Positions 1 to 57,282 of a stretch of DNA of 57,282 nucleotides are shown piece after piece. The notes below the pieces were generated by a model, which saw only the letters and a program-made list of their open reading frames with translations, had not been told where the DNA came from and searched no databases. This DNA comes from a virus: the IMG/VR virus record IMGVR_UViG_3300022929_000029, positions 1 through 57,282 of that record. One strand, given 5' to 3'. The position numbers and the translations under genes are program-made. Within the stretch, counting starts at the first letter, position 1; every line of letters starts with the position of its first letter.

Positions 1-149
1 TATCAAACTAGAGCATGACATACGTGCCATCATAGACCGACAAGAGAAGAATGGATTCAGCCTTGATATACCAAAGGCTTCTATCCTTGTAGCTAAACTT
101 GCAGAAGAAGCTGCGGATATCGAACAGGAAATGCAAGAAATATTTCCAC
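1..149. repeat. Left copy of contig-terminal overlap
   Basis: The first 149 bases match the last 149 bases of the window. The first 126 or so look identical by eye. The last 29 differ at six sites, all synonymous third codon positions of the polymerase gene. This shows the contig closes into a circle (circularly permuted or circular assembly). It is not an ordinary duplicated locus, because the overlap lies inside one continuous reading frame. Confidence 0.9.
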
Positions 150-1201
150 CCATTGTTCATGAAAGATATTCTGAGAAGACAGGCAAGAGGTTGCAAGATA
201 AGGTTGAGGTATTCAATCCAGGTTCTCGCCAACAGATAGCCTTTCGTCTGATGGAGAAGGGCTGGAAGCCTGAGAAACATACACCTACTGGGCATCCAAT
301 TGTGGACGAAGGTACGCTAAAGAATGTGGACATACCCGAAGCACAAAAGATTGCAAGGTATCTTCTCCTTCAGAAGCGGGTGTCGCAGGTTAAATCATGG
401 CTGGATGTAGTCCAAGAAGATGGTAAAGTTCATGGGCGTGTGATGACATTGAAAGCCATCTCTGGACGCATGGCGCATCACGGTCCTAACATGGCACAGA
501 TACCTGCCGTTTACTCTCCCTACGGCAAAGAGTGCAGAGAAGTGTGGAAGACTACTTCACCTTCGTACAAACTGTTAGGTTGTGATGCGTCAGGTTTAGA
601 ATTACGTTGTCTAGCACACTATATGGATGACCCTGAGTTTACTAAAGAGGTAGTAGATGGTGACATTCATACAGCAAATCAAAAGAATGCTGGACTAGAA
701 ACTAGAGATCAGGCCAAGACATTTATTTATGCATTAATTTATGGTGCAGGACCTGCAAAGATTGGTTCCATCGTAGGTGGTGGTGCTAGAGAAGGACAAG
801 CAGTCATGAATAAGTTTATGTCAAACATGCCAGCATTGAAACGTCTTCGTAATGCAGTGGACAAAGCTGCACAAGAAGGTTTCATTCGTGGTCTGGATGG
901 CAGACTATTGGTTGTCAGACAGCAACATGCCGCTGTTAATCTCCTACTACAAGGAGCAGGTGCAATCATATGTAAGGCTTGGCTTCGTAAAATAATACTA
1001 CTAGCAGAGAGAGAAAAGATAGACTATAAACTTGTTGCTAGTATCCACGATGAATACCAGTTTGAAGTGAATACATTACATGCAGATAAACTTGGAAGGA
1101 TTACAAAAGATGCAATGAAGTTTGTTGAAGAAGAACTCAAAGTAAACTGTCCCCTAGATAGTGAATTTAAAATAGGAAATAATTGGGCAGAGACACATTA
1201 A
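2..1201 (+). CDS. Family A DNA polymerase, T7-like, C-terminal part (cut by contig start)
   Basis: This is the polymerase domain of a T7 gp5-like replicative DNA polymerase. Motif A is CDASGLELRCLAHYM, motif B is KTFIYALIYGAG, and motif C is the HDE of ASIHDEYQFEV. The end NNWAETH resembles the T7 end PNWAICH. The frame is open from base 2. The ATG at 131 is internal, and the true start is at 56676. Joined across the overlap, the protein is 552 residues, against about 704 in T7. It lacks room for the T7 thioredoxin-binding insertion in the thumb, so its processivity factor is unknown. Motif B carries Tyr at the position of E. coli PolI Phe762, a state associated with virulent phages. SSB and nuclease genes follow downstream. 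Confidence 0.95.
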   Translation: MKLEHDIRAIIDRQEKNGFSLDIPKASILVAKLAEEAADIEQEMQEIFPPIVHERYSEKTGKRLQDKVEVFNPGSRQQIAFRLMEKGWKPEKHTPTGHPIVDEGTLKNVDIPEAQKIARYLLLQKRVSQVKSWLDVVQEDGKVHGRVMTLKAISGRMAHHGPNMAQIPAVYSPYGKECREVWKTTSPSYKLLGCDASGLELRCLAHYMDDPEFTKEVVDGDIHTANQKNAGLETRDQAKTFIYALIYGAGPAKIGSIVGGGAREGQAVMNKFMSNMPALKRLRNAVDKAAQEGFIRGLDGRLLVVRQQHAAVNLLLQGAGAIICKAWLRKIILLAEREKIDYKLVASIHDEYQFEVNTLHADKLGRITKDAMKFVEEELKVNCPLDSEFKIGNNWAETH

Positions 1202-1204
1202 CTG

Positions 1205-1233
1205 TTGACATTAATATTTTAGTGTGGCATAAT
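1205..1233 (+). promoter_or_regulatory. Sigma70-type promoter upstream of the SSB gene
   Basis: TTGACA at 1205-1210, a 17-bp spacer and CATAAT at 1228-1233 lie in the 87-bp gap between the polymerase stop and the SSB start. This matches consensus in 11 of 12 positions. It would drive SSB and the following nuclease genes with host RNA polymerase. Confidence 0.7.
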
Positions 1234-1288
1234 ACTTAAAATCAAGACGGTGATCATTGAATCACATTTAACAAGGAGAATAAAAACA

Positions 1289-1762
1289 ATGAGTGTTATT
1301 TCTGGTAAAGCATATTGGGCATTTGTTCATGAAGCGAATACTACTTTTGAACCAACCTGGTCTATTGACGTTTCTTTAGATGAAGCTAATAAAGCTATCG
1401 TAGAAGCTGATGGTTTGAAGTGGCGTAACAAGGGTGACGAGCGTGGTGATTTCATTACAATCAAACGTAAGGTTACTAAGTCTAACGGCAACCCAAACGA
1501 GGCACCTGAAGTTGTTGATCACAACAAACGTATCCTAGCATCTGATAAAAACTTTATTGGTCCTGCTTCTATTGTTAATGTTCAGTACAGAACATATGAG
1601 TGGAACTATAAAGGTAACGCAGGTATCGGTGCAGACCTACAAAAGGTACAGCTTCTGGAACTAGAAGAGTTGCCTGATACATCAGACGATGAGTTGCCTG
1701 TTGTGGAATCAGGTTACTCTGCATCAGATAGTATCTCTGAAGAGGTTCCTTTCAATAGCTAA
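1289..1762 (+). CDS. Single-stranded DNA-binding protein (gp2.5-like)
   Basis: A 157-residue protein placed directly after the DNA polymerase. It has the features of a phage ssDNA-binding protein: a compact beta-rich body (about residues 1-125) and an acidic tail (EELPDTSDDELPVV, then SEEVPFNS). The end EEVPF recalls the acidic-PF tip by which bacterial SSB and gp2.5 recruit partner proteins. The start at 1289 is chosen because AAGGAG lies 12 nt upstream; the in-frame ATG at 1250 lies before that Shine-Dalgarno site. Its role is to coat single strands at the fork and help the polymerase and primase-helicase. The assignment rests on context and tail, not on a visible signature motif. Confidence 0.7.
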   Translation: MSVISGKAYWAFVHEANTTFEPTWSIDVSLDEANKAIVEADGLKWRNKGDERGDFITIKRKVTKSNGNPNEAPEVVDHNKRILASDKNFIGPASIVNVQYRTYEWNYKGNAGIGADLQKVQLLELEELPDTSDDELPVVESGYSASDSISEEVPFNS

Positions 1763-1851
1763 GTAGTACCAAGGGAGCAGCATCATTGTGAATGGCTGCG
1801 GGCTGGCTTGAGTTTGCGGTGGGTACGCCAGATTTTTACAGGGAGAAAAAC

Positions 1852-2052
1852 ATGAACGAATATACAGAAGAGTATGAACTTATTCAGCGTGATCCAATCA
1901 TGGGAACCGAAACAGTTGTTAAGGGTTCTGCTCTAACATGGATGGAATTACAAGACCTACTACTTAGATTTGTCCATGCATCAGGATACTATTACATTAC
2001 TGACATACAGTTTTTAAAAGATCAAGATCAAGATGAAGAGGAAGAGTTATGA
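1852..2052 (+). CDS. Hypothetical small acidic protein
   Basis: 66 residues with an AGGGAG ribosome site at 1840. It has an aromatic middle (around residues 35-48) and a strongly acidic end (DQDQDEEEEL). The upstream in-frame ATG at 1792 lacks a ribosome site and would add 20 unlikely residues. The stop overlaps the next start as ATGA, so the two are translationally coupled. No family is recognised. Confidence 0.6.
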   Translation: MNEYTEEYELIQRDPIMGTETVVKGSALTWMELQDLLLRFVHASGYYYITDIQFLKDQDQDEEEEL

Positions 2053-2309
2053 GGCATGAAGCATACATGAAGAAGCTTATTGAGAATGGTGCTAATGTTG
2101 ACATGGTAAACAATCCACCTCACTACAATCATGCAGGTATAGAATGCATTGAAGCAATTGAAGCCGCACTAACCCCAGAAGAGTTTCGTGGTTACTGTAA
2201 AGGAAACAATATCAAGTATACATGGCGTGAGAGTTACAAGAATAAAGATGAAGACCTCGCTAAAGCAAACTGGTACTTGACTAGGTTACTAAAACAAAAG
2301 GAAAGCTAA
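2049..2309 (+). CDS. DUF3310 family protein (possible nucleotide kinase type)
   Basis: 86 residues. The conserved DUF3310 pattern is clear: VNNPPHYN, then IECIEAIEA, EEFRGYCKGNNIKYTWR, then DLAKANWYLTRLL at the C-terminus. This family is common in phages and includes the T7 gp1.7 nucleotide kinase type, so a role in nucleotide metabolism is possible but not shown here. It overlaps the previous gene by 4 nt and abuts the nuclease gene through a TAATG junction. Confidence 0.8.
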   Translation: MRHEAYMKKLIENGANVDMVNNPPHYNHAGIECIEAIEAALTPEEFRGYCKGNNIKYTWRESYKNKDEDLAKANWYLTRLLKQKES

Positions 2310-3163
2310 TGGCTCATATTGACACACTAATAGATGATATCTATAAAACACTTGAAGACGGTATTGAAAACGTAACAGTTAAGAAACGTGATGCAATCTA
2401 TAAGTGTGGTACAGAAGTAATGGAAGCAATAACAAGGGCTGTCACAGAAAAACGTGACAACTCCAACCCAACATTACGTATGTCACAGATTGGAAAGCCT
2501 TCACGTCAAGTATGGTATGACATGAAGAATACAAACCGTGAGCCTATCACTGGTCAAACAAAGATTAAGTTTTTGTTTGGTGATATTCTTGAATCATTGC
2601 TTCTATGTCTTGCACAACTAGCAAACCATGAAGTATCGGAACAACAAAAGACTGTCGAGGTGGATGGTATCAAAGGCCACACAGACTGTCGCATTGATGG
2701 AGTATTAGTAGATGTCAAGTCAGCATCGCCCTATGCTTTTAAGAAATTCAAGGACAGTACCCTGTCTACTGATGATCCCTTTGGTTATATTGCTCAGATT
2801 TCTGGGTATGCAGAAGCCCAAGGTGACAAGGAAGCAGCGTTCTTCGCAATAGATAAGTCATCTGCAGAACTTGTTCTGATGAAAGTTCATTCAATGCAAA
2901 TGATCAATGCTAGTGATCGTATCAATGAACTTAAATCAGTTGTTGGTAAGGATACTCCACCACCACGTTGCTACACTGATGAGGCTGACGGAGCATCAGG
3001 CAATCGTAAGCTTGCTATTGGTTGTGTATATTGTCCATTCAAAAAATCATGTTGGTCAGATGCCAATGGTGGTATGGGGTTACGTGCCTTCAAATACTCT
3101 AACGGTGTTCGTTATCTTACAGTTACTGCCAAGCTACCAAATGTGGAAGAAGTTGCTGCATGA
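2309..3163 (+). CDS. PD-(D/E)XK exonuclease, Cas4/RecB-like with probable Fe-S cluster
   Basis: 284 residues. The nuclease core is GHTDCRIDGVLVDVKSAS (residues 123-140), giving the D...DxK arrangement with D130, D135 and K137. A cysteine group near the C-terminus (C221, C239, C242, C248; the last three as CxxCxxxxxC) resembles the 4Fe-4S cluster of Cas4 and AddB nucleases. The likely role is exonuclease activity in recombination, end processing or host DNA degradation for nucleotide supply, alongside the endonuclease I encoded next. The start overlaps the upstream stop (TAATG), and the end overlaps the next gene by 4 nt. Confidence 0.8.
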   Translation: MAHIDTLIDDIYKTLEDGIENVTVKKRDAIYKCGTEVMEAITRAVTEKRDNSNPTLRMSQIGKPSRQVWYDMKNTNREPITGQTKIKFLFGDILESLLLCLAQLANHEVSEQQKTVEVDGIKGHTDCRIDGVLVDVKSASPYAFKKFKDSTLSTDDPFGYIAQISGYAEAQGDKEAAFFAIDKSSAELVLMKVHSMQMINASDRINELKSVVGKDTPPPRCYTDEADGASGNRKLAIGCVYCPFKKSCWSDANGGMGLRAFKYSNGVRYLTVTAKLPNVEEVAA

Positions 3164-3564
3164 AGAAGACTACCAAGAGACAGAGAAAAAACTCATACTC
3201 ACATAAGTATAGAAGCAACTCAGAACTTTCCTGCAGTGAACAGTTAACTAAGAATAAAATTGACTTCAAGTATGAACCATATCCCATTGCATATGAATGG
3301 TTTGAGAACAAGAAATACATACCAGATTTCCTGTTACCAAATGGTATTATACTTGAAGTCAAAGGCAGGTTCATGCTAGAGGACAGAAAGAAACATCTGT
3401 TCATTCGATCACAACATCCTGATATTGATATACGTTTTATATTTGATAACCCTTACCGTAAACTTTACAAGGGTGGTAAGATGACGTATGCAGATTGGTG
3501 TGATAAGTATAAGTTCAAGTTCTGTAAGTTAAACGAAGAGATACCACAAGACTGGCTTACCTGA
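3160..3564 (+). CDS. T7-type endonuclease I (Holliday junction resolvase)
   Basis: 134 residues, close to the 149 of T7 gp3. The core KYIPDFLLPNGIILEVKGRF matches the T7 core around its catalytic residues almost residue for residue. The active-site set E22, D56, E66 and K68 keeps the spacing of T7 E20, D55, E65 and K67. DRKKHLFIRSQHPDIDIRF and KLYKGG are further conserved blocks. It cleaves branched DNA during replication and packaging and contributes to host DNA breakdown. The start is coupled to the upstream exonuclease by an ATGA overlap. Confidence 0.93.
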   Translation: MKKTTKRQRKNSYSHKYRSNSELSCSEQLTKNKIDFKYEPYPIAYEWFENKKYIPDFLLPNGIILEVKGRFMLEDRKKHLFIRSQHPDIDIRFIFDNPYRKLYKGGKMTYADWCDKYKFKFCKLNEEIPQDWLT

Positions 3565-3899
3565 TGATAGATACGGAAATTAATCTCGTACTGTCTAATG
3601 ATGCCCAAGTAAGTATATCATCCCCAGAGAAAACTTTATATCTGGCGGTTATCCTTCAAGCATTACTAGACGCAACCAAGCCTTCATACAACGGAGAACC
3701 AGAACATGCAGTCCTAGAAAGAGACAGGGCTATAGCATGGTTCTTTGCATCTGTCGGTGTAACTGCAGAAGACTTCACTGAAGTGTGTGATAGTGCAGGT
3801 GTAAACCCTGAATACATGAGACAATTTGCTTTTCGTGTACTTAAATCGGGTGAGGTAGACTTTGTTCGCAAGAGAATAAATGCTATTCTTGGTCACTAG
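3564..3899 (+). CDS. Conserved hypothetical protein
   Basis: 111 residues. It is acidic and mostly helical, with a block RDRAIAWFFASVGVTAEDF followed by MRQFAFRVL. It looks like a small globular protein in a DNA-metabolism operon, but I recognise no catalytic motif. It starts directly at the stop of the endonuclease I gene and is the last gene before a promoter region. Confidence 0.6.
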   Translation: MIDTEINLVLSNDAQVSISSPEKTLYLAVILQALLDATKPSYNGEPEHAVLERDRAIAWFFASVGVTAEDFTEVCDSAGVNPEYMRQFAFRVLKSGEVDFVRKRINAILGH

Positions 3900-3904
3900 A
3901 TCTA

Positions 3905-3954
3905 TTGTAATTCATATTCGTTTGTGATACTATTATTTTTCGTCACACTATAAT
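3905..3954 (+). promoter_or_regulatory. Probable promoter region upstream of RNR
   Basis: The 70-bp gap before the ribonucleotide reductase has TTGTAA (3905-3910), 17 bp, then TACTAT (3928-3933). A separate perfect TATAAT at 3949-3954 has no good -35 at normal spacing. One of these is probably the RNR promoter. The TATAAT would need an activator or an extended spacer. Confidence 0.4.
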
Positions 3955-3969
3955 CCCGGAGAGATATAC

Positions 3970-5913
3970 ATGAATAATATTTTACCTACAGACTACCAAA
4001 ATTTTATTGCGCTTTCACGATATGCACGTTGGAAAGAAGATGAACAACGCCGTGAGACATGGACTGAAACAGTAAGCCGATACTTTGATTATATGCAAGA
4101 ACATCTAAAGAAAAATTATTCATATGATATAACAAAAGATCTACGTAGCAAGCTAGAAGAAGCAGTATTAAACCAAAACATTATGCCAAGTATGAGAGCA
4201 TTAATGACTGCAGGTCCTGCCTTAGATCGTTGCCATGTAGGTGGCTACAATTGTTCTTACGTACCAGTTGATAGCCCTCGTGCCTTTGACGAAACAATGT
4301 ACATTCTAATGTGTGGTACAGGTGTAGGCTTTTCTGTTGAAAGACATATCGTTGACAAACTACCAACAGTTAATGAAGATTTTCATGACACAGATACAGT
4401 AATTAAGGTAGGTGATTCACGTCCAGGCTGGGCTAAGTCATTGAAAGAACTTATCTTTATGTTGTACTCTGGTCAGGTTCCCAAGTTCGATGTCAGCGAA
4501 GTGCGTCCTGCAGGTGCAAGGCTCAAGACATTTGGTGGTAGGGCATCAGGTCCTCAACCGTTGATTGAGTTGTTTGAGTTTTGTATTAAGAAATTTAAGG
4601 GTGCAGCAGGACGTAAACTATATCCTATTGAATGCCATGATATCATGTGCAAGATTGGTGAGGTTGTAGTGGTAGGCGGTGTACGCCGATCAGCCCTTAT
4701 AAGCCTGTCTAACCTCAACGATGATCAGATGCGACATGCCAAGTCAGGGCAGTGGTGGGATGAGCCTGGAATTAAACGTGAAGGTCAACGTGCATTGGCT
4801 AATAACTCTGTAGCTTACAAAGAAAAGCCAGAGATGGGTACGTTCATGCGTGAGTGGTTATCACTATACGAATCACATTCAGGTGAGCGTGGTATCTTTA
4901 ATCGACAAGCAGCAATCAAACAAGCCGCTAAGAATGGAAGACGTGAAACTGATCATGACTTTGGCTGCAACCCTTGTAGTGAGATTATCTTACGTCCATA
5001 TCAGTTCTGTAATTTGTCAGAGGTTGTGGTACGAGAAAGCGACACAGTTGAAACACTACGTGAAAAGGTTAAGCTTGCTACCATCCTTGGTACATTCCAA
5101 GCTACACTAACCAACTTCAAATATCTGCGTAAGATTTGGCAGAAGAACACAGAAGAAGAACGGTTGCTTGGTGTGTCTTTGACAGGCATCATGGATAATA
5201 AACTAACATCTCAGATTGGTGGTACATTGGAAACAGTACTAGAATTACTGCGTGAAGAAGCAGTATTGACTAACAAGGATATTGCAAAGAAGTTGGACAT
5301 TCCACAGTCAACTGCTGTTACTTGTGTAAAGCCTAGTGGTACTGTATCTCAGCTTACTGATGCTGCATCAGGCATTCATGCACGTCATAATGAATATTAT
5401 ATTCGTACTGTTCGTGGTGACAACAAAGACCCACTAACACAGTTCTTGATTGCCGAAGGTATCCCATCGGAGCCTGATGTAAACAAACCAGAAAGCACAA
5501 CAGTCTTTAGCTTCCCCATGAAGTCACCTAAAGGTGCGGTGACACGTACTCAAATGACCGCTATTGAACAGCTTGAACTGTGGCTTACCTATCAACGGCA
5601 TTGGTGCGAACATAAGCCTAGTGTAACAATTTCAGTAAAGGAATCAGAATGGATGAGCGTAGGTGCTTGGGTGTATAAATATTTCGATGAAGTGTCAGGT
5701 ATTAGTTTCCTTCCTTTTGATGATCATGTTTATGCACAAGCACCTTATCAGGACATTGATTCTGCTGCATACAAAGATTGGTCAGCTAAGATGCCAAAGA
5801 ATGTTAACTGGTCTAAGCTGAGTGACTTTGAAAAGGAAGACACTACATCAGGTGGACGTGAGTTGGCTTGTACTGCAGGTGTCTGTGAAGTAGTTGACTT
5901 GAATGCGGCATAA
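3970..5913 (+). CDS. nrdJ: Adenosylcobalamin-dependent (class II) ribonucleotide reductase, monomeric type
   Basis: 647 residues. It reduces ribonucleotides to deoxyribonucleotides using coenzyme B12. Visible motifs are YNCSY (C95, redox pair), CGTGVGFSVE (115-124), NPCSEI (C336 radical cysteine, E338), FCNL (C347, redox pair) and TCVKPSGTVSQL. The C-terminal pair CTAGVC (C634, C639) has the CxxxxC spacing of the Lactobacillus-type enzyme. All key cysteines are present, so the enzyme should be active. Class II needs neither oxygen nor a second subunit but needs host B12. A GGAGAG ribosome site sits just upstream. No glutaredoxin or thioredoxin is seen in the genome, so host reductants are probably used. 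Confidence 0.93.
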   Translation: MNNILPTDYQNFIALSRYARWKEDEQRRETWTETVSRYFDYMQEHLKKNYSYDITKDLRSKLEEAVLNQNIMPSMRALMTAGPALDRCHVGGYNCSYVPVDSPRAFDETMYILMCGTGVGFSVERHIVDKLPTVNEDFHDTDTVIKVGDSRPGWAKSLKELIFMLYSGQVPKFDVSEVRPAGARLKTFGGRASGPQPLIELFEFCIKKFKGAAGRKLYPIECHDIMCKIGEVVVVGGVRRSALISLSNLNDDQMRHAKSGQWWDEPGIKREGQRALANNSVAYKEKPEMGTFMREWLSLYESHSGERGIFNRQAAIKQAAKNGRRETDHDFGCNPCSEIILRPYQFCNLSEVVVRESDTVETLREKVKLATILGTFQATLTNFKYLRKIWQKNTEEERLLGVSLTGIMDNKLTSQIGGTLETVLELLREEAVLTNKDIAKKLDIPQSTAVTCVKPSGTVSQLTDAASGIHARHNEYYIRTVRGDNKDPLTQFLIAEGIPSEPDVNKPESTTVFSFPMKSPKGAVTRTQMTAIEQLELWLTYQRHWCEHKPSVTISVKESEWMSVGAWVYKYFDEVSGISFLPFDDHVYAQAPYQDIDSAAYKDWSAKMPKNVNWSKLSDFEKEDTTSGGRELACTAGVCEVVDLNAA

Positions 5914-5921
5914 AAAAAAGC

Positions 5922-5950
5922 TTGACATTGTAATTCAAATGTCATATAAT
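5922..5950 (+). promoter_or_regulatory. Perfect-consensus sigma70 promoter with an internal dyad
   Basis: TTGACA (5922-5927), exactly 17 bp, then TATAAT (5945-5950), 26 nt before the glycosyltransferase start. A perfect inverted repeat, TGACATT (5923-5929) and AATGTCA (5938-5944), spans the -35 box and spacer and could be an operator. The same arms recur at 46041-46078. The promoter gives the glycosyltransferase cassette independent expression. Confidence 0.8.
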
Positions 5951-5975
5951 ATACCTTTACAACCGAAGGTGTGTT

Positions 5976-6749
5976 ATGTTTAGTAATAAGAAGCCAGTTA
6001 TATACGTAGGATATGATGATCGTGAGTACCAATCATATGAAGTTCTCAGAGAATCTATCCTACGTTATACAGATAAGTATGATATTATTCCTCTTGTACA
6101 AACCTCACTAAGACGTGCTGGCCTATATCGCCGTACAGTAAGGCTTGATATTGCAGGTGGTGATAAGGTTGCAAGAGTAGATGAATTTGATTGCCGTCCT
6201 TTTAGTACAGACTTTACCTTTACAAGGTTCTTGATACCTGCTATGAATCAGTATAGTGGGTGGGCTTTGTTCATGGATTCAGATATGTTTGTTCGGACTA
6301 ACATCGAAGAGTTCTTTGATGAGTATACAAAGAACCATCAATATGCTATTCAGTGTGTACACCATAACTATAATCCGACAGCAACTGTAAAGATGGATAA
6401 TCAAGTTCAACAGAACTATAACAGAAAGAACTGGTCTAGTTTTGTTCTTTGGAATTGTTCTCATAAGTCTAATCTTAATCTTACTGTTGACGATGCCAAC
6501 TTAAAACCAGGTAGCTGGCTTCATGGCTTTGGTTGGTTACAAGACGATGAGATTGGTGCCATCAGCGAAGAATGGAACTGGTTAGATGGCTGGTCTCCTG
6601 AAGCTATGAATGCTAAGAACGTACACTTTACAACAGGCGGTCCTTGGTTTGAACCTGAGTGGGAACCAAAGAGACAATCCGATATTGCCTATGCTGCAGA
6701 GTGGAAAGAATTAAAGAAGAAGACTTTTATTTTAGGAGAAGATAATTAA
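5976..6749 (+). CDS. Glycosyltransferase (GT-A fold, GT8-like)
   Basis: 257 residues. The N-terminus (VIYVGYDDREYQSYEVLRES) and the DxD-type metal and nucleotide-sugar site in LFMDSDMFVRTNIEEFF (about residues 97-113) indicate a GT-A glycosyltransferase. A later HFTTGGPWF block resembles the acceptor or metal-binding end of such enzymes. The substrate is unknown; it could be a cell-surface glycan, a virion protein or modified DNA. It sits just behind a perfect promoter and shares a TAATG junction with the next gene, with which it probably acts. Confidence 0.75.
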   Translation: MFSNKKPVIYVGYDDREYQSYEVLRESILRYTDKYDIIPLVQTSLRRAGLYRRTVRLDIAGGDKVARVDEFDCRPFSTDFTFTRFLIPAMNQYSGWALFMDSDMFVRTNIEEFFDEYTKNHQYAIQCVHHNYNPTATVKMDNQVQQNYNRKNWSSFVLWNCSHKSNLNLTVDDANLKPGSWLHGFGWLQDDEIGAISEEWNWLDGWSPEAMNAKNVHFTTGGPWFEPEWEPKRQSDIAYAAEWKELKKKTFILGEDN

Positions 6750-9034
6750 TGTATACTTTTGTTACATCGTTTAGTGAGAGTGGATACCACGAGTACGCCA
6801 AGAACATGCTGGAAAGTGTGGTCAATAAATGGAACCCTAAAGAGTTTAAACTCGTGGCTTACTACCATGACTTTGATATTAAAAGTGTGTCTCCCCCTAT
6901 GGCTGACAACATTGAGTATCGCAATCTTAATGACGTAAAAGAAATGCTTGAGTACCGTGAGCGTATGAAGTTTCATGATGGAACTGAAGGTGGTCAGATG
7001 AAATACAATTGGCGGCTTGATGCAATCAAGTGGTGTCATAAAGTATATGCAATGACTGATCTTGCCTTTGAAATTATGGAACAAGATGATCACGAGACTT
7101 GGATGATCTGGTTAGATGCAGATACGGTAACAACAAAACGGCTTGATGTAAAACAATTTAAAAAATGGCTGCCTGAAAAAGCAGACCTCGTACACTTAGG
7201 AAGAACAGATGCAGACTACAGCGAAACAAGTTTCATGGGCTTTAACTTGGGCATTCATAATACTTGCAGTCTCCTTGCTGACCTTAGAGGTGCTTACACT
7301 ATTGGTGAGGTAGTTGCATATCGTGAGTGGCATGATGGGTTTATCTTTGAACGTCTTCTTAATATCTACAAAGCACATGGCATGGTAACTAACAACCTGT
7401 CTGAAGGTGTCAAAGGTTTGGCAGCGTTTGCTCAGTCACCTTTGTCAGAATACTTTGATCACTTCAAAGGTAATTTAAAATCAAAGGTTAGCGATACAAC
7501 TGTGGCACCTGATGTTAATGGACCTAAACGATACAAACAATTGCTAGATCTTATTACTTTCTACAAGCCTAGTAATATTGTAGAGACTGGTACATGGAAT
7601 GGTGGACGTGCTATTCAAATGGCAGTTGCAGCATTTCAATACACAGATAAAGTACATTACACTGGCTTTGATTTGTTTGAAGAAGCTACCCCAGAATTAG
7701 ATCACATTGAATTGAACAGCAAGCCACACAATTCTAAGAAAGCTGTAGAAGCTAGGTTAGAAGAGTTTGCACGTAAAATGAAACCAATGGGTAAAATCTT
7801 TACGTTCAAGCTACATAAAGGTGACACAAAGAAAACACTCAAGGCTTGCAAGTCTATAAAGAAGGCAGACTTTGCATACATTGATGGTGGTCATTCTTAT
7901 GAAACAGTAAAGTCTGACTTTGAAAATCTAAAGCACGTACCTATTCTTGTGTTTGATGATTACTTTTCTAAAGACAAAGAAGGACGTATGCCAGACAACG
8001 ATGGTGTTAACCAACTTATGAAAGAGATTACGGCATATGGTAAGGTTGTCTTACCTTCTTCTGATGCAGTCATGGGTGGGGGTATAACTCATCTTTGTTT
8101 TGTAGCTATGAAGCAAGGTCTGCCTAAGATACCAGATGAACTGACACGTGTTCCCATTGTTGTCACACCAAAAGATTCTCGTCCTAAAGAGGAGATTATT
8201 AATAATGTTCTTGAAAATAAGAAACTAATTAAAGATTTTGATTGGATTAAAACAAGTAAGATCAATAATGAAACCGCCATCATTGTCTCTGGTGGTACTA
8301 GCACAGATTGGTGGGAAGTTAAGGATCGTATTGCTAAGACAAATGGTAAAGTATTCTGTGTTAAGCATAGCTATCCAAAACTTTTGGAGCAAGGCATTCA
8401 ACCGTTTGCTTGTGTGATCCTAGATCCACGTCCTATTACTGGCATGAGTACACATGGTGTAGTTCGTAAAGATTTGTTTGACAAAGTAGATGACAAAACA
8501 ATTATGCTTGTGGCATCTATGACTGATCCTTCAGTTACTAAACATCTTATCAAGAAGGGTGCTAATGTAAAAGGTTGGCAAGCTTACTCAGATGCCTTGC
8601 GTGATATGTCTGTTACAGATAAGATTGTAGTGGACAAGACAACAGGTATTGAAGAAGGCTCTACTCTTATCACTGGTGGTACTTGTGCAGCTATGCGTAC
8701 CATTGCTATTGCACATACACTAGGATTTAGAAACTTTGAACTGTTTGGTTTTGATTGTTCTGTTGGTGAAATAACAGAGGAAATGAAAAAAGAAACAACA
8801 GATACAGAGAAGCAACGACCTAAGTATATGCAAGTAGAAACAGGTGGTGAAAAGTTCTGGACTACAGGTGAACTACTAGCTATGGCACAAGACTGTGAGA
8901 AGCTATTTGATAATGATCAGATGGACATGGGAATTAATTTTCATGGTGAAGGTACTCTTGCCGCTGCAGTTTGGGAAGCGTCTAAACGTGGTAAGGAAAA
9001 GTATTACACAGAGTTGCTAGATGTCGCTGCTTAA
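6749..9034 (+). CDS. Three-domain protein: glycosyltransferase, SAM methyltransferase, DUF115-like
   Basis: 761 residues in three parts. Part one (1-230) is a second glycosyltransferase with a DxD in IWLDADTVTT near residue 120. Part two (255-450) is a class I SAM methyltransferase with NIVETGTWNGGRA (near 278) as the SAM loop and YIDGGHSYE (near 376), resembling the Methyltransf_24 type. Part three (505-761) carries AIIVSGGTS, ILDPRPITG and GFRNFELFGFDCS, the pattern of the DUF115/MAF family linked to surface-sugar or pterin-like chemistry. It probably builds and methylates a sugar together with the preceding glycosyltransferase. The target is not visible. The gene overlaps the small terminase gene by 14 nt. 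Confidence 0.75.
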   Translation: MYTFVTSFSESGYHEYAKNMLESVVNKWNPKEFKLVAYYHDFDIKSVSPPMADNIEYRNLNDVKEMLEYRERMKFHDGTEGGQMKYNWRLDAIKWCHKVYAMTDLAFEIMEQDDHETWMIWLDADTVTTKRLDVKQFKKWLPEKADLVHLGRTDADYSETSFMGFNLGIHNTCSLLADLRGAYTIGEVVAYREWHDGFIFERLLNIYKAHGMVTNNLSEGVKGLAAFAQSPLSEYFDHFKGNLKSKVSDTTVAPDVNGPKRYKQLLDLITFYKPSNIVETGTWNGGRAIQMAVAAFQYTDKVHYTGFDLFEEATPELDHIELNSKPHNSKKAVEARLEEFARKMKPMGKIFTFKLHKGDTKKTLKACKSIKKADFAYIDGGHSYETVKSDFENLKHVPILVFDDYFSKDKEGRMPDNDGVNQLMKEITAYGKVVLPSSDAVMGGGITHLCFVAMKQGLPKIPDELTRVPIVVTPKDSRPKEEIINNVLENKKLIKDFDWIKTSKINNETAIIVSGGTSTDWWEVKDRIAKTNGKVFCVKHSYPKLLEQGIQPFACVILDPRPITGMSTHGVVRKDLFDKVDDKTIMLVASMTDPSVTKHLIKKGANVKGWQAYSDALRDMSVTDKIVVDKTTGIEEGSTLITGGTCAAMRTIAIAHTLGFRNFELFGFDCSVGEITEEMKKETTDTEKQRPKYMQVETGGEKFWTTGELLAMAQDCEKLFDNDQMDMGINFHGEGTLAAAVWEASKRGKEKYYTELLDVAA

Positions 9035-9479
9035 TGATAAACAAGAACGGTTTTGTCAAGCCTATATCCTGCACAGAAATGCTACAAAAGCGGCAGCAAC
9101 TGCAGGATATAGTGAGACCTCTGCCCATAACCAAGGCCATAGGTTATTACAAGATGAACGAATTAAAGAACGAATTGACGAACTCACAAATGAGATTTCA
9201 ACAGATGTTGATGTTATCTCAGAAATCGAAAAGCAATATGAGGTTGCTCGTAATGCAGGTAATGGAAACACTGCTCTCAAGGCTCTTGAACTTCTTGCAA
9301 GGGTACGAGGAAACAATGCGGATGAAGTCAGCACAGATGAAGAAACATTAGAAATGGAAATCGTAAACGCTATCAGAGTAATGGGTGTTGAGAAATCGTT
9401 TCAGCTTTTTGAACTAGCGTTTCCCGAAGAATTTACTAGCACTACGGACACCGAAGCTGGCAGCGACAATGACACCTAG
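9021..9479 (+). CDS. Terminase small subunit
   Basis: 152 residues. The N-terminal half has the Terminase_2 signature: LNDKQERFCQAYILHRNATKAA, then AGYSETSAHNQGHRLL, then RIKERIDEL. This is a helix-turn-helix that binds phage DNA and starts packaging with TerL. Its place is odd. It is the last gene of the rightward arm, 34 kb and one strand away from TerL. It overlaps the upstream gene by 14 nt in another frame, and its last 66 bp overlap the convergent holin gene. Translation probably depends on coupling, because no strong ribosome site precedes 9021. Confidence 0.85.
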   Translation: MSLLNDKQERFCQAYILHRNATKAAATAGYSETSAHNQGHRLLQDERIKERIDELTNEISTDVDVISEIEKQYEVARNAGNGNTALKALELLARVRGNNADEVSTDEETLEMEIVNAIRVMGVEKSFQLFELAFPEEFTSTTDTEAGSDNDT

Positions 9480-9800
9480 TGTATACTGATACCAGTCAGG
9501 CATATTAGTTAAGGCTGCGAAGCCATCATCAACTATCTGTCTACCCCAATCTCCACAAAATGAAAGCACGAGAGGCACTGAAAAAATAATCGTAAGCCAT
9601 TCGTCTTTCCAACTGGATGCAGAGGCATCTGCCATTTTAAGGTCCCAGTCTATTTCACCTGTGGCCTTCTTCTGCATGACAATAGCTTCAGCTTTAGCGT
9701 GGGCTACCTTTGCGTCTGTCTTGGCCTTTGATGTTTCTACTGAACCTTTCAGCCAAGTACCTGCTAACTCTGCAATGGGTCCTATTAGAAGGTTTAACAT
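9414..9800 (-). CDS. Holin, 3TM gene-transfer-agent type
   Basis: 128 residues. An amphipathic or membrane-leaning N-terminus is followed by an Ala/Lys-rich helix. The conserved SWKDEWLTIIFSVPLVLSF (membrane segment) comes next, then PDWYQYTLGVIVAASFGVRS (membrane segment). This is the pattern of the 3TM holins first named from alphaproteobacterial gene transfer agents. It would form the membrane lesion that releases the GH24 endolysin encoded nearby. A good ribosome site (AGGAGAGG) lies upstream on the minus strand. Its 3' end overlaps the small terminase gene in convergent orientation. Confidence 0.8.
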   Translation of the reverse strand: MLNLLIGPIAELAGTWLKGSVETSKAKTDAKVAHAKAEAIVMQKKATGEIDWDLKMADASASSWKDEWLTIIFSVPLVLSFCGDWGRQIVDDGFAALTNMPDWYQYTLGVIVAASFGVRSASKFFGKR

Positions 9801-9836
9801 AAGCCTCTCCTGTTACGTTTAATATTTGTGCAAACA

Positions 9837-10568
9837 TTAGTCATAAGATTCCTGAACGACAACACCTTCACCAAATACATTCATTTCATATGTACCAGAC
9901 AAGGTACGAAGTTGAAACTGTATGTCAGTTTTTTCATTGTACTTAAATGGTAAACGTCTTTGAATATTCATATTTCCACTAAATGTAGTTCTAGCTACAA
10001 CGTACTCATTTCCGTTATTATAACGTACATAGTTTCTAAATAAACCGGGTTTAACTGCTGTGCTATCGTTTGAAAAAGCATCAATACGATAGAGATAAAA
10101 ACATTTACCTGCTGGTACAGTATATATACTTGCTTGATTACGACCAACCCCTGCTAATATTTTTGCGTAAGTTGTACCACCGTTTGATATAGTAATAATA
10201 CCTACATTTGTTCCTGTGTTAGCGAAGATAACATCATTAATTCTAAAGAATCCTTTAGTTGTTACAGGTGCAGTGGTACTATTTGCAATTACTGTTTCAG
10301 AAATTTCATTATAGTTTATATCCAAACCAATAATAGTTACAGTTCCACCATCATCTGAAGCTGATGCAGATGTAACTGTCATCGGAAGTGCGGACGTTGG
10401 GTATGTATAAGCTGTAGCATTTTCCCACAATGGGATAAATGCAGTGGTGGTAGATGCCTGCCAACCAAATATATTACGGACTTCATGGTTAATAATCTGA
10501 CCACGAGATATCTGTAATTCAAAAGGTTCGTTTTTACCTACTCTAGTTATTGATTGAGTTACAGACAT
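9837..10568 (-). CDS. Hypothetical beta-rich virion protein
   Basis: 243 residues, rich in Thr, Asn, Gly and Val. It has the alternating beta pattern of head-fibre or tail appendage proteins (for example VTIIGLDINYNEISETVIAN and NVGIITISNGG). No enzyme motif is seen. It lies between the endolysin and the holin at the end of the late arm. It is probably a structural or decoration protein. Confidence 0.55.
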   Translation of the reverse strand: MSVTQSITRVGKNEPFELQISRGQIINHEVRNIFGWQASTTTAFIPLWENATAYTYPTSALPMTVTSASASDDGGTVTIIGLDINYNEISETVIANSTTAPVTTKGFFRINDVIFANTGTNVGIITISNGGTTYAKILAGVGRNQASIYTVPAGKCFYLYRIDAFSNDSTAVKPGLFRNYVRYNNGNEYVVARTTFSGNMNIQRRLPFKYNEKTDIQFQLRTLSGTYEMNVFGEGVVVQESYD

Positions 10569-10604
10569 TTAACCACTCCCACTCTTCTTTATTATAAGGT
10601 ATCA

Positions 10605-11090
10605 TTAAAATTCTCCACTCGCCATAGCGTCTGACAAAATTTTGGCTCTGCGTCCTACCTGCCTAGCCCATCTAGAATCTAACATTTCTCTTGATGCGGC
10701 TTCCCAATTTTGTTCGTGTATAGCATTCCACATAAGTTTAAACTTACATAGTCTAGGTACACCCATATTAAATGCCATGTCCATTAGTACAAGTTGACGT
10801 ACACTGTCTAGATCTTCTACACATTTGTGTACACGACATAATTCATTCTCTACTATTGCAATGTCATTGAGGGCTAGATACCTTGCATCGGCTTCAGATA
10901 TTCCATGTTCATAGACCACCTCCATACTAGGGATGTCAAGGTAATCTAGCTCCTCTTTACTGATACCACGGTCTTTTAAATTTCTACCTATGCCTATAGT
11001 ATCAATTCCTAATGTATCTTGATAAACTGTAAGCACAAGACCTTCATGCTTTACAAGCTTATCTAAAAAATGTGAACGATTGTATTTCAT
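10605..11090 (-). CDS. Endolysin, GH24 T4-type lysozyme
   Basis: 161 residues, like T4 lysozyme (164). The N-terminal KHEGLVLTVYQDTLGIDTIGIG carries the catalytic triad E16, D25 and T31 with the same spacing as T4 E11, D20 and T26. It hydrolyses peptidoglycan. No N-terminal signal or membrane anchor is seen, so release depends on a holin. Candidates lie on both sides (11087-11332 and 9414-9800). It overlaps the upstream gene by 4 nt. Confidence 0.93.
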   Translation of the reverse strand: MKYNRSHFLDKLVKHEGLVLTVYQDTLGIDTIGIGRNLKDRGISKEELDYLDIPSMEVVYEHGISEADARYLALNDIAIVENELCRVHKCVEDLDSVRQLVLMDMAFNMGVPRLCKFKLMWNAIHEQNWEAASREMLDSRWARQVGRRAKILSDAMASGEF

Positions 11091-11332
11091 TTAACTGTCC
11101 TTGATTCAGAAATTCTATGGTTAGATGACCCAGGATTTTTACCTTCGTGGTTCATCCACACGGCGAATGCTCCTGTCATTGCCCCTGTTACTACAGATAC
11201 TAAACCAGCCTGTGCTGCAGTTGGATCTGGTAAGGTCATGAACCACTCGACTACTCGCCAACTCATTATTGTCATAATAAGCATCATTAATCTTGGTAAT
11301 AGTTTCCATTCTAAAATCTTCTCAGCAGCCAT
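11087..11332 (-). CDS. Two-TM membrane protein, holin-like
   Basis: 81 residues with two predicted membrane segments (about residues 11-32 and 42-60) and a charged, polar C-terminus. Its size, topology and place directly before the endolysin, with a 4-nt overlap, fit a class II holin or an accessory lysis protein. A second holin candidate lies downstream, so one of the two may be an antiholin or pinholin-like partner. This is inferred from position only. Confidence 0.6.
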   Translation of the reverse strand: MAAEKILEWKLLPRLMMLIMTIMSWRVVEWFMTLPDPTAAQAGLVSVVTGAMTGAFAVWMNHEGKNPGSSNHRISESRTVK

Positions 11333-12459
11333 TAAAAATACCCACGCATTAAATCTTTTAATCTATCGTCTAATGTAGGCTGAACGGTTCCACCAACTTC
11401 TCGTTTGACCATACCACCATACCTTAAACCTTCTTCATCAAAGCTTGCAGGAGAACTGTTGTCTACACTAAAGTCTCCAGGATCTACACCACCTCCTATA
11501 TCTGCACCACCATCACCACCAATTGGCGCACCTTGATAGTCTTGTCTACCTACACCAGTTCCAGATATTACAGTACCACCGCCAGTAGTTGGAAATCCAC
11601 CACCTACAGACGGATCACCAGCACCAGTGGCTTGTGCAATTTGACTGGCAATTCCACTTAAATCAAATCTCATATTAGCAATGTCGGAAGGAATACCTGG
11701 TACATCCCCTAAATTGAAACCAGTTGCACTAGGCATTGAAGGTTTAGATGTGGGCAACGACATACCAGAAGGACTAGTTGGTGTAGTTGCCTGACCAGCT
11801 TTTGCAATAGAACCAGCAATACTAGGTGTTGTTGTTATAGAAGATTGTGGTACAGGCGCACCTACATTACCTGCATTTTGTGCCAGTGATTGTTGTGCCG
11901 CTTGTGTAATATTACCATAAATATCCGCACGTTGTTGTGACATATTAGGTGGGGCAGACTGTGGCGCACCTTGATAGTCTTGTCTGCCTATATTACCTGA
12001 AGCTTTATTGAGGGCATCAATACCTGCATTGCCTGAAAGACTTGCCTGATATGCAGCTTCAGCCGCAGCATTACTAGCATACCTGTCCTCTAATGTCATA
12101 GGTTTGTTAAGAGGATTTTCTTGAGTTCTGTCTTCTGGATTAAATCCAAAAAATCTTGCAGTACCTGACATTACTGGATTACGAGACACCATTGTTTCAG
12201 CAGTCTGGGATAAATTACCAAGAGGATCTTGTGTAAATGCAGGTCCACCAGCCTGACCTATTTTTTGGCTTGTCTGTAAAGCGTCAACACCTGTCATAGC
12301 TGCACCAATAACAGGAGCCGCATAACCTATACCAGCTTCTATTACTCCAGGTAATCTACCAGAAGGTTGTGCAGTAGGGTTAGCACCTTGGTTCATTGCG
12401 GCTGCAATGCTAGATAGACCATCCTTTTTATTATAATCTGCTGGGTTTGTTATTGCCAT
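11332..12459 (-). CDS. Low-complexity internal virion protein
   Basis: 375 residues, rich in Gly, Ala, Pro, Gln and Ser. The block GRQDYQGAP occurs twice (once near the middle and once in the C-terminal third). The C-terminus has the RYGGMVKREVGG motif seen in variants in other late proteins of this genome. The sequence looks disordered and could be an internal or ejected protein. It lies next to the 1265-residue ejection-type protein (stop and start 1 nt apart). Confidence 0.5.
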   Translation of the reverse strand: MAITNPADYNKKDGLSSIAAAMNQGANPTAQPSGRLPGVIEAGIGYAAPVIGAAMTGVDALQTSQKIGQAGGPAFTQDPLGNLSQTAETMVSRNPVMSGTARFFGFNPEDRTQENPLNKPMTLEDRYASNAAAEAAYQASLSGNAGIDALNKASGNIGRQDYQGAPQSAPPNMSQQRADIYGNITQAAQQSLAQNAGNVGAPVPQSSITTTPSIAGSIAKAGQATTPTSPSGMSLPTSKPSMPSATGFNLGDVPGIPSDIANMRFDLSGIASQIAQATGAGDPSVGGGFPTTGGGTVISGTGVGRQDYQGAPIGGDGGADIGGGVDPGDFSVDNSSPASFDEEGLRYGGMVKREVGGTVQPTLDDRLKDLMRGYF

Positions 12460-12460
12460 T

Positions 12461-15400
12461 TTACTCGTCCTCTATTCTATTACCTTGTAAAGCTTGGTAC
12501 AGTTCTATAATTCTTTCCCTTGGTATTGGAGCGTTAGTACGTCTTTGTGAAACACCAAAGCTAGGAAATGTAGGAATATAATAATTGCTTGACGCAAGAT
12601 TTAAGTTTTTCCAAACATCATCTGATATATCTTTTTTACCACGTAGCTTTAAACCTTTAACAATTTCCTTTGCATAGTCTTCACCAAACAAAGAACGATA
12701 ATTGTCTGTCAAAGCTTTCAACTCTTGAAATCCACCAAGTCTTTGACGCTGACTATCTTTGTATGCATCAAATATTGTATCAGCATCTGCTTCACTATAC
12801 AATGTAGGATCAGATATAGTTCTAACAAATCCAGCATCTGCTCCCTTAATCTTACGTAAGCTAGGATCTAAAGCGTATTTTAAACCTGCAGTCATATCCA
12901 AACGCTGATTACGTACACCAAAGAATGCAGGTAATCCTACATCACCACCAAATGTCTGGTCATATCCAGAGATTGTAAAGCTTGAAGGTGTGACACCCTC
13001 TGGTAAATTCTTTCCCTCACCAAAGTCTCCAAACAAAGGAGATATAATCTTAGATGTTCCAGCCTTAGTTTGCTCGTAGTTCCTACGTTTTTCTAAAAAG
13101 TTTAACACGCCTGGTTTAAACGGATCAACAGCAATGCCTATGGCCTTTTGTATCTTACCCATTGTTGTAGGTTCGTTTTGATAGTTACGACCATTAGCTA
13201 AATCAAACATAGCTTTTGTCAACATAGAAGGTTCCATGAATGGACCTAGTTGATTATCAAACAATCCAATAGCAAGACCTTCTAGTTCTGATTCATTTAA
13301 TCCACCATCAGCAATCATTTTGTGTGCAACTTTAGCACCAGTTTTTAGATAAGCATACGGATCAAGTGGTCCAAGGTTTACATAGTTAACACCTACATTA
13401 CCACGTTTATCTTTATCAATACCGCTTGTGTATATTCTATTTTGAAACTGTTCATATGAAGGAACAACACCATTAATAGCTTCTTCTTGATCGTCCGTAA
13501 TGCCAAAAATCTGACGTGATTGATTTGACAAAGCATCACCACCTAAACCAATAGCTGTCATACCTGCCAGTCTTTTTGCAGCTTGTTTTCGTAGCTCTGA
13601 ATTACCGCTTGACAAATCATCTAGAGTATACTTAACAAGGTTCTTTGTAGTACGTATCATTTCTGCAGGAAATGCAATGAAGTCACCAACTGGTGCGCCA
13701 CGTAAAGCTTTGACAGCACGAGGAACAAGAGAATAGTTAGGCATCATATCACGTGTACGTTGTGCAGCAAGCTCTTCAATCTCAGCCAAAGGCTTATCAG
13801 GAAAAGCTTTACGCATATAATCTTTAGTCTTTTCAAAGTGTATAATCTTAAACAAATCATCTTCTGCTTGATACAGGTTTGTTAAGAATGTGTTAGCCTT
13901 TTTGGTACCACGAGTAAGTGCAGTCTTTTCAAACCAATCGTCAGCTGTACTACCTTTTAATACACTATTTAAGTTACGTCTAATAAGATTAACACCAATA
14001 CCACTTTCAGTAATACCTAATTCTGCATAACGACCAGCAGCTTCTGCAAGCTCACGGTTGTTTTTACCAGCTAATTTTGCCGCTGTTTGTGTAATAGCTT
14101 TTTTACCTGAGTTATACCCAGGTACTAAACCGTTTGCACCTAACATAAAGATGTTACCAATAAGGTTACGACCATGTGTTGCAGGACTATAAACAGTCTT
14201 TGCGGTTTGTGTAGCACCTTTAGCTAACATAAATCCTTTAGCCCAGCCAGACGTAGGAGTTATTTCATCTAAACCCTCTTTGATTGCTCTTGCATATGTT
14301 TCATCTATGTAAACATTCTCAAGAGGATTACGAACCATTCCCTTGTCAACCTTACCACGACCAAGTATTTTTCCTAACCGACCTTCAGCAATATCACCAA
14401 GACTTATATTGTTTACTAAAGATTTATCTGTAGAGGCTACACCTTTACCTATTAAATCCCTTGCTAGTTCTTCTAAGAAATCATTCTCAGCTTTAATTGT
14501 AGACAGCTTTTCAAATGTTTTGATATAGTTTTGTTGAGGTGATTTTACCTCACCCCACAATGCACGTATTTCTTGTGGTATATCACCACGTTTTGACAAT
14601 ACCTTACTAGATCCTACAGCGGGTGTAAGACTACGTTGTGAAAACAAACTAAACATTTTACCAGCATCCTTGTCTGCCGTAGCAACAAGAGATTCTAATG
14701 TCTGTGGAATTTTAGCAGGGTCAATACCACTATCTAATAGATATCTTTCTGTTCCTTCAATGATTTCATCTTGCTCACCAGCTTTGTAACCCTCTAATCT
14801 TTTACGAAGGTTCTTAGCATACTCTGGATCATCAAAGGCTTGATAAGAACGGTTAAGATAAAACCCTTTGTTACCACCAATACGAGCCTGTAGTTTTCCA
14901 CGAACAACATTCTGTTCAACGTACTGAGACAAGTCATCAATGTTCCTACGCATTTCATCTATGATCATTCTAGATTCAGGTGCTTGTTGAGCAAGCTCGT
15001 CATAGTCAACCTTATTACGTCTTAGTTGATTGACAACATTCTGAGCCGCAGCTTTTTCTTCTGCTTGAAACTTGTAAAGTTTTTTTAGTGCCTTGTCTGT
15101 TGCAGACTGATCTACTGCGTTTTGTGCTTTATTAATTAAGCGTTGTTCTTTTGCTAGTACTTGCTCAAGACTTGCTTCTGCATTAGCCAATCCATTGTCT
15201 GAATACTGCAAAGCGTTATTCATTTTAGATTCTATTTCTGCGTTGTATCTTGGAATTTCTTTTTTAATTGTTGCATCTAATTCTTTAGCTAAACCGTCTG
15301 CTTCAATCATAGCTTTCTTTGCAGCACCGCTACGTTTAATAATGGCACCCAAAGTTTTGTCATCTGTTCCAAGACGAGAAGAAAAATTAGAACCTAGTTT

Positions 15401-16258
15401 ACCAAGAAATGAAACCTTTTGTTTTGGTTGTCCAGCCTTTCTAGCTACGTAGGCTTTACGAAGATATACAGGAAGACTAAGTGCAAAAGCTGCAGGTATG
15501 TCAATAGCTGTATTCTTTACAAAGGCATCAATATAATCTAATGCTGTAGGATCTGTAGGATCTTCTTTAAGTTTTTTCAAAGCCTCTTCACTTTGATCAT
15601 CTTCCATAAGCATGTCAAAAAGATTATCACGAGGATCTTCAATAACTGTTGTACCAAAAGCACCAGCCGTACCATAACCAGCTATCTTACCTGCTTTACG
15701 TCCACGTCTACCAGCTTTACGAGCAGTCTTTGTAAGAACTGCCCTTGCCCCAGGACTAGCCAGCTTTAAACCTTTAGCGGCTAAGTTAGCACCCTTGACT
15801 GCTAGACCTGCAGGAATAAAATAAGAAGCAACATCACCAACAAGTCGCTCACCAGTACCATAAGCTCCATCACCATGATAAGGATCAAAGATTTCACTAG
15901 AAGCTTCTTTCAATGCTTCAGGTACATACTCACCGACAGCATCTAACGCTGATGAAAATGTATCAGTAACTGCATCAGGAAGAAAAGCTTCTGCTACATC
16001 ACCAATACCTTCGACAGCCTCACCAACTGCACGGCCTACTACACGACCTACTGCAGTTCCACGACCAGTAAAATCTTGCTGGCCTTCTTCTTGTACCACA
16101 TCAAATTCGTTATCAGCTTTAATGAAGTCATCAGGATCTACACCAAGCTCTGCCACCTTATCACGAAAGTTTTCTTTAGATAACTTACCTTGCCTGTCTA
16201 ACTCAAGCAAGGCATTTCTTGTATCTTGAAATGTCTGTGAACGATAACTAATAGCCAT
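12461..16258 (-). CDS. Very large internal virion / DNA-ejection protein
   Basis: 1265 residues, the longest gene here. It has a hydrophilic N-terminus, an Ala/Gly-rich segment near 140-200 that may be membrane-active, a long coiled-coil stretch (about 310-420), and a helical C-terminal half. No lytic transglycosylase motif is visible. Size and position between tail or internal genes and lysis genes match the large internal core proteins of podoviruses (T7 gp15/gp16 role), which form the DNA-ejection channel. The function is assigned by context. Confidence 0.55.
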   Translation of the reverse strand: MAISYRSQTFQDTRNALLELDRQGKLSKENFRDKVAELGVDPDDFIKADNEFDVVQEEGQQDFTGRGTAVGRVVGRAVGEAVEGIGDVAEAFLPDAVTDTFSSALDAVGEYVPEALKEASSEIFDPYHGDGAYGTGERLVGDVASYFIPAGLAVKGANLAAKGLKLASPGARAVLTKTARKAGRRGRKAGKIAGYGTAGAFGTTVIEDPRDNLFDMLMEDDQSEEALKKLKEDPTDPTALDYIDAFVKNTAIDIPAAFALSLPVYLRKAYVARKAGQPKQKVSFLGKLGSNFSSRLGTDDKTLGAIIKRSGAAKKAMIEADGLAKELDATIKKEIPRYNAEIESKMNNALQYSDNGLANAEASLEQVLAKEQRLINKAQNAVDQSATDKALKKLYKFQAEEKAAAQNVVNQLRRNKVDYDELAQQAPESRMIIDEMRRNIDDLSQYVEQNVVRGKLQARIGGNKGFYLNRSYQAFDDPEYAKNLRKRLEGYKAGEQDEIIEGTERYLLDSGIDPAKIPQTLESLVATADKDAGKMFSLFSQRSLTPAVGSSKVLSKRGDIPQEIRALWGEVKSPQQNYIKTFEKLSTIKAENDFLEELARDLIGKGVASTDKSLVNNISLGDIAEGRLGKILGRGKVDKGMVRNPLENVYIDETYARAIKEGLDEITPTSGWAKGFMLAKGATQTAKTVYSPATHGRNLIGNIFMLGANGLVPGYNSGKKAITQTAAKLAGKNNRELAEAAGRYAELGITESGIGVNLIRRNLNSVLKGSTADDWFEKTALTRGTKKANTFLTNLYQAEDDLFKIIHFEKTKDYMRKAFPDKPLAEIEELAAQRTRDMMPNYSLVPRAVKALRGAPVGDFIAFPAEMIRTTKNLVKYTLDDLSSGNSELRKQAAKRLAGMTAIGLGGDALSNQSRQIFGITDDQEEAINGVVPSYEQFQNRIYTSGIDKDKRGNVGVNYVNLGPLDPYAYLKTGAKVAHKMIADGGLNESELEGLAIGLFDNQLGPFMEPSMLTKAMFDLANGRNYQNEPTTMGKIQKAIGIAVDPFKPGVLNFLEKRRNYEQTKAGTSKIISPLFGDFGEGKNLPEGVTPSSFTISGYDQTFGGDVGLPAFFGVRNQRLDMTAGLKYALDPSLRKIKGADAGFVRTISDPTLYSEADADTIFDAYKDSQRQRLGGFQELKALTDNYRSLFGEDYAKEIVKGLKLRGKKDISDDVWKNLNLASSNYYIPTFPSFGVSQRRTNAPIPRERIIELYQALQGNRIEDE

Positions 16259-16263
16259 GATTA

Positions 16264-18567
16264 TTATTTATACTTCTTTAAAGTATCGTTTGCAGCAACA
16301 GAATTATTATTTCCCTGTTGAATTTGACCATCTGGTGAAGGTGTCTTATCTCCAAGTCTACTTAATCGACCAGAAAGAATTTCACTAAACTTAGATGTAA
16401 CACTCATGTTATCATCTGGCAACCTACCACTTAAAATTAAATTACGAATATCTTCATAAGCTGCGTTAACTTCAGCTTGAATCAAAGGTCCAGTTTCTGC
16501 GGACGCAGCCATAGAACCTACAGGTGAAGTAGCAATAAGTGAGTTAACTGTTGATTGACTAACTGTTGAATCAATATTCATAGCTTCATTACGAGCCTTT
16601 TGTAAATCAACTTGCTTACCAATTAAGCTTAGAGTATCTGCAAGTTTTTGACGCTCACCAGTTTGTACCTGCTGTGCAATCTCTGCCTCCTTACCAAGGA
16701 TTGCAAGACGCTGTGCATCTGTCTTATCTGTGATGTCTCCTTCTTCACCTATAATACGACCAACTTCTGCCAGAGGCTGTTTAGCAGCTTCACCAACAAT
16801 CTGTAAGTCACCTTTAGTAGTATCAGCCGATAATACATTAAGACCAAACTGTGCAAGCTGTAGATACTTTTGTTTTTTTAGATCACCCTTCTTAGCTTTT
16901 TGTTTGTCACCTAGTTTAGATTTAAGATCAGCATACTCTGCTTTAAAGGCTTCCATTTCTGGAGTAAGAATTTTTCTATCTTTGATTTCTTTTGCAGATG
17001 CTTCTAATAATTTTTCTAAATCTGTAAGCTTTGTATTCTTAGGAAGAGTAAACTGATAAGGAGTATCTGTTACAGTAGGTTTAGTAGTAGCTGTAGTAGC
17101 TGAAGGACTACCACCTGTAGAAACCTCATCGTTATCTGTTGAATCAACTTTAGCTTTAGCAGCCAATGCCGCCAGATTATCTGTAGCTACAGTACTAGGT
17201 TTGATAACTTTCTTAGTATCATCAGGTTCTGCTCCACCTGGAATTACATCACGAACTAATGTACTAATATCCTGTGGCTCAGTTTGAACAATAGGTTTAG
17301 CTTCAGTAGCTACAATAGGTGACTTTGCTTCACCAGCCTCATCAACATTTTTTAAGTTAGCTGTTATCAACGATGGAGACGCAGGAGATTTAGCTAGAGT
17401 ACCGTCCTCTTTAATTCTGTAAAAATCACCATCTTTATATTTATAAGACACAGGTCCACGCATTGTGGAAACAGTACGCTCTTCACCCTCTTTAAATTTA
17501 TACTCAGGCTTATCCTCGTCATCTGACGAAAAAAAACTTTGGAACATAGAAGCTAAAGGAAATGCTCCTGATGTAACACTTTCATTTTTATAAGCTTCTG
17601 AAATAGGAGCATTACCAGGTCTGTCACCCTGTGCAAGCTTTGCCATGTGACCACCTTCTTTAGCACCAAAGCCACCAAAGGCACCAGCAAGACCTGCAAT
17701 ACCTGTACCAAGACCAAGAATATTCTGAGCCATGCTTGCAGGAGGAGTTGTTGTAAAGCCTGATGTATATGTATTAGGTGTGTAAGGAAAACCACGAACA
17801 ATAGACTGATATTCTTGTAGTGTTTTTGTAGGAAATAACTGTTCTTCTTGGAACTGTGAGTATGCTAAATCCAAAGCACGTTGAGTATCTCCACGTCTAC
17901 CAGCACCCATTGCTTCCAACGCACCAATTTCTTTAAATGCTTGACCAGGAATTGCGGCACCCATAGCTGCCAAGCCACCTGCAGCCCCACGCTCACGAGC
18001 CTTCTGTGCTTCAAATGCTGCCTGACCAGATTGGAAAGCTGCTTGAGAACCACGAGTTTGGATGTCTGATAATAGTTGTCCTTGGTTACGCATTGCTTCT
18101 GATTCCAACAAGGCACCACGTGATCCACCAAATCCACCTGCAGCTACAGACTTTGCACGAATGTCTTGTAGTTGTGGTGCAAACCCACGAGCAGCTTCAC
18201 GCTTCTCTACATCTACAACTGCCTGTTGATATGGTGACATATATTGACCAGCAACATCACCAAACCGTTCTGCCTGACCTAATGTAAGACCAAGAGCAGG
18301 GCGATAATATGTTTGAGCAGAAGACAACATTGGATCAGAGGATACACCACCTGCTACTACACCTTCTGTTCTAGCTTGAGCAGCTAATTGTGAGGGATCA
18401 AAACCAGCAATACGAGGTCCTGTGTAGGCTTGATAACCAGCTTTCTCTTCAGCTTCTGCACGAGCTTTTGAACGCTCCAATATGTCCGTAATATAGGGGC
18501 GTAGTTCGGAAGGAAATTCCGTGGTGGTGGTTTGCGTGGTAGCCGCTGGTTGTTTACCTTTACTCAT
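16264..18567 (-). CDS. Internal virion protein, podovirus type
   Basis: 767 residues. The N-terminal third is Gln/Ala/Gly-rich and helical (AARGFAPQLQDIRAKSVAAG, then GGSRGALLESEAMRNQGQLL). A Gly-rich hydrophobic stretch follows (LGLGTGIAGLAGAFGGFGA, about 285-303), then a disordered Thr/Val-rich middle and a helical C-terminal region. I know this type from marine podovirus genomes as an internal or ejection protein. The hydrophobic Gly-rich segment could insert in membranes. It starts 1 nt after the stop of the next upstream gene. Confidence 0.55.
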   Translation of the reverse strand: MSKGKQPAATTQTTTTEFPSELRPYITDILERSKARAEAEEKAGYQAYTGPRIAGFDPSQLAAQARTEGVVAGGVSSDPMLSSAQTYYRPALGLTLGQAERFGDVAGQYMSPYQQAVVDVEKREAARGFAPQLQDIRAKSVAAGGFGGSRGALLESEAMRNQGQLLSDIQTRGSQAAFQSGQAAFEAQKARERGAAGGLAAMGAAIPGQAFKEIGALEAMGAGRRGDTQRALDLAYSQFQEEQLFPTKTLQEYQSIVRGFPYTPNTYTSGFTTTPPASMAQNILGLGTGIAGLAGAFGGFGAKEGGHMAKLAQGDRPGNAPISEAYKNESVTSGAFPLASMFQSFFSSDDEDKPEYKFKEGEERTVSTMRGPVSYKYKDGDFYRIKEDGTLAKSPASPSLITANLKNVDEAGEAKSPIVATEAKPIVQTEPQDISTLVRDVIPGGAEPDDTKKVIKPSTVATDNLAALAAKAKVDSTDNDEVSTGGSPSATTATTKPTVTDTPYQFTLPKNTKLTDLEKLLEASAKEIKDRKILTPEMEAFKAEYADLKSKLGDKQKAKKGDLKKQKYLQLAQFGLNVLSADTTKGDLQIVGEAAKQPLAEVGRIIGEEGDITDKTDAQRLAILGKEAEIAQQVQTGERQKLADTLSLIGKQVDLQKARNEAMNIDSTVSQSTVNSLIATSPVGSMAASAETGPLIQAEVNAAYEDIRNLILSGRLPDDNMSVTSKFSEILSGRLSRLGDKTPSPDGQIQQGNNNSVAANDTLKKYK

Positions 18568-18568
18568 A

Positions 18569-18976
18569 CTATAATTCCTTTGTAACTATATAATGGGTTT
18601 GTTTGTATCCTCTTGATTCTAGTTTTTTAACCCAACCCTTACGTCCTACTATTTCTATTCTATTACAACCTTCTAATTTTCCAAACGTCTCAAATGTTTT
18701 TGTATCTACCCAACTATTAATTTTTTTACCACCCATCAAAACAATTCTTAATGCTTTGTTATGTTGATATGGTATTAGTTCTGTTACTGCTGCGTAGATA
18801 ATATCATCAGTGTTGTACCCTATAAATAATTGCATGGTGTCTTCCATTAATCTTTCAAAGACATGATTACCATCAAAGTCACCATCATTAAAATCAATGG
18901 CTCGTTGTAGCATAGGCAGTACAACAGGCCATACAAGGTCTATATCTCCGACCTTTACTTTAACTTCTTCTAGCAT
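18569..18976 (-). CDS. GNAT-fold-like small protein (T7 gp13-like position)
   Basis: 135 residues. The C-terminal part (IEIVGRKGWVKKLESRGY then a final strand) resembles the last helix-strand unit of GNAT acetyltransferases. The size is close to T7 gp13 (138), an internal-core assembly factor with a GNAT-like look. It lies among internal virion genes, as gp13 does. No clear acetyl-CoA loop is visible, so catalysis is doubtful. Confidence 0.5.
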   Translation of the reverse strand: MLEEVKVKVGDIDLVWPVVLPMLQRAIDFNDGDFDGNHVFERLMEDTMQLFIGYNTDDIIYAAVTELIPYQHNKALRIVLMGGKKINSWVDTKTFETFGKLEGCNRIEIVGRKGWVKKLESRGYKQTHYIVTKEL

Positions 18977-18993
18977 ATTGGTTTATATATTCC

Positions 18994-20355
18994 TTAAACT
19001 CTAGCAACCTTAAAGTCTACATCAATTTGCTTTGGTTGCTTTTTGTTACCATATGCCTTTCTACGAATTTCTTCCCTAAACTCGTCTAATATTTTTGCAC
19101 CTGCATCAGATGAGCCATTGCCCAAGGCAGCTACAGTAAATGCATCTACAATATATTCGTCTTTACTTAGTGCAGCCTTGTCAATTTCTCCACCACCCTT
19201 AACTTTAAACAGTAAATTATCTGACATACCGTCACCACTATCAGGACCTCTTACCATTCCAGAAGCCATGCCAGGACCATGATAACGTGTAGCATCATCC
19301 ATTCCCATAGAGCCGCCTTGATTACGTGGAACCATACGGAACTGTGCAGGTGTAGAGCTATACTCAAAGAACTTTAATGGATTAATAGGTACACCGTTTT
19401 GATCTTGAATAAACGCTTCTTTAATATCTTCTTCAGAATACTGTGGTTTTAAAGCAGTCTTAGTTTCTGTACGGCTTTTAGCTATTTCCATACGCTCACC
19501 AAGATCTTCTTCAGGTGTCTTCGGCACATCCATCATGCCAGTTGCAAAGGCTGTTGTAGGTACACCTGTGTCTAGTGCAGTACGTATACCAGCCTCTCTA
19601 CTAAATGGTGTAAGCTTGGATGCTCCTTCTAAATAAGATTTTTCTACTGCTTGTGGAATTAATTGCTTTGGTCCACCTAGTTCAGCCGTAAGTGTTGACA
19701 AGGGTGATGATCCTACAGAAGGAGCCATTGCTAAAGGTTTATTAGCTGCGGCTAATGCCTGCGTTGGTCCTAATGCCTGTGCTGTTGCTTGTTGGGCTGG
19801 TTGTCCAGCAAGCTGTTGAAATGTTGCAGGTGCCTGCATTCCTTGTAAAGCACTTTGCTGTAAACCGCTTGTACCTAATGCATCTAAACCTGTAGCTTGT
19901 GCAGCTTGTCCAGTAAGATCTGCCCCTGCACCAGCAGCTTGACCTGCGGTTTGTGCGCTTGCTTCTGCACCAGCTTTTCCTAACTCAGCACCACCCATCA
20001 TTGAACCAAGTTTAGCACCACCAAACGCCATAAGAGCGTCCATAGCGGCCTTACCTACGTCACCTTTGTTTACTAGCAGAGAAGTACCACCTGCCACTGC
20101 TGCGCTTCCTAGCGCACTTAAACCACCTGTTGCCATACCGACACCGATAGTAGCAAGGGTTGGTAGAATATCTTTAAGTTTAAAAGCTTCAGGCAAACCA
20201 GTTGCAGGGTTAACTGTCATCTGACCCATAGACTGCAATGCAGCAATCTCAGGCTTAGACATATGTACAAGTTCTGTATCACCTTGGCGACCACGAAGGG
20301 CTAGAAGATTTGCTAAACCTGATTGAGGTGCTTCTCTATTAATCATATATGCCAT
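18994..20355 (-). CDS. Ala/Gln/Gly-rich virion protein
   Basis: 453 residues. Residues 50-230 are strongly Ala/Gly/Gln-rich, with hydrophobic glycine-zipper-like stretches (VGMATGGLSALGSAAVAGG). The C-terminal third is more ordered, with a GGGEIDKAALSKDEYIVDAF block. The composition fits an internal or membrane-penetrating ejection protein. The assignment is by composition and neighbours only. Confidence 0.5.
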   Translation of the reverse strand: MAYMINREAPQSGLANLLALRGRQGDTELVHMSKPEIAALQSMGQMTVNPATGLPEAFKLKDILPTLATIGVGMATGGLSALGSAAVAGGTSLLVNKGDVGKAAMDALMAFGGAKLGSMMGGAELGKAGAEASAQTAGQAAGAGADLTGQAAQATGLDALGTSGLQQSALQGMQAPATFQQLAGQPAQQATAQALGPTQALAAANKPLAMAPSVGSSPLSTLTAELGGPKQLIPQAVEKSYLEGASKLTPFSREAGIRTALDTGVPTTAFATGMMDVPKTPEEDLGERMEIAKSRTETKTALKPQYSEEDIKEAFIQDQNGVPINPLKFFEYSSTPAQFRMVPRNQGGSMGMDDATRYHGPGMASGMVRGPDSGDGMSDNLLFKVKGGGEIDKAALSKDEYIVDAFTVAALGNGSSDAGAKILDEFREEIRRKAYGNKKQPKQIDVDFKVARV

Positions 20356-20356
20356 A

Positions 20357-20569
20357 TTACGTTACCTTATTTGGGGTCATATAGTTTGACTGTGCTTTAG
20401 TCATATTTGCTTGAAAGTTACTTGTATTATTATACACCGAATTTTGCTGTAATGCCAGCCCTGAGTTAGCTTTTTTTCCAAAGTAATCTGTTGGTTGTAC
20501 AATACCAGCATTAACATTCTGTACAAAAGTACTATTATTTAATAGATCAAAGTAATCTCTTGACTTCAT
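20357..20569 (-). CDS. Hypothetical small protein, Asn/Gln-rich
   Basis: 70 residues. I chose the start at 20569 because the ATG forms a TAATG junction with the upstream stop and has GGTGGA upstream. An in-frame ATG at 20587 would overlap the previous gene by 19 nt. Its many Asn, Gln and Thr suggest an extended structural peptide. No family is recognised. Confidence 0.45.
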   Translation of the reverse strand: MKSRDYFDLLNNSTFVQNVNAGIVQPTDYFGKKANSGLALQQNSVYNNTSNFQANMTKAQSNYMTPNKVT

Positions 20570-20841
20570 TAGTTTAAATCCACCCATCCTGTGCTACTTA
20601 CATAGCCTTTAAATTTCTCTTCATCAAGGGAAAATGCTATATCTCCCGGACTTGGCCTACCTATATCGGTAACAGTTGTAACGCTATAAATTTTTGTAGC
20701 TGGTCTTGCGTCAACTTGATTGTCTCTAATATTTAATTCATAACCAAGAGTGTCTATTACCTGTCTTAAATCTCTATATAATTCTTCTACAGTCATTTGC
20801 TTTGCTGTATTATATAAAGGTAGTTGAGGATAGTTAGCCAT
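20569..20841 (-). CDS. Hypothetical small tail-region protein
   Basis: 90 residues with a helical first half and a beta second half ending in GYVSSTGWVDLN, a type of ending seen in small tail appendage proteins. It abuts the 611-residue neck/tail gene (stop-start overlap) and the following small gene, so all three are co-translated. Confidence 0.5.
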   Translation of the reverse strand: MANYPQLPLYNTAKQMTVEELYRDLRQVIDTLGYELNIRDNQVDARPATKIYSVTTVTDIGRPSPGDIAFSLDEEKFKGYVSSTGWVDLN

Positions 20842-22676
20842 TATCGTTTACCATCTGGTTGTATATTAGCACGAACTGCACCCCAACGCCAAGAACTATC
20901 TGAACTTGCTGATACAATAATTTTAGCCTGTCTTCCCCTACCACGTAAATCTATTTTCTTTGTGCTTTGTTGTATAGTAAATGGACCCTTAGTTATAATA
21001 GGACTATTGGGATATTCTTGGAATTGTAAAGTAATATCTATACTACCATTATTTGTAATAGTATAGTCAGGAACAATCCTGTCAATAAATAATATATTGT
21101 TACCGTCTTCAATATCTACTTCTGCAGATTCCAAATATGATGATAGTATTTTTCCATCGCCTGTATATATATTTTTAGGTTCGTTATTCCATACATAGTT
21201 ATCTGCAGTTGCCGATACTTTACCTGTCGCAATAGTATTATCAAATATACTGTGATCTGAGAAAGTAGAATAAAAGGACGAACCAAATACCCAATGGTTT
21301 TCTTTATAGTTAAAAATAATATAACTGTCAGGTTCAGTAGCTGTTTCAGAACAATATAACCAGATAATTTCGTTAAACTCTGAATTAATACCAGCAAACA
21401 CTTTATCTTTATTTACTTCATTAAAGCTGTCATATAAGTAACGTCTAACAGGACAAGAAAGATTTCTTACTCTACCATCAAAAGCATAGAAGTTATTTTC
21501 ACCCATCCAGTATGCAACACCGTCTATGTCTATAGCGGCATGAGGAGCAATCAAACCACAGTTCGTTCCTACTTGTTGAAAGTTAAATATAAAAGGAGGA
21601 CCAACAAACTGTTGTGTATACATTGCATTATCTGTCCAAATAAATATTGCATTCCGAGAACGTATAGCACCACGAATTTCTGTACCACCTGTAAGAATTA
21701 CTTCTCCAGAAGTTGAGTTAATAGAAGGTGTCCAATTGGTATAATCTTCTTGATCTGACCAACGAACCAGCATTGGATTATAATTACCAGTACCAAACTC
21801 ATTACAGCCATATGAAACAACATGCCTGTCGTTAGGTGATACACGAATATAGTTATTTACTGAAGGTGCTGCAGAAACAACAACTGCACGTTCAGGTGTT
21901 GTAGAAGCATCTACATCAAGATAGAATATTTTACCACCTCTACGACAAGCCAGCATGTCCTCACCCCAATTATCTAATGTCCACTGAGAACTTTGGAATG
22001 TAATGGCACCTGTTGCTGCAGGTTGGTTCCACGCTCTTACGCCTGTAATGCTTACACCTGCATTATAGACACCTGCACCATAGCCAGTTCCTTGAATAGG
22101 TGTAGTATTTTCATTAGGTAAAATAAATTCTAAGTCTGCAGTACCACCATCTGTGTAAGTAGCTACTGCAGATGTTGTAGCAGAAATAGTAAAGTTGTTT
22201 AATCCATTAACAGCAACAACTGAATATTCACCAGACAATAAGATACCACTATTGCCAATAGAGGTAGCAGAGGTAATAAAGATTCTATCATTTGCAGATA
22301 CACCATGATTTGTTATACTTATACTTACAAGAGGAGAATTAATCTGTGTATTCATAACACTTGTTAAAGTAGTAGCAGAAATAAAAGGAGTTGAATCATA
22401 TAACTCGTTTGATAAAACTACGTACAAAAACTTTTCAGTACCAAAAGACATAAGTTTTTTAGTATCATTATCAGACCATGTAAGAAGATCACGTGCTATT
22501 CCATAGTAATTTGATTGAATAGCTTTATTATAACCTCTTAGGTTTTCAGGTTTTCCTTCCCTAAAACGTACACGATTGCCATCATACCATTTACCTTCTT
22601 CAGCATATTGTGTTGATTCCCTATGAAACCCGGGAATAAACTCAAGCTTAGAAAGTTTACCTGCAGTAGAAGCCAT
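20841..22676 (-). CDS. Neck/tail protein, P22 gp10-type stabilisation protein-like
   Basis: 611 residues. The N-terminus FHRESTQYAEEGKWYDGNRV followed by RFREGKPENLRGY is typical of a family found in many podoviruses and annotated as phage stabilisation or tail tubular proteins. The remainder is rich in W/F/G beta-strand repeats (DNYVW, GENNFYAFDGRV), suggesting a propeller or hub. Its probable role is to close the portal-neck channel or form the tail tube. It is the first gene of a coupled three-gene set. Confidence 0.65.
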   Translation of the reverse strand: MASTAGKLSKLEFIPGFHRESTQYAEEGKWYDGNRVRFREGKPENLRGYNKAIQSNYYGIARDLLTWSDNDTKKLMSFGTEKFLYVVLSNELYDSTPFISATTLTSVMNTQINSPLVSISITNHGVSANDRIFITSATSIGNSGILLSGEYSVVAVNGLNNFTISATTSAVATYTDGGTADLEFILPNENTTPIQGTGYGAGVYNAGVSITGVRAWNQPAATGAITFQSSQWTLDNWGEDMLACRRGGKIFYLDVDASTTPERAVVVSAAPSVNNYIRVSPNDRHVVSYGCNEFGTGNYNPMLVRWSDQEDYTNWTPSINSTSGEVILTGGTEIRGAIRSRNAIFIWTDNAMYTQQFVGPPFIFNFQQVGTNCGLIAPHAAIDIDGVAYWMGENNFYAFDGRVRNLSCPVRRYLYDSFNEVNKDKVFAGINSEFNEIIWLYCSETATEPDSYIIFNYKENHWVFGSSFYSTFSDHSIFDNTIATGKVSATADNYVWNNEPKNIYTGDGKILSSYLESAEVDIEDGNNILFIDRIVPDYTITNNGSIDITLQFQEYPNSPIITKGPFTIQQSTKKIDLRGRGRQAKIIVSASSDSSWRWGAVRANIQPDGKR

Positions 22677-22680
22677 GTCT

Positions 22681-23745
22681 CTACCTTGTCATATTAGTTA
22701 TGTATGCACAATCAATAACTGCCGTTGTAACACTTGCAGTAACAGAAACATTCCGAATACTATAAGCCATTACATCAACAGCGGTTGTTGCAGTATTGGT
22801 TGGGGCTGTTCCTCCACTAAATTTAAAATCATTTGCAAAAGATAATGTGTGTGCAACACTTGTAAGCGCAAAGTAAATTAAACCTTGTTGACCAACATTA
22901 ATATTATCTGGCTGTCTTAATGTACTGTCTGCAGCTACGCTTACAATAAAGTTATTACCAGTATTAAAATCTACAGCAATAAGACTTGTATCAGAAACTG
23001 CAATAGTAACAATAGGTGAATATGAATGACCACCATCAATAGCTACTTGACCAGTAAATGTATTATCTGAACCAATAGTATTAGCATAACCAATGCTTGA
23101 ATTAACATAACGAATATCTGTAGTTGATAGTGCTAATAAAGCTGGGTCTACTGTAGTTGTATTTGCAATAAAGACAAGATTGCCTGTTGCAGTTACAGAT
23201 GTAATAGGGTCTACAGTTGTTGTTTCAATTTCACTAACATTTGTAAGAACTAAACGAGATGATGCAGCCTTTGCCCCTGTTGGGATTCCTATACCTGCCC
23301 CATCAATACCATAAACATTTGTACCATCTGTTGTAATTACAAATGTACTTGTACCTGTTATTGATGTAGGTACAGTAAATCCAGTTGCTGTTGCACCAGT
23401 ATTAATAATACGTAATGTACCAGTGGTAGATGTTTGTGTTACTTTATTATGAACAACATATGTTTTACCAACGGCAGGAAGAATAATATTAGCCGCTGAA
23501 GCACTAACAACATAGCCTTGTAATTCTAATGAAGCTGAACGTGCCTCATCAGTAGCACCATTATTAGTTGTTAAAGCTGTATCATTAACAAGCTGTACAC
23601 CTGTAGAACCAATAGTTACATATGCGCCAACTGCGTCATCAACCATGTCAATGACATTTTGATTTAGAATATCACCCCAAGAATTTGGATTTTCTCCATC
23701 TGCTTGTTGCTCTAGTCGGATTCTACTGGTATAAGTTGAAGGCAT
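22681..23745 (-). CDS. Tail fibre / appendage protein
   Basis: 354 residues. The N-terminus RIRLEQQADGENPNSWGDIL is a familiar head of phage appendage proteins, probably the virion-attachment part. The rest is Thr/Val/Ile/Ser-rich beta sequence without enzyme motifs. A probable promoter (23778-23806) lies directly upstream. Confidence 0.65.
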   Translation of the reverse strand: MPSTYTSRIRLEQQADGENPNSWGDILNQNVIDMVDDAVGAYVTIGSTGVQLVNDTALTTNNGATDEARSASLELQGYVVSASAANIILPAVGKTYVVHNKVTQTSTTGTLRIINTGATATGFTVPTSITGTSTFVITTDGTNVYGIDGAGIGIPTGAKAASSRLVLTNVSEIETTTVDPITSVTATGNLVFIANTTTVDPALLALSTTDIRYVNSSIGYANTIGSDNTFTGQVAIDGGHSYSPIVTIAVSDTSLIAVDFNTGNNFIVSVAADSTLRQPDNINVGQQGLIYFALTSVAHTLSFANDFKFSGGTAPTNTATTAVDVMAYSIRNVSVTASVTTAVIDCAYITNMTR

Positions 23746-23777
23746 ATCTTATTTCCTATCTTTAAACTGTTGTGCTT

Positions 23778-23806
23778 ATTATATACTATAAACGGTCAGA
23801 AGACAA
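23778..23806 (-). promoter_or_regulatory. Probable late-arm internal promoter
   Basis: Reading leftward, TTGTCT (23806-23801), 17 bp, then TATAAT (23783-23778), 33 nt before the 354-residue tail gene. It is one of several late-arm promoters sharing a TTGTNT -35. Confidence 0.5.
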
Positions 23807-24016
23807 TATACGGTCTAACTTATCTTCTACTCTATGCAAAGCTTCCATAACCCTACCCATTTCTTCTTTGACTTCTCCACGTGTTGCATATTCTTCTCTT
23901 GTTTTATTAAGAAGAATTTCAAGACGTTTCATTTCTTTAGTAGTATTATTAGCCCACCAACCAAAGCCAGCGGCAATAAACATAAGAAGCATATCAATAA
24001 GGTTTGTCATATCCAT
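23786..24016 (-). CDS. Small membrane-anchored coiled-coil protein
   Basis: 76 residues. There is one membrane segment near the N-terminus (LIDMLLMFIAAGFGWW), then a charged coiled coil with heptads (VKEEMGRVMEALHRVEDKLD). The architecture is that of an inner-membrane spanin-like or accessory lysis protein, though it sits among tail genes. No outer-membrane partner is seen next to it. Confidence 0.55.
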   Translation of the reverse strand: MDMTNLIDMLLMFIAAGFGWWANNTTKEMKRLEILLNKTREEYATRGEVKEEMGRVMEALHRVEDKLDRILSSDRL

Positions 24017-24580
24017 TTAAAATTCTCTTCTGTCAGGCCATGCATGAATAGGTGCAGGTCCTTCAACAACAATATCAGTACCTGTACCTGAAGTAGGTGA
24101 TTCAAACAAAGTAATAAACTCACCAATAGAAGTACAAGCAGTAATATTTGTTTTAATAACATCACAACAAGATACAACTGCTGCACGATAGTTAGTTACA
24201 CTTGTAGGAATAACACGACTACGTTCCGCATTAGCGATAATCATCCAATCAGTTGAAGTTAGCAAAGAGTTTGCAGTTTGATTAGTTTGATTTTTATACT
24301 GTGTTTTTAAACCAAAAGAATATACTGGATTACCTAAGTCATCTGTTATAGTTACAGATGTTTCTGGATTAATTTGTAATTCATCTTCTAAATTTTTAGG
24401 AATATCTGTATCCCAATAAAACCTTGTATCTACTGGTACAGGGTCATCTTCCCATACCAAACCACGGCTTACCTTTTCAGCATCATCCCAAATCATCCAA
24501 TTAGAAGGATGTTGTATACCATTGTCATCTGACCAAGCCCTACCTGCTCTGATAACTCTGTCATTATATTTCCAAGGCAT
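24017..24580 (-). CDS. Tail fibre assembly-like protein
   Basis: 187 residues. The C-terminal half contains LLTSTDWMIIANAERSRVIP followed by NYRAAV, resembling the bait region of tail-fibre assembly chaperones (DUF4376-like). The N-terminal half is Trp/Asp-rich. It lies directly downstream of the 807-residue fibre, where such chaperones are usual. Confidence 0.55.
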   Translation of the reverse strand: MPWKYNDRVIRAGRAWSDDNGIQHPSNWMIWDDAEKVSRGLVWEDDPVPVDTRFYWDTDIPKNLEDELQINPETSVTITDDLGNPVYSFGLKTQYKNQTNQTANSLLTSTDWMIIANAERSRVIPTSVTNYRAAVVSCCDVIKTNITACTSIGEFITLFESPTSGTGTDIVVEGPAPIHAWPDRREF

Positions 24581-24598
24581 TTTTATATTCTCCTAAAA

Positions 24599-27022
24599 TT
24601 ATCTGGCGTTAGCGTATTTGAATGGGTTTTCTGCAAAGGCGAGGTAGATGTATCTTGGACTGCCGCTGTCATTCAACCGTGTCCAGTTTGTTCTGATTTT
24701 AAAACCATTAGAAAGAAAATCTACATTCTCACCAGTTGAAGTATCCTCAGAAATAGCTTGGCTGGGCGATAACCAGTTTTGACTTCCATTATAAGTGGTT
24801 CGTGTAGAATCCATCATATACCAATCATAACCAGTAGTTACCGCAGATTTTATTATAACAAAAGCTGGCCTAAACCCTGTATAAACAAACGGACCATCTA
24901 CGTTATAATTTCCTGTATATTGGCCTATCTTGCTGTAGCCATCAACAGAGTGAAAACAATACGCAATTATGTCATTGCCACTGGTGTTGTTCCAAGAGGA
25001 GGTTCCAAGAGAAAACACATTTGAAGTTGGCGCAGTTGAGTTAAAAATAAACGTGTCGTTTGTTTCGCCAGTATTTTCGTTTAACTGTATACGCTCATCT
25101 TCTGGATTTACACCGTTGTTTAACTTAAAATGGTAAGAACCCCACGGCCTTCCAGTAGGATAATCTCTGTCTTTTATAGTGATAAACTCAGGGGTACTAG
25201 ACAGGCCGTGATACACTGTACCCGCTACACCTGTGCCAACGTAAGACACTATAGAAAACCCTGCGTCTGTATTTACAGAACCGCTTGAGGCTATTGTTGC
25301 ACCATTGCTTCCTGCGCTGTTGCTAAATGATGTGCCAGCTTTCCAGTTCCAGCCAACGTAGGTGTCAATGCCGTTAACACCATTTGCTGAACCCAAAGAA
25401 AAACCATCGCTATCAAAAGACGTAAGTTCATCAGTTGCTGTTCCTTCAGCGTTTGTAAGGTTAGAATAAAGCTGCTTGTTTGCGCCTCTTACGCTGTCAT
25501 TTAGACGATGCGCCCTGTCTGGAACAGACCTTTGCTTAATCCAAACCAAATCTGGCTGGAAACCAACACCTGTAATACTTTGCGTACTGTCATTACCAGT
25601 ATAAAGCACCGTATTGAAATTCTCAGTGCCATCCACAATCGTAGGCTCTGGAAGGTTTGCTGTACATAACGCAAGGTAGCTTGAAGGTACAGAATACTTG
25701 AAGTCACCCACGCCGTTGGCATCTGTATTGCCGCCAGCGGAAGTAGCACCAGCAAAGGTGCTGTCTTGACCGAAGTTGGCTGTGAACTGCGGGTCTGAGC
25801 CACCAGTTCCTTTGTTTCCAGCGCAATAAGGTAAATAACCAGAACCAGTTGCCGATGTGCCATCTGTAGGGTTTGTAGGGTCTTGACCAGCCCCAAATGT
25901 GCCATTCTTGCCAAAATACATTCTTTGATTATCTGCATCAAATGCAAGATTTATTATGTCGCCTGTTCCAAATGTAAGAGTGTTTGATGCTGTTTTCACA
26001 ACATTTGTGTCTTCATCAATAATGCCAAGCCAAGAAATTGAAGTTGATGGTTCCGATGTTGCTATACATTCCCAATACCATTTTCCTGTTGTTGGGAGTT
26101 GAAATGTAGCAGCAATACCAGATTGGACTTCATTGCCAGAATTACCATTCCAACGCAAATTGCCCTCTAATGTTGTTCCTGTTTGCCCCCAACTTTCAGT
26201 GCTTACATATTTCCAAATTGGATTCCAAGTAGCAAAGTTATTCGTAGGCGTGTCAATCATTTGGTCAGTTGTCGCAATATTATTAACAGACCAGTTATTA
26301 CTATTACCTGAACTATCTAAACCTAAATTAGTAGCTGTTGAGTTATTAGAAAAATCAATATAGAAACCATTTGTACCATATGAACCACCATAAGCTTTTG
26401 GAATCCATACACCTGACTTAGTTTCGCCAAAGTTGGTAGCGTCTAGGGCTTGACCATCAATGAAGTTGACCTCTGCCATATAACCGTCAAAATAATTTCC
26501 AAGAAAATTACCAATGGTATGGGTGTTTGTTGAGTTAATATTCAAATCTGTATTTTGTGCAGGTTCACCGTTATTTCCTGATGGTGTTTGTAATGTTTGT
26601 TCAGTGCCATTAACATATATTTTCCAACGAGTTCCAGCTTGAGTTGTATCACACCACCAAACAACGTGATACCAAGCAGATGTGTCACGAAAAAGACTTA
26701 CTGTTTCCCTAATATAATCAGTACCAGAAGGGTCCCAAGCGTGTGCAAATCTTAGTCCAGAATCTTGATATATAGTTGGACCGCCATAATCTAAACCTAC
26801 ATTTGATTGAAAAATTATTCCTCTCTCGCCTTGGCTCAAAGAACCTAGTTTAATCCACGCACTGAATGTCCAAGTCTTGCGGTTGCTAGCAGAAGACGGT
26901 ATGCGGCTTAGATATGCGCTGTCATCATCATTAAAGCGCAAGCTATTGTCAATTTCATAATCATAGAAACCACCACCTGTTGCACCTGACCCAAACCATA
27001 TAGGACTATTTGTTAAAGACAT
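24599..27022 (-). CDS. Large tail fibre / receptor-binding protein with LamG- and SPRY-like domains
   Basis: 807 residues. Residues about 25-215 look like a concanavalin/LamG jelly roll (YLSRIPSS, WTFSAWIKLG, YFDGYMAEVNFIDGQALDA). Residues about 280-420 look SPRY-like (GKWYWECIA, INLAFDADNQRMYFGKNG). The C-terminal half has repeated beta blocks (GFQPDLVWIKQR, YVGWNWKAG, GFRPAFVIIKSA). Such proteins bind cell-surface glycans. The gene reads at a visibly higher GC in parts than its neighbours, as expected for an exchangeable host-range gene. A CGGAG ribosome site precedes the start. Confidence 0.75.
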   Translation of the reverse strand: MSLTNSPIWFGSGATGGGFYDYEIDNSLRFNDDDSAYLSRIPSSASNRKTWTFSAWIKLGSLSQGERGIIFQSNVGLDYGGPTIYQDSGLRFAHAWDPSGTDYIRETVSLFRDTSAWYHVVWWCDTTQAGTRWKIYVNGTEQTLQTPSGNNGEPAQNTDLNINSTNTHTIGNFLGNYFDGYMAEVNFIDGQALDATNFGETKSGVWIPKAYGGSYGTNGFYIDFSNNSTATNLGLDSSGNSNNWSVNNIATTDQMIDTPTNNFATWNPIWKYVSTESWGQTGTTLEGNLRWNGNSGNEVQSGIAATFQLPTTGKWYWECIATSEPSTSISWLGIIDEDTNVVKTASNTLTFGTGDIINLAFDADNQRMYFGKNGTFGAGQDPTNPTDGTSATGSGYLPYCAGNKGTGGSDPQFTANFGQDSTFAGATSAGGNTDANGVGDFKYSVPSSYLALCTANLPEPTIVDGTENFNTVLYTGNDSTQSITGVGFQPDLVWIKQRSVPDRAHRLNDSVRGANKQLYSNLTNAEGTATDELTSFDSDGFSLGSANGVNGIDTYVGWNWKAGTSFSNSAGSNGATIASSGSVNTDAGFSIVSYVGTGVAGTVYHGLSSTPEFITIKDRDYPTGRPWGSYHFKLNNGVNPEDERIQLNENTGETNDTFIFNSTAPTSNVFSLGTSSWNNTSGNDIIAYCFHSVDGYSKIGQYTGNYNVDGPFVYTGFRPAFVIIKSAVTTGYDWYMMDSTRTTYNGSQNWLSPSQAISEDTSTGENVDFLSNGFKIRTNWTRLNDSGSPRYIYLAFAENPFKYANAR

Positions 27023-27041
27023 ATTATTATTACTCCGTTAA

Positions 27042-28820
27042 TTATGAGAATGCAAGCATAGGTGTGCCAAGAAGAATATTACCAGTAGATTGTACAAAAT
27101 AAGGTACAATATCTACAGCACCTGCCGTGCTTGATAATGTAAGTCCAGCAGCACCTGCAGTTTCATAGTCACTGCTTAAAGAAACAGTTCTACCAGCCCC
27201 GCTATGTATGAAAATAAACACACCTGACATACCAGCTATCTCTGTTGACGGATTACCAAGTGTTATGTTGCCAGTTAATGTCCACACAAAACTGTTGTAA
27301 TTTTGAAAGTCTGGTGTGTGTGTTCCTGTGCCTTGATTTGTATCTGTATGAACAGAACCAACTACGTTTTCAAATGCTTTAATATAATTTGCATAAATAC
27401 TTAAACCAGTAGTATTACCTGTGACTAAATTGATTGTATTTGTACTGAACCCAAGATAGGTATCGGTATCTGCATCGTGATATAACTTATCTCTAAGATA
27501 AATATCTTCAACGTCATTAATAACATTAGAACCAAGCGTTAGTGTGCCAGTTAACGTACCACCACTTAAAGGAAGGTGATTTGAAATACTAGTTGCTAAA
27601 GTGGCTGATACAGTAGCTAATTGAGAAGTTGTAGCAAACCCACTGCCATCACCTAATACACTATTAATAGAAGTAATTGCATTAGTATTAGTTGTAATAT
27701 TAGTATTACTATTTCCAATAGAGGTTGCTAGTGCTAAAGATGTGGCAGCAATTAAAGTATTTGTATTACCAATAGATGTTGCTAATGCCGCAGATACTGC
27801 AGCTAGTTCAGAATCAGTGACAAAACCACTACCGTCACCTAAGACAGCATTAATGGATGTAATAGCATTTGTATTAGTTGTTACGTTACTATTTGTATTA
27901 CCAATACTAGTAGCCAATGCTGCAGATACAGTAGCTAATTCAGCATCAGTAACAAATCCAGTGCCATCACCCAATATAGAATTAATAGATGTAATGGCAT
28001 TAATATTAGTTGTTACATTGGCATTTGTATTACCTATTGAAGTAGCAAGTGCGGCTGACGTTGCAGCAATTAATGTATTGCTATTATCAATAGACGTTGC
28101 CATTGTTGCAGACAAAGCAGTAAGAGCAGCGTCTGTTGCTACACCTGATGTAGAAATTACACGACTACCATTAATGTCAATACCTGTACCTGCAGTATAT
28201 ACAAGAGAAGAACTAAACACTACAAATGTAATTGGTGTTGTACCGATGGTAATTGCGCCTACGTTACTACATACATAAGCTTCACCTGCACCAGTGTCAC
28301 CCTCTTCAACAAAGAAATAAGAACCACCGTCAATGCCTGTGTTATCATTTGGCTCATAACTATCAGCATCTGTAGCACGTGTTAGTACCCAATTAGTAGA
28401 AGCTGAACCTGTATCGGTTACTGTGTATACACCGTTCTCATAACCATTTGTCTGATTGTAAATAAGAACACGGTCAGATGTATTAAGTGTTACACCATCA
28501 ATAACAAGTGCAGCTTGTGTACCTGCATTAGTAAGTGTAGCACCTACACCATCAGTACCGTTATCATAGGTAGCATTAAGATTACCTGCAGTGTCTGGGC
28601 TTTCTACACGTACTGCATCATGGAAGTGAATAGCCGCTGAAGTAAGGTTGTCTACATATTGTTTTGTTGCGGCTTCTAAGTTTGCAGAAGGATTACCCGG
28701 CAATGTAATTGCACCTGTCATAGTGCCACCAGCAAGTGGTAGATGATTGGCAATAGACGTAGCCAATGTTGCACTTAATGCAGTTACATTAGAATTAGTA
28801 TTGTCAATACTTGTTGCCAT
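27042..28820 (-). CDS. Tail fibre, C-terminal part, with tandem repeats (probably split by a frameshift)
   Basis: 592 residues from the first ATG. It contains three or more tandem units built on NAITSIN-VLGDGSGFVTD-ELA-VSAALATSIGNTN, followed by a beta-rich C-terminal domain (IYLRDKLYHDADTDTYLGF). The same frame is open up to 28904. The extra 28 residues (VSGTVSATSFVGPTITSINS...) continue the fibre pattern but have no ATG, GTG or TTG start. The stop of the upstream fibre gene lies at this exact point in the neighbouring frame. The two were probably one 1,133-residue fibre, broken by loss of one G or joined by a -1 frameshift. Confidence 0.65.
   Translation of the reverse strand: MATSIDNTNSNVTALSATLATSIANHLPLAGGTMTGAITLPGNPSANLEAATKQYVDNLTSAAIHFHDAVRVESPDTAGNLNATYDNGTDGVGATLTNAGTQAALVIDGVTLNTSDRVLIYNQTNGYENGVYTVTDTGSASTNWVLTRATDADSYEPNDNTGIDGGSYFFVEEGDTGAGEAYVCSNVGAITIGTTPITFVVFSSSLVYTAGTGIDINGSRVISTSGVATDAALTALSATMATSIDNSNTLIAATSAALATSIGNTNANVTTNINAITSINSILGDGTGFVTDAELATVSAALATSIGNTNSNVTTNTNAITSINAVLGDGSGFVTDSELAAVSAALATSIGNTNTLIAATSLALATSIGNSNTNITTNTNAITSINSVLGDGSGFATTSQLATVSATLATSISNHLPLSGGTLTGTLTLGSNVINDVEDIYLRDKLYHDADTDTYLGFSTNTINLVTGNTTGLSIYANYIKAFENVVGSVHTDTNQGTGTHTPDFQNYNSFVWTLTGNITLGNPSTEIAGMSGVFIFIHSGAGRTVSLSSDYETAGAAGLTLSSTAGAVDIVPYFVQSTGNILLGTPMLAFS
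27590..28090 (-). repeat. Tandem coding repeats in the tail fibre
   Basis: At least three imperfect units encode NxxAITSINxVLGDGSGFxT...ALATSIGNT. The spacing between the GDGSGF blocks is about 135 and 177 bp. The repeats form an elongated coiled or beta shaft and are a likely site for recombination-driven length change. Confidence 0.7.
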
Positions 28821-28900
28821 TGTTGATGATATACCAGCAATTACACTATTAATAGAAGTAATTGTAGGACCAACAAAAGATGTAGCACTAACTGTGCCGC

Positions 28901-30427
28901 TTACCTAACACCATATGGAAACTCTGCATCTTGTCCATCTGTAAGAGTAAGCATAGAAAACGAACCAGTATTTGTTAAACGTATTTCATTGCTTTGTACA
29001 AAAAGACTTCCAGTTCCGTTTTCAGTAATTAAAGAATTAGAACCATTATGTTGGATAGTTAAATCTTTATCTGTACCAAAATGAAGAGCAGCATTGTCTT
29101 CAAAAGTTGCGCTTGCTGAAATAGCAAGATTAGTTGCACTTACAATTCCAAATGACTGGTCAGCATTAAGGGCAAGAGTACCACTGGCAGTAATAGGATT
29201 AGTTGTAGTTGTACCATCAAGAGTTACATGGATACCTGTACCAGCTTTTACAAAGTTTACAGTACCACCTTGTTCCGAAGGAACATTAAATAGACCTGCA
29301 CCATTTCCATAGAAAATACCACCTGCAATAATATTACCTGCAGATACATCTCCTATAACTTTAATACCACCATCAACAGATACTTGACCACCTACAGTAA
29401 GTGTACCATTTGCCGAAACATTACCACTTACAAAAAGACTTGAAGCAGATACGTCACCGATATTAGCTGTACTTGTTTGTACTACACCACCATAGTTTAC
29501 AGTAATAGCATTTGTAGCATTAGTAGCTGAAGAAGCAAATACTGCAGATACTGCATTCGTAGCATTAGTAGCTGAAGCCGCAAAGCTTGCATTAGTTGCG
29601 CTTACAGCAAAGCTGGCACTGTCTGCACTTGTAGCAAAGGTTGCGCTAGATGCATGATGTGCGCTAACAGCTACGGCTGCTTCACCTGCAGATGCTGCAT
29701 AGCTTGCATTAGTTGCAGATGTTGCAACAATATTTGTAAGATTAGAACCATCACCGTAATAAGCAATAGCTGATACATCACCATTTACAGTAAGATTATT
29801 AATTGTAGCTACACTTGCAGCAATGTTAGTTGCGCTTACAATGCTTGTAGAAATATTTGTTGGTTGGAAAGAACCTTTAACTGTTAATTGACCACCTACA
29901 GATACATCAGTAGAAAAGCTACCAAACCCAGCATCAATATTCTGAGCATTAAGGTTTAATACAGTTATTGAAAATGTAGAACTAGTTGAAATTACACGAC
30001 CAGTTGAATCAATATTGAATATAGTAGTTGGTCCATATGTTGCAGAAGTTACACCGCTATCAGCTAGTGAGAATGTGGGATTGCCTGATGCTCCATTTGC
30101 ATTAGAAATACTTACACCAGTTGAAGCTGTAAGAGTACGTCCAAAAGATTCTGAGCCGTTTTGAGCAACAATACCATTTACAAAAGAACCAGCATTTGCT
30201 ACGGCTGTATTTAACTGTGAACCTGTTCCTGTAAACTGACTGCCCTGAATGTTAATAGTACCAGTTAACGCAACACCTGCTTGAGACAAAGCAAGTCCTG
30301 AGTTGTTACCAGAACCATCTTGAATAGTAATAGATTGTCCACTTGCAAGACCGTCATTATTAGGACCTGGTGCTTGTAAAAGATTTTTATAACTATCTGC
30401 TATTAATTTACCTGTTAAATCTGCCAT
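28901..30427 (-). CDS. Tail fibre, N-terminal part
   Basis: 508 residues. The start at 30427 is preferred because its ATG forms a TAATG junction with the previous gene. The middle (about 240-310) is an Ala/Ser/Asn low-complexity shaft (SATNASYAASAGEAAVAVSA and similar). It is flanked by repeated beta units such as GDVSAIAYYGDGSNLTNI and GDVSAGNIIAGGIFYGNGAG, typical of trimeric fibres. It ends at EFPYGVR, after which a -1 shift at GTTAGGTAAG would continue into the downstream fibre. See the frameshift finding. Confidence 0.7.
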   Translation of the reverse strand: MADLTGKLIADSYKNLLQAPGPNNDGLASGQSITIQDGSGNNSGLALSQAGVALTGTINIQGSQFTGTGSQLNTAVANAGSFVNGIVAQNGSESFGRTLTASTGVSISNANGASGNPTFSLADSGVTSATYGPTTIFNIDSTGRVISTSSTFSITVLNLNAQNIDAGFGSFSTDVSVGGQLTVKGSFQPTNISTSIVSATNIAASVATINNLTVNGDVSAIAYYGDGSNLTNIVATSATNASYAASAGEAAVAVSAHHASSATFATSADSASFAVSATNASFAASATNATNAVSAVFASSATNATNAITVNYGGVVQTSTANIGDVSASSLFVSGNVSANGTLTVGGQVSVDGGIKVIGDVSAGNIIAGGIFYGNGAGLFNVPSEQGGTVNFVKAGTGIHVTLDGTTTTNPITASGTLALNADQSFGIVSATNLAISASATFEDNAALHFGTDKDLTIQHNGSNSLITENGTGSLFVQSNEIRLTNTGSFSMLTLTDGQDAEFPYGVR

Positions 30428-30705
30428 TATATCAAGTTCCAAAATTGAAGTGTTGCATTAAATGCTGTGGTTTGTGCGACCCAAGTACCATTACGGTCTG
30501 TGTTAGGGTCAGGGCGAATATCTTTAATCATATATCTTTCATCAATACGAGGTGATTTATTCTGAGGATGGTTTTTTAAATCATAACCAGCATCATAATC
30601 ATTATTACAAACCATTAAACCATAGCTGTTTTTCTTTAGCTGATTTAATTTATACCTAAACCCACATACATCACATAAACCATAAACATTCTTTCTAGAA
30701 GGCAT
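30427..30705 (-). CDS. Small zinc-ribbon-like protein
   Basis: 92 residues. CDVCGFRY near the N-terminus and a further Cys (LMVCNNDYD) suggest a metal-binding knuckle, though the fourth ligand is not clearly Cys (a His occurs later). The C-terminal half is polar and ends in LQFWNLI. It sits between an adaptor-like gene and the fibre. Its function is unknown; a structural zinc protein at the virion neck is possible. Confidence 0.55.
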   Translation of the reverse strand: MPSRKNVYGLCDVCGFRYKLNQLKKNSYGLMVCNNDYDAGYDLKNHPQNKSPRIDERYMIKDIRPDPNTDRNGTWVAQTTAFNATLQFWNLI

Positions 30706-31376
30706 TATACCATAACCCTTGGTTTAATAAAAATACTTACACGTTCTCTATCTTCTTCCATAGCACGTGCAAGTCTTTCTTCATACTCTTGCTTTACCAT
30801 TTGAATACGACCACCATCAACTCCAGGCCGTTTCATTCCCATAAAGTATGCAAGACCTGCAGTTAGACAAGGTAAGAACCTACGAGATATGTCAGCATTT
30901 TGTGTAGCTGATTTGTCAACATCTTCCATATAACGTACAAGCTCAAGCTTAACTTCGTCTGTAGAATTTTCTGGAATAGGCCAAAGGTTAACAACTGGAT
31001 TGCTACGAGTATGACGAACTGCATATTGTGTGGGTCTGCCTACCTGACCTTTATTAGGTATCTTTAAATACTCTTGCATTGAAATACGTTCTAGTTGTGT
31101 ATCAGTATTATCACGATTAATTACGGCTTCAAGTACATCAATAGTAGCTGACGCAAGACTAAAGGTAGTTACACTTGTTGCAAGAGTAACTACAGAAGTA
31201 TTAGCAGTCCACAACATTACACCACGGTTCTGCCAATCCTGAAGAAGTAAGTTAATAGAACGCCTAGCAGACTTAGGTTCATGACCTAGTGTTTGCTCAC
31301 CGCCAATCATTTCCAAAGCTTCTTGGATTACCTCGTCAATGTCCATGCTAAAATTAAAAGTACCTGAAGTAGCCAT
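30705..31376 (-). CDS. Head-to-tail adaptor-like protein (P22 gp4 type)
   Basis: 223 residues. The N-terminal helical part (DIDEVIQEALEMIGGE, then SARRSINLLLQDWQNRGVML) and the C-terminal helical part (RRFLPCLTAGLAYFMGMKRP) resemble tail-accessory/adaptor proteins of the P22 gp4 kind, which sit under the portal. A second protein of similar design lies at 34363-35025, so two neck rings may be built from related proteins. Confidence 0.6.
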   Translation of the reverse strand: MATSGTFNFSMDIDEVIQEALEMIGGEQTLGHEPKSARRSINLLLQDWQNRGVMLWTANTSVVTLATSVTTFSLASATIDVLEAVINRDNTDTQLERISMQEYLKIPNKGQVGRPTQYAVRHTRSNPVVNLWPIPENSTDEVKLELVRYMEDVDKSATQNADISRRFLPCLTAGLAYFMGMKRPGVDGGRIQMVKQEYEERLARAMEEDRERVSIFIKPRVMV

Positions 31377-31386
31377 TTAATATAAC

Positions 31387-31581
31387 CTATTCTTTCTCTG
31401 CTTTGATCGGGCTGTATTCTTTCTGCCACTCATTCGTCCAGAAATCTTCTTCAATTTCCTTGTCGATCCTGGTTTCATAATCTGTTGACCAATTTTTCCA
31501 CGCCCTATAGCCATTTTTAATAGAGCCTGTTATGTCCAGAAACACTTTTGATTGTTTTACGTTTTGCAATTTTACCGCCAT
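31387..31581 (-). CDS. Hypothetical small Trp-rich charged protein
   Basis: 64 residues with four Trp in residues 28-53 and many Glu/Lys. The ATG at 31581 lies inside the end of the upstream gene (65-bp overlap in a different frame), a long overlap for this genome. A later GTG start is possible. Its real length is uncertain, and no family is recognised. Confidence 0.4.
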   Translation of the reverse strand: MAVKLQNVKQSKVFLDITGSIKNGYRAWKNWSTDYETRIDKEIEEDFWTNEWQKEYSPIKAEKE

Positions 31582-31789
31582 ATTTTTTAGATGTTGTTTT
31601 TTCAGACTCTAGTTTTTTACGGTAAGTTGCGCCATACTTAGAATCCCATTGGCTTTCACTTAATCCTTCTTGAGATGCTTTCTTATGTGACCACTTAGAA
31701 AACTCTGAAGCAGTCATATCATTCATAGACTTTTTAGGTTTAGGTGTTCCTTGTGGTCCTTCAAGCATCATATCATCTGGTGACTGCAT
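31517..31789 (-). CDS. Small basic protein with YGGK motif
   Basis: 90 residues, polar and basic. The block MTASEFSKWSHKKASQEG is followed by KKYGGKIAKRKTIKS near the C-terminus. That YGGK-basic motif recurs in other late proteins here. It is the first of a run of small basic genes (31.5-34.4 kb) that may encode packaged DNA-binding peptides. Confidence 0.5.
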   Translation of the reverse strand: MQSPDDMMLEGPQGTPKPKKSMNDMTASEFSKWSHKKASQEGLSESQWDSKYGATYRKKLESEKTTSKKYGGKIAKRKTIKSVSGHNRLY

Positions 31790-31800
31790 TTTAATCTCCC

Positions 31801-32154
31801 TTACGCTTTACCATATTTTTTATGTTTTTGACTTTTTGGAGGAGATTTTTTAGAACCACCTTTAGTCCACAAAGCTTTGTCAGCCCAGTATGCAGCAGAC
31901 ATTTTACCCTTCGCAATGTTTTTTGCATGGCGACTTTTAAATGAACGCCGAGCAGTATCGGAGTAGTTGTGACCCATAGACGAATCGCCATAATGTATAA
32001 GTCTAACTTTGTCACCTTCTTTAGCCAAGACCATACCCTTTTTACCTGCTCTATCAGATTTTCTAGGCTTATTAAAACCAGCAAATTTTTTACCACGATA
32101 CTCAATTCCTCCTGATGGTAAGCGTTTAACGCCTGGATACTTTCCTACTGTCAT
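31801..32154 (-). CDS. Small basic protein with conserved SAAYWADKALW block
   Basis: 117 residues, strongly basic at the end. The central part (DKVRLIHYGDSSMGHNYSD, then RHAKNIAKGKMSAAYWADKAL) is well ordered and resembles a domain I have seen in marine phages and large-virus contexts without known function. The start at 32154 forms a stop-start overlap with the next upstream gene. An alternative frame over the same bases is a shadow. Confidence 0.6.
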   Translation of the reverse strand: MTVGKYPGVKRLPSGGIEYRGKKFAGFNKPRKSDRAGKKGMVLAKEGDKVRLIHYGDSSMGHNYSDTARRSFKSRHAKNIAKGKMSAAYWADKALWTKGGSKKSPPKSQKHKKYGKA

Positions 32155-32411
32155 TATGCCTTCCTATACTTTCTAACTTTTTTAGCTATAGCTTTAGGTT
32201 GTTTAACATATTGTTTTCCAGCCTTGCGTCCTTTTCTTTTAGCTGCCGAAGTCTTAGCATATTCTTTTGCGGATAACGCTTTGATAGCTTTTTCTGGTAA
32301 GTAACGCTCACCTGTTGCTTTTGAACCTTGCGTGGATGGATTACCACTCTTGGTTCTCCATTTTTTCCTTGTCCAATTTTTTAAACTTTTTTGTGATGCA
32401 GCTAATCCCAT
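32154..32411 (-). CDS. Small basic protein, DUF5872-like
   Basis: 85 residues, about one third Lys/Arg. The order WTRKKWRTKSGNPSTQG, then GERYLPEKAIKALSAKEYA, then a poly-basic C-terminus resembles the DUF5872 family as I recall it. It could bind nucleic acid in the virion. A probable promoter (32424-32452) lies directly before the gene. Confidence 0.6.
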   Translation of the reverse strand: MGLAASQKSLKNWTRKKWRTKSGNPSTQGSKATGERYLPEKAIKALSAKEYAKTSAAKRKGRKAGKQYVKQPKAIAKKVRKYRKA

Positions 32412-32423
32412 TTAACATTCCTT

Positions 32424-32452
32424 ATTATATCACCTTATATTTATATATACAA
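32424..32452 (-). promoter_or_regulatory. Probable late-arm internal promoter
   Basis: Reading leftward, TTGTAT (32452-32447), 17 bp, then TATAAT (32429-32424) lie in the 45-bp gap between two late genes. The -35 hexamer is the same as those at 38630-38635 and 45388-45393. Confidence 0.5.
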
Positions 32453-32456
32453 TCAT

Positions 32457-32945
32457 TTAGTAGGCAGCTCTAGGAAAAAGAACTATAGCTAAAAACAATA
32501 AACCTATTAATGCTCCAACAATAATACTAACAATTGAAGTTACTTTAATATTGTGCATCATTTCTTCTTGAGCAATCCTAGCTTCACGTTTTCTTTTTAG
32601 TTCTGCTTCTTTAGCCTCTTGTATTCTTTTAGCACGTTCATCTATAATACCCTGCCAAGTTCCATGACCAAAACGCATATCAATAAGCTGTTTCATTTCT
32701 GCCATTTTTTCTTGTGCTAACTTAGCGTCAATAACCTCTTGTGCTACAGACTTAATACCAAATTGATCACCAAGACTTACCCCAGATTTTTTAGCACGTT
32801 GCTGTTGTATTTGTTTTTCACCCTCAAATAGGTGATCAACATATCCAGCAATTTCACCAATATCTTTAGCTGTACCAATAGCAGATTTAATACCGTCTAC
32901 TGCACTTTTTACTAATGCTATACCCGCTAATGTTTCCGCAATCAT
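32457..32945 (-). CDS. Helical protein with C-terminal membrane anchor
   Basis: 162 residues. The body is helical and charged (heptad-like region about 45-125). One strong membrane segment near the C-terminus (VTSIVSIIVGALIGLLFLAI) is followed by a short tail. The topology recalls tail-anchored or ejected membrane proteins. No family is recognised. Confidence 0.55.
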   Translation of the reverse strand: MIAETLAGIALVKSAVDGIKSAIGTAKDIGEIAGYVDHLFEGEKQIQQQRAKKSGVSLGDQFGIKSVAQEVIDAKLAQEKMAEMKQLIDMRFGHGTWQGIIDERAKRIQEAKEAELKRKREARIAQEEMMHNIKVTSIVSIIVGALIGLLFLAIVLFPRAAY

Positions 32946-32946
32946 C

Positions 32947-33081
32947 TTATCTTCCTAACTTAGGTATTGGTTTACATATAGCGGTTATATTTAATCTTTT
33001 ACTATCCCCCGCCGGAACAGGTCTTTGGTTTGATAACCTTTCTGCAAAGTATAAACATCTATCACGTTTTATAACCACCAC
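32947..33081 (-). CDS. Possible small gene with GTG start
   Basis: About 44 residues from GTG at 33081, with the readable stretch RLSNQRPVPAGDSKRLNITA ending in KPIPKLGR. It fills the gap between 33062 and 32945, overlaps the previous stop by 20 nt, and ends 1 nt before the next ATG, as true genes of this operon do. There is no ATG and only a weak ribosome site. Treat as tentative. Confidence 0.3.
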   Translation of the reverse strand: MVVIKRDRCLYFAERLSNQRPVPAGDSKRLNITAICKPIPKLGR

Positions 33082-33406
33082 CTGCTTTTTTATATTCAGT
33101 AGCAAGAAGTTGTGCTTTACGTGCTGACCATTGACCAGCCGCACCACCCTTAGTACCCGCTTTAATTTTTTCAAATAATCGTTTACGCATAGTAGGTTTG
33201 GTATAGTTACCTGCTTTATTAACAGTAGATTTTGTTTTAGGCTTGACAGGTCTGCCACCTAACTTAGCAGTAGCAGTTTTAGATTTAGACTTACCAGCTT
33301 TAGACAAGGCAATGGCTATGGCCTGTTTGCGTGGCTTTCCAGACTTTATTTCTGTACGTATATTACTGCTAATTGTTTTAGATGACTTACCAGATTTAAG
33401 TGCCAT
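33062..33406 (-). CDS. Small basic protein, DUF6496-like
   Basis: 114 residues, very rich in Lys and Gly/Ser. The repeated element SGKPRKQAIAIALSKAGKS is characteristic of small basic phage proteins. The C-terminal block RKRLFEKIKAGTKGGAAGQW looks like a helix that could bind DNA. It is part of the small-basic-gene run. The alternative frame starting at 33258 over this region is a shadow. Confidence 0.6.
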   Translation of the reverse strand: MALKSGKSSKTISSNIRTEIKSGKPRKQAIAIALSKAGKSKSKTATAKLGGRPVKPKTKSTVNKAGNYTKPTMRKRLFEKIKAGTKGGAAGQWSARKAQLLATEYKKAGGGYKT

Positions 33407-33408
33407 TG

Positions 33409-33762
33409 TTATGGCCTCCGTAAAAATCGTTTTGCTCTAGCACTCTTAGGTTTATAGGGTCTTTTTAATGTACCTAACTTAACTTTTTTAGTTTTTGTTG
33501 GTGTATACGAAGCATCTTTTTGTGGTGTGTCATATAAAGATGTGCTATAAGGGTTAGGCACTGTAATAGTACGCTCTTGACGCCTACCACGTTTTTTATA
33601 ACCCATTTTACCACCTACAGATTTCTTCATAATTTTACCACCGTAAGCATAACCCATTTCGTCAAAGTCTTCATCAAGAAGAAACTTATCGTTTTGAGCA
33701 GCTTCGATTTCTTTCATAAGTTCTTCGTACTCACGATCCTCTTTAGATTTTTTATCAGTCAT
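33409..33762 (-). CDS. Small protein with acidic head and basic tail, YGGK motif
   Basis: 117 residues from the ATG at 33762, chosen for its TAATG junction with the upstream stop. Residues 1-35 are acidic (REYEELMKEIEAAQ). The motif AYGGKIMKKSVGGKMGYKKR follows, then a very basic tail rich in Arg/Lys. The charge-split design and the shared YGGK motif suggest a virion DNA-associated protein. Confidence 0.55.
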   Translation of the reverse strand: MTDKKSKEDREYEELMKEIEAAQNDKFLLDEDFDEMGYAYGGKIMKKSVGGKMGYKKRGRRQERTITVPNPYSTSLYDTPQKDASYTPTKTKKVKLGTLKRPYKPKSARAKRFLRRP

Positions 33763-34361
33763 TATGATTTCCTTACTGCACCAAAGCCTTTCATAGCTGC
33801 GCCACAACCCATGCCGCCGCCACCTGCACGTTTAACCATTTTACCACCATAAGACTTGTCAGCACGAAAACGTGAACGCATTTCGTCAAGCTTTTTATTC
33901 ATAGCTTTAGTAGCTGGTTTAATTGAAGCAGACTTAGCAGCCTTAGACTTAGCAGCTTTAGCTTTCATATCTGGCTTAGACTTTGGAAGTGACATCATAG
34001 CTTTTGCCTTAGTCATGCCAGGTGTGGCAGAACTTTTAGCCGCCCTTGTAGCTTTAGCTTTTTTAGGTGTGGGTGTAGTTTCTGCTCCTGCTTTCATTTT
34101 AGCACGAACACCACGTGTATATGATTCACCAGCACCACGCATCATATTCATTTCAGTTTGTGATGTACGACCATATGGACCTTGTGATCCTTTGTTGTCA
34201 CCTTTTTTAGCTGCAGGAATATTTAGTTTCTGATCAATTCTAATTTTGTTTACATCTTTAAGATTTGGATTTGCAGAAATAATATCCTGTATACGTACAC
34301 CGTACTTTGCAGCAATATCAGATACTGTATCACCTTTACTCACTGTATGTTTTTTAGCCAT
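33762..34361 (-). CDS. LysM-domain protein with basic, Ala/Lys-rich tail
   Basis: 199 residues. An N-terminal LysM domain (HTVSKGDTVSDIAAKYGVRI, then ANPNLKDVNKIRIDQKLNIP, residues 4-50) is a peptidoglycan-binding module. The rest is Ala/Lys/Met-rich and disordered, ending in YGGKMVKRAGGGGMGCG. A peptidoglycan-binding protein among head-neck genes could be a virion component that meets the cell wall during entry. No hydrolase domain is present. Confidence 0.7.
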   Translation of the reverse strand: MAKKHTVSKGDTVSDIAAKYGVRIQDIISANPNLKDVNKIRIDQKLNIPAAKKGDNKGSQGPYGRTSQTEMNMMRGAGESYTRGVRAKMKAGAETTPTPKKAKATRAAKSSATPGMTKAKAMMSLPKSKPDMKAKAAKSKAAKSASIKPATKAMNKKLDEMRSRFRADKSYGGKMVKRAGGGGMGCGAAMKGFGAVRKS

Positions 34362-34362
34362 T

Positions 34363-35025
34363 TTAATTTGCTCCTATTCGTAAGTTGTTGTCTGCACCTG
34401 CAGGACTTGCTGGCATTTCCATATCGTCTCTACGAGTACGTCTTGCCTGATTTTGTAATGTCTGTAATGATTGAGCGTAGCGTTGTTCAAACAACTGCGC
34501 CGTTGGATAGTCTTTCATAAACATCATTGCCTCTACCATTGAAGCATTAAACAAAGCATCATAGCAGAAATCTGAAAAATAATTATTTGGTGTAGCTGTA
34601 GTTAAGGCTACTGGTTTATCAACATGAACAATTTCTGCATCATATGTAGCATTTGTTGTTGGTGCAATCATAATTGTTGTGTTGTCTCTACGTGCATAGT
34701 AAACAGGAATGTCAGTTGTACTAGTCGCATCAGGCCAATAGTCATTAATAAACTCATCTGTTCTTTGTAAGATAGGGGATTTACCAGATGCTCCAAGTGT
34801 TACTGTAAAGTTTTTAATAACACGAGTTCCGACAGGAAGTGTAATAATATTATTGTTTGCAGAGATTGCAACTGAGGTATAGGTGACTAATCCGTAATCA
34901 TCTAGATCACGTGTCATACGCTCTTCAGCCCTATTAACCATTTTGGGAATATAGTTCTGGAACTCTGTGCCATCGTTTTCACAGGCTTGGGTAATATCGT
35001 CTACAAGATAAAGATAACTAGCCAT
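34363..35025 (-). CDS. Head-to-tail adaptor-like protein
   Basis: 220 residues. The pattern is N-terminal helices (IPKMVNRAEERMTRDLDDYG), a beta core, then C-terminal helices (CYDALFNASMVEAMMFMKDY, FEQRYAQSLQTLQNQARRTR). This is the layout of podoviral adaptor/tail tubular A proteins that join portal and tail. It overlaps its upstream neighbour by 8 nt. A sister-type protein is at 30705-31376. Confidence 0.65.
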   Translation of the reverse strand: MASYLYLVDDITQACENDGTEFQNYIPKMVNRAEERMTRDLDDYGLVTYTSVAISANNNIITLPVGTRVIKNFTVTLGASGKSPILQRTDEFINDYWPDATSTTDIPVYYARRDNTTIMIAPTTNATYDAEIVHVDKPVALTTATPNNYFSDFCYDALFNASMVEAMMFMKDYPTAQLFEQRYAQSLQTLQNQARRTRRDDMEMPASPAGADNNLRIGAN

Positions 35026-35323
35026 AGTAAATAGCTACAGTCGCTGCAGATGAAGGGGCAGAAACTTTTACAGGACCATATACTTTAATACCAAAATCAG
35101 GAACGTAAATATCACCTGCATCTACAACAGTTGTTGCAACAAATTTAATATTGTTACCATTGACATTTCCGTATGCGTCTGTTTGATTTCCAGTAATAGT
35201 AAATGTTCCTACACCAGAATATGTAATTCCTTTAATACGTGTATCGGTTACTGTAGTACCAGTTGTCGTATCTAATACGGCACCACTACCAGTAACAAAA
35301 CCTTGTTTAATATTTGTAGCCAT
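35018..35323 (-). CDS. Small beta-rich virion protein
   Basis: 101 residues, rich in Thr, Val and Gly, with an alternating beta pattern (GTFTITGNQTDAYGNVNGNN). It lies just downstream of the major capsid gene, beyond a terminator. A head decoration or head-completion role is plausible. No motif proves it. Confidence 0.5.
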   Translation of the reverse strand: MATNIKQGFVTGSGAVLDTTTGTTVTDTRIKGITYSGVGTFTITGNQTDAYGNVNGNNIKFVATTVVDAGDIYVPDFGIKVYGPVKVSAPSSAATVAIYYG

Positions 35324-35378
35324 GTTTTCCTCATTGTTAATTAGTTAGTTGTTTATGGACTATTGACTATATTATACA

Positions 35379-35412
35379 CAAAAAAAGAGGGATATGAAAG
35401 CCACACCCCTCT
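35379..35412 (-). terminator. Rho-independent terminator after the major capsid gene
   Basis: Reading leftward, a stem AGAGGG...CCCTCT (35412-35407 paired with 35391-35386, 15-nt loop) is followed by a T-run (35386-35380). On the other strand an AT-rich T-run also follows, so the element may work both ways. It lies between the capsid gene and the next late gene and would leave capsid mRNA in excess over downstream tail mRNA. Confidence 0.75.
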
Positions 35413-35439
35413 AATTTTTATTTTTTTATTGGTTAGACC

Positions 35440-36381
35440 TTACGCTCCTTCGGAACCGTAGAAGCCACGCCAATCTGACCAACCGAAGCTGTAACGCTCA
35501 CGAGCCTTAAACCGAAGGTTGCCAGTGTCGAAGTCTGGCTCCATCTTGGTTTGCAGAGGCGCACGAACAAACATCTTGGCACCGTTAGGACAATCAGTCT
35601 TAATGAACCAAGCATCAGTGTCTGTAAAGCGGCGGTTCACGTAGAAGCCACCAGGTACAAGACCCTGATTACGGATTGAGTTAATGTCATTAACATTAGT
35701 CGCACCGTTTGCTGCAGTTGTTGGGTTTACCCCAATGGTTGTTGACATTGTGCTGTTCAGGATCTGGTCAGCAGTAAATGCGAGGTCTGATGGAATGTGC
35801 AAAGACTTAGCTTGCAGACCAATCAGAATACCACGATCATCTTTTGCTTTTGAGATCTGGATCAGTGCAGCTTCAAGGGCAGCTTCTGACAAGTCAGTAG
35901 CACCAATGTAGTTTGACTGATTTCCAGCACCAATGGTTGCGTGTGAAGCAGAGAACAATTCTACACCGTCACCACCTACGTAAGCATTGTTGAAGCCGTT
36001 ATTGAAAACGTCTGCAGCTTTTACTTGCTTGGTGTTCGCCATTGCACGTGCTAGACCTCTTGCACGAAGCTTCGCAAAGGTATCGTACAGGTTGTCTTCC
36101 ATTGCTTCTTCAGTAACCGCAAAGGCCAAAGCAATGGTTTCATGTGTGTAACGAGCAGTGTAGCTCTCTTGTGCATCGTCATAGGATACAGCGGCACCTT
36201 CACCTTTAGTAGGTGCAGTACCAAATCCTGTAAACAATACTTCTTCTTCAAATGCACGATCTGAGTTTTCAGTCTCAAACAACGGTGCATGTTCGTCACT
36301 AACTTCTCCATACTCCATACCGAAAACGGCATTGAGGCCGGGGAGAAGCTCTTTCGCAATACTTGCTCTATTAATAGCCAT
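35440..36381 (-). CDS. Major capsid protein
   Basis: 313 residues. The length, the position after the scaffold, and blocks such as AFAVTEEAMEDN, QLNSTM-type segments and FKARERYSFGWSDWRGFYGS at the end fit an HK97-fold major capsid protein of the marine podovirus type. The reading frame has stronger codon bias and slightly higher GC than neighbouring genes, as expected for the most expressed late gene. A strong intrinsic terminator follows it. Confidence 0.8.
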   Translation of the reverse strand: MAINRASIAKELLPGLNAVFGMEYGEVSDEHAPLFETENSDRAFEEEVLFTGFGTAPTKGEGAAVSYDDAQESYTARYTHETIALAFAVTEEAMEDNLYDTFAKLRARGLARAMANTKQVKAADVFNNGFNNAYVGGDGVELFSASHATIGAGNQSNYIGATDLSEAALEAALIQISKAKDDRGILIGLQAKSLHIPSDLAFTADQILNSTMSTTIGVNPTTAANGATNVNDINSIRNQGLVPGGFYVNRRFTDTDAWFIKTDCPNGAKMFVRAPLQTKMEPDFDTGNLRFKARERYSFGWSDWRGFYGSEGA

Positions 36382-36397
36382 GATTTAATCTCCCTTA

Positions 36398-37012
36398 TTA
36401 ACCTAGTAGGTAAGCTGTGATTGTTGCTGGTGCAGAAACAGCGGCAGTTAAGAAGTTATCTGTATGCTGAATGAGTTGTACATTCAACTTAAGATAAGCA
36501 TTTTCATTAACATTAGCTACATCGTTACCTGGCTCGTCTACTGAATCCAGAGGACGGCACATTGCGATACCAGTGGTGCGAGTAGCAGCAGCGATACCGT
36601 GACCTGATTGTCCTGTAAAGGTAGAACCTGTTCCAAGTGTTACAGCAAAGTTTTGAGAACCGTGAAGATCACCAGCAGTTACAGATGCATCTGCTTGTAC
36701 TTCAAACACGGCACGAGAATCGTCAGCGATCATGGCTACTGCGTCTGTAGCTGATGTGCCTGAAGGCCAGTACTTACTGAACTTCTGCTCACCGTTAGCT
36801 ACGTAACGACATCCCATGAATACACCCTGAACGACTTCGGTTACAGTCGTAATGACTTCAACATTCCCTGCATTAATACGGACAAGATCGCCCGAAAAAA
36901 TGTTTGCGGCGTAACCTGAAGCGATTGGGTACTCATTTTGCCCATCGTTGTTCATGTTACCGCCACGTTTGCGAGAAGGTCGGAAGCCTGACAATGCTAG
37001 TGTTGCAGTCAT
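36398..37012 (-). CDS. Probable capsid decoration/stabilising protein
   Basis: 204 residues, beta-rich, with GYAANIFSGDLVRINAGNVE and an evenly spread Val/Thr/Gly pattern. It sits immediately before the major capsid gene, after the scaffold and a small helical gene. Position and composition suggest a capsid-associated protein. No catalytic residues are seen. Confidence 0.55.
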   Translation of the reverse strand: MTATLALSGFRPSRKRGGNMNNDGQNEYPIASGYAANIFSGDLVRINAGNVEVITTVTEVVQGVFMGCRYVANGEQKFSKYWPSGTSATDAVAMIADDSRAVFEVQADASVTAGDLHGSQNFAVTLGTGSTFTGQSGHGIAAATRTTGIAMCRPLDSVDEPGNDVANVNENAYLKLNVQLIQHTDNFLTAAVSAPATITAYLLG

Positions 37013-37066
37013 ATTTTTTCTCCCATTAAATTAAATGACACTACTAGTTACCGACCCTGTTCAAGA

Positions 37067-37561
37067 TTAGTCTTGAAACTTTGAAGGCCGACCTCTAGTA
37101 ACTTGTGTTTTACTATTATTACGAATCGGCATACGTGAATCACTTGAGTTCATTAGCTGGGCATTAACTGCGTCAACCATTTCCTTACTTTGATTCTGAT
37201 AATATGCCTTACGGCTTTGGGCTTTACGCAACGGCATCTTTGCCAATGCTAGGTCTCCACGACAGACCGTGCCTTCATACCGTCCTTCTTCTCTCACGAA
37301 AGAAGAATGAGCCATCTCTGGAACTTCATCTACAGTAACAAATTCCCAACCTTCGGCCTGACGTTTGCCTACGTTTCGATAATCATCCTGATTCCGTGAT
37401 AAGATCCTAATCCACCGTAGCTTTAAGCCTTGGTCAATAAAACGATGCTCAACTGATTCAGGAATATCAAGAAGGTTTGGTTCCCTATATTCATAGTCAT
37501 CTTGTTCTCTAGAATTGAGTTCACGAGACTCCTCACTACGTGATATTGTTGTTCGTGCCAT
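37067..37561 (-). CDS. Hypothetical head-module protein, Arg/Gln-rich
   Basis: 164 residues from the ATG at 37561, which has a perfect GGAGG eight bases upstream. An in-frame ATG at 37603 would overlap the scaffold gene. The block GLKLRWIRILSRNQDDYRNV, then WEFVTVDEVPEM, is an ordered core; the ends are charged and disordered. It could be a scaffold partner or a minor head protein. Confidence 0.6.
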   Translation of the reverse strand: MARTTISRSEESRELNSREQDDYEYREPNLLDIPESVEHRFIDQGLKLRWIRILSRNQDDYRNVGKRQAEGWEFVTVDEVPEMAHSSFVREEGRYEGTVCRGDLALAKMPLRKAQSRKAYYQNQSKEMVDAVNAQLMNSSDSRMPIRNNSKTQVTRGRPSKFQD

Positions 37562-37562
37562 G

Positions 37563-38552
37563 TTAATAACCTCCACGCTGATTGTTGATACTGGTGTATT
37601 CACCGTCTGCTTTTTCTACTTTAAGCTTTTCGGCTGCGTACTGTTCAAGTGGTATCCCCCATTTCTCTGCAAGCCGTACATCTTCTTGAGATAACTTAAC
37701 CTTGCGACCAGAGCTAGGATTGGGAGTGCGTGACGCTCCTGCTACAACTTGAGAAGCTTTGCTCGGTGCTTCATTCCGTGTTTCGACTTTCTCTGATGCT
37801 TCAAACCTAGAAGGAAAAGCACTTGAAAGTCTTTTGTCAATTTCTTCATAATACTCTTCGTCTGATGGGTCATACCCCTCATCCTTCATGCTGGCATCAA
37901 TCTGAAGCGCAGCTTGAGTAAGAATATTGTCCTGTCCGAACCAAGGATTTTTAGCAGCCCATGCAATCGCTTTAGGATCATAATTTTCTGCTGCTGCTGT
38001 TGTTGGCTGTGCAGGTGATGCTTCACGGCTGTTCGCAAGTTCCTCTTGGTACTTTTGATATGCGTGTTGACTTTGCCGAAGCTGCATAGCTTCTGTTTGA
38101 GCAATAGTCATAGCTTCCTGTGCAGCCAACATCCTGTCGGCATCTCCGCTTTCAACGGCTTGACGATAAGCATTCTTAGACATTTCTAACTTATCGGCAA
38201 TTGAACGCTCATTATTATCAAGATTACTCTTAATGCTATTAGCGTATTCAGTTTCTCGTTCTTTTAGTTTAGCCTCAAGAGCTTCTTGACGAGACTGCAA
38301 TTCAGCAATCTGTGCCTCACGCTCTTTACGCTGTCGAACAAGTTGGCGAATACGTTTCTGTGCGCCCGATTCTTTTTCTTCAGTTTCTTCTGCCACCCCT
38401 TGCTCTTGGGTTTTTTGCTGAACATCTTCGGCATCTCCAAGATCTAGCTGTGGTTGTTCTTCTTCTGAGGCGGCTTCGTTTTCAATTTCAAACTCTACCT
38501 TCTCTTCCTCTTTTTCGGCTTGAGGGCTTACCGTTGTCCAATCATCAGACAT
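37563..38552 (-). CDS. Scaffolding protein
   Basis: 329 residues. The N-terminus is very acidic (EKEEEKVEFEIENEAASEEE), the middle is a long coiled coil (about 60-180), and the C-terminal part is conserved and helical (RLAEKWGIPLEQYAAEKLKV). This is the usual design of T7 gp9-like scaffolds that shape the procapsid. The gene precedes the capsid gene and has a probable promoter upstream. Confidence 0.7.
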   Translation of the reverse strand: MSDDWTTVSPQAEKEEEKVEFEIENEAASEEEQPQLDLGDAEDVQQKTQEQGVAEETEEKESGAQKRIRQLVRQRKEREAQIAELQSRQEALEAKLKERETEYANSIKSNLDNNERSIADKLEMSKNAYRQAVESGDADRMLAAQEAMTIAQTEAMQLRQSQHAYQKYQEELANSREASPAQPTTAAAENYDPKAIAWAAKNPWFGQDNILTQAALQIDASMKDEGYDPSDEEYYEEIDKRLSSAFPSRFEASEKVETRNEAPSKASQVVAGASRTPNPSSGRKVKLSQEDVRLAEKWGIPLEQYAAEKLKVEKADGEYTSINNQRGGY

Positions 38553-38606
38553 ATAATTCTCCTTTTAACGTCAGATGCGATTACTGACGAATTACGCTTA
38601 ATTGTT

Positions 38607-38635
38607 ATAATACACTAACTAAGTAGGTTATACAA
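38607..38635 (-). promoter_or_regulatory. Probable promoter for scaffold and capsid genes
   Basis: Reading leftward, TTGTAT (38635-38630), 17 bp, then TATTAT (38612-38607) lie in the 94-bp gap between the GroES-like gene and the scaffold gene. The -35 hexamer recurs at other late promoters here. Confidence 0.5.
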
Positions 38636-38646
38636 TAGCTAGTGGG

Positions 38647-39063
38647 TTAATTTGATAGGTTAAAGGTTGGATCTAGTTCTTTTGGATCATTAATGACCAT
38701 AGATATTTGATCATCAAACATCAAAAGCATTCTTACTCCCTTATAAAAAAACTTCTGTCCTGTATGTTTTCCATAACAGACATAATCTCCAACAGAACAC
38801 CAAGGACCTTTTGGAAATTTCTTGTCATCTTCATAAGCTGTATCACCGATTGCTAGAACTTTGCCAACCGTTGTAAGGATGGAAATATCATTTACTGTAG
38901 AATCAGGTAGTAGAATACCACCTTTTGTTTGTTTCTTTACGGATACAGGTCTTACAAGAATATGATAACCTGGGATATGTGGAAGAACAGTTGGATCTGG
39001 TGCTTCATCTGCAGAGATCCATTGATCATTCAACATTGCTTTTTCCATTGCTACTGCTTGCAT
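38647..39063 (-). CDS. GroES-like co-chaperonin
   Basis: 138 residues, against about 97 for bacterial GroES. After a 30-residue N-terminal extension comes HILVRPVSVKKQTKGGILLP. This contains a mobile-loop equivalent with a GGILL tripeptide (GroES GGIVL) that docks on GroEL. TVGKVLAIGDTAY, GDYVCYGKHTG and a final beta strand complete the cpn10 fold. By analogy with T4 gp31, it may replace host GroES to fold the capsid protein. It lies between the portal cluster and the scaffold gene. Confidence 0.85.
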   Translation of the reverse strand: MQAVAMEKAMLNDQWISADEAPDPTVLPHIPGYHILVRPVSVKKQTKGGILLPDSTVNDISILTTVGKVLAIGDTAYEDDKKFPKGPWCSVGDYVCYGKHTGQKFFYKGVRMLLMFDDQISMVINDPKELDPTFNLSN

Positions 39064-39065
39064 TT

Positions 39066-39257
39066 TTACTCCTCGTCATCTTCGTATATCATTTTGTTGA
39101 CTATACTTTTAATTTCCACTAAGGCATACTCAAGTCCTTGAATACGCCCAACTAGATTTGTATAGCTATGATAATCCGAAGCACCGCCAGATGCAAGCGT
39201 TATTTTCACTGATTCAATTTCTTTTGCCAGTGTTTTGTAAATTTCTTCATAAATCAT
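39066..39257 (-). CDS. Small helical protein
   Basis: 63 residues, helical and amphipathic (IYKTLAKEIESVKITLASGG, then IQGLEYALVEIKSIVNKM), with an acidic end. It is coupled to both neighbours (2 nt and an overlapping stop). Small helical proteins of this type often accompany portal or scaffold genes. Its function is unknown. Confidence 0.55.
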   Translation of the reverse strand: MIYEEIYKTLAKEIESVKITLASGGASDYHSYTNLVGRIQGLEYALVEIKSIVNKMIYEDDEE

Positions 39258-40153
39258 TAAATTAGTTTCTGGTAATCTGAACCATAAGGGTTACGTTCTA
39301 TTACAGAGCCTCCACGTTTTCTTTCATTAGCTGGTGTAGGCATTTCCATTAACCCAGGCTCTGAGCGTTGAATAAAATCTGTAGTTGGTTTTACATATCC
39401 TATTTCTTCTAAATCTAAAATAGCTTGATTTCTAATATCCATCTGTGATTTAATATAATCTTCTATATTAAAATTATCAAAAAAACCATCATCAGCTAGT
39501 GTTTGCATTCCTTTAGCATCAATGAATATATCTTGATCTGTTTGGTTTGCCATACGAACAAGAGCAGCTCTGTCCTTTATAGGTTTGTCAACCTCAATCA
39601 TTTTAGAATTTATTTTAGCAAGCTGTCTTTTTTCTAATTGAGTTAATCCATCTTCAATTTCATATGTTACGCTTATAACCCTATCACCTTCTCTTTTAAT
39701 GTCTGGGTTTTTATTATAACCTGGACGATACTTTTTCTGAAGTTCTATATACTTTTTAACTTCTGCAGGACTAATATCTGCACCTGCTTTACGTATAGCT
39801 TTAATACTATCTAAAGAAACAAACGGAGACAAACCATTATCAAACTTATCTATATTAGGATTAAAACCTGCAAGTTCTGAATTTCGTTTTGGTCTTAATA
39901 ATGCTGGTTGCTCAGAATAACCAGGCAAGTTAGCGGCAATGTCAGGCAAACCACCTTTACGAATATCTTCCATAGGTATTCCTTGAATGGTACGTTCTTC
40001 AAGAAACTCTCTTTGAAGTGTATTTTCTTCTAATGGAAGTTCTTTATCAAGTTTTTCTTTTATACCTTGTGGAATATCTAGAGCTTTTTTAGGAACCTTT
40101 TTAGGTTTAGTAGATCCCTTCATCGCTAATTTTAAAAGTTTACTTAATGCCAT
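39257..40153 (-). CDS. Head-module protein with shared N- and C-terminal motifs
   Basis: 298 residues. It starts MALSKLLKLAMKGS and ends GGSVIERNPYGSDYQKLI. The neighbouring upstream protein starts MALSKILKEVIKGS and ends GGRIERNPYGDYQRLI. The middles differ. The shared ends suggest common docking signals (portal or capsid) on different cargo domains. The middle here is helical and charged, with no recognised motif. Confidence 0.6.
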   Translation of the reverse strand: MALSKLLKLAMKGSTKPKKVPKKALDIPQGIKEKLDKELPLEENTLQREFLEERTIQGIPMEDIRKGGLPDIAANLPGYSEQPALLRPKRNSELAGFNPNIDKFDNGLSPFVSLDSIKAIRKAGADISPAEVKKYIELQKKYRPGYNKNPDIKREGDRVISVTYEIEDGLTQLEKRQLAKINSKMIEVDKPIKDRAALVRMANQTDQDIFIDAKGMQTLADDGFFDNFNIEDYIKSQMDIRNQAILDLEEIGYVKPTTDFIQRSEPGLMEMPTPANERKRGGSVIERNPYGSDYQKLI

Positions 40154-40998
40154 TATATTAACCTTTGATAGTCACCATAAGGGTTACGTTCTATGCGTCC
40201 ACCTGATTTCTTTTGAACAATTTCTGATATGCGTGGTAGGTCTGCCAATCCTGCTTCAGCATTAATAGCCCTAACTTCTGCATCAGAAAGAACACGATTG
40301 ACTTTCATTTCACCACCAATAATCCAATTACCTGTCATATTAGGATTTGTTTTATATCTGTAATGTCCACGTTTAGGAAGTTGGTCAGTAATGTGTGCAG
40401 TTTTTATATCAGGTGTACCATCTTTTTTAATCCTTGCACGTTCATTTGCTACAGCTTGCCAATTAACATCGGCTGGCATTTCTACTTCTGCCCATACCTG
40501 ATTATCTTCACGAACATTAGGTTTAAACTTAGGGTCTTTAACACGTTTACCAGTAGCAGGGTCAATCTTACCACCAATATGTGTAGCCATAGGAAGATCA
40601 CCAGCGTGCCATCCAGGTCTAAAAGCTAATGGACCAAGAGTAGACTTTACTTTACCTGCATCTGTTAATTCACCTGCAGTTGCTTCCAACCATTTACCAA
40701 TTGGAACAGGTTCTTTTGCATTAACAAAAAGTGGATATAGTTCTCCGTCTTTACCAACTCTAAAAAGTTTAAATGCTTTTATAGTGTTTTGTGGTGGCTC
40801 ATAATCATGAACTTTAACTTTTTGTGTATTTTCTAAAAGTTCATCAGAAACTTTTGCTGCGGCTACTTGCTTCTCATCCATATTTGAAAGAGAGGCTAAA
40901 CCTTCACGTGCTTGATTAACTGTTTTAGGTGCAGCTTTTTTAGGGGCTTGTTTAGCAGAACCCTTAATTACTTCTTTAAGTATTTTACTGAGAGCCAC
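40153..40998 (-). CDS. Head-module protein, possible ejected effector with FRPGWH motif
   Basis: 281 residues. The ends match the neighbouring 298-residue protein (see there). The core has AFKLFRVGKDGELYPLFVNA, then LAFRPGWHAGDLPMATHIGG, then VWAEVEMPADVNWQ. I have seen this FRPGWH-HIG pattern in large polyvalent phage proteins, where it may be an enzyme-like or toxin-like domain. With virion docking ends, it is a candidate protein delivered with the DNA. The function is not proven. Confidence 0.6.
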   Translation of the reverse strand: MALSKILKEVIKGSAKQAPKKAAPKTVNQAREGLASLSNMDEKQVAAAKVSDELLENTQKVKVHDYEPPQNTIKAFKLFRVGKDGELYPLFVNAKEPVPIGKWLEATAGELTDAGKVKSTLGPLAFRPGWHAGDLPMATHIGGKIDPATGKRVKDPKFKPNVREDNQVWAEVEMPADVNWQAVANERARIKKDGTPDIKTAHITDQLPKRGHYRYKTNPNMTGNWIIGGEMKVNRVLSDAEVRAINAEAGLADLPRISEIVQKKSGGRIERNPYGDYQRLI

Positions 40999-43489
40999 TT
41001 TGTTTTGCTCCTTCCATTAATACCTTAGTAAGAACGTCAACCCCTTTCATAGCTTCTGTTTGATCAAGCTGCTCTTGCGTTTTAATCAAATCAGCAATAA
41101 GCTTGAGTGCTTCGATTGCACGTTTGTTATTACGATCAGCTTCTTTTTCGTCAGCCTTCAAGGTATTCTCTGCACCAATCTTATAGGCATCAAGAGAAAG
41201 CTTCTGTTCTTTAAGGTCAAGGTCACGTTGCTTGAGTGCGCCTTCGACAGCTTCTTTAGCAAGCTGTGCCTGTACTTTTTGCTGTTCAATGTCAAGACGT
41301 TGTGCTTCCATTTGAACCATTGCTTGCTCTGGTGTAGGACCAGCTTGAGCAGCGGCTTGGTTTGCTTGCATAACTTGCTGTGCAGCTTGAGCCATAACCA
41401 TTTCAATAATCTGTGGGTTCTGAGCATTTGGATCACCCGCAGGTGCCTCTGCCATCATACCACGTGTTACGCCTTGTATTTGTTCTTGATACTTCATAAT
41501 CATATGCTCTTGAATGTTTGCCTGAAGGACAGGAGCAATACGTTGCATCATTGGGTTTCCACCATTCATAGGATCTTGCATATACATAGTCTTGATCTGA
41601 ATATGTGCATCATGATTTTGTCCAGCAAATGCTTTGATAGGCAATCCTTTAACTGCTGCTTCAATATCTGATACAGGATCAAGAGGTTGTGCTGCCAGTT
41701 TACTTGGAAGGATCTTATCAATATTAGGAATATTAGCCGCATGTAATAATGTACGGTTTAGTTCTTCCATGTTGTACATGCCCGGAGGAGCCGTTTGAGC
41801 CAACTGCATAGCCATCTGTGTCATCATAAGACGATGTGCGGATGACGGAATGTTTGGATCACTGACAGGAACAACGTCTACCCGCCCATCGAAGTCACGC
41901 CTAAAGACATTCTCTGTAATACCAGGTACATCATACGGATAACTGTTAGGCAAGAACTCATAGTTCAAACGAGCAAGAATTTTAAACTCGTCTTTCTGTG
42001 ATTTATGCAGACGCTTATGAATAGCTGAAAAGAACTTGCTAGATGCTTCAAGCAATGCCATAGTCGTACCGACAGGACCATAGTTAGCCCCATCTGTAAT
42101 GACTTGCTCAGTCGTATCTGCAAACTTCTGACCTGCCGCTGCAATAAACTGTAGCAACGTAAACAATGTACCTGAAGGTTCTTTATAAGGCAAAGGCACA
42201 ATAGACTTGGTAAGATCCATGCCTGTTGCTTCTACTTCCTTAAATTCACCCGGAGCCACTGGATCATTGTCACCTACAATACGTACACCCTTGGCTTTAA
42301 ATCCACCAGGCAAGTTAGCAAACTGTCCTGCGTCAATAAGGTTACGCAGTGCTGCAGTTGCAGACATAGTAAGGTTGCCAAGGAAATGGATAAGACCTAG
42401 ACCATAAAAACCAAAGCCCGGAACAAACCGATAATGTGTAAAGAACATTTTCTTTTTCTTTGTTTTGTCATCTTCATTCCAGTTACGGCGAATAGACAAA
42501 ACCATACGTGACTGTTCTTCTACAGTTACAATATACGGACAAGCATATCCATGATCTTCAATGTCCAGATAACAGTGCTGCTCAAGCAACACATACTGTG
42601 GATCGTCATCGCCTGAAGGTGACAAACCAAGAACTGTGTCCATCTTTTCAGTAAGAGCAGACTGTTCTGGTTGTTTCGCTTCCGGCAGATCTATTTCGGC
42701 ATACATACCTGCTTCGATCTGACGATACAGTTCATGAGGACTGCGATAGATTACATGGGTATAGCGGTCCGCCCTGCGTAAGTCTGTGGCATAGTAGGAC
42801 ACGTAGAATTGATCTATGGGAACAAACTCACTAACAGGGCGTTCTTCTGCTGCGTCATAGTAAATTTTCTTAAACGCAGAACCTATGAGTGGAAGATGGA
42901 ACAGCATCCTCTCAAATTCATCAAAGTATTCGGGCATTTGTTCAGTCAACTGATAGTTCATAAAGTTCTGAACACGTGATGCCTGACGTTGTTTTTCTTC
43001 TGTAGCATCGCCTAATACCTGTGTCTTGACAGGTCCAGCGGCTGGAAATAATTCTTGGGAAGCTCTTGACTGAAACTTTACTGCAGATTCAATAAGCAAT
43101 GGATGCACTGCAGTTGCTGCACCTTCAAATGGTTCTGTAGTTTCGTCAAGCTTTAGACCAAGCAGATCAAAGCCACGCTCAAACATAGATTCCCATTCAG
43201 ATCTGGAATCTCTATCTGCTTCAAACTTTTCACATACCTGATTACCAATGTCTAGTAGTTCGTCTTCGTCCAGAGTTTCAACTAGGTTTTCATAGAAGCC
43301 GCCTTTTTCCATTACGGCAATACCGTCTTCGTCAATCTCAACCTCTACAGATCCAAAGTCTACTTCGACTTCGCCTGTTTCTGGATCTATTTCAATACTT
43401 ACATTGTCTGTGGGATCTCGTTCAACATCCAGTGCAATTACATTGCTCACTGGTGCATCAACCTCATAAGGGTTTCTTTCTGTTGCCAT
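40985..43489 (-). CDS. Portal protein (large, P22/podovirus type)
   Basis: 834 residues. An acidic N-terminal 60 residues precede the portal core (GFDLLGLKLDETTEPFEGAA, then HPLLIESAVKFQSRASQELF, then WNEDDKTKKKK). A long Gln/Ala/Glu coiled-coil C-terminus (about 690-830) could form the barrel, as in P22 gp1. The portal is the DNA entry ring and nucleates head assembly. It follows TerL and overlaps the next gene by 14 nt. Its N-terminal TERNPYE echoes the ERNPYG end motif of the two neighbouring proteins. Confidence 0.8.
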   Translation of the reverse strand: MATERNPYEVDAPVSNVIALDVERDPTDNVSIEIDPETGEVEVDFGSVEVEIDEDGIAVMEKGGFYENLVETLDEDELLDIGNQVCEKFEADRDSRSEWESMFERGFDLLGLKLDETTEPFEGAATAVHPLLIESAVKFQSRASQELFPAAGPVKTQVLGDATEEKQRQASRVQNFMNYQLTEQMPEYFDEFERMLFHLPLIGSAFKKIYYDAAEERPVSEFVPIDQFYVSYYATDLRRADRYTHVIYRSPHELYRQIEAGMYAEIDLPEAKQPEQSALTEKMDTVLGLSPSGDDDPQYVLLEQHCYLDIEDHGYACPYIVTVEEQSRMVLSIRRNWNEDDKTKKKKMFFTHYRFVPGFGFYGLGLIHFLGNLTMSATAALRNLIDAGQFANLPGGFKAKGVRIVGDNDPVAPGEFKEVEATGMDLTKSIVPLPYKEPSGTLFTLLQFIAAAGQKFADTTEQVITDGANYGPVGTTMALLEASSKFFSAIHKRLHKSQKDEFKILARLNYEFLPNSYPYDVPGITENVFRRDFDGRVDVVPVSDPNIPSSAHRLMMTQMAMQLAQTAPPGMYNMEELNRTLLHAANIPNIDKILPSKLAAQPLDPVSDIEAAVKGLPIKAFAGQNHDAHIQIKTMYMQDPMNGGNPMMQRIAPVLQANIQEHMIMKYQEQIQGVTRGMMAEAPAGDPNAQNPQIIEMVMAQAAQQVMQANQAAAQAGPTPEQAMVQMEAQRLDIEQQKVQAQLAKEAVEGALKQRDLDLKEQKLSLDAYKIGAENTLKADEKEADRNNKRAIEALKLIADLIKTQEQLDQTEAMKGVDVLTKVLMEGAKQSGSQ

Positions 43490-43530
43490 TATTTACGTGT
43501 CCTTGTAAATTAGTATTAATCAATTTTTAT

Positions 43531-43559
43531 ATTATACCCTTAAGCTCTCCAGTACGCAA
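43531..43559 (-). promoter_or_regulatory. Possible promoter upstream of the portal gene
   Basis: Reading leftward, TTGCGT (43559-43554), 17 bp, then TATAAT (43536-43531) lie at the end of the TerL gene and in the 50-bp gap before the portal. The -35 is weak, so confidence is limited. Confidence 0.35.
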
Positions 43560-45099
43560 CCCTCTTTTTTGTTCTTGGCTCGTCTTCCCAATTAGGATCT
43601 TCAGGGTGGATAAGGTTCCAACTGTCCTTCATGTAATGAACAGCCATAGTCATACAGTCAACTTGGTCATCGTGTGCGCCATTAGGAAATGACATACACT
43701 CTTCAAACAAATCGTCTGCAAATTGTCTGTCCTTTGGTAGCCACACACGCCCTGATTCCATCATAGGCGTTGAAGCGTATACCCTTGCAACCTTGTCACG
43801 GTCAGGTAGATAATCCAGTACAGGTAGACCTGCCCTTCTCATATCCTGTATAAGGGATTGTCCTGAAGCTTTCTTTTCAATAATACAAACATCGGGTCTA
43901 TACTCCTGATATAATTCTTGGGCAATCCTACGCAGTTCAGGATATTCAAACCTCCCCCGGATGTTACCCAGGAGAATTAGATTGGACGTAATATGCTCAC
44001 CACCGTACTCGTCTTTTTCAAACTGACTAAAGATACCCCAAGTCTGGATAACGCTGTAGTCGGCAGTCCTGCGGGTACTAAAGGCCGTGTCATAGGTCTG
44101 GATAATAAAGTCACAGTTAGGTGGCTCGTCATCTTCCCACCATTCAATCCAACGCTTCTTGATAATACCACCGTCATCTGGGCTAGGATCTTGCATATAC
44201 AAAGAGTTCCAGTACCTGGCACCGTTGGTTGCTCGTATTTCCTGTTCGTCAACCCTAAGAACTTCGTCAGGTTTCCACTCAGGGAAGTACGAAGTACCTT
44301 CTGGTAGTCCTAATAAGTCTGCAGCTTCTTCGTCAAGCCATGCAGGTATACTAATAACTTCCCATTTGTTTGTTGTTTCTTCTACCTTACTTTCTTGTTT
44401 CAATAACCAACCACAAAGATCGTCATAATGATACCTTGTATTGACAATAATAATAGAACCGTTAGGCATAATACGAGTACGTAAGCCTGCAGGATACCAT
44501 TCCTTGATATACCTACGTCCTGCTTCGCTAAATGAATCCTCTTCAGACATTACGTCATCCAATAGGGCTACGTGTGCGCCACGTCCTGCTACTTGGCTAC
44601 GTACACCTGCTGCATAATAGGAACCATTCTGGTTTGTTTTCCATTTACCTGCCGCCTTAACGTCACTACGTAGTGCTACACCTCTAAAAATCTTTTGAAA
44701 CTTCTCAGTATTGACAATATCCCTGACAGTTCTACCAAAATCACTGGCAAGCTGGTCAGAGTGAGACACTGACATAATTTCATGGTGTGCAAAGTTACCA
44801 ATGTACCATGCAGGAAACAATTTACTACAGATTACCGACTTAGATGAGCGAGGTGGTAGGAATACCATCAGTCGTTTGGTAGATCCGTCCACTACTCCCT
44901 GTAGCTTTTCACATAATAACTCAATATGCCTACCCATTTGGAAGTCTGAAACAATTGTGGGTGCAAATATCTTGACAAAGGTTAGGAAATCATCCTTGGC
45001 TTTGTAGTTATTGTAGTTATTAATCTTCTCTCGCAGGGTTAAGTAGGCTGACACACCCTGAATATCAGGGAGTTCTTCATTAGTATGACTATCTAACAT
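43540..45099 (-). CDS. Terminase large subunit
   Basis: 519 residues. The ATPase half has a Walker A-like PPRSSKS (82-88), Walker B HVALLDD (176-182, with E/D catalytic residues just after), and coupling blocks around IIVNTRYHYDDL. The nuclease half has IQTYDTAFS and DYSVIQ (first acidic pair) and GAHDDQVDCM near the end (last acidic pair). It pumps DNA into the procapsid and cuts the concatemer. Its small-subunit partner is encoded far away at 9021-9479 on the other strand. Confidence 0.92.
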   Translation of the reverse strand: MLDSHTNEELPDIQGVSAYLTLREKINNYNNYKAKDDFLTFVKIFAPTIVSDFQMGRHIELLCEKLQGVVDGSTKRLMVFLPPRSSKSVICSKLFPAWYIGNFAHHEIMSVSHSDQLASDFGRTVRDIVNTEKFQKIFRGVALRSDVKAAGKWKTNQNGSYYAAGVRSQVAGRGAHVALLDDVMSEEDSFSEAGRRYIKEWYPAGLRTRIMPNGSIIIVNTRYHYDDLCGWLLKQESKVEETTNKWEVISIPAWLDEEAADLLGLPEGTSYFPEWKPDEVLRVDEQEIRATNGARYWNSLYMQDPSPDDGGIIKKRWIEWWEDDEPPNCDFIIQTYDTAFSTRRTADYSVIQTWGIFSQFEKDEYGGEHITSNLILLGNIRGRFEYPELRRIAQELYQEYRPDVCIIEKKASGQSLIQDMRRAGLPVLDYLPDRDKVARVYASTPMMESGRVWLPKDRQFADDLFEECMSFPNGAHDDQVDCMTMAVHYMKDSWNLIHPEDPNWEDEPRTKKRVAYWRA

Positions 45100-45299
45100 T
45101 AAGTAGGTGTACCCTTTTTAATTTGACATTTATATTTTATTCCTATAACTGGAGGTGTTCTTTCATCAGAAACAAAATCACTAACCATCTCGGTTATTCT
45201 AGCTTTACAAGACATTTCTGTTTTGTGCAAACCTCTAGTGTCTGTCAATTCTATACATTCTGTAGAGATTAGACAAACTAAAACTAACGCTTCAAACAT
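45099..45299 (-). CDS. Small Cys-containing protein, possibly exported
   Basis: 66 residues. The hydrophobic N-terminus (MFEALVLVCLISTECIEL) could be a signal or anchor. Four Cys (C9, C15, C31, C58) and TDTRGLHKTEMSCKARI recall small disulphide-type proteins seen next to terminase genes in marine phages. It is the first gene of the late arm, 1 nt overlapping TerL. Confidence 0.55.
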   Translation of the reverse strand: MFEALVLVCLISTECIELTDTRGLHKTEMSCKARITEMVSDFVSDERTPPVIGIKYKCQIKKGTPT

Positions 45300-45363
45300 A
45301 ATTAATCCTTATGTGTTGTATTTTTATCACACTCTTTAAAAAATGTACTGGTTGACAAACAAA

Positions 45364-45393
45364 AGTATACCATAGCTATTGACAATCATACAA
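45364..45393 (-). promoter_or_regulatory. Probable late-arm promoter, overlapping the early promoter
   Basis: Reading leftward, TTGTAT (45393-45388), 18 bp, then TATACT (45369-45364), about 65 nt before the first late gene. Its -35 lies inside the spacer of the rightward promoter at 45379-45407, so the two cannot be occupied together. Confidence 0.5.
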
Positions 45394-45407
45394 GTGAATG
45401 TTATAAT
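45379..45407 (+). promoter_or_regulatory. Perfect-consensus early promoter
   Basis: TTGACA (45379-45384), 17 bp, then TATAAT (45402-45407), pointing into the early arm. The first early gene starts about 950 nt downstream, which gives a very long leader containing the palindromes and GAAC sites. Another TTGACA at 45352-45357 lacks a good -10. Confidence 0.7.
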
Positions 45408-45466
45408 ACCTATATAGTTATTAAGAGGTTTGTAAAAGATAGTAATAATAATAAATAATGGTAACA

Positions 45467-45490
45467 AACTCTAAAGAGTTCTAAAGAACT
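45467..45490. repeat. Two overlapping palindromes
   Basis: AACTC-TAAA-GAGTT (45467-45480) and AGTTC-TAAA-GAACT (45477-45490) share four bases, so only one hairpin can form at a time. They lie 60-80 nt after the early promoter -10, in the leader. They could be a regulator site or an RNA switch-like element. There is no T-run, so they do not form a classic terminator. Confidence 0.55.
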
Positions 45491-45777
45491 ATATAGACTA
45501 TTAAGCCCCGGCTGTCCCCCATGTCTATTAGGAACGCTAATATACCTCATAGGTATCCGTGTTTTTTTATTTCATCTATTTTTCCCTACATCATCCGTCA
45601 AAAAATTGACAGTATCTATAGAGATTTCTGTAGGTACCCTTTTTGTGTTGCAAAAATATTACAGTCAATGATTAAAGACCCTTGTTTTTTTGAAAATATG
45701 TTTGGGGGTGTCTTTATATATTATATAGTCTACGGATTTTTTTGGTGGGGGTGTCAAAAAATTGACGCTTCTACCGA

Positions 45778-45792
45778 GAACAAATCGTGAAC
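45778..45792. promoter_or_regulatory. GAAC-N7-GAAC site (LexA-like box) 1
   Basis: GAAC at 45778-45781 and 45789-45792, spaced 7 bp. The direct repeat GAAC-N7-GAAC (GTTC-N7-GTTC on the other strand) is the SOS box of alphaproteobacterial LexA. It lies between two GTCAA palindromes. Confidence 0.5.
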
Positions 45793-45855
45793 AAAAAAAA
45801 GTCAAGCAAAATCTTGTCAATAATTTGACGTGTCAAAACTTTGACGCCCGGAAAA

Positions 45856-45870
45856 GAACAAAACGAGAAC
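45856..45870. promoter_or_regulatory. GAAC-N7-GAAC site (LexA-like box) 2
   Basis: GAAC at 45856-45859 and 45867-45870 with 7 bp between. It has the same form as the sites at 45778 and 46197 and lies 11 bp after the fourth GTCAA palindrome. Confidence 0.5.
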
Positions 45871-45983
45871 ATCAGGTTTGTCAAGTCATTTATTTGACAC
45901 TTAGGCTACCCTATATAATAAAGTCAAGACTAACTAGGCCTGCCCCCCCTAACAAGTTTAGCCATGCCTAACATTTCCTGCCG

Positions 45984-46020
45984 AGACTAACAAGGTTTGA
46001 TTAGACTAACAAGGTTTGAT
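45984..46020. repeat. 18-bp perfect tandem repeat
   Basis: AGACTAACAAGGTTTGAT at 45984-46001 and again at 46003-46020, separated by one base (19-bp period). A diverged start of the same unit (AGACTAACTAGG) is at 45927. It is iteron-like. Confidence 0.8.
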
Positions 46021-46040
46021 CATACGAAAGACCTGTATAG

Positions 46041-46078
46041 TGTGACATTTTTACAACACCTGCAGCATAAATGTCACA
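46041..46078. repeat. 10-bp perfect inverted repeat
   Basis: TGTGACATTT (46041-46050) and AAATGTCACA (46069-46078), with 18 bp between. The inner arms TGACATT and AATGTCA are the same as those overlapping the promoter at 5922-5950, which suggests one regulator acts at both. Confidence 0.75.
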
Positions 46079-46093
46079 GTCTATCTATTTGTT

Positions 46094-46147
46094 TTAACGT
46101 GTTATCACACTGAAACAACCTGTGTTAGCGTGTTAGCACATTAAAAC
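46094..46147. repeat. Imperfect 23-bp direct repeat
   Basis: TTAACGTGTTATCACACTGA and following bases (46094-46116) recur as TTAGCGTGTTAGCACATTAA and following bases (46125-46147), 19 of 23 identical, 31-bp period. It adds to the repeat density of the control region. Confidence 0.6.
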
Positions 46148-46196
46148 GCCTTTATATATATTATAAAGTCAAAACCATTATTCCCATGATTAACCA

Positions 46197-46233
46197 GAAC
46201 GAAACAGGAACGTACTAGGAACGAAACAGGAAC
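46197..46233. promoter_or_regulatory. Four-unit GAAC array with 11-bp period (LexA-like)
   Basis: GAAC occurs at 46197, 46208, 46219 and 46230, each exactly 11 bp apart. Within it GAACGAAACAGGAAC is repeated perfectly (46197-46211 and 46219-46233). Three overlapping GAAC-N7-GAAC boxes result. The array lies 130 bp before the first early gene. Confidence 0.6.
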
Positions 46234-46363
46234 ATTGCAGATTTTCAAAAATCACCCAAAATAAAACCCAATAAAATCAATGACTTATTTTTTAGGCTTG
46301 AAAGCTGCTTTTTTTTCATTCATAACATAATCACAAGAACAAAACAGAAAAGTGATTAAGACA

Positions 46364-46567
46364 ATGGCAAGGCAAAGATTAAATCCAAAACGGCGGAAAG
46401 CTTTAAGAGTAAAACAAAGCTTATCGCATAATGTGCCAGCCATTAGCAACGGTTATAAATTTTGGACAATGCGTCACGGTAAAGAGATGCAAAACATAGA
46501 ACCAATAAAAGAACCATTGCCAACAATTGCGGAAAGGTTGCGAGTGAAAAAAGCACACACTAGGTAA
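46364..46567 (+). CDS. Small basic protein, first early gene
   Basis: 67 residues from the ATG at 46364; a GTG at 46352 in the same frame would add four residues. The N-terminus is very basic (ARQRLNPKRRKALRVKQSLS), suggesting nucleic-acid or ribosome binding. As the first gene of the early arm, it is likely a host-takeover protein. No family is recognised, and the ribosome site is weak. Confidence 0.5.
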   Translation: MARQRLNPKRRKALRVKQSLSHNVPAISNGYKFWTMRHGKEMQNIEPIKEPLPTIAERLRVKKAHTR

Positions 46568-46696
46568 TACCTAGTTATATATAGGGCTTGTGTGTCTGCA
46601 AAAGACCCGCCCGAATGTTGAGAGTTAATATAGGCTTGCAATGTCTGCAAGGCACTAGGTGACTAGTGTATCCTTTCATATCATATGAGGTCTATT

Positions 46697-46891
46697 ATGC
46701 TTAATTTTCTGACAGATACACGCAATAACCATTATCCAATCGGTGACGGTAAACTGGCATTTTTTACGAAAGATGGATATGTTTCTACTAATCGTGCATA
46801 TTTCCACGTTGGACGTAATAAAAAATCAGGTCAATTCGTCAAACGCCATTGGCTTTTGAAAGTTACTCGCAAGGTGGTTAGAGGTTATTAA
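46697..46891 (+). CDS. Hypothetical early protein
   Basis: 64 residues from the ATG at 46697, which has GAGG five bases upstream; an ATG 12 nt earlier lacks a site. It is beta-like and basic (DGKLAFFTKDGYVSTNRAYF). The 130-bp gap before it contains the hairpin CTTGCA...TGCAAG and may hold a promoter. Its function is unknown. Confidence 0.5.
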   Translation: MLNFLTDTRNNHYPIGDGKLAFFTKDGYVSTNRAYFHVGRNKKSGQFVKRHWLLKVTRKVVRGY

Positions 46892-46959
46892 TTGGACTGC
46901 AATGGGTTTTAAATAATCCATTGCAAGCCTATATTAACTTGAAACAAAAGGATTTGAAA

Positions 46960-47559
46960 ATGTTCAAAAATCATCAAACAAAAATAGGCCAGGCCTGCGC
47001 TGCAAGTCCTGCAGCCGTTGCTGACACTATGATTTGCGTTATCAATTCTATTCGCACCCATTGGTATTTAGTGGGAAATATGAATATTGACGTAAAACAA
47101 AATGGTTTGGATAGCAGATATCTAAACAATGCAGTAAAGGCAAAAGCCTATAAATATATCCAGCGGAATAAAAAAGATATCCATGCAAAATTTGCTGATT
47201 ATAAAGCTGGTAAAATTGATCTTCCCGATTTGCTTTTGTATGTGGCATCATGCCCTAATCTTGGACTAGCAAAGGCAGGTTTCGTAATCCAATTGGCTCT
47301 TGGCGAGATAGGCTGTTTAGATAGTCATAATCTGCAACGGTTCGGATTATCTGCCAGCACGTTCAAATATGGTGCGAATGCGTCATATGCTTTGATGCGT
47401 AAAAAAGCAGAATTATATATCGACACATGCGAAAAGCTAGGCGGGTGTGAACACCTATGGGATAGCTGGTGTGACTATTTGGCAACGGTTCACCCAACAA
47501 AATATAGTGATGGTGAACACGTCTCGCAAATGCATGTTGATTTCATACTAGGTAAATGA
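46960..47559 (+). CDS. HhH-GPD glycosylase-like protein
   Basis: 199 residues from the ATG at 46960 (AAAGGA upstream). The centre, LGLAKAGFVIQLALGEIG then CLDSHNLQRFGL, resembles the helix-hairpin-helix and catalytic Asp of base-excision DNA glycosylases. In endonuclease III the Lys in GVGRKTA and the Asp in VDTH lie 18 residues apart; here the Lys in LAKAG and the Asp in LDSH lie 16 apart. There is no Fe-S cysteine set. It could remove or recognise modified bases, or use the fold only for DNA binding. The assignment is by motif only. Confidence 0.5.
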   Translation: MFKNHQTKIGQACAASPAAVADTMICVINSIRTHWYLVGNMNIDVKQNGLDSRYLNNAVKAKAYKYIQRNKKDIHAKFADYKAGKIDLPDLLLYVASCPNLGLAKAGFVIQLALGEIGCLDSHNLQRFGLSASTFKYGANASYALMRKKAELYIDTCEKLGGCEHLWDSWCDYLATVHPTKYSDGEHVSQMHVDFILGK

Positions 47560-47568
47560 GGTGGTATA

Positions 47569-47772
47569 ATGTCTGTGTTTCGATACGATGACGGCTATGA
47601 CACGTTCAGAGTTGAATTAAAACTCAAATCTGGGTGGGTCAATTGTTATGGTGACAAGGAATATGCCACGATTGGCTGGGCTGGTGTAAAATGCAAAGAT
47701 ATTCTTGACCTTGGATATACTGCCCGAATTGTCAAATATGAAAATGGTGAATGGAAAGAGGTGAAAGAATGA
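47569..47772 (+). CDS. Hypothetical small early protein
   Basis: 67 residues with GAGGTGG just before the ATG. It is acidic-aromatic, with ELKLKSGWVNCYGDKEYATI and a YTARIVKYENGEWKEV end. It overlaps the next gene through ATGA. No family is recognised. Confidence 0.55.
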   Translation: MSVFRYDDGYDTFRVELKLKSGWVNCYGDKEYATIGWAGVKCKDILDLGYTARIVKYENGEWKEVKE

Positions 47773-48098
47773 TAGTAAAATCATATGACAACCCAATGGA
47801 TCATAGGGGATGCGTGAAAATCCCCTTGTATTGGTCAAAAGATGGGCAATTCTTTTTATCCATCTCTAATAATATTGATGGTTCTTTTGAAACATGGCCT
47901 CAACGTGTCTATAAAGATGGCACTGTTCAATATCTGAGTGACGATCCGAAATATTGTCATGACAGTTTAGAATTAGTTGAGCATTTAAACTATGCCAATG
48001 GTGGCATGTGGAGTTTTTGGGAATATCCAAAAGAAGAATTTAATGAAGATGATGTTTGCCGGAATGGTAAACTAGTCACAGAATGTGAGTGTTGTTAA
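47769..48098 (+). CDS. Hypothetical early protein with C-terminal Cys motif
   Basis: 109 residues from the ATG at 47769, coupled to the previous stop (AGAGGTGAAAG upstream). Trp/Tyr-rich middle. The end VCRNGKLVTECECC has four Cys in a short space and could bind metal. It is unlike any family I know. Confidence 0.55.
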   Translation: MIVKSYDNPMDHRGCVKIPLYWSKDGQFFLSISNNIDGSFETWPQRVYKDGTVQYLSDDPKYCHDSLELVEHLNYANGGMWSFWEYPKEEFNEDDVCRNGKLVTECECC

Positions 48099-48158
48099 AT
48101 GGAATATTTAATACTGCAATTGATTATCTTGGGTGTATATATTGTAACCAATATGTAA
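48099..48158 (+). CDS. Possible 19-residue membrane micropeptide
   Basis: The ATG directly follows the previous stop (TAAATG). It encodes a wholly hydrophobic peptide (EYLILQLIILGVYIVTN). Such peptides occur in phage early regions, but chance frames of this length are common. Confidence 0.25.
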   Translation: MEYLILQLIILGVYIVTNM

Positions 48159-48192
48159 CCTGAAAAATCCTGGAATTTCTAGGCGAGAGCTG

Positions 48193-48214
48193 CAACTTAG
48201 GAGGTTATGAAATG
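48193..48214 (+). repeat. Duplicated 22-bp translation start cassette, copy 1
   Basis: A 22-bp block including AGGAGGTTATGAAATG, with perfect Shine-Dalgarno and start codon, is repeated exactly at 48381-48402 before the next gene. A local duplication probably created one start region from the other. Confidence 0.8.
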
Positions 48215-48388
48215 TGTTGGGGAAAAATTGAGGGTTTGCCGTTTGGTTTTGAAATATTAGAAGACCCTGACGGCTGGAACTTAGTTAGACATGGAAAATT
48301 TTTAGGGTGTCGTGAAACAATAGAAGAAATTTTTGATGTGATGTGTAGGCTTCATATGTCACAAATTGAAAATCCTGCATCAACTTAG
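48212..48388 (+). CDS. Hypothetical small early protein
   Basis: 58 residues (MCWGKIEGLPFGFEILEDPD at the start), with AGGAGG nine bases upstream, among the best ribosome sites in the window. The text is protein-like with Cys at 2, 33 and 45. The gene is too short for common cut-offs, but the start cassette is convincing. Its function is unknown. Confidence 0.6.
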   Translation: MCWGKIEGLPFGFEILEDPDGWNLVRHGKFLGCRETIEEIFDVMCRLHMSQIENPAST

Positions 48389-48402
48389 GAGGTTATGAAA
48401 TG
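48381..48402 (+). repeat. Duplicated 22-bp translation start cassette, copy 2
   Basis: An exact copy of 48193-48214, overlapping the end of the 58-residue gene and giving the start of the next one. The two genes it serves are not alike, so only the start region is shared. Confidence 0.8.
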
Positions 48403-48555
48403 CAAATGAAACTCGATATGATGGATGAAGATTTGATAGACATGCTAGACGATACAAGTGTGTTGACATTGGATGAACTATCTGTTATGTCAGGTAGATC
48501 AGTTGGTGAATTAATTGAAATGAAAAGAGAGATGCAAAACAATGAAACGTATTGA
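48400..48555 (+). CDS. Hypothetical small acidic protein
   Basis: 51 residues, acidic and Met-rich (MQMKLDMMDEDLIDMLDDTS at the start), helical, with the duplicated strong start cassette. The C-terminal part (LDELSVMSGRSVGELIEMKR) is like a small helix-turn-helix segment. No firm assignment. Confidence 0.55.
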   Translation: MQMKLDMMDEDLIDMLDDTSVLTLDELSVMSGRSVGELIEMKREMQNNETY

Positions 48556-48730
48556 TACTCAAACGCCACATGGTCACACAACAGTATTGCCAAAGGATCA
48601 ATTCCTCATGCTGATGTATGACCTCGCAGAAGAAATGTGCCACATGGACAAACAAGATCGTGAACCTGAATGGCATGTTGATGAGGCAGAAGAAATGTTA
48701 ATTCGTAATGGTATCTTGAAAGGTGAATAA
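48542..48730 (+). CDS. Hypothetical early protein
   Basis: 62 residues, overlapping the previous gene by 14 nt, with AGAGAG upstream. His-rich start (TPHGHTTVLP), then an acidic helical body (EPEWHVDEAEEMLIRNGILK). No family is recognised. Confidence 0.5.
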   Translation: MKRIDTQTPHGHTTVLPKDQFLMLMYDLAEEMCHMDKQDREPEWHVDEAEEMLIRNGILKGE

Positions 48731-48731
48731 A

Positions 48732-49106
48732 ATGGATAGAACAACAGCAAAAATTCTTCGTGAAAAACTAAACAACTTATTTGCCGAACATGGCATTGAA
48801 GGTTTTGAAATTGACGTAGGCAACGCAAGCTATGATGACACACAAATTACATTCAAGGTGCAAATCAAAGAGACTGGTGCGCCATCAAAAGAGGAAAAAG
48901 ACCTCGAAAAATACGCAGGTTTGTATGACCTAGACACTAGTAAGATTGCAACCGTTAGGGGTGACAAGTACAGCCTTGTGGGCTTCAATTCAAGAGCAAG
49001 GAAACAACCATTTATAATTCAGAAGCTGGGCATAGGTGGATCAAATAACAAATATAAGATAACAGAAGACCAAGCTAAAAGATTTTTCGGAAAGGATGTT
49101 GCGTAA
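48732..49106 (+). CDS. Hypothetical early protein
   Basis: 124 residues from the ATG at 48732 with AAGGTGA upstream. The first 60 residues are an alpha-beta unit (FAEHGIEGFEIDVGNASYDD). The C-terminal half is basic, with KYSLVGFNSRARKQPFIIQK and ITEDQAKRFFGK. It looks like a small nucleic-acid-binding protein, but no motif is diagnostic. Confidence 0.6.
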   Translation: MDRTTAKILREKLNNLFAEHGIEGFEIDVGNASYDDTQITFKVQIKETGAPSKEEKDLEKYAGLYDLDTSKIATVRGDKYSLVGFNSRARKQPFIIQKLGIGGSNNKYKITEDQAKRFFGKDVA

Positions 49107-49222
49107 TGAATGACGAAGATGGTTTTGAATTTGAAGGGGTTTGGATTACTGATAGATACAAATCCCCATGTGGTAGGTTTGACCTGACAGAAGAACAATC
49201 AAAAGAATTGTATGGAGAATAA
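49106..49222 (+). CDS. Hypothetical 38-residue acidic protein
   Basis: A TAATG junction with the previous gene. Acidic sequence (MNDEDGFEFEGVWITDRYKS at the start) ending QSKELYGE. Short, but coupled on both sides (3 nt before the methyltransferase start). Its function is unknown. Confidence 0.45.
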   Translation: MNDEDGFEFEGVWITDRYKSPCGRFDLTEEQSKELYGE

Positions 49223-49225
49223 ACA

Positions 49226-50332
49226 ATGAATGTACTATCACTGTTCGATGGAATGTCTTGTGGTCAGATTGCACTAGATAAGCTAGGCATAAAGCCTAAC
49301 CACTATTTTGCAGCCGAAGTGGACAAGTACGCCATCCAAGTAACAAAGGTTAACTATCCAAACACAATTCACCTTGGTGATGTGAGGGATGTTATGTGGC
49401 CTGAGACATTTGAAGGCATCAAGATTGATCTATTGATCGGCGGTAGTCCATGCCAAGGATTTAGCTTTGCTGGCAAGCAATTAAATTTTGACGATCCCAG
49501 AAGCAAACTATTCTGGGAATATGTACGCCTACTAAAAGAATGTAAGCCTAAATATTTCCTGCTTGAGAATGTACGAATGAAACAAGAAAGCATGGACGTG
49601 ATCACTGAGGCACTAGGTGTCGAGCCTGTCTTTATCAATAGCAGTCTTGTGTCTGCACAGAACCGACAACGATACTACTGGACAAACATTCCATTCGATG
49701 GCTTACCAGAGGACAAAGGTATTATGTTGCGTGACATACTAGAGGATGGTGTTACAGATAGAGACAAGGCGCACTGTATTGATGCTAACTATTTCAAGGG
49801 TGGAAATCTCAAATCATACTTTGAGAAACATAGGCGGCAACTTGTGTTTGATTTTGACCTAAAGAAATCTGGCCTTATTCAAGTTGGGGAGACAGAAGAG
49901 TACCAGCATTATAACAACAGCCAGATCAAACGTGTGTATCATCCTGAAGGCAAGGCACCTACGTTGCTTGTCAATCAAGGTGGCAATCGTGAGCCAAAGG
50001 TTGCCACGCATGACCCAAAGGGTGGACGCATAGTGAACCGTAGGCTGGACGAAAATGGTACACGCAAAGACTACGACAAGAGCATACCATTACAGCCTCG
50101 TGTCGAGGTGAGAGAGGACAGCAAAACAAACTGCTTATCGACAGTATACAAAGACAGTGTAGTTGTCGAAGACATGACATGGCGTAAGCTGACACCTCTT
50201 GAGTGTGAGCGACTGCAGACTGTACCTGATGGGTACACTGCACACGTCAGCAATACACAACGATACAAAATGCTGGGCAATGGTTGGACAGTGGATGTTA
50301 TCACACACATCATGAAAGGAATGGAACTATGA
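49226..50332 (+). CDS. C5-cytosine DNA methyltransferase
   Basis: 368 residues, a complete set of motifs: I FDGMSCG (7-13), IV GGSPCQGFSFAG with catalytic C76, VI FLLENVR, VIII SAQNRQRYYW, IX RKLTPLECERLQTVPDGY, X MLGNGWTVDVI. It transfers a methyl group from SAM to C5 of cytosine. The target-recognition region lies between motifs VIII and IX (about 160-310). No restriction enzyme gene is nearby, so this is an orphan enzyme that probably protects the phage from host restriction or alters regulation. Confidence 0.95.
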   Translation: MNVLSLFDGMSCGQIALDKLGIKPNHYFAAEVDKYAIQVTKVNYPNTIHLGDVRDVMWPETFEGIKIDLLIGGSPCQGFSFAGKQLNFDDPRSKLFWEYVRLLKECKPKYFLLENVRMKQESMDVITEALGVEPVFINSSLVSAQNRQRYYWTNIPFDGLPEDKGIMLRDILEDGVTDRDKAHCIDANYFKGGNLKSYFEKHRRQLVFDFDLKKSGLIQVGETEEYQHYNNSQIKRVYHPEGKAPTLLVNQGGNREPKVATHDPKGGRIVNRRLDENGTRKDYDKSIPLQPRVEVREDSKTNCLSTVYKDSVVVEDMTWRKLTPLECERLQTVPDGYTAHVSNTQRYKMLGNGWTVDVITHIMKGMEL

Positions 50333-50733
50333 GTATTCAAATTAGTCAGAAGATGTTAAACAGAATTGACAGGATCAATGAGCGTGATGGTACAAGCTGG
50401 AAGATCATGGCGGTGCGTGTTAACAGTGAATGGGAAGCACCAGCCCATGTTAATCCTTGGGATGTAGTAAAGGAAGGTGATGTAGGGTTAGGACGTTTTA
50501 GATTTTTTGAATATAAGAAACTAAAAAGACCATTCAAGGGTAACGTCTTTGGTATTACATGTGGCAGCCTTTATACATCTGTATCTTACAAGCGTCACGT
50601 TTGGAAGTTTAAGGTTTCAAAGTTTCATAGCACAAGACAGGTAACTAAGTTTATGATCGAAGGAATGGAGGATAACAAAACATATTCTCGTAAGGAAATG
50701 AATGAGTTACTGCATACTATGGAGAGGTCATGA
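50329..50733 (+). CDS. Hypothetical early protein
   Basis: 134 residues from the ATG at 50329, chosen for its ATGA overlap with the methyltransferase stop and AAAGGA upstream. Basic, with FRFFEYKKLKRPFKGNVFGI and a C-terminal helix. It could be a partner of the methyltransferase by position only. Confidence 0.55.
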   Translation: MSIQISQKMLNRIDRINERDGTSWKIMAVRVNSEWEAPAHVNPWDVVKEGDVGLGRFRFFEYKKLKRPFKGNVFGITCGSLYTSVSYKRHVWKFKVSKFHSTRQVTKFMIEGMEDNKTYSRKEMNELLHTMERS

Positions 50734-50885
50734 AATACATGGAAGAACTACCACTTGACCATGAGCCTAGCCTTGATCATTGGGCTAAGTGTTTAGCTGA
50801 TGATGACATAGCTACAGGCTACCATACTAATTGGGATTATGCCTATGAACAGGCATGGTATTGTATAGAAGGGATTTTAGAATGA
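50730..50885 (+). CDS. Hypothetical 51-residue protein
   Basis: Overlaps both neighbours by 4 nt (ATGA), with GGAGAGG upstream. Acidic and aromatic (LDHWAKCLADDDIATGYHTN, then WDYAYEQAWYCIEG). Coupling and ribosome site support it. Its function is unknown. Confidence 0.5.
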   Translation: MKYMEELPLDHEPSLDHWAKCLADDDIATGYHTNWDYAYEQAWYCIEGILE

Positions 50886-51067
50886 AGACGATAGAGGAAC
50901 ACATGGAAGCACCAACAAAAGAAATCCTGGATCAGAAGATCACAAGTTACTTCAACAGTTACCCTCGACTAGGATATGACACAAGAATTATCAATGAAGG
51001 GGTTGACAAACGTGATGGTTCTGATGTATACACAGTGATCATTTCAAGACAAACATCGTGTGATTAG
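50882..51067 (+). CDS. Hypothetical early protein
   Basis: 61 residues from the ATG at 50882 (ATGA overlap with the previous gene). An N-terminal helix is followed by a beta end (DVYTVIISRQTS). No family is recognised. Confidence 0.5.
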   Translation: MKTIEEHMEAPTKEILDQKITSYFNSYPRLGYDTRIINEGVDKRDGSDVYTVIISRQTSCD

Positions 51068-51078
51068 GAGACACAGAC

Positions 51079-51405
51079 ATGGATATTAATAGTAAAGTAT
51101 TTGATGCACCTCGTGAACAAATCCAAGAGGCACTAGGGTTGTTACCTAGATGGGTGATGGAGTATAATTTACGAGAGAAGGATGACTTGGTAGGACATAT
51201 GCAGGACAGCTACGGCTTCGGTGAACTGTACAAGTTTGGTGGCTATGTGACTGAGGATGGAAACTATTGCAGCGAACATGAAGATGACGATGACCTTCCT
51301 TGGATTGCCAAGATGAAGACAAAGGATGGTGACGTATACTTCTATGAGTACGCAATCACTGCACTGCCTACGCCTGACGGTTACTACATTACAAGGATGG
51401 ATTGA
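51079..51405 (+). CDS. Hypothetical acidic early protein
   Basis: 108 residues with TAGGAG upstream. Acidic, with a Trp/Tyr-rich core (LLPRWVMEYNLREKDDLVGH) and HEDDDDLPW. Strong negative charge and small size are common in DNA-mimic antirestriction or inhibitor proteins, but nothing specific shows that here. Confidence 0.55.
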   Translation: MDINSKVFDAPREQIQEALGLLPRWVMEYNLREKDDLVGHMQDSYGFGELYKFGGYVTEDGNYCSEHEDDDDLPWIAKMKTKDGDVYFYEYAITALPTPDGYYITRMD

Positions 51406-51406
51406 T

Positions 51407-51553
51407 ATGCCTAAAACAACAGTAACAATTTACCTAGAGTTCGATGACATTGGACATGAAGAAGACGCATTGAAGGAATCAATCCATCAATACCTTACGG
51501 ATCTGATTGATGATGATTCCTTAGTGTACTACATCAACGAAGAAATGAGGTGA
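51407..51553 (+). CDS. Hypothetical 48-residue acidic protein
   Basis: ATG 1 nt after the previous stop with AAGGAT upstream. Beta-alpha text (TTVTIYLEFDDIGHEEDALK) and an acidic middle. Its function is unknown. Confidence 0.5.
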   Translation: MPKTTVTIYLEFDDIGHEEDALKESIHQYLTDLIDDDSLVYYINEEMR

Positions 51554-51556
51554 GCC

Positions 51557-51835
51557 ATGCCTAAGTTAGATTTAACACCTGCGAATACACCTGATGAGTT
51601 AGAAGGTTTGATTGAATATGCTTCAGGGTTAGCACTGGAAGACAGGATGAATGATCCAGAAGGAACCCATCCATTTGATAAGTTTGTGCGACAGTATGAG
51701 GATGAGTTAGTTGTTGCTGAACTTTTAGATAAACTAAAGGTTCAAGCTATGAACAGACTTGCACCTTCCTTTGTGGAGTGGCAGCAAAACCAACGGTCAA
51801 AGTTTAAACCTTCAAAGATGTTTCCAAAGGAGTGA
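51557..51835 (+). CDS. Hypothetical early protein
   Basis: 92 residues with GAGGTGA upstream. Helical and acidic; the end (SFVEWQQNQRSKFKPSKMFP) is basic. It lies directly before the ArfA-like gene. No family is recognised. Confidence 0.55.
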   Translation: MPKLDLTPANTPDELEGLIEYASGLALEDRMNDPEGTHPFDKFVRQYEDELVVAELLDKLKVQAMNRLAPSFVEWQQNQRSKFKPSKMFPKE

Positions 51836-51838
51836 GAA

Positions 51839-51994
51839 ATGAAACGCATTAGCCCTATCAATCCTATCGCTAGAGCAGTTGCCCTATCAAGGCGTAGAGC
51901 TAGTGTCGTGCCACCTAAGAAGGGTAAGGGTTCTTTCAACAGGAAGAAACTCCCACCCGTTATAGAGGACTATAAAGGCTACAAAGGTAATTAA
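51839..51994 (+). CDS. ArfA-like alternative ribosome-rescue peptide
   Basis: 51 residues with AAAGGAG upstream of the ATG at 51839. A gapless 29-residue comparison with E. coli ArfA pairs NPIARAV with ArfA NAIEALL, and KKGKGSFNRK with ArfA KKGKGSYMRK. ArfA enters ribosomes stalled on broken mRNA and recruits RF2. The basic KKGKGS-x2-RK end is the part that sits in the empty mRNA channel. A phage copy could keep translation going when mRNA is degraded or tmRNA is limiting. It ends 10 residues after the match region, as truncated active ArfA does. Confidence 0.6.
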   Translation: MKRISPINPIARAVALSRRRASVVPPKKGKGSFNRKKLPPVIEDYKGYKGN

Positions 51995-52074
51995 TATTAT
52001 CTTTTATTATCTTCTTTCTTTCTCTAAAGAGGATTATACACCTGGAAAATTTTTATGTCAAGGAGAAAAATAAA

Positions 52075-52103
52075 TTGACATACTGGATTATGTATTGTAT
52101 GAT
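52075..52103 (+). promoter_or_regulatory. Near-consensus promoter inside the early arm
   Basis: TTGACA (52075-52080), 17 bp, then TATGAT (52098-52103), 11 of 12 consensus positions, in the 180-bp gap after the ArfA-like gene. TGTCAA at 52056-52061 makes an inverted repeat with the -35 (13 bp between), echoing the control-region palindromes. It would boost the genes leading to MazG and the primase-helicase. Confidence 0.65.
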
Positions 52104-52161
52104 GCTATTTATGTTGGTGTTCGCTATATTAGGAACGCTAAGTTTAATTTTTGTCAGGTAA
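52075..52161 (+). CDS. Possible 28-residue membrane micropeptide
   Basis: AGGAG at 52061-52065 precedes a TTG that opens a frame for a hydrophobic peptide (TYWIMYCMMLFMLVFAILGT...). The same bases form a strong promoter, so the frame may be accidental. The good ribosome site upstream of a non-ATG start is the reason to note it. Confidence 0.25.
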   Translation: MTYWIMYCMMLFMLVFAILGTLSLIFVR

Positions 52162-52176
52162 AGAAAGGATACTGTC

Positions 52177-52374
52177 ATGACAAAAAAAAGAAAATATAAT
52201 AATCACTATGAAATATCTGCAACCGATCTTGACTATGTAGAGACAGTCGCAGCCGTATCTGCAAACGAAATCGACATTGATGAAATCAATTCCTTCCTCA
52301 ATGATACTGAAGATTACTTAAAAGATTTCGATGAGATAAACAAACATCAATTAAAAAAGGAACTAGGACTATGA
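52177..52374 (+). CDS. Hypothetical acidic early protein
   Basis: 65 residues with AAAGGA upstream. Basic first residues (MTKKRKYNNHYE), then an acidic helix (EIDIDEINSFLNDTEDYLKD). Coupled to the next gene by ATGA. Its function is unknown. Confidence 0.55.
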   Translation: MTKKRKYNNHYEISATDLDYVETVAAVSANEIDIDEINSFLNDTEDYLKDFDEINKHQLKKELGL

Positions 52375-52553
52375 CTGTCAACCTATGGGAAAAAGATCGC
52401 AAGCGTTTGTTTAGGGATTTGTACCAGCAATACCTTGACGAAGGATATGATGCGAAGGAAGCAAAGAAACTTGCCAAGGAAGAAGCGGAAGATATCATGG
52501 CAGATACAAATGACTATGTTGATAGTATAAACAAGGCGTTATGGGATGAGTAA
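52371..52553 (+). CDS. Hypothetical helical early protein
   Basis: 60 residues, helical, highly charged (DRKRLFRDLYQQYLDEGYDA, then AKKLAKEEAEDIM). Overlaps both neighbours by 4-8 nt. No family is recognised. Confidence 0.55.
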   Translation: MTVNLWEKDRKRLFRDLYQQYLDEGYDAKEAKKLAKEEAEDIMADTNDYVDSINKALWDE

Positions 52554-52692
52554 AGTTATTACAGAAAAAGAAATACTCATGCATAATATTCATGAGCTGC
52601 AGAAGAGCTTGCAGGATGCATACATTCGTATTGCAGAACTGCACGAGAACCTAGAAAAATGTTTAGCTGAAAAGGATAAACAACATGGCTAA
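52546..52692 (+). CDS. Small coiled-coil protein
   Basis: 48 residues, one continuous heptad-type helix (ILMHNIHELQKSLQDAYIRI, then AELHENLEKCLAEK). Overlaps the genes on both sides by 8 nt. Possibly an oligomerising adaptor or inhibitor peptide. Confidence 0.5.
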   Translation: MSKVITEKEILMHNIHELQKSLQDAYIRIAELHENLEKCLAEKDKQHG

Positions 52693-52972
52693 GAAATATG
52701 AGAACATGTCGAGTGATGAACGCATGGCCTATTGGGAAAAGAAACGTGAGCAAGAAAAGAAAATCAAACAGAAGCACGTTGATCTTCTTGAGCCTTCACA
52801 GTTGAAAGCATTAAAGGACATGGACAAGTTACTTACTTCTGTGTTACGAACTGCAATGTACAATGACATGGGTGGCATGAGAATGGTGTCAATGGTTGAG
52901 ATGCAAGACCTAGAAGAAGCACATAGCTTAGTTAAGTTCAAGTTTAATTTAGGAGATGAAGATGACAGTTAA
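52685..52972 (+). CDS. Hypothetical early protein
   Basis: 95 residues with AAAGGA upstream. Basic coiled N-terminus (ERMAYWEKKREQEKKIKQKH), helical middle, acidic end (NLGDEDDS). Unknown function. Confidence 0.55.
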   Translation: MAKKYENMSSDERMAYWEKKREQEKKIKQKHVDLLEPSQLKALKDMDKLLTSVLRTAMYNDMGGMRMVSMVEMQDLEEAHSLVKFKFNLGDEDDS

Positions 52973-53159
52973 GGTAATGAATAAGATGGAAGACTTCAAG
53001 AAAGTTAAGAGTGCAATTGACAAAGCTATCAGCGCATCAAACACTTTGACCTTGACAGAAAGTAAATTACTTGATAACATTCACGAGAGTTTAGAGAAAG
53101 CACATAGTGGTATCAGTAGGTTTATTAAAATTGTAGAACGCAAGGGAGATTATAACTAA
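52962..53159 (+). CDS. Hypothetical helical early protein
   Basis: 65 residues from the ATG at 52962 with AGGAGATGAAG directly upstream; an earlier ATG lies inside that site. Helical (DFKKVKSAIDKAISASNTLT). TAATG junction with the next gene. Unknown function. Confidence 0.5.
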   Translation: MTVKVMNKMEDFKKVKSAIDKAISASNTLTLTESKLLDNIHESLEKAHSGISRFIKIVERKGDYN

Positions 53160-53368
53160 TGTTATTACATGAGTTCTATAGTGATGAAGATTGCTCTAGG
53201 GGTGGTGGCTCCTATAGAAAAGCAAGCATCTTCAAAGAGCCTGATGGTTCGTATACTATAGTAAAGATACAAGACGCAGCCATCATTGAAGAACTTAATC
53301 TGGCTGGTCACTCAGAACAGTACATGGAAAACATGGCAGAAGATTGGGTCATGGGTGTGAAGAGATGA
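53159..53368 (+). CDS. Hypothetical early protein
   Basis: 69 residues, TAATG start. Acidic, with a Gly-rich turn (EDCSRGGGSYRKASIFKEPD). ATGA junction to the next gene. No family is recognised. Confidence 0.5.
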   Translation: MLLHEFYSDEDCSRGGGSYRKASIFKEPDGSYTIVKIQDAAIIEELNLAGHSEQYMENMAEDWVMGVKR

Positions 53369-53577
53369 AAAGATATAAGGTATTCAAAGCATGGTATGAA
53401 CTATCTGAACAACTCAAGGCATCTGAAATTCCAGGAAGAGACTTCAGAGGATCAAAAGAATATCACATTGAAACATACCGTAACAATAAACTAACTGGTT
53501 TCTTTACAAGACCTACACACAAAGAAGCAAAACAGTTTGCAAGAGAATGGATGGAACCTGATTATGTCGGACGATGA
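53365..53577 (+). CDS. Hypothetical early protein
   Basis: 70 residues from the ATG at 53365 (ATGA junction). Basic with aromatic residues (RYKVFKAWYELSEQLK, then GFFTRPTHKEAKQFAREWME). Unknown function. Confidence 0.5.
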   Translation: MKRYKVFKAWYELSEQLKASEIPGRDFRGSKEYHIETYRNNKLTGFFTRPTHKEAKQFAREWMEPDYVGR

Positions 53578-53812
53578 AAATAAAATTATCAATCTTTTCA
53601 GTGTAGTAGATGACAATAATGAAAGAGAGATTGATCGTAGTGTAGAGGAAGCATTCAGTAAGGCACTAGAACAGGACATTAGAGATGTAATGATTCTTGG
53701 GTGGACAAAAGACGATCAGTTGTTTATGAGCCTTGCAGTCAATGACGCACCTGACATGATCTTTATGCTTGAACTTGTCAAGAAGGAGATACTAGATGCA
53801 TCAAGATCATAA
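53564..53812 (+). CDS. Conserved phage early protein
   Basis: 82 residues from the ATG at 53564. Acidic, with the block SKALEQDIRDVMILGWTKDD followed by MSLAVNDAPDMIFMLELVKK, a type I recall from several marine phages without a known function. Overlaps both neighbours by 14-17 nt. Confidence 0.55.
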   Translation: MSDDENKIINLFSVVDDNNEREIDRSVEEAFSKALEQDIRDVMILGWTKDDQLFMSLAVNDAPDMIFMLELVKKEILDASRS

Positions 53813-54002
53813 GATTTATTTTGAAACAGCAGAGAAAGTATCAGTCATTGAAGGTGTGGACAACATCAAAGAGTTCATGGAAGACAGAGCATACCTAGCC
53901 AAGGCTATGGGATACGATGCCATCATTGTAAATGATATGCTACAAATCTTTGATGATGGTGAACTATACGGAACTTACTTTCAACACAAGCATATGAACT
54001 AG
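53796..54002 (+). CDS. Hypothetical early protein
   Basis: 68 residues, AAGGAG upstream. Alpha-beta text (KVSVIEGVDNIKEFMEDRAY, then MLQIFDDGELYGTYF). Unknown function. Confidence 0.5.
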   Translation: MHQDHKIYFETAEKVSVIEGVDNIKEFMEDRAYLAKAMGYDAIIVNDMLQIFDDGELYGTYFQHKHMN

Positions 54003-54013
54003 GAGAAAATAAA

Positions 54014-54331
54014 ATGGACATGAATGATTATCAAAAGTTGGCTATGAAAACTGCTATCTTTCCAAGCGACATGGGTGTATACTATGCCACCCTTGGTTTA
54101 GCTGGTGAGGCAGGTGAGATTGCTAACAAGGTTAAGAAGTTCATTCGTGATGGTCACTCAGTTGAGAAAGAAAAAGAACTCATTAGTGAACTTGGTGATG
54201 TACTTTGGTATGTGGCTGCAGTGGCAGATGTAATTGGTGTAAGCCTTGAGGAAGTAGCAAAAGATAATATGTACAAGCTGGCAGAGCGTCAGCGCAAGGG
54301 AACACTACAAGGTTCGGGAGATAATAGGTAA
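54014..54331 (+). CDS. mazG: MazG-like nucleotide pyrophosphohydrolase
   Basis: 105 residues, one MazG domain. The metal-binding acidic pattern is visible: LAGEAGEIANKVKK (first E pair) and ELGDVLWYVAAVAD (second E/D pair). MazG enzymes hydrolyse NTPs or dNTPs and possibly ppGpp. In marine phages they are thought to clear unusual nucleotides or shift the host starvation state. TAGGAG upstream, TAATG junction to the next gene. Confidence 0.88.
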   Translation: MDMNDYQKLAMKTAIFPSDMGVYYATLGLAGEAGEIANKVKKFIRDGHSVEKEKELISELGDVLWYVAAVADVIGVSLEEVAKDNMYKLAERQRKGTLQGSGDNR

Positions 54332-54555
54332 TGTATAAGTGTCCAGAATGTAATGGCTCATCTATGGTATTGGATAGTGAGGACTTTTATAAAGTCAGTG
54401 ACACATTAGTTAAATGTGTACATACAATGTACTGTCCAGAATGTGGCTGCGATGGGCAACTAGAAGAAGAAATATTTGATCCTAAAGACGAAGACTTAAC
54501 TATGGAATACTTCTTTCCAAATGAAGGAGCAAGTGATAATGATGACGGATCGTAA
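54331..54555 (+). CDS. Zinc-ribbon protein
   Basis: 74 residues. CPEC at residues 4-7 and CPECGC at about 35-40 make a CxxC...CxxC zinc ribbon, followed by an acidic tail (EEEIFDPKDEDLTMEYFF). It resembles small transcription or primase accessory zinc proteins. It overlaps the primase-helicase start by 17 nt, suggesting joint work. Confidence 0.65.
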   Translation: MYKCPECNGSSMVLDSEDFYKVSDTLVKCVHTMYCPECGCDGQLEEEIFDPKDEDLTMEYFFPNEGASDNDDGS

Positions 54556-56209
54556 GCCATCAGATATAGAAGTCAGACGTGAGGCATGTGATTGTGGATC
54601 GTCTGACGGTAGGGTTGTGTTCCAAGATGGACACAAGCATTGTTTCGTATGTGATAAACATTGGAAGGCTAACAGCATGGAATCAACAGCACAACAACAG
54701 ATCATACCAGTTCAGAAGAACTATGTACCTGTTACAGATAAGGGTGTGTTCGCACCTATTGCTGACCGCCGTATCAAGAAAGAAACGTGTGAGTTCTTTG
54801 GTGTCAAGGTAACTCTTGGTGCCAATGGAAATGTCATGGCACACCACTACCCATATTACGACAATGACAAGAGTATTGTCGCTAACAAAACAAGAACAGT
54901 CGAGAACAAAACATTTCGTTGTGAAGGTAACGTAACTAACGCAGCCTTGTTTGGACAGCAAAAGTTTAACAAGGGTGGTAAGTACATTACAATCTGTGAA
55001 GGTGAGGTAGATGCTATGTCTGCCTACGAACTGCTTGGTTCTAAGTGGCCTGTTGTATCTGTTAAGACAGGCGCACAAGGTTCTGTTCGTGATGTAAAAT
55101 CACAGTATGATTTCCTAAACTCTTTTGAAACTATTGTGATCTGTTTCGATAATGATGCTCCAGGAATTGAAGCTGCAAATAAGATTGCACAAATCTTTGA
55201 GCCTATGAAATGTAAGATCATGGACATGAAACTCAAAGATGCTAACGAATACCTGAAGCAGAACCAACGTGAAGAGTTTACTCGTGGCTGGTGGGCAGCA
55301 TCACCTTACACACCTGCAGGTATCATTCGTTTGTGTGATCATATTGATTCACTATTTGAAGAAGATGATAATGAAACTGTACTATATCCATTTGCTGGTC
55401 TAAATGAAAAGCTATATGGAATGCGTACAGGTGAACTCGTTACCATCACTGCAGGTACAGGAGCCGGAAAGACTAGCATGATGTACGAACTAGAGTATCA
55501 CATGCTAAAGAATACAGATGCAAACATTGGCATCATTCACTTGGAAGAAAACAAAAAGCAGACTATGTTCCATCTGATGTCCATCCCTGCTAACGATAGG
55601 CTCTTCATTAAAGAAGAACGTAAGAAGTATACAAGGGATCAGCTTCAGCCATACATTGAGGATACAATCCAGAACCCACGACTAATATCCTTCAACCACT
55701 TTGGATCTATCACAACTGATGAGATCCTGTCTCGTGTACGTTACATGGTCAAAGCTATGGACTGTAAGTTCATTGTCATTGATCACCTATCTATCTTGGT
55801 GTCAGGATTGGACGATGGTGATGAGCGTAGGAACATTGACATGCTGATGACTAAGCTACGTTCACTTGTAGAAGAGACACAGTGTGGTATGCTTCTGGTG
55901 TCACACCTACGGCGTGGCTCTGGTGATCAGGGAACAGAACAAGGTAAAGAAATATCCTTGTCTATGCTTCGTGGATCACATAGCATTGCACAGCTTTCAG
56001 ATGCTGTCATAGGGCTTGAACGTGACCAACAGGCTGATGACCCTGTAGCAGCCAATACAACCACTGTACGTGTCCTGAAGAACCGTTATGCAGGTGATAC
56101 AGGTGTAGCTACATACCTTCTTTACGACAAGACTACAGGACGTATGGCAGAGATTGATAATCCCTTCGATGCCAAAGCAAATGAACCAGACATTGGAGAT
56201 TATATATAA
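54539..56209 (+). CDS. T7 gp4-like primase-helicase
   Basis: 556 residues from the ATG at 54539 (AAGGAG nine bases before). Residues 15-40 form the zinc site CDCGSSDGRVVF then HKHCFVC, clearly like T7 gp4, but with CxC in place of the usual CxxC. The TOPRIM part follows (ITICEGEVDAMSAYELLG; VICFDNDAPGIEAANK). The RecA-like helicase has Walker A TAGTGAGKTS (about 305), FIVIDHLS as Walker B, and SHLRR further on. It unwinds the fork and makes primers for the polymerase. Confidence 0.93.
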   Translation: MMTDRKPSDIEVRREACDCGSSDGRVVFQDGHKHCFVCDKHWKANSMESTAQQQIIPVQKNYVPVTDKGVFAPIADRRIKKETCEFFGVKVTLGANGNVMAHHYPYYDNDKSIVANKTRTVENKTFRCEGNVTNAALFGQQKFNKGGKYITICEGEVDAMSAYELLGSKWPVVSVKTGAQGSVRDVKSQYDFLNSFETIVICFDNDAPGIEAANKIAQIFEPMKCKIMDMKLKDANEYLKQNQREEFTRGWWAASPYTPAGIIRLCDHIDSLFEEDDNETVLYPFAGLNEKLYGMRTGELVTITAGTGAGKTSMMYELEYHMLKNTDANIGIIHLEENKKQTMFHLMSIPANDRLFIKEERKKYTRDQLQPYIEDTIQNPRLISFNHFGSITTDEILSRVRYMVKAMDCKFIVIDHLSILVSGLDDGDERRNIDMLMTKLRSLVEETQCGMLLVSHLRRGSGDQGTEQGKEISLSMLRGSHSIAQLSDAVIGLERDQQADDPVAANTTTVRVLKNRYAGDTGVATYLLYDKTTGRMAEIDNPFDAKANEPDIGDYI

Positions 56210-56679
56210 TGTTACAGCCGATCAAAGGTGCAGTGAACATACCGTTCTCAAAGCACAGATATCAACTCGCAGATCAGTCAGCTAAAGATGTGATCATGGA
56301 CTATCTAATTAAGAATGGTCATACAATTACTGATAGTGAAGAAGATTTTTCTGTTGACATTAAATCAGAAAAGAATTATAATTCGTACTTCAGTGAGGTT
56401 GAAGTTAAGTTCTCATGGAGTGGTGACTGGAACCCAAACTGGAAAGAGATACGAATACCTTATCGTAAACACAAGCTAATCAATAAGGTTAAATCAATTG
56501 GAAAAGATAACTCCTTCTTTAACTTTTACATTCTTCGTTCTGACCTCAAGGCTGCATGGCGTATCAAAGATGACGTAGTTGCAGCGTCAGAAGTTAAAGA
56601 AGCTAAAGGAAGATACATTAAAAAAGGCGAACACTTTTTTCACATCCCTTATGAGAAAGCGATATTGATAGAACTATGA
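56209..56679 (+). CDS. Putative PD-(D/E)XK-like phage protein
   Basis: 156 residues between primase-helicase and polymerase. DFSVDIKSEKNYNSYFSEVE followed by VKF gives a D...ExK arrangement (about residues 47-67) like a small nuclease. The C-terminal YIKKGEHFFHIPYEKAILIE looks like a closing beta unit. A replication-linked nuclease is plausible. Coupled on both sides (1 and 4 nt overlaps). Confidence 0.45.
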   Translation: MLQPIKGAVNIPFSKHRYQLADQSAKDVIMDYLIKNGHTITDSEEDFSVDIKSEKNYNSYFSEVEVKFSWSGDWNPNWKEIRIPYRKHKLINKVKSIGKDNSFFNFYILRSDLKAAWRIKDDVVAASEVKEAKGRYIKKGEHFFHIPYEKAILIEL

Positions 56680-57282
56680 AACGTATAGCACTTGACATTG
56701 AAACAGATGGTATTGACGCAAAGGTAGTACACTGTGTATGTGGTCAAGATGTAGATACAGGAGAAAGGTTTGAGTGGCATGAAAATAACAATGGCTTTGA
56801 CAGCCTGCCTAGATTACTATCTACATATGATGTTATTGTTATGCACAATGGCGTATCATTTGATGCACCAGTATTAAACAAACTACTAGACGCAAAGATA
56901 CCTCTGTCTAAGATACGTGATACTCTAATACTATCACAGATTGTAGACCCTTCCCTAGAGAATGGACATAGCTTGAAAGCTTGGGGTCAAAGACTAGGGG
57001 AATACAAAATGGATTACTCTGACTTTTCTCAGTTTAGCATGGAGATGTTAGAGTATTGCAGACAGGATGTTGAAGTAACTATTAAGTTATACAAACACCT
57101 GTTGCCTAAACTACAGAAGTTCTCTGCTAGGTCTATCAAACTAGAGCATGACATACGTGCCATCATAGACCGACAAGAGAAGAATGGATTCAGCCTTGAT
57201 ATACCAAAGGCTTCTATCCTTGTAGCTAAACTTGCAGAAGAAGCTGCGGATATCGAACAAGAGATGCAGGAAATCTTCCCGC
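56676..57282 (+). CDS. Family A DNA polymerase, N-terminal 3'-5' exonuclease part (cut by contig end)
   Basis: The first 202 codons of the polymerase that continues at base 2. Exo I ALDIETDG (D7, E9), Exo II MHNGVSFDAPVL and Exo III YCRQDVEVT are complete, so proofreading should be active. It starts with an ATGA overlap. Joined at the overlap (57133 to 1) the frame is kept and gives 552 residues. Unlike the HMO-2011 type polymerase I know of, no DnaJ-like zinc insert is visible between exonuclease and polymerase parts. Confidence 0.95.
   Translation, partial: MKRIALDIETDGIDAKVVHCVCGQDVDTGERFEWHENNNGFDSLPRLLSTYDVIVMHNGVSFDAPVLNKLLDAKIPLSKIRDTLILSQIVDPSLENGHSLKAWGQRLGEYKMDYSDFSQFSMEMLEYCRQDVEVTIKLYKHLLPKLQKFSARSIKLEHDIRAIIDRQEKNGFSLDIPKASILVAKLAEEAADIEQEMQEIFP
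57134..57282. repeat. Right copy of contig-terminal overlap
   Basis: Matches 1-149. The last 29 bases differ from the left copy at six positions, each a synonymous third-position change in the polymerase gene (for example CAG/CAA, TTT/TTC). The two contig ends therefore come from slightly different strains. Confidence 0.9.

Follow-up and report, generated by a model that had tools for sequence, protein, structure and literature searches.

The operators OL and OR of the lambdoid phages are clusters of dyad-symmetric sites in a divergent control region, where Cro and CI act on promoters that the sites overlap. The stoperators of mycobacteriophage L5, bound by the repressor gp71, are 13-mers without dyad symmetry that occur at many places in the genome, and their half-site contains TGTCAA. 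Repeats of TTGAC are also found in centromere sites of the TubR type. A literature search by spellings of the site did not find GTCAA-N4-TTGAC, the palindrome described in this paper, in print.

The window, the whole stretch of DNA analysed here, is the complete 57,282-bp record (G000) of an uncultivated marine-type phage. The first 100 bases of the record are repeated near its end, which fits a circular assembly whose ends overlap by about 149 bp. Genes for terminase, portal, DNA polymerase, gp2.5-like SSB, primase-helicase, endonuclease I, and ribonucleotide reductase are present, and this predicted gene content is that of a T7-like podovirus group. Its TerL is 38-41% identical to those of Pelagibacter phages HTVC023P/027P and DSL-LC04, so that even the nearest named phages are distant, and no named phage matched the control region at the DNA level. 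A TerL scan of viral contigs provided 80 relative loci (L001-L080) for comparison, while no terL relative was found in genome contigs, where one had been sought as a clue to the host. Additionally, a GroES-like (Cpn10) protein is encoded in the late region at 38647-39063, the family match having been tied to this reading frame by eye from the sequence.

The control region and its repeated sites

Late genes run leftward from terL and early genes run rightward, and the DNA between them, 45.3-46.35 kb, is therefore a divergent control region. Its features are as follows.

43540-45099: terL, from which the late genes run leftward
45313-45333, minus strand: TGTGATA...ACAACAC element, just before the first late gene
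45379-45407, plus strand: predicted sigma-70 promoter, TTGACA-N17-TATAAT, 12/12 consensus, with TG upstream of the -10
45597-45610: palindrome 1, GTCAAAAAATTGAC; at the same place in L001-L004, L009, L011, and L012, with one mismatch in L007
45668-45752, minus strand: conserved non-coding element of 85 bp, ACCCCYAC-A(6-7)-N~11-TATATATA ... ATATTT-A-run ... AGGGT, read leftward
45753-45766: palindrome 2, the anchor copy, GTCAAAAAATTGAC; directly abuts the conserved ACCCC element
45778-45792, minus strand: LexA-type box GTTC-N7-GTTC, between palindromes 2 and 3
45816-45829: palindrome 3, GTCAATAATTTGAC; 16 bp to palindrome 4, a spacing kept in L001-L012
45832-45845: palindrome 4, GTCAAAACTTTGAC
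45856-45870, minus strand: LexA-type box, between palindromes 4 and 5
45885-45898: palindrome 5, degenerate, GTCATTTATTTGAC; one mismatch
46197-46233, minus strand: three overlapping LexA-type boxes, GAAC at an 11-bp period in four repeats
about 46.36 kb: start of the early genes, which run rightward

The exact palindrome GTCAA-N4-TTGAC occurs 4 times in the whole 57,282-bp record, and all copies lie within the control region, where a preliminary description of this DNA had located them. The expectation from shuffled sequences is 0.10 copies, and 4 were reached by no shuffle; for the 1.4-kb control region, the Markov-1 expectation is 0.001. No other 14-bp copy was found in a scan of the rest of the genome, so the motif is not equally common elsewhere. 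When spacers from 0 to 12 were compared, N4 gave 4 copies, N9 gave 1, and all others gave 0, which restricts the enrichment to N4. The full identity of two copies (45597 and 45753) and the 16-bp distance between two others (45816 and 45832) were likewise confirmed. A wider copy had also been proposed at 45880-45898. This stretch contains a one-mismatch N4 site; the orthologous site has both arms intact in L003 and L004 (GTCAAATTATTGAC) and also in L009 and L012. The array itself therefore stands, and is better described as consisting of five N4 sites, with palindrome 5 decayed. Their centre spacings are irregular (156, 63, 16, and 53 bp).

The promoter at 45379-45407, also found in relatives of the window clade, is upstream of all five palindromes and reads rightward through the array toward the early genes about 0.9 kb away. 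No clear excess of TATAAT-like hexamers was seen 16-18 bp from the palindrome arms, either in 139 arm contexts of the phage family or in 681 viral contexts among the matches listed, so most copies overlap no recognisable promoter. Taken together with the promoter upstream, this leaves three ways in which a bound protein could work: as a roadblock to elongation, from a distance, or through the conserved element. Promoter overlap is usual for repressor operators but is not needed by activator or roadblock sites.

The control region holds 5 copies of GTTC-N7-GTTC against 0.024 expected. Among GTTC pairs with spacers of 3-12, N7 accounts for 5 and N8 for 1, with none at other spacers. These boxes are retained in several relatives, and a sixth box of the window is located at 52636. 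The direct repeat GTTC-N7-GTTC is the LexA box of alphaproteobacteria (PMC3323433, PMC8565304), which suggests that the host is an alphaproteobacterium. SOS control through these putative LexA boxes is possible.

A second repeated element, TGTGACA...TGCAACA, occurs at 45313-45333, 45645-45664, and 46041-46080, and is present also in relatives without GTCAA palindromes. Its form in the family is TGTGACA-N4/5-TGCAACA or TGTGACA-N4-TGTCACA. In L013 and L015, a perfect TGTGACA-N4-TGTCACA palindrome lies immediately ahead of the first late gene. Apart from these, the direct repeat GACTAACAAGGTTTGAT is present at 45980-46025 as two copies that lie 19 bp apart among related CTAACA words. Further to the right, 46921-47559 encodes a 212-aa early protein conserved in most relatives, including those without the motif, and distantly related to proteins of Roseobacter and Paracoccus phages.

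Distribution of the palindromes among phages

The motif was looked for between the terminase and early genes of related phages and is present in close relatives. In the closest clade, L001-L012, five sites occupy corresponding positions, about 53, 16, 63, and 156 bp from one to the next, wherever the contig reaches far enough. More distant lineages have one to seven sites each, nearly all upstream of terL and essentially none downstream. Among larger records, 3 copies were found in G005 and 6 in G018, all in or beside the control region, and exact matching found no copies in G008, G011, G024, and G029. Some terL relatives with a control region have no GTCAA-N4-TTGAC site at all, and the named relatives HTVC023P, HTVC027P, 023Pt_psg01, and DSL-LC04 have zero copies.

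A de novo palindrome search upstream of terL in the motif-bearing relatives returned GTCAA-N4 as the leading repeated palindrome that is not AT-only. In 83 distinct sites with at most 1 mismatch, the arms are nearly invariant and the AT-rich centre is variable, with T and A preferred at the flanks. The flanking Y and R of YGTCAA-N4-TTGACR are conserved even though they lie outside the search pattern. Of 170 distinct contexts of N4 palindromes with 5-bp arms upstream of terL in the relatives, 52 have GTCAA arms, and against these 52 distinct copies no variant with a symmetric one-step change in the arms was found. Fixed arms, a drifting N4, and the absence of symmetric variants point to recognition by a dimeric protein rather than to a stem kept by pairing.

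The 85-bp element beside palindrome 2 was found by its pattern in most terL relatives; the same pattern was missing in L020, L021, L042, L045, L046, and L048, several of which had enough sequence. Two roles for it were rejected: that of a small gene, since no open frame is shared and start, stop, and frame differ between lineages, and that of a folded RNA, as no consensus structure and no Rfam family were found. It may be a promoter. The gap between the element and the nearest palindrome measures 0 bp in the window clade. It is 11 bp wide in L076 and 21-23 bp wide in most of the remaining lineages with the site; in L013-L015 and L030 the nearest copies are further out. These distances are near whole helical turns, but they reflect two independent shifts only, so that phasing is suggestive rather than proven. 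The element is also present in several relatives that have no GTCAA copy. Among lineages lacking GTCAA, L016-L019 and L035 have TGCCTA-N6-GTGCA centred where the centre of the anchor palindrome would be; this sequence may represent a site of changed specificity.

In viral contigs at large, at least 120 stretches contain two copies within 25 bp. The same scan gave 8 and 18 stretches for palindromes with permuted arms, 49 for a spacer of 5, and 17 for the everted palindrome; tandem arrays are thus over-represented relative to four controls. The Y...R flank preference, which was not part of the search pattern, is seen again in the viral arrays among the matches listed. With open reading frames of at least 90 aa, which cover 78% of the DNA, the array centre falls outside them in 88 of 114 distinct arrays and inside in 26 of 114 (among the matches listed), compared with 4/8 and 11/16 inside for the permuted-arm controls. 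A homolog of the window TerL, with 24-88% identity, was present in 21 of the first 79 loci among the matches listed, so the enrichment comes partly from related phages. Many other phages carry such arrays, and they are mostly unrelated to the phage of the window. Terminase subunits are the commonest genes beside the arrays among the matches listed. HTH_3 was matched only once among the 84 array neighbours listed, that is, there is almost no adjacent repressor gene.

Proposed function of the array and the search for a binder

These findings imply that the array is, very probably, a conserved, sequence-specific element bound by a protein. The reading preferred here, an operator array for a homodimeric regulator of the early/late transcription switch, is held to be probable although with distinctly less assurance. 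The suggestion of an operator array in the preliminary description is in part borne out by conserved position, arms, and spacing, by the lack of symmetric variants, and by the intergenic arrays elsewhere; dimeric binding, transcription as the output, and the switching role are what we infer from them. A homodimer would grip each YGTCAA-N4-TTGACR palindrome with one subunit per arm, and bound dimers would regulate transcription at the junction of the leftward terL operon with the rightward early promoter (45379-45407). The anchor copy would face the adjoining element (45668-45752) from a constant side of the helix and act on it, and dimers could bind cooperatively to the tandem pair at 45816 and 45832.

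Profile scans of most window proteins with Pfam and PHROGs found no DNA-binding regulator and, in particular, no XRE-type repressor gene. The 69-aa protein encoded at 53159-53368 is found in genomes with the motif and is absent from four without it; it was nevertheless rejected as the binder, since it is also found in phages without the site in the control region (L130). The first early gene was rejected because it is not common to the motif-bearing lineages. All-against-all protein clustering of array-bearing phages yielded nothing beyond structural, packaging, and replication genes and unassigned reading frames, which removed the candidate of a shared regulator, and no small protein common to these phages was found. 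A small, fast-evolving phage protein would escape both profile and clustering searches, and there is a slight leaning toward a small unannotated phage protein, rather than a host protein, as the binder. As a separate observation, 54331-54555, just before the primase-helicase gene, encodes a 74-aa protein with two CPEC motifs (zinc-ribbon-like). It is a possible small regulator and was not found in all motif-bearing relatives.

A host regulator could instead be exploited by the phage, as with the neighbouring LexA-type boxes. This is a version of the preferred reading, with which its confidence overlaps, and by itself it is considered possible but doubtful. No phage gene tracks the motif, and some bacteria have tandem sites of the same architecture beside genes that resemble those of MarR, LacI, XRE, and IclR regulators (recognised by eye, among the matches listed). 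The earlier statement that no regulator is known with this site is softened by these bacterial sites, none of which is linked to this phage, and their varied neighbours mean that the arms alone do not identify the regulator family. Against a host regulator, the tandem pair is rare in alphaproteobacterial chromosomes, being present in 2 of 385 genomes, and single sites are near the chance level in three genomes of this class. The preliminary description had also offered iterons of a replication initiator. On this reading, the palindromes would belong to an origin beside an AT-rich unwinding element (TATATATA, within 45668-45752). Such an origin is regarded as unlikely. The AT-rich non-coding element is conserved at fixed distances from the anchor copy, and the cumulative GC skew has its minimum at about 44-46 kb; however, this turn coincides with the change in gene direction and is confounded by it. 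AT content around TATATATA is locally not exceptional. The sites are irregularly spaced palindromes instead of regular direct repeats, array neighbours elsewhere among the matches listed are mostly terminase and not replication genes, no initiator gene was recognised, and several relatives have the element with no GTCAA copy. The iteron proposal was thus not upheld.

The frequent position of arrays beside terS or terL in diverse phages (among the matches listed) could also mean that the palindromes form a pac or cos site bound by the small terminase subunit. This is judged quite improbable. Although 31 of 60 upstream contig ends of terL relatives fall 400-1000 bp before terL, they are scattered with no fixed position, which led to the rejection of fixed genome ends; this clustering possibly represents assembly breaks in a variable region. 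The terS of the window, at 9.0 kb, is far from the array, the array-bearing phages have differing terS families, and a ring-shaped TerS is ill suited to a two-fold symmetric site. Stem-loops in an early leader transcript, or cruciforms in DNA, are less credible still, even with an early promoter that reads through the palindromes and with exact copies that fold into stems of at least 5 bp with a 4-base loop at about -4 to -13 kcal/mol. Pairing would predict compensatory arm changes, of which there are none (zero symmetric variants against the 52 copies), and no consensus RNA fold was obtained for the flanking element. Least credible of all is a set of host promoters in which the TTGAC arms would serve as -35 boxes. 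TTGACA is indeed the sigma-70 -35 consensus, but the flanking base is A or G and not A alone, and -10 hexamers are not in clear excess at 16-18 bp from the arms.

If the operator reading is true, the array marks the early/late switch of an uncultivated phage group without a recognised regulator, and the array region would give a short probe for fishing that regulator out. Moreover, the identical site in many viral contigs suggests a common phage regulator missed by gene-based annotation, and LexA-type boxes among the palindromes would tie the switch to host DNA damage. In its widest form, offered tentatively and thought rather unlikely as a whole, the proposal is that YGTCAA-N4-TTGACR arrays are a cis-element shared by many unrelated phages and bound by one unrecognised class of regulator, which would control late or terminase operons with no repressor gene alongside and which here, interleaved with host LexA sites, would form a DNA-damage-responsive switch.

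Comparison with known operator systems

Like lambdoid OL and OR, the array consists of several dyad-symmetric sites in a divergent phage control region. In contrast to that system, no CI/Cro-like gene adjoins the array or was found in the genome, the sites are spread over 300 bp with a different sequence, and promoters are not overlapped. The L5 stoperators resemble it as multiple short repressor sites downstream of promoters, whereas the sites of the window are palindromes confined to one region. Iteron origins, such as lambda ori and those of plasmids, also have repeated sites near an AT-rich stretch; here the spacing is irregular and an initiator gene was not recognised.

Parallels to the site itself are found in bacteria. 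Beside MarR-like genes of Rhodococcus (L291, L330, and L367) and Nocardia (L357), assigned by eye, the same arms with the same N4 are arranged in tandem. No MarR protein was found in the phage. The same arms in tandem also form putative LacI-type operators at Paenibacillus, Curtobacterium, and Bifidobacterium loci; there the N4 is mostly NCGN, while in the phage family it is AT-rich without a central CG. The array would be a further case of a known kind, the operator array, made more interesting by its presence in many phages and by the LexA-type boxes that lie between its palindromes.

What the first reader, a model, noticed from the sequence alone, without database searches (positions are those of the whole stretch)
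46197..46233. Four GAAC units in perfect 11-bp phase, with two more GAAC-N7-GAAC boxes nearby
GAAC-N7-GAAC is the alphaproteobacterial LexA box. An 8-base fixed motif is expected about once per 65 kb per strand in random DNA, yet five pairs occur within 460 bp here. The phage may sense the host SOS state through LexA, or use a phage iteron with the same shape. It also points to an alphaproteobacterial host.
Basis: partly seen in the sequence, partly recalled or inferred. Interest (0 to 1): 0.8.

Follow-up and report, generated by a model that had tools for sequence, protein, structure and literature searches.

The report
LexA-like operator array in marine phage
A presumably lytic phage of an alphaproteobacterium carries, between its early and late genes, a row of evenly spaced short sites that look like those used by the host's DNA-damage repressor LexA; many unrelated environmental phages carry similar rows, so phages may be tapping the host SOS switch, although whether LexA really binds them is untested.

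Summary
Four GAAC units sit in exact 11-bp phase at 46197-46233, and two more GAAC-N7-GAAC pairs lie nearby. All are on the + strand of a 1.05-kb non-coding region between leftward terL and rightward early genes (0 of 20,000 shuffles reach even three pairs). The sites are conserved in close relatives. GAAC-7-GAAC is the top-ranked repeated dyad in relatives' regions without any prior. GAACAAA-type arrays also recur in dozens of other phage lineages. The binder is most likely host LexA (about 0.5). Alphaproteobacterial recA, lexA, umuD-type and sidA-like promoters carry the same sites, some of them phased triples. Nine distinct recA/lexA boxes are letter-identical to phage sites. The window is depleted in the CcrM site GANTC (0.43), as roseophages are, which supports an alphaproteobacterial host independently. 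Against LexA: phage sites prefer C9-G10 (28 G:14 A) where host boxes have C9-A10 (5 G:105 A); no array overlaps a recognisable promoter; some arrays are symmetric or have up to seven units; cultured relatives lack them. A non-LexA factor with a LexA-shaped site, an origin or a packaging site remain possible. 'LexA box' is therefore a supported but unproven reading. SOS sensing is inference.

The parts
46197..46233 (+). four-unit array GAACGAAACAG-GAACGTACTAG-GAACGAAACAG-GAAC (11-bp phase; three overlapping GAAC-N7-GAAC)
   Evidence: all four GAAC invariant in L009, L010, L013
45778..45792 (+). GAACAAATCGTGAAC pair
   Evidence: conserved in the close clade
45856..45870 (+). GAACAAAACGAGAAC pair
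   Evidence: conserved also in L015 and L018 (terL 88-89%)
46337..46351 (+). degenerate unit GAACAAAACAGAAAA (one GAAC only)
45753..45766 (.). GTCAA-N4-TTGAC palindrome, 11 bp from the pair at 45778
   Evidence: fixed N10 composite found in 10 viral contigs
45832..45845 (.). GTCAA-N4-TTGAC palindrome, 10 bp from the pair at 45856 (further copies at 45597, 45816, 45885)
45379..45407 (+). 12/12 sigma-70 promoter TTGACA-N17-TATAAT with TG extension, reading towards the GAAC sites and the early genes
   Evidence: conserved in nine relatives, one base changed in L015
45300..46351 (.). divergent non-coding control region between late (terL) and early operons, GC 0.33
43540..45099 (-). terminase large subunit (start of the leftward late genes)
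45099..45299 (-). 66-aa conserved gene directly before terL
46352..46567 (+). first early ORF (71 aa, basic, no known family)
46921..47559 (+). 212-aa early gene with relatives in Paracoccus, Roseobacter and Ruegeria phages

Best explanation
The array is a multi-site operator for the host's LexA repressor, placed in the control region between the phage's early and late operons. Shown here: four phased half-sites plus two pairs, all in one orientation, downstream of a near-perfect host-type promoter and upstream of the early genes; conservation in close relatives; and identity of site type with host SOS boxes. Inferred: LexA dimers occupy adjacent half-sites (units 1-2 and 3-4), holding back or roadblocking rightward early transcription or titrating LexA. 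When the infected or damaged host activates RecA and LexA is cleaved, or when phage copies outnumber LexA, the block is lifted. The phage would thereby couple its programme to host SOS state.
For: Core and 7-bp spacer are those of the published alphaproteobacterial motif GTTCN7GTTC (PMC12700426). Boxes are present in 51 of 60 sampled lexA promoters and 22 of 60 recA promoters. recA boxes have position 5 = A .83/G .17 and phage sites A .83/G .16; position 16 is A .81/G .19 in lexA boxes and A .81-.82/G .12-.16 in phage sites; A7 is strong in both. Nine distinct lexA/recA 15-mers occur verbatim in phage contigs, for example GAACAAAACAAGAAC and GAACAAAAGGAGAAC. GAACAAANCRNGAAC occurs 110 times in 181 alphaproteobacterial genomes against 22 for the reversed control; neighbours include lexA/umuD-type peptidases, a UmuC/DinB polymerase and nine Rv2578c-type radical-SAM genes. 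Phased triples stand before recA in one genome and before a 28-aa SidA-like ORF in Mesorhizobium, Aminobacter and Agrobacterium. GANTC O/E is 0.43 in the window (p 3e-15), 0-0.43 in most roseophage stretches and 0 in S. meliloti phage phiM5, against about 1 in Vibrio, gammaproteobacterial and most Pelagibacter phages. No single phage gene family accompanies the arrays across lineages, and no phage-encoded LexA was found.
Against: Within GAACAAAnC[A/G], phage sites prefer G at position 10 (28:14 and 60:25) while host sites have A (5:105; p 2e-15 and 6e-24). None of the window's own 15-mers was seen among sampled lexA/recA boxes. The best promoter lies several hundred bp upstream and does not overlap the sites. 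Phage arrays reach seven phased units or are mirror-symmetric, unlike ordinary LexA operators. Close relatives such as L019 and L026, and cultured alphaproteobacterial phages including phiM5, lack them. The host is not identified.
Confidence: 0.5

Rival explanations
1. A regulator other than LexA (phage-encoded or an unknown host protein) recognises the LexA-shaped element GAACAAAnCGnGAAC as tandem half-sites and controls the early/late switch, like the oriented repeated operators or stoperators of some phages.
For: Consistent C9-G10 preference across phages of GC 0.28-0.57, absent from host LexA boxes; all sites in one orientation relative to early transcription in the window; fixed-distance composite with the GTCAA-N4-TTGAC palindrome; strong sigma-70 promoters near but not overlapping many arrays.
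Against: No common gene next to the arrays across lineages; no HTH regulator among the window's early genes by Pfam; rapid loss and gain between near relatives is easier if the binder is host-encoded.
Confidence: 0.28
2. The array is part of the replication origin: short 11-bp iterons bound by an initiator, next to an AT-rich stretch at the point where GC skew and transcription diverge.
For: Cumulative GC-skew minimum at about 46 kb; tandem 11-bp repeats in an AT-rich region; GAACAAA repeats occur inside a putative rep gene next to parA on an Oligoflexia contig (L211).
Against: The skew follows gene orientation; no initiator gene found beside the array; repeats are absent in near relatives (L019, L026); the SOS-gene promoters with the same site are not origins.
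Confidence: 0.12
3. The array is a terminase recognition (pac/cos) site.
For: In several other phage groups the array is about 70-220 bp from terS, on either side, with terL and portal following; the window family always has terL within 0.3-1.4 kb; terminase families are among the commonest neighbours of 48 array loci.
Against: In the window terS (9021-9479) is about 20 kb from the array; cultured phages with related terminases lack the array; phage ends are unknown.
Confidence: 0.07
4. Chance or low-complexity repetition in an AT-rich spacer.
For: Six pairs in the whole window is only moderately unlikely under genome-wide shuffles (2 of 100).
Against: 0 of 20,000 regional shuffles reach three pairs; conserved and re-derived in relatives.
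Confidence: 0.02

Closest known systems
Alphaproteobacterial LexA (SOS) boxes, GAAC-N7-GAAC / GTTC-N7-GTTC (Caulobacter, Rhizobiales, Rhodobacterales)
   Same: core, spacing, purine after GAAC, A at position 7; phased triples exist at recA and at SidA-like genes
   Different: phage sites are multi-copy, lie away from the promoter, and prefer CG at positions 9-10
Phages that use host LexA: Bacillus phage GIL01 (PMC4551915) and, from my own knowledge, CTXphi, coliphage 186 and N15
   Same: host LexA would bind phage regulatory DNA
   Different: those are temperate or chronic and use single or few boxes overlapping a promoter; here no lysogeny gene was seen in the window and the boxes are phased arrays
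Stoperators of mycobacteriophage L5 (from memory)
   Same: repeated, oriented operators away from the promoter could act as roadblocks
   Different: bound by a phage repressor, scattered genome-wide; here clustered in one region
HTVC023P-type and HMO-2011-type marine podoviruses
   Same: distant relatives by terL (38-41% aa) and by the 212-aa early gene (CRP-9)
   Different: cultured members have no array; CRP-9 has one matching site upstream of its early genes

Membership tests
Alphaproteobacterial LexA box | GAAC-N7-GAAC direct repeat | tested here: met
Alphaproteobacterial LexA box | flanking and spacer preferences of real host boxes (purine after GAAC, A7) | tested here: met
Alphaproteobacterial LexA box | host-like bases at positions 9-11 | tested here: not met
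   phage C9-G10 against host C9-A10; the four-unit array itself has CAG/TAG, closer to hosts, the two pairs have CGT/CGA
Alphaproteobacterial LexA box | site overlaps or abuts the promoter it controls | tested here: not met
   (consensus scans only)
Alphaproteobacterial LexA box | host is an alphaproteobacterium with lexA | tested here: inconclusive
   GANTC depletion and CRP-9 link; host not identified
Alphaproteobacterial LexA box | bound by LexA in vitro/in vivo | not testable with these tools
   needs gel shift or ChIP
Iteron replication origin | cognate initiator and replication start at the repeats | not testable with these tools
   no initiator recognised near the array
pac/cos site | adjacent to terS or at genome ends | tested here: inconclusive
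   adjacent in other groups but terS is about 20 kb away here; ends unknown

The most novel reading that the evidence does not exclude
A broad, mosaic set of apparently lytic phages of alphaproteobacteria independently acquires phased multi-half-site LexA operator arrays in their early/late control region, used as an SOS gate or as a LexA sponge that derepresses host recA and repair genes during infection.
Probability: 0.3. Interest if true: 0.78.

Novelty: new variant of a known kind. Interest (0 to 1): 0.55.

Why it matters
If LexA binds, phages without visible lysogeny genes would be wired into the host SOS circuit, giving a simple, testable link between DNA damage in marine bacteria and phage replication. 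If another protein binds, a widespread phage operator that copies the LexA geometry awaits its protein. Either way the element is a usable marker: it recurs in dozens of unrelated environmental phages and, in this window, goes together with GANTC depletion that points to an alphaproteobacterial host.

Tried and rejected
Phage-encoded LexA: none in the window or 33 related or array-bearing records. Host by DNA identity: no megablast match in phages; blastn with an idealised array found nothing. Other LexA box types in array-less relatives: only other repeats were found (GGAT-N10-CAATAT). GAACAT signature of terminal half-sites: mildly enriched in the window family (T .38 at +2), not in other groups, so not used as proof. 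uvrA promoters gave few boxes. The background correlation is contaminated by pattern-selected loci and is not used as a null. Many hits of the bare four-GAAC pattern are coding repeats or other families and were set aside. One Oligoflexia hit (L211) is a repeat inside a gene. tRNA scan negative.

Full report
What is there. The window is a virus record (G000) whose last about 140 bases repeat its first with small differences, so it is a circular or circularly permuted genome of about 57.1 kb. Structural genes run leftward (terL 43540-45099, portal 40985-43489). Early, replication and nucleotide genes run rightward from 46352 (C5 methylase, MazG, primase-helicase, polymerase, ribonucleotide reductase). 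Between them lies a 1,052-bp AT-rich non-coding region that holds the finding. The nearest cultured terminases are HTVC023P/HTVC027P-type podoviruses at 38-41% amino-acid identity.

The observation. GAAC at 46197, 46208, 46219 and 46230 is in exact 11-bp phase, and pairs stand at 45778 and 45856; all are on the + strand. None of 20,000 regional shuffles produced even three pairs, and the only same-strand GAAC spacings up to 40 bp are 11, 22 and 33. In close relatives (terL 94% or more) both pairs and the four-unit array are kept. All 32 core bases are invariant against L010 and L013, where the surrounding 560 bp are 89-91% identical; this is suggestive only, p 0.06-0.10. At 85-89% terL identity the sites turn over: two pairs in L015 and L018, one in L020 and L021, none in L019, and new phased arrays in L029, L030, L031, L037 and L039. 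An unbiased count of all tetramer dyads with spacers 0-12 in 14 relatives' regions ranks GAAC-7-GAAC first, repeated in 12 of 14.

Other elements of the region. A 12/12 sigma-70 promoter with extended -10 (45379-45407, +) reads toward all GAAC sites and the early genes and is conserved. Five GTCAA-N4-TTGAC palindromes are present. Two sit 10-11 bp from a GAAC pair; the fixed 10-bp composite was found in 10 viral contig stretches. A third element, TGTTGC-N6-GTCACA, takes the place of the GAAC sites in L026 compared with L025.

How widespread. The triple GAACAAA-N4-GAACAAA-N4-GAAC was found in at least 120 viral stretches. Of these, 80 contigs are listed, forming 50 DNA-level clusters with GC 0.28-0.58; a few of these lie in coding repeats. 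Some have mirror-symmetric arrays (L411, L414, L431) or seven units (L444). In complete or long records the sites usually sit in one region, with the reversed control pattern near zero. Several groups have the array next to terS or upstream of terL. No single gene family accompanies the arrays across lineages.

Is it LexA? The published Caulobacter motif is GTTCN7GTTC (PMC12700426). I sampled host promoters: 51 of 60 lexA promoters carry a GAAC-N7-GAAC box, mostly GAAC[TC]AAA[CG]TAGAAC, and 22 of 60 recA promoters carry one, roughly GAAC[AG]NAANNAGAAC. Phage sites share the purine after each GAAC in nearly the same proportions as recA boxes, share A7, and nine distinct lexA/recA boxes recur letter for letter in phage contigs. 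Sites of the form GAACAAANCRNGAAC are 5-fold over the reversed control in 181 alphaproteobacterial genomes (110 against 22, my sum of the table). They lie beside lexA/umuD-type, UmuC/DinB-type and Rv2578c-type genes. Phased triples occur before recA (L238) and before a 28-aa SidA-like ORF in Rhizobiales; the SidA name is my own resemblance, not a tested assignment. The host indication is independent: the CcrM site GANTC is depleted to 0.43 in the window, 0-0.43 in most roseophage stretches and 0 in phiM5, but about 1 in Vibrio, gammaproteobacterial and most Pelagibacter phages. Roseobacter phage CRP-9 has GAACAAATCAGGAAC in the untranslated stretch before its early genes.

What does not fit. 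Phage sites prefer C9-G10 (28:14; other groups 60:25) where host boxes have C9-A10 (5:105), p 2e-15 and 6e-24. The four-unit array itself (CAG/TAG) is closer to the host type than the two pairs (CGT/CGA). No promoter overlaps the array by consensus scan. Cultured phages with related terminases, including one of S. meliloti, lack arrays. Some array-bearing contigs are not GANTC-depleted or are even enriched, so the host inference applies to the window, not to every array phage.

Conclusion. The site is real, conserved and part of a widespread phage element. Host LexA is the best single candidate binder (about 0.5), because it is the only regulator I know with this geometry and because the motif spreads without a companion gene. 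Regulation by SOS state, roadblocking or LexA titration are inferences. A different protein with a LexA-shaped site is the main rival.

Noticed in passing
window 45379-45407: Perfect 12/12 sigma-70 promoter with extended -10, conserved in relatives; likely the main early promoter.
   Followed up: partly
window 45597, 45753, 45816, 45832, 45885: Five 14-bp GTCAA-N4-TTGAC palindromes, two at fixed distance from GAAC pairs.
   Followed up: partly
window 45313-45332, 45645-45665, 46040-46059; L026, L031, L453: TGTTGC-N6-GTCACA-like element recurs in the same control regions and replaces the GAAC sites in L026.
   Followed up: no
window, whole: GANTC strongly depleted (65 against 150 expected).
   Followed up: yes
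L185, L203, L433, L453: Array-bearing contigs in which GANTC is enriched 2-2.6 fold instead of depleted.
   Followed up: no
window 1-149 and 57134-57282: Ends of the record overlap with small differences: circular or permuted genome, possibly mixed strains.
   Followed up: no
L212, L223, L236, L250, L290: 28-aa SidA-like ORF in Rhizobiales behind TTGACA and a phased triple GAAC operator.
   Followed up: partly
L211 6452-6960: Oligoflexia contig with 11-bp GAACAAA repeats inside a putative rep gene next to parA.
   Followed up: no
L069 and L056, terL-upstream region: Distant relatives carry other repeats (GGATACATAGAAATCAATATATA type) before successive small early genes.
   Followed up: no
L425 near 8100: A parS-like TGTTTCACGTGAAACA palindrome lies beside the GAAC sites.
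   Followed up: no

Follow-up and report, generated by a model that had tools for sequence, protein, structure and literature searches.

A phage-encoded peptide in a divergent branch of the ArfA family, with a putatively altered release-factor contact

Known rescue factors and the phage gene

The best described relative of the peptide studied here is ArfA of Escherichia coli (YhdL, PF03889), in which Leu19, Leu24 and Phe25 form a hydrophobic patch that binds RF2 (Trp319). The E. coli protein is functional when cut at Asn47, and its A18T variant binds RF2 without bringing about release (PMC5378476, in excerpt). ArfT of Francisella tularensis is also short, has a KGKGS-like basic stretch, is not controlled like arfA and recruits RF1 or RF2 for rescue; the excerpt of PMC6299226 reports low similarity to ArfA and describes no hydrophobic residue at the Phe25 position, as in the branch described below, a likeness of description and not of sequence. 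BrfA of Bacillus subtilis, again compared by description, is a small RF2-dependent rescue factor with its C-terminus in the mRNA channel, and differs in its N-terminus and in having a terminator inside the open reading frame (PMC8012679, in excerpt).

Phage ArfA as a kind is already known. The product g10 of Citromicrobium phage RXM has been named as such in print (PMC8953757, in excerpt), as has gp30 of Pelagibacter phage HTVC027P, whose expression is high both early and late (PMC12753301, in excerpt), and database records name ArfA in Ochrobactrum phage OC, Brevundimonas phage Bambus and Pseudoalteromonas phage J2-1. All five assignments are annotation only, and no functional test of any phage ArfA was found in the literature searched. 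Like the peptide studied here these are short phage-encoded peptides, and those of RXM, HTVC027P, OC and Bambus have in common with it the N-P-x-A start and the KG[KR]G motif. The ArfA of J2-1 has a bacterial-like DNKLKQIVTSDLFRTRVE and is without KGKGS. At the position of Phe25, RXM, HTVC027P and Bambus carry Tyr or Phe, whereas the branch described here carries Arg or Lys; as far as the literature searched shows, a branch with this exchange is undescribed so far.

The stretch of DNA analysed (the window) is a virus record of 57,282 bases with 39% G+C. A sequence-only reading had proposed a 51-residue ArfA-like product at 51839-51994 on the plus strand, and the open reading frame is indeed complete from ATG to TAA, with a Shine-Dalgarno-like AAAGGAG at 51826-51832 upstream of the start. 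Judged by this strong ribosome-binding site, its relatives and the purifying selection acting on it, the frame is a real gene. Its likeness to E. coli ArfA lies in an ungapped register of 29 residues, the motif KKGKGS-x2-RK and a length near that of the processed active form, residue 51 corresponding to position 57 of the E. coli protein. It differs in its shorter N-terminus, in having no Leu19/Leu24/Phe25 patch and, at the level of the gene, in a normal stop codon and no clear hairpin inside the frame. The reading we prefer, with a probability of roughly 0.6, is that the gene encodes a phage member of the wider ArfA family, in a divergent branch, which would rescue ribosomes through an altered release-factor contact.

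Relationship to the ArfA family

Residues 8-36 align with residues 14-42 of E. coli ArfA without gaps and with 12 of 29 positions identical, the motif KKGKGS-x2-RK included. This was the match that the sequence-only reading had reported, and it held against chance: none of 2000 composition-preserving shuffles reached 12 identities in any ungapped pairing of 29 residues (maximum 11). The motif itself, which that reading had placed in the mRNA channel, is intact in the form KKGKGS[YF]-x-RK at residues 27-36 (KKGKGSFNRK, codons at 51917-51946). Moreover the peptide scored 20.3 bits against a profile of 34 distinct bacterial ArfA cores, a score reached by 0 of 20,000 whole-peptide shuffles (best 12.2; 18,998 shuffles received a score and the remainder fell below the reporting level).

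A search with ArfA-family profiles gave a more divided answer. Pfam ArfA was the sole Pfam family matching at E up to 10, with E=6.3e-5, but its 22.8 bits lie below the curated cut-off of 25.5 and cover residues 21-37 only; NCBIfam gave no match. Direct BLASTP against ArfA aligned residues 20-36 only (E=6e-4), and phmmer with the single peptide did not find ArfA in the PDB. Most of this Pfam and direct signal is the KKGKGS-x2-RK motif. When the N-terminal half was compared with bacterial ArfA directly, 145 of 3000 shuffles reached its score, which is not significant, and therefore the direct case for ArfA rests on the motif. Within the branch, 35 of the 37 members of alignment A1 match Pfam ArfA at E up to 1 (best 7.7e-7).

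Homology beyond the motif was found through a bridge of cultured phages, namely Roseobacter phage CRP-212, RXM, HTVC027P, Caulobacter phage Cr30, Bambus and others (73 rows of matches, made up of 15, 32 and 16 records plus repeats, of which those fetched were read). With the C-terminus held fixed, the N-terminus of the window peptide obtained a score against the bridge profile that 0 of 5000 shuffles reached; the same was found for five of the other seven branch members, with one shuffle for L053 and 15 for L060. The hhalign probability was 96.5 for this step and 97.6 for that from the bridge group to bacterial ArfA, the hhalign E-values being those of single comparisons. In addition, the canonical CRP-212 peptide scores 33.3 bits against Pfam ArfA, and the N-terminal halves of CRP-212, RXM and HTVC027P are each significantly similar to bacterial ArfA (0 of 3000 shuffles). 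A profile of 10 bridge peptides, with no bacterial sequence in it, retrieved ArfA chains only from 177,635 PDB sequences (E=6e-11 to 2e-10), the next match having E=1. When the profile was built from the branch by itself, the six distinct ArfA sequences came first, but weakly (E 0.019-0.057).

Some matches were set aside. That of alignment A3 to ArfA in the PDB was not counted since A3 contains E. coli ArfA itself, and the test was repeated without that sequence as profiles A4 and A5. A Klebsiella phage match (H19) was dropped as chance, its frame having no start codon, and an Enterococcus phage peptide (PHROG 37108) was kept out of the bridge as it has only the C-terminal motif in common. One relative, L234, was left out of one peptide set by a distance limit, and the N-termini of L242 and L244 are shortened by the start chosen.

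Sequence comparison thus supports homology of the window peptide to ArfA, as proposed earlier, though mainly through intermediate phage sequences. Since the Leu19/Leu24/Phe25 patch is absent, we class it with a divergent branch that is related to the family, and not as an E. coli-type ArfA.

Loss of the RF2-contacting patch

The conserved N-terminal motif of the branch, NPIARA in the window (residues 8-13, codons at 51860-51877), is in register with E. coli ArfA from Asn14 onward, and residue positions were counted from this shared Asn14. On this count Leu19, Leu24 and Phe25 are replaced by Ala13, Arg18 and Arg19, the codons for Arg18-Arg20 (51890-51898) standing in place of Leu24-Phe25-Arg26. 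The anchored sets comprised 47 of 48 peptides of the window's branch (group A; L079, by its sequence a contig-end fragment, was dropped), group B, a second phage group described below, less five of its 33 peptides, and the bacterial ArfA less two of 34. At the position of Phe25, 31 of the 47 branch members carry Arg, 15 Lys and one Gln, and none carries a hydrophobic residue. All 32 anchored bacterial ArfA have Phe there, and the 12 bridge peptides all have Tyr, Phe or Leu; each of the 62 distinct canonical phage peptides from IMG/VR (drawn from the 80 best-ranking of at least 301 relatives) has Tyr or Phe. Nearly all branch members also have Arg or Lys at the Ala18 position and Arg at that of Leu24, and in 45 of 47 the Leu20 position is large and hydrophobic. 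Phe25 is the one position of the patch that tells the branches apart cleanly, since most phage peptides, both branch and canonical, lack a hydrophobic residue at the Leu24 position, and canonical ones often have an acidic residue at that of Leu19. ArfA-type rescue dependent on RF2, as had been supposed from the sequence, is weakened by the change of the three residues to Ala, Arg and Arg and by the Arg or Lys at Phe25 in 46 of 47 members.

The sequence itself documents that the peptide is homologous to ArfA and that the patch is gone; a function in rescue, the most likely one, is what we infer. The peptide would be made during infection and would enter ribosomes stalled at the end of a broken mRNA, its basic tail passing into the vacant channel; a host release factor would then cut the peptidyl-tRNA and the ribosome would return to phage translation. 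Since arginines take the place of Leu24 and Phe25 in the branch, the release-factor contact should differ from that of E. coli ArfA, and could perhaps resemble that of ArfT, which does without a hydrophobic residue at that place and can use RF1 or RF2. The idea, raised with the first reading, that rescue on cut mRNA would benefit the phage is plausible. The window phage also encodes a T7-type endonuclease I, which is consistent with nucleic-acid breakdown and is not proof of it.

It is rather unlikely that the peptide is a plug, occupying the A site and the mRNA channel with no activation of a release factor and thereby slowing translation, for example of host messages, or protecting idle ribosomes. 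Such a role would fit the retention of the channel motif alongside the lack of a hydrophobic residue at the Phe25 position in all 47 members, the place of the gene in the DNA-metabolism arm, and the A18T variant of E. coli ArfA, which likewise holds RF2 without release. However, ArfT still rescues with RF1 or RF2 although it is without the same hydrophobic residue (PMC6299226, in excerpt), and the coding sequence is under constraint. Improbable in turn is an ordinary ArfA, working with RF2 exactly as in E. coli and compensating for the loss of Phe25 by another residue; the ungapped 29-residue register and the large hydrophobic Leu20 position speak for it, but the contrast between no hydrophobic residue at Phe25 in the branch and its constancy in bacterial and canonical phage peptides speaks against it. 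Nor is it at all likely that a basic peptide which binds nucleic acids and has no link to ribosome rescue has converged on KKGKGS, as might be argued from the share of the motif in the direct signal, the very basic composition of the window peptide and the existence of relatives without the motif, since its N-terminal half has significant similarity, in the same ungapped register, to phage peptides which are themselves clearly ArfA.

Conservation, genome setting and hosts

Relatives of the window peptide were found on 78 viral contigs. The median dN/dS of 0.34 over 668 usable pairs from 56 distinct coding sequences, and of 0.28 in the 173 pairs with dS below 0.8, is that of purifying selection. 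Between the window and L003 it is 0.04: the first 50 codons differ from those of the L003 group at six codons, all synonymous, and the L003 group is longer by one GYK repeat at the C-terminal end. At 54 of 72 loci one of five window proteins of DNA metabolism has a homologue, in every case encoded on the same strand as the ArfA-like gene. Homologues of the window terminase, portal and coat proteins were found at 0 of 72 loci within the fetched stretches, many of which are a few kilobases long. By these neighbourhoods many marine phages keep the gene in their DNA-metabolism arm. A tblastn search with the window peptide and one relative against cultured phages gave no match at E up to 10. The branch pattern matched 26 stretches in the genome collection, with no relative among them by tblastn, which suggests, within that search, that the branch is not carried as a prophage by sequenced bacterial genomes.

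Four loci found in the first scan (L074, L075, L077 and L078) no longer have KKGKGS at all. A second large phage group (group B; L276, L288, L315, L332, L335 and others) keeps NPVAKA...VVP and has NKKKYNRKRDK where the branch has KKGKGSYNRK, and some of its members have an ArfA-like middle (RYRQRIV). Going by these peptides, whatever such peptides do can be done without the channel motif. Group B peptides are matched by DUF7230 (PF23876), some members of which start with NPVAK and which, in the members read, has no KGKGS; the window peptide did not match PF23876 at E up to 10. The ArfA of phage J2-1 lies above the Pfam cut-offs of both ArfA and DUF7230, and from the sequences (L340-L346 and L270) DUF7230 looks related to ArfA. 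In one sample of 229 genomes DUF7230 occurred in seven, ArfA in two and both in none.

The window gene is read to the right, with a C5-cytosine methyltransferase (49226-50332) on one side and a MazG and primase-helicase block on the other. The replication genes are similar to those of HMO-2011-type and Pelagibacter phages: the ribonucleotide reductase has 75.6% DNA identity to Puniceispirillum phage HMO-2011 and the primase-helicase 46% to Pelagibacter phage HTVC115P. The terminase has 41% to Pelagibacter phage HTVC023P. On these resemblances the host is likely a marine alphaproteobacterium. Contig L093 continues from the right end of the window into its left end, with about 149 bases matching both ends (1-149 and 57134-57282), so that a circular or circularly permuted genome is probable; an exact terminal repeat of 20-399 bases was not found at the ends. 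Rfam, tRNA and tmRNA searches of the window and a PADLOC run on the peptide gave no result.

With its own stop codon and an end near the processed length of ArfA, the gene probably bypasses the nonstop-mRNA control of bacterial arfA. The E. coli arfA control showed its strong hairpin inside the frame (z -3.62), and the window frame has no outstanding one (z -0.53 and -1.05). A 9-bp hairpin at 51983-52004 (plus strand) holds the stop codon in its loop (z -2.73 for region 51930-52040, 1 of 200 shuffles); it is short here and far longer in L058, where the hairpin likewise includes the stop codon (z -5.06 and -5.69). That a nonstop-mRNA hairpin characterises the branch as a whole was rejected, with z below -2 in 3 of 28 distinct regions against 8 of 100 controls and mean z of -0.25 against -0.18. 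Directly after the gene stand back-to-back near-perfect sigma-70 promoter-like sites (52033-52103). The minus-strand site (52033-52061), a perfect TTGACA-17-TATAAT beginning 67 bases past the stop codon, is directed back over the ArfA-like gene and conserved in L058, so that an antisense RNA across the gene is possible. The divergent plus-strand site (52075-52103) agrees with 11 of 12 consensus positions. L003-L006 and L058 have both sites at a closely similar position, L058 with about 67% DNA identity across this stretch. By eye, a possible TTG-start hydrophobic peptide of 28 residues (52075-52161, AAGGAG upstream) overlaps the forward site.

ArfA-like frames were also observed in other cultured phages. 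Caulobacter phage Cr30 has an unannotated one of canonical type (L085, 1950-2096), and its host is genetically tractable, uses ArfB and encodes no ArfA according to the excerpt of PMC11633108. In Roseobacter phages CRP-212, CRP-9, CRP-13 and CRP-603 an ArfA-like frame lies in the +1 frame inside an annotated hypothetical coding sequence, upstream of the coat gene region (L080 2989-3114; L081 2989-3129; L261 989-1114; L262 971-1114), and is likely, from its sequence, an overlapping unannotated gene; the full KGKGS motif is present in CRP-212 only among the four.

Table 1 of PMC11633108 gives arfA in 0 of 2,376 alphaproteobacterial genomes. We may tentatively suggest, with the class of host assigned from phage likeness, that a large and mostly marine phage branch has kept the channel sensor of ArfA, has exchanged the RF2-activating aromatic residue for Arg or Lys, and uses RF1 or both factors in hosts without ArfA. 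If this were true, phages would serve as a reservoir where the release-factor partners of rescue factors become more diverse. The branch divides the two jobs of ArfA in natural sequences, channel sensing being conserved and release-factor activation replaced. It would allow two questions to be tested directly: how a release factor can be activated when the known contact is missing, and whether hosts that have no ArfA of their own receive ribosome rescue from phages.
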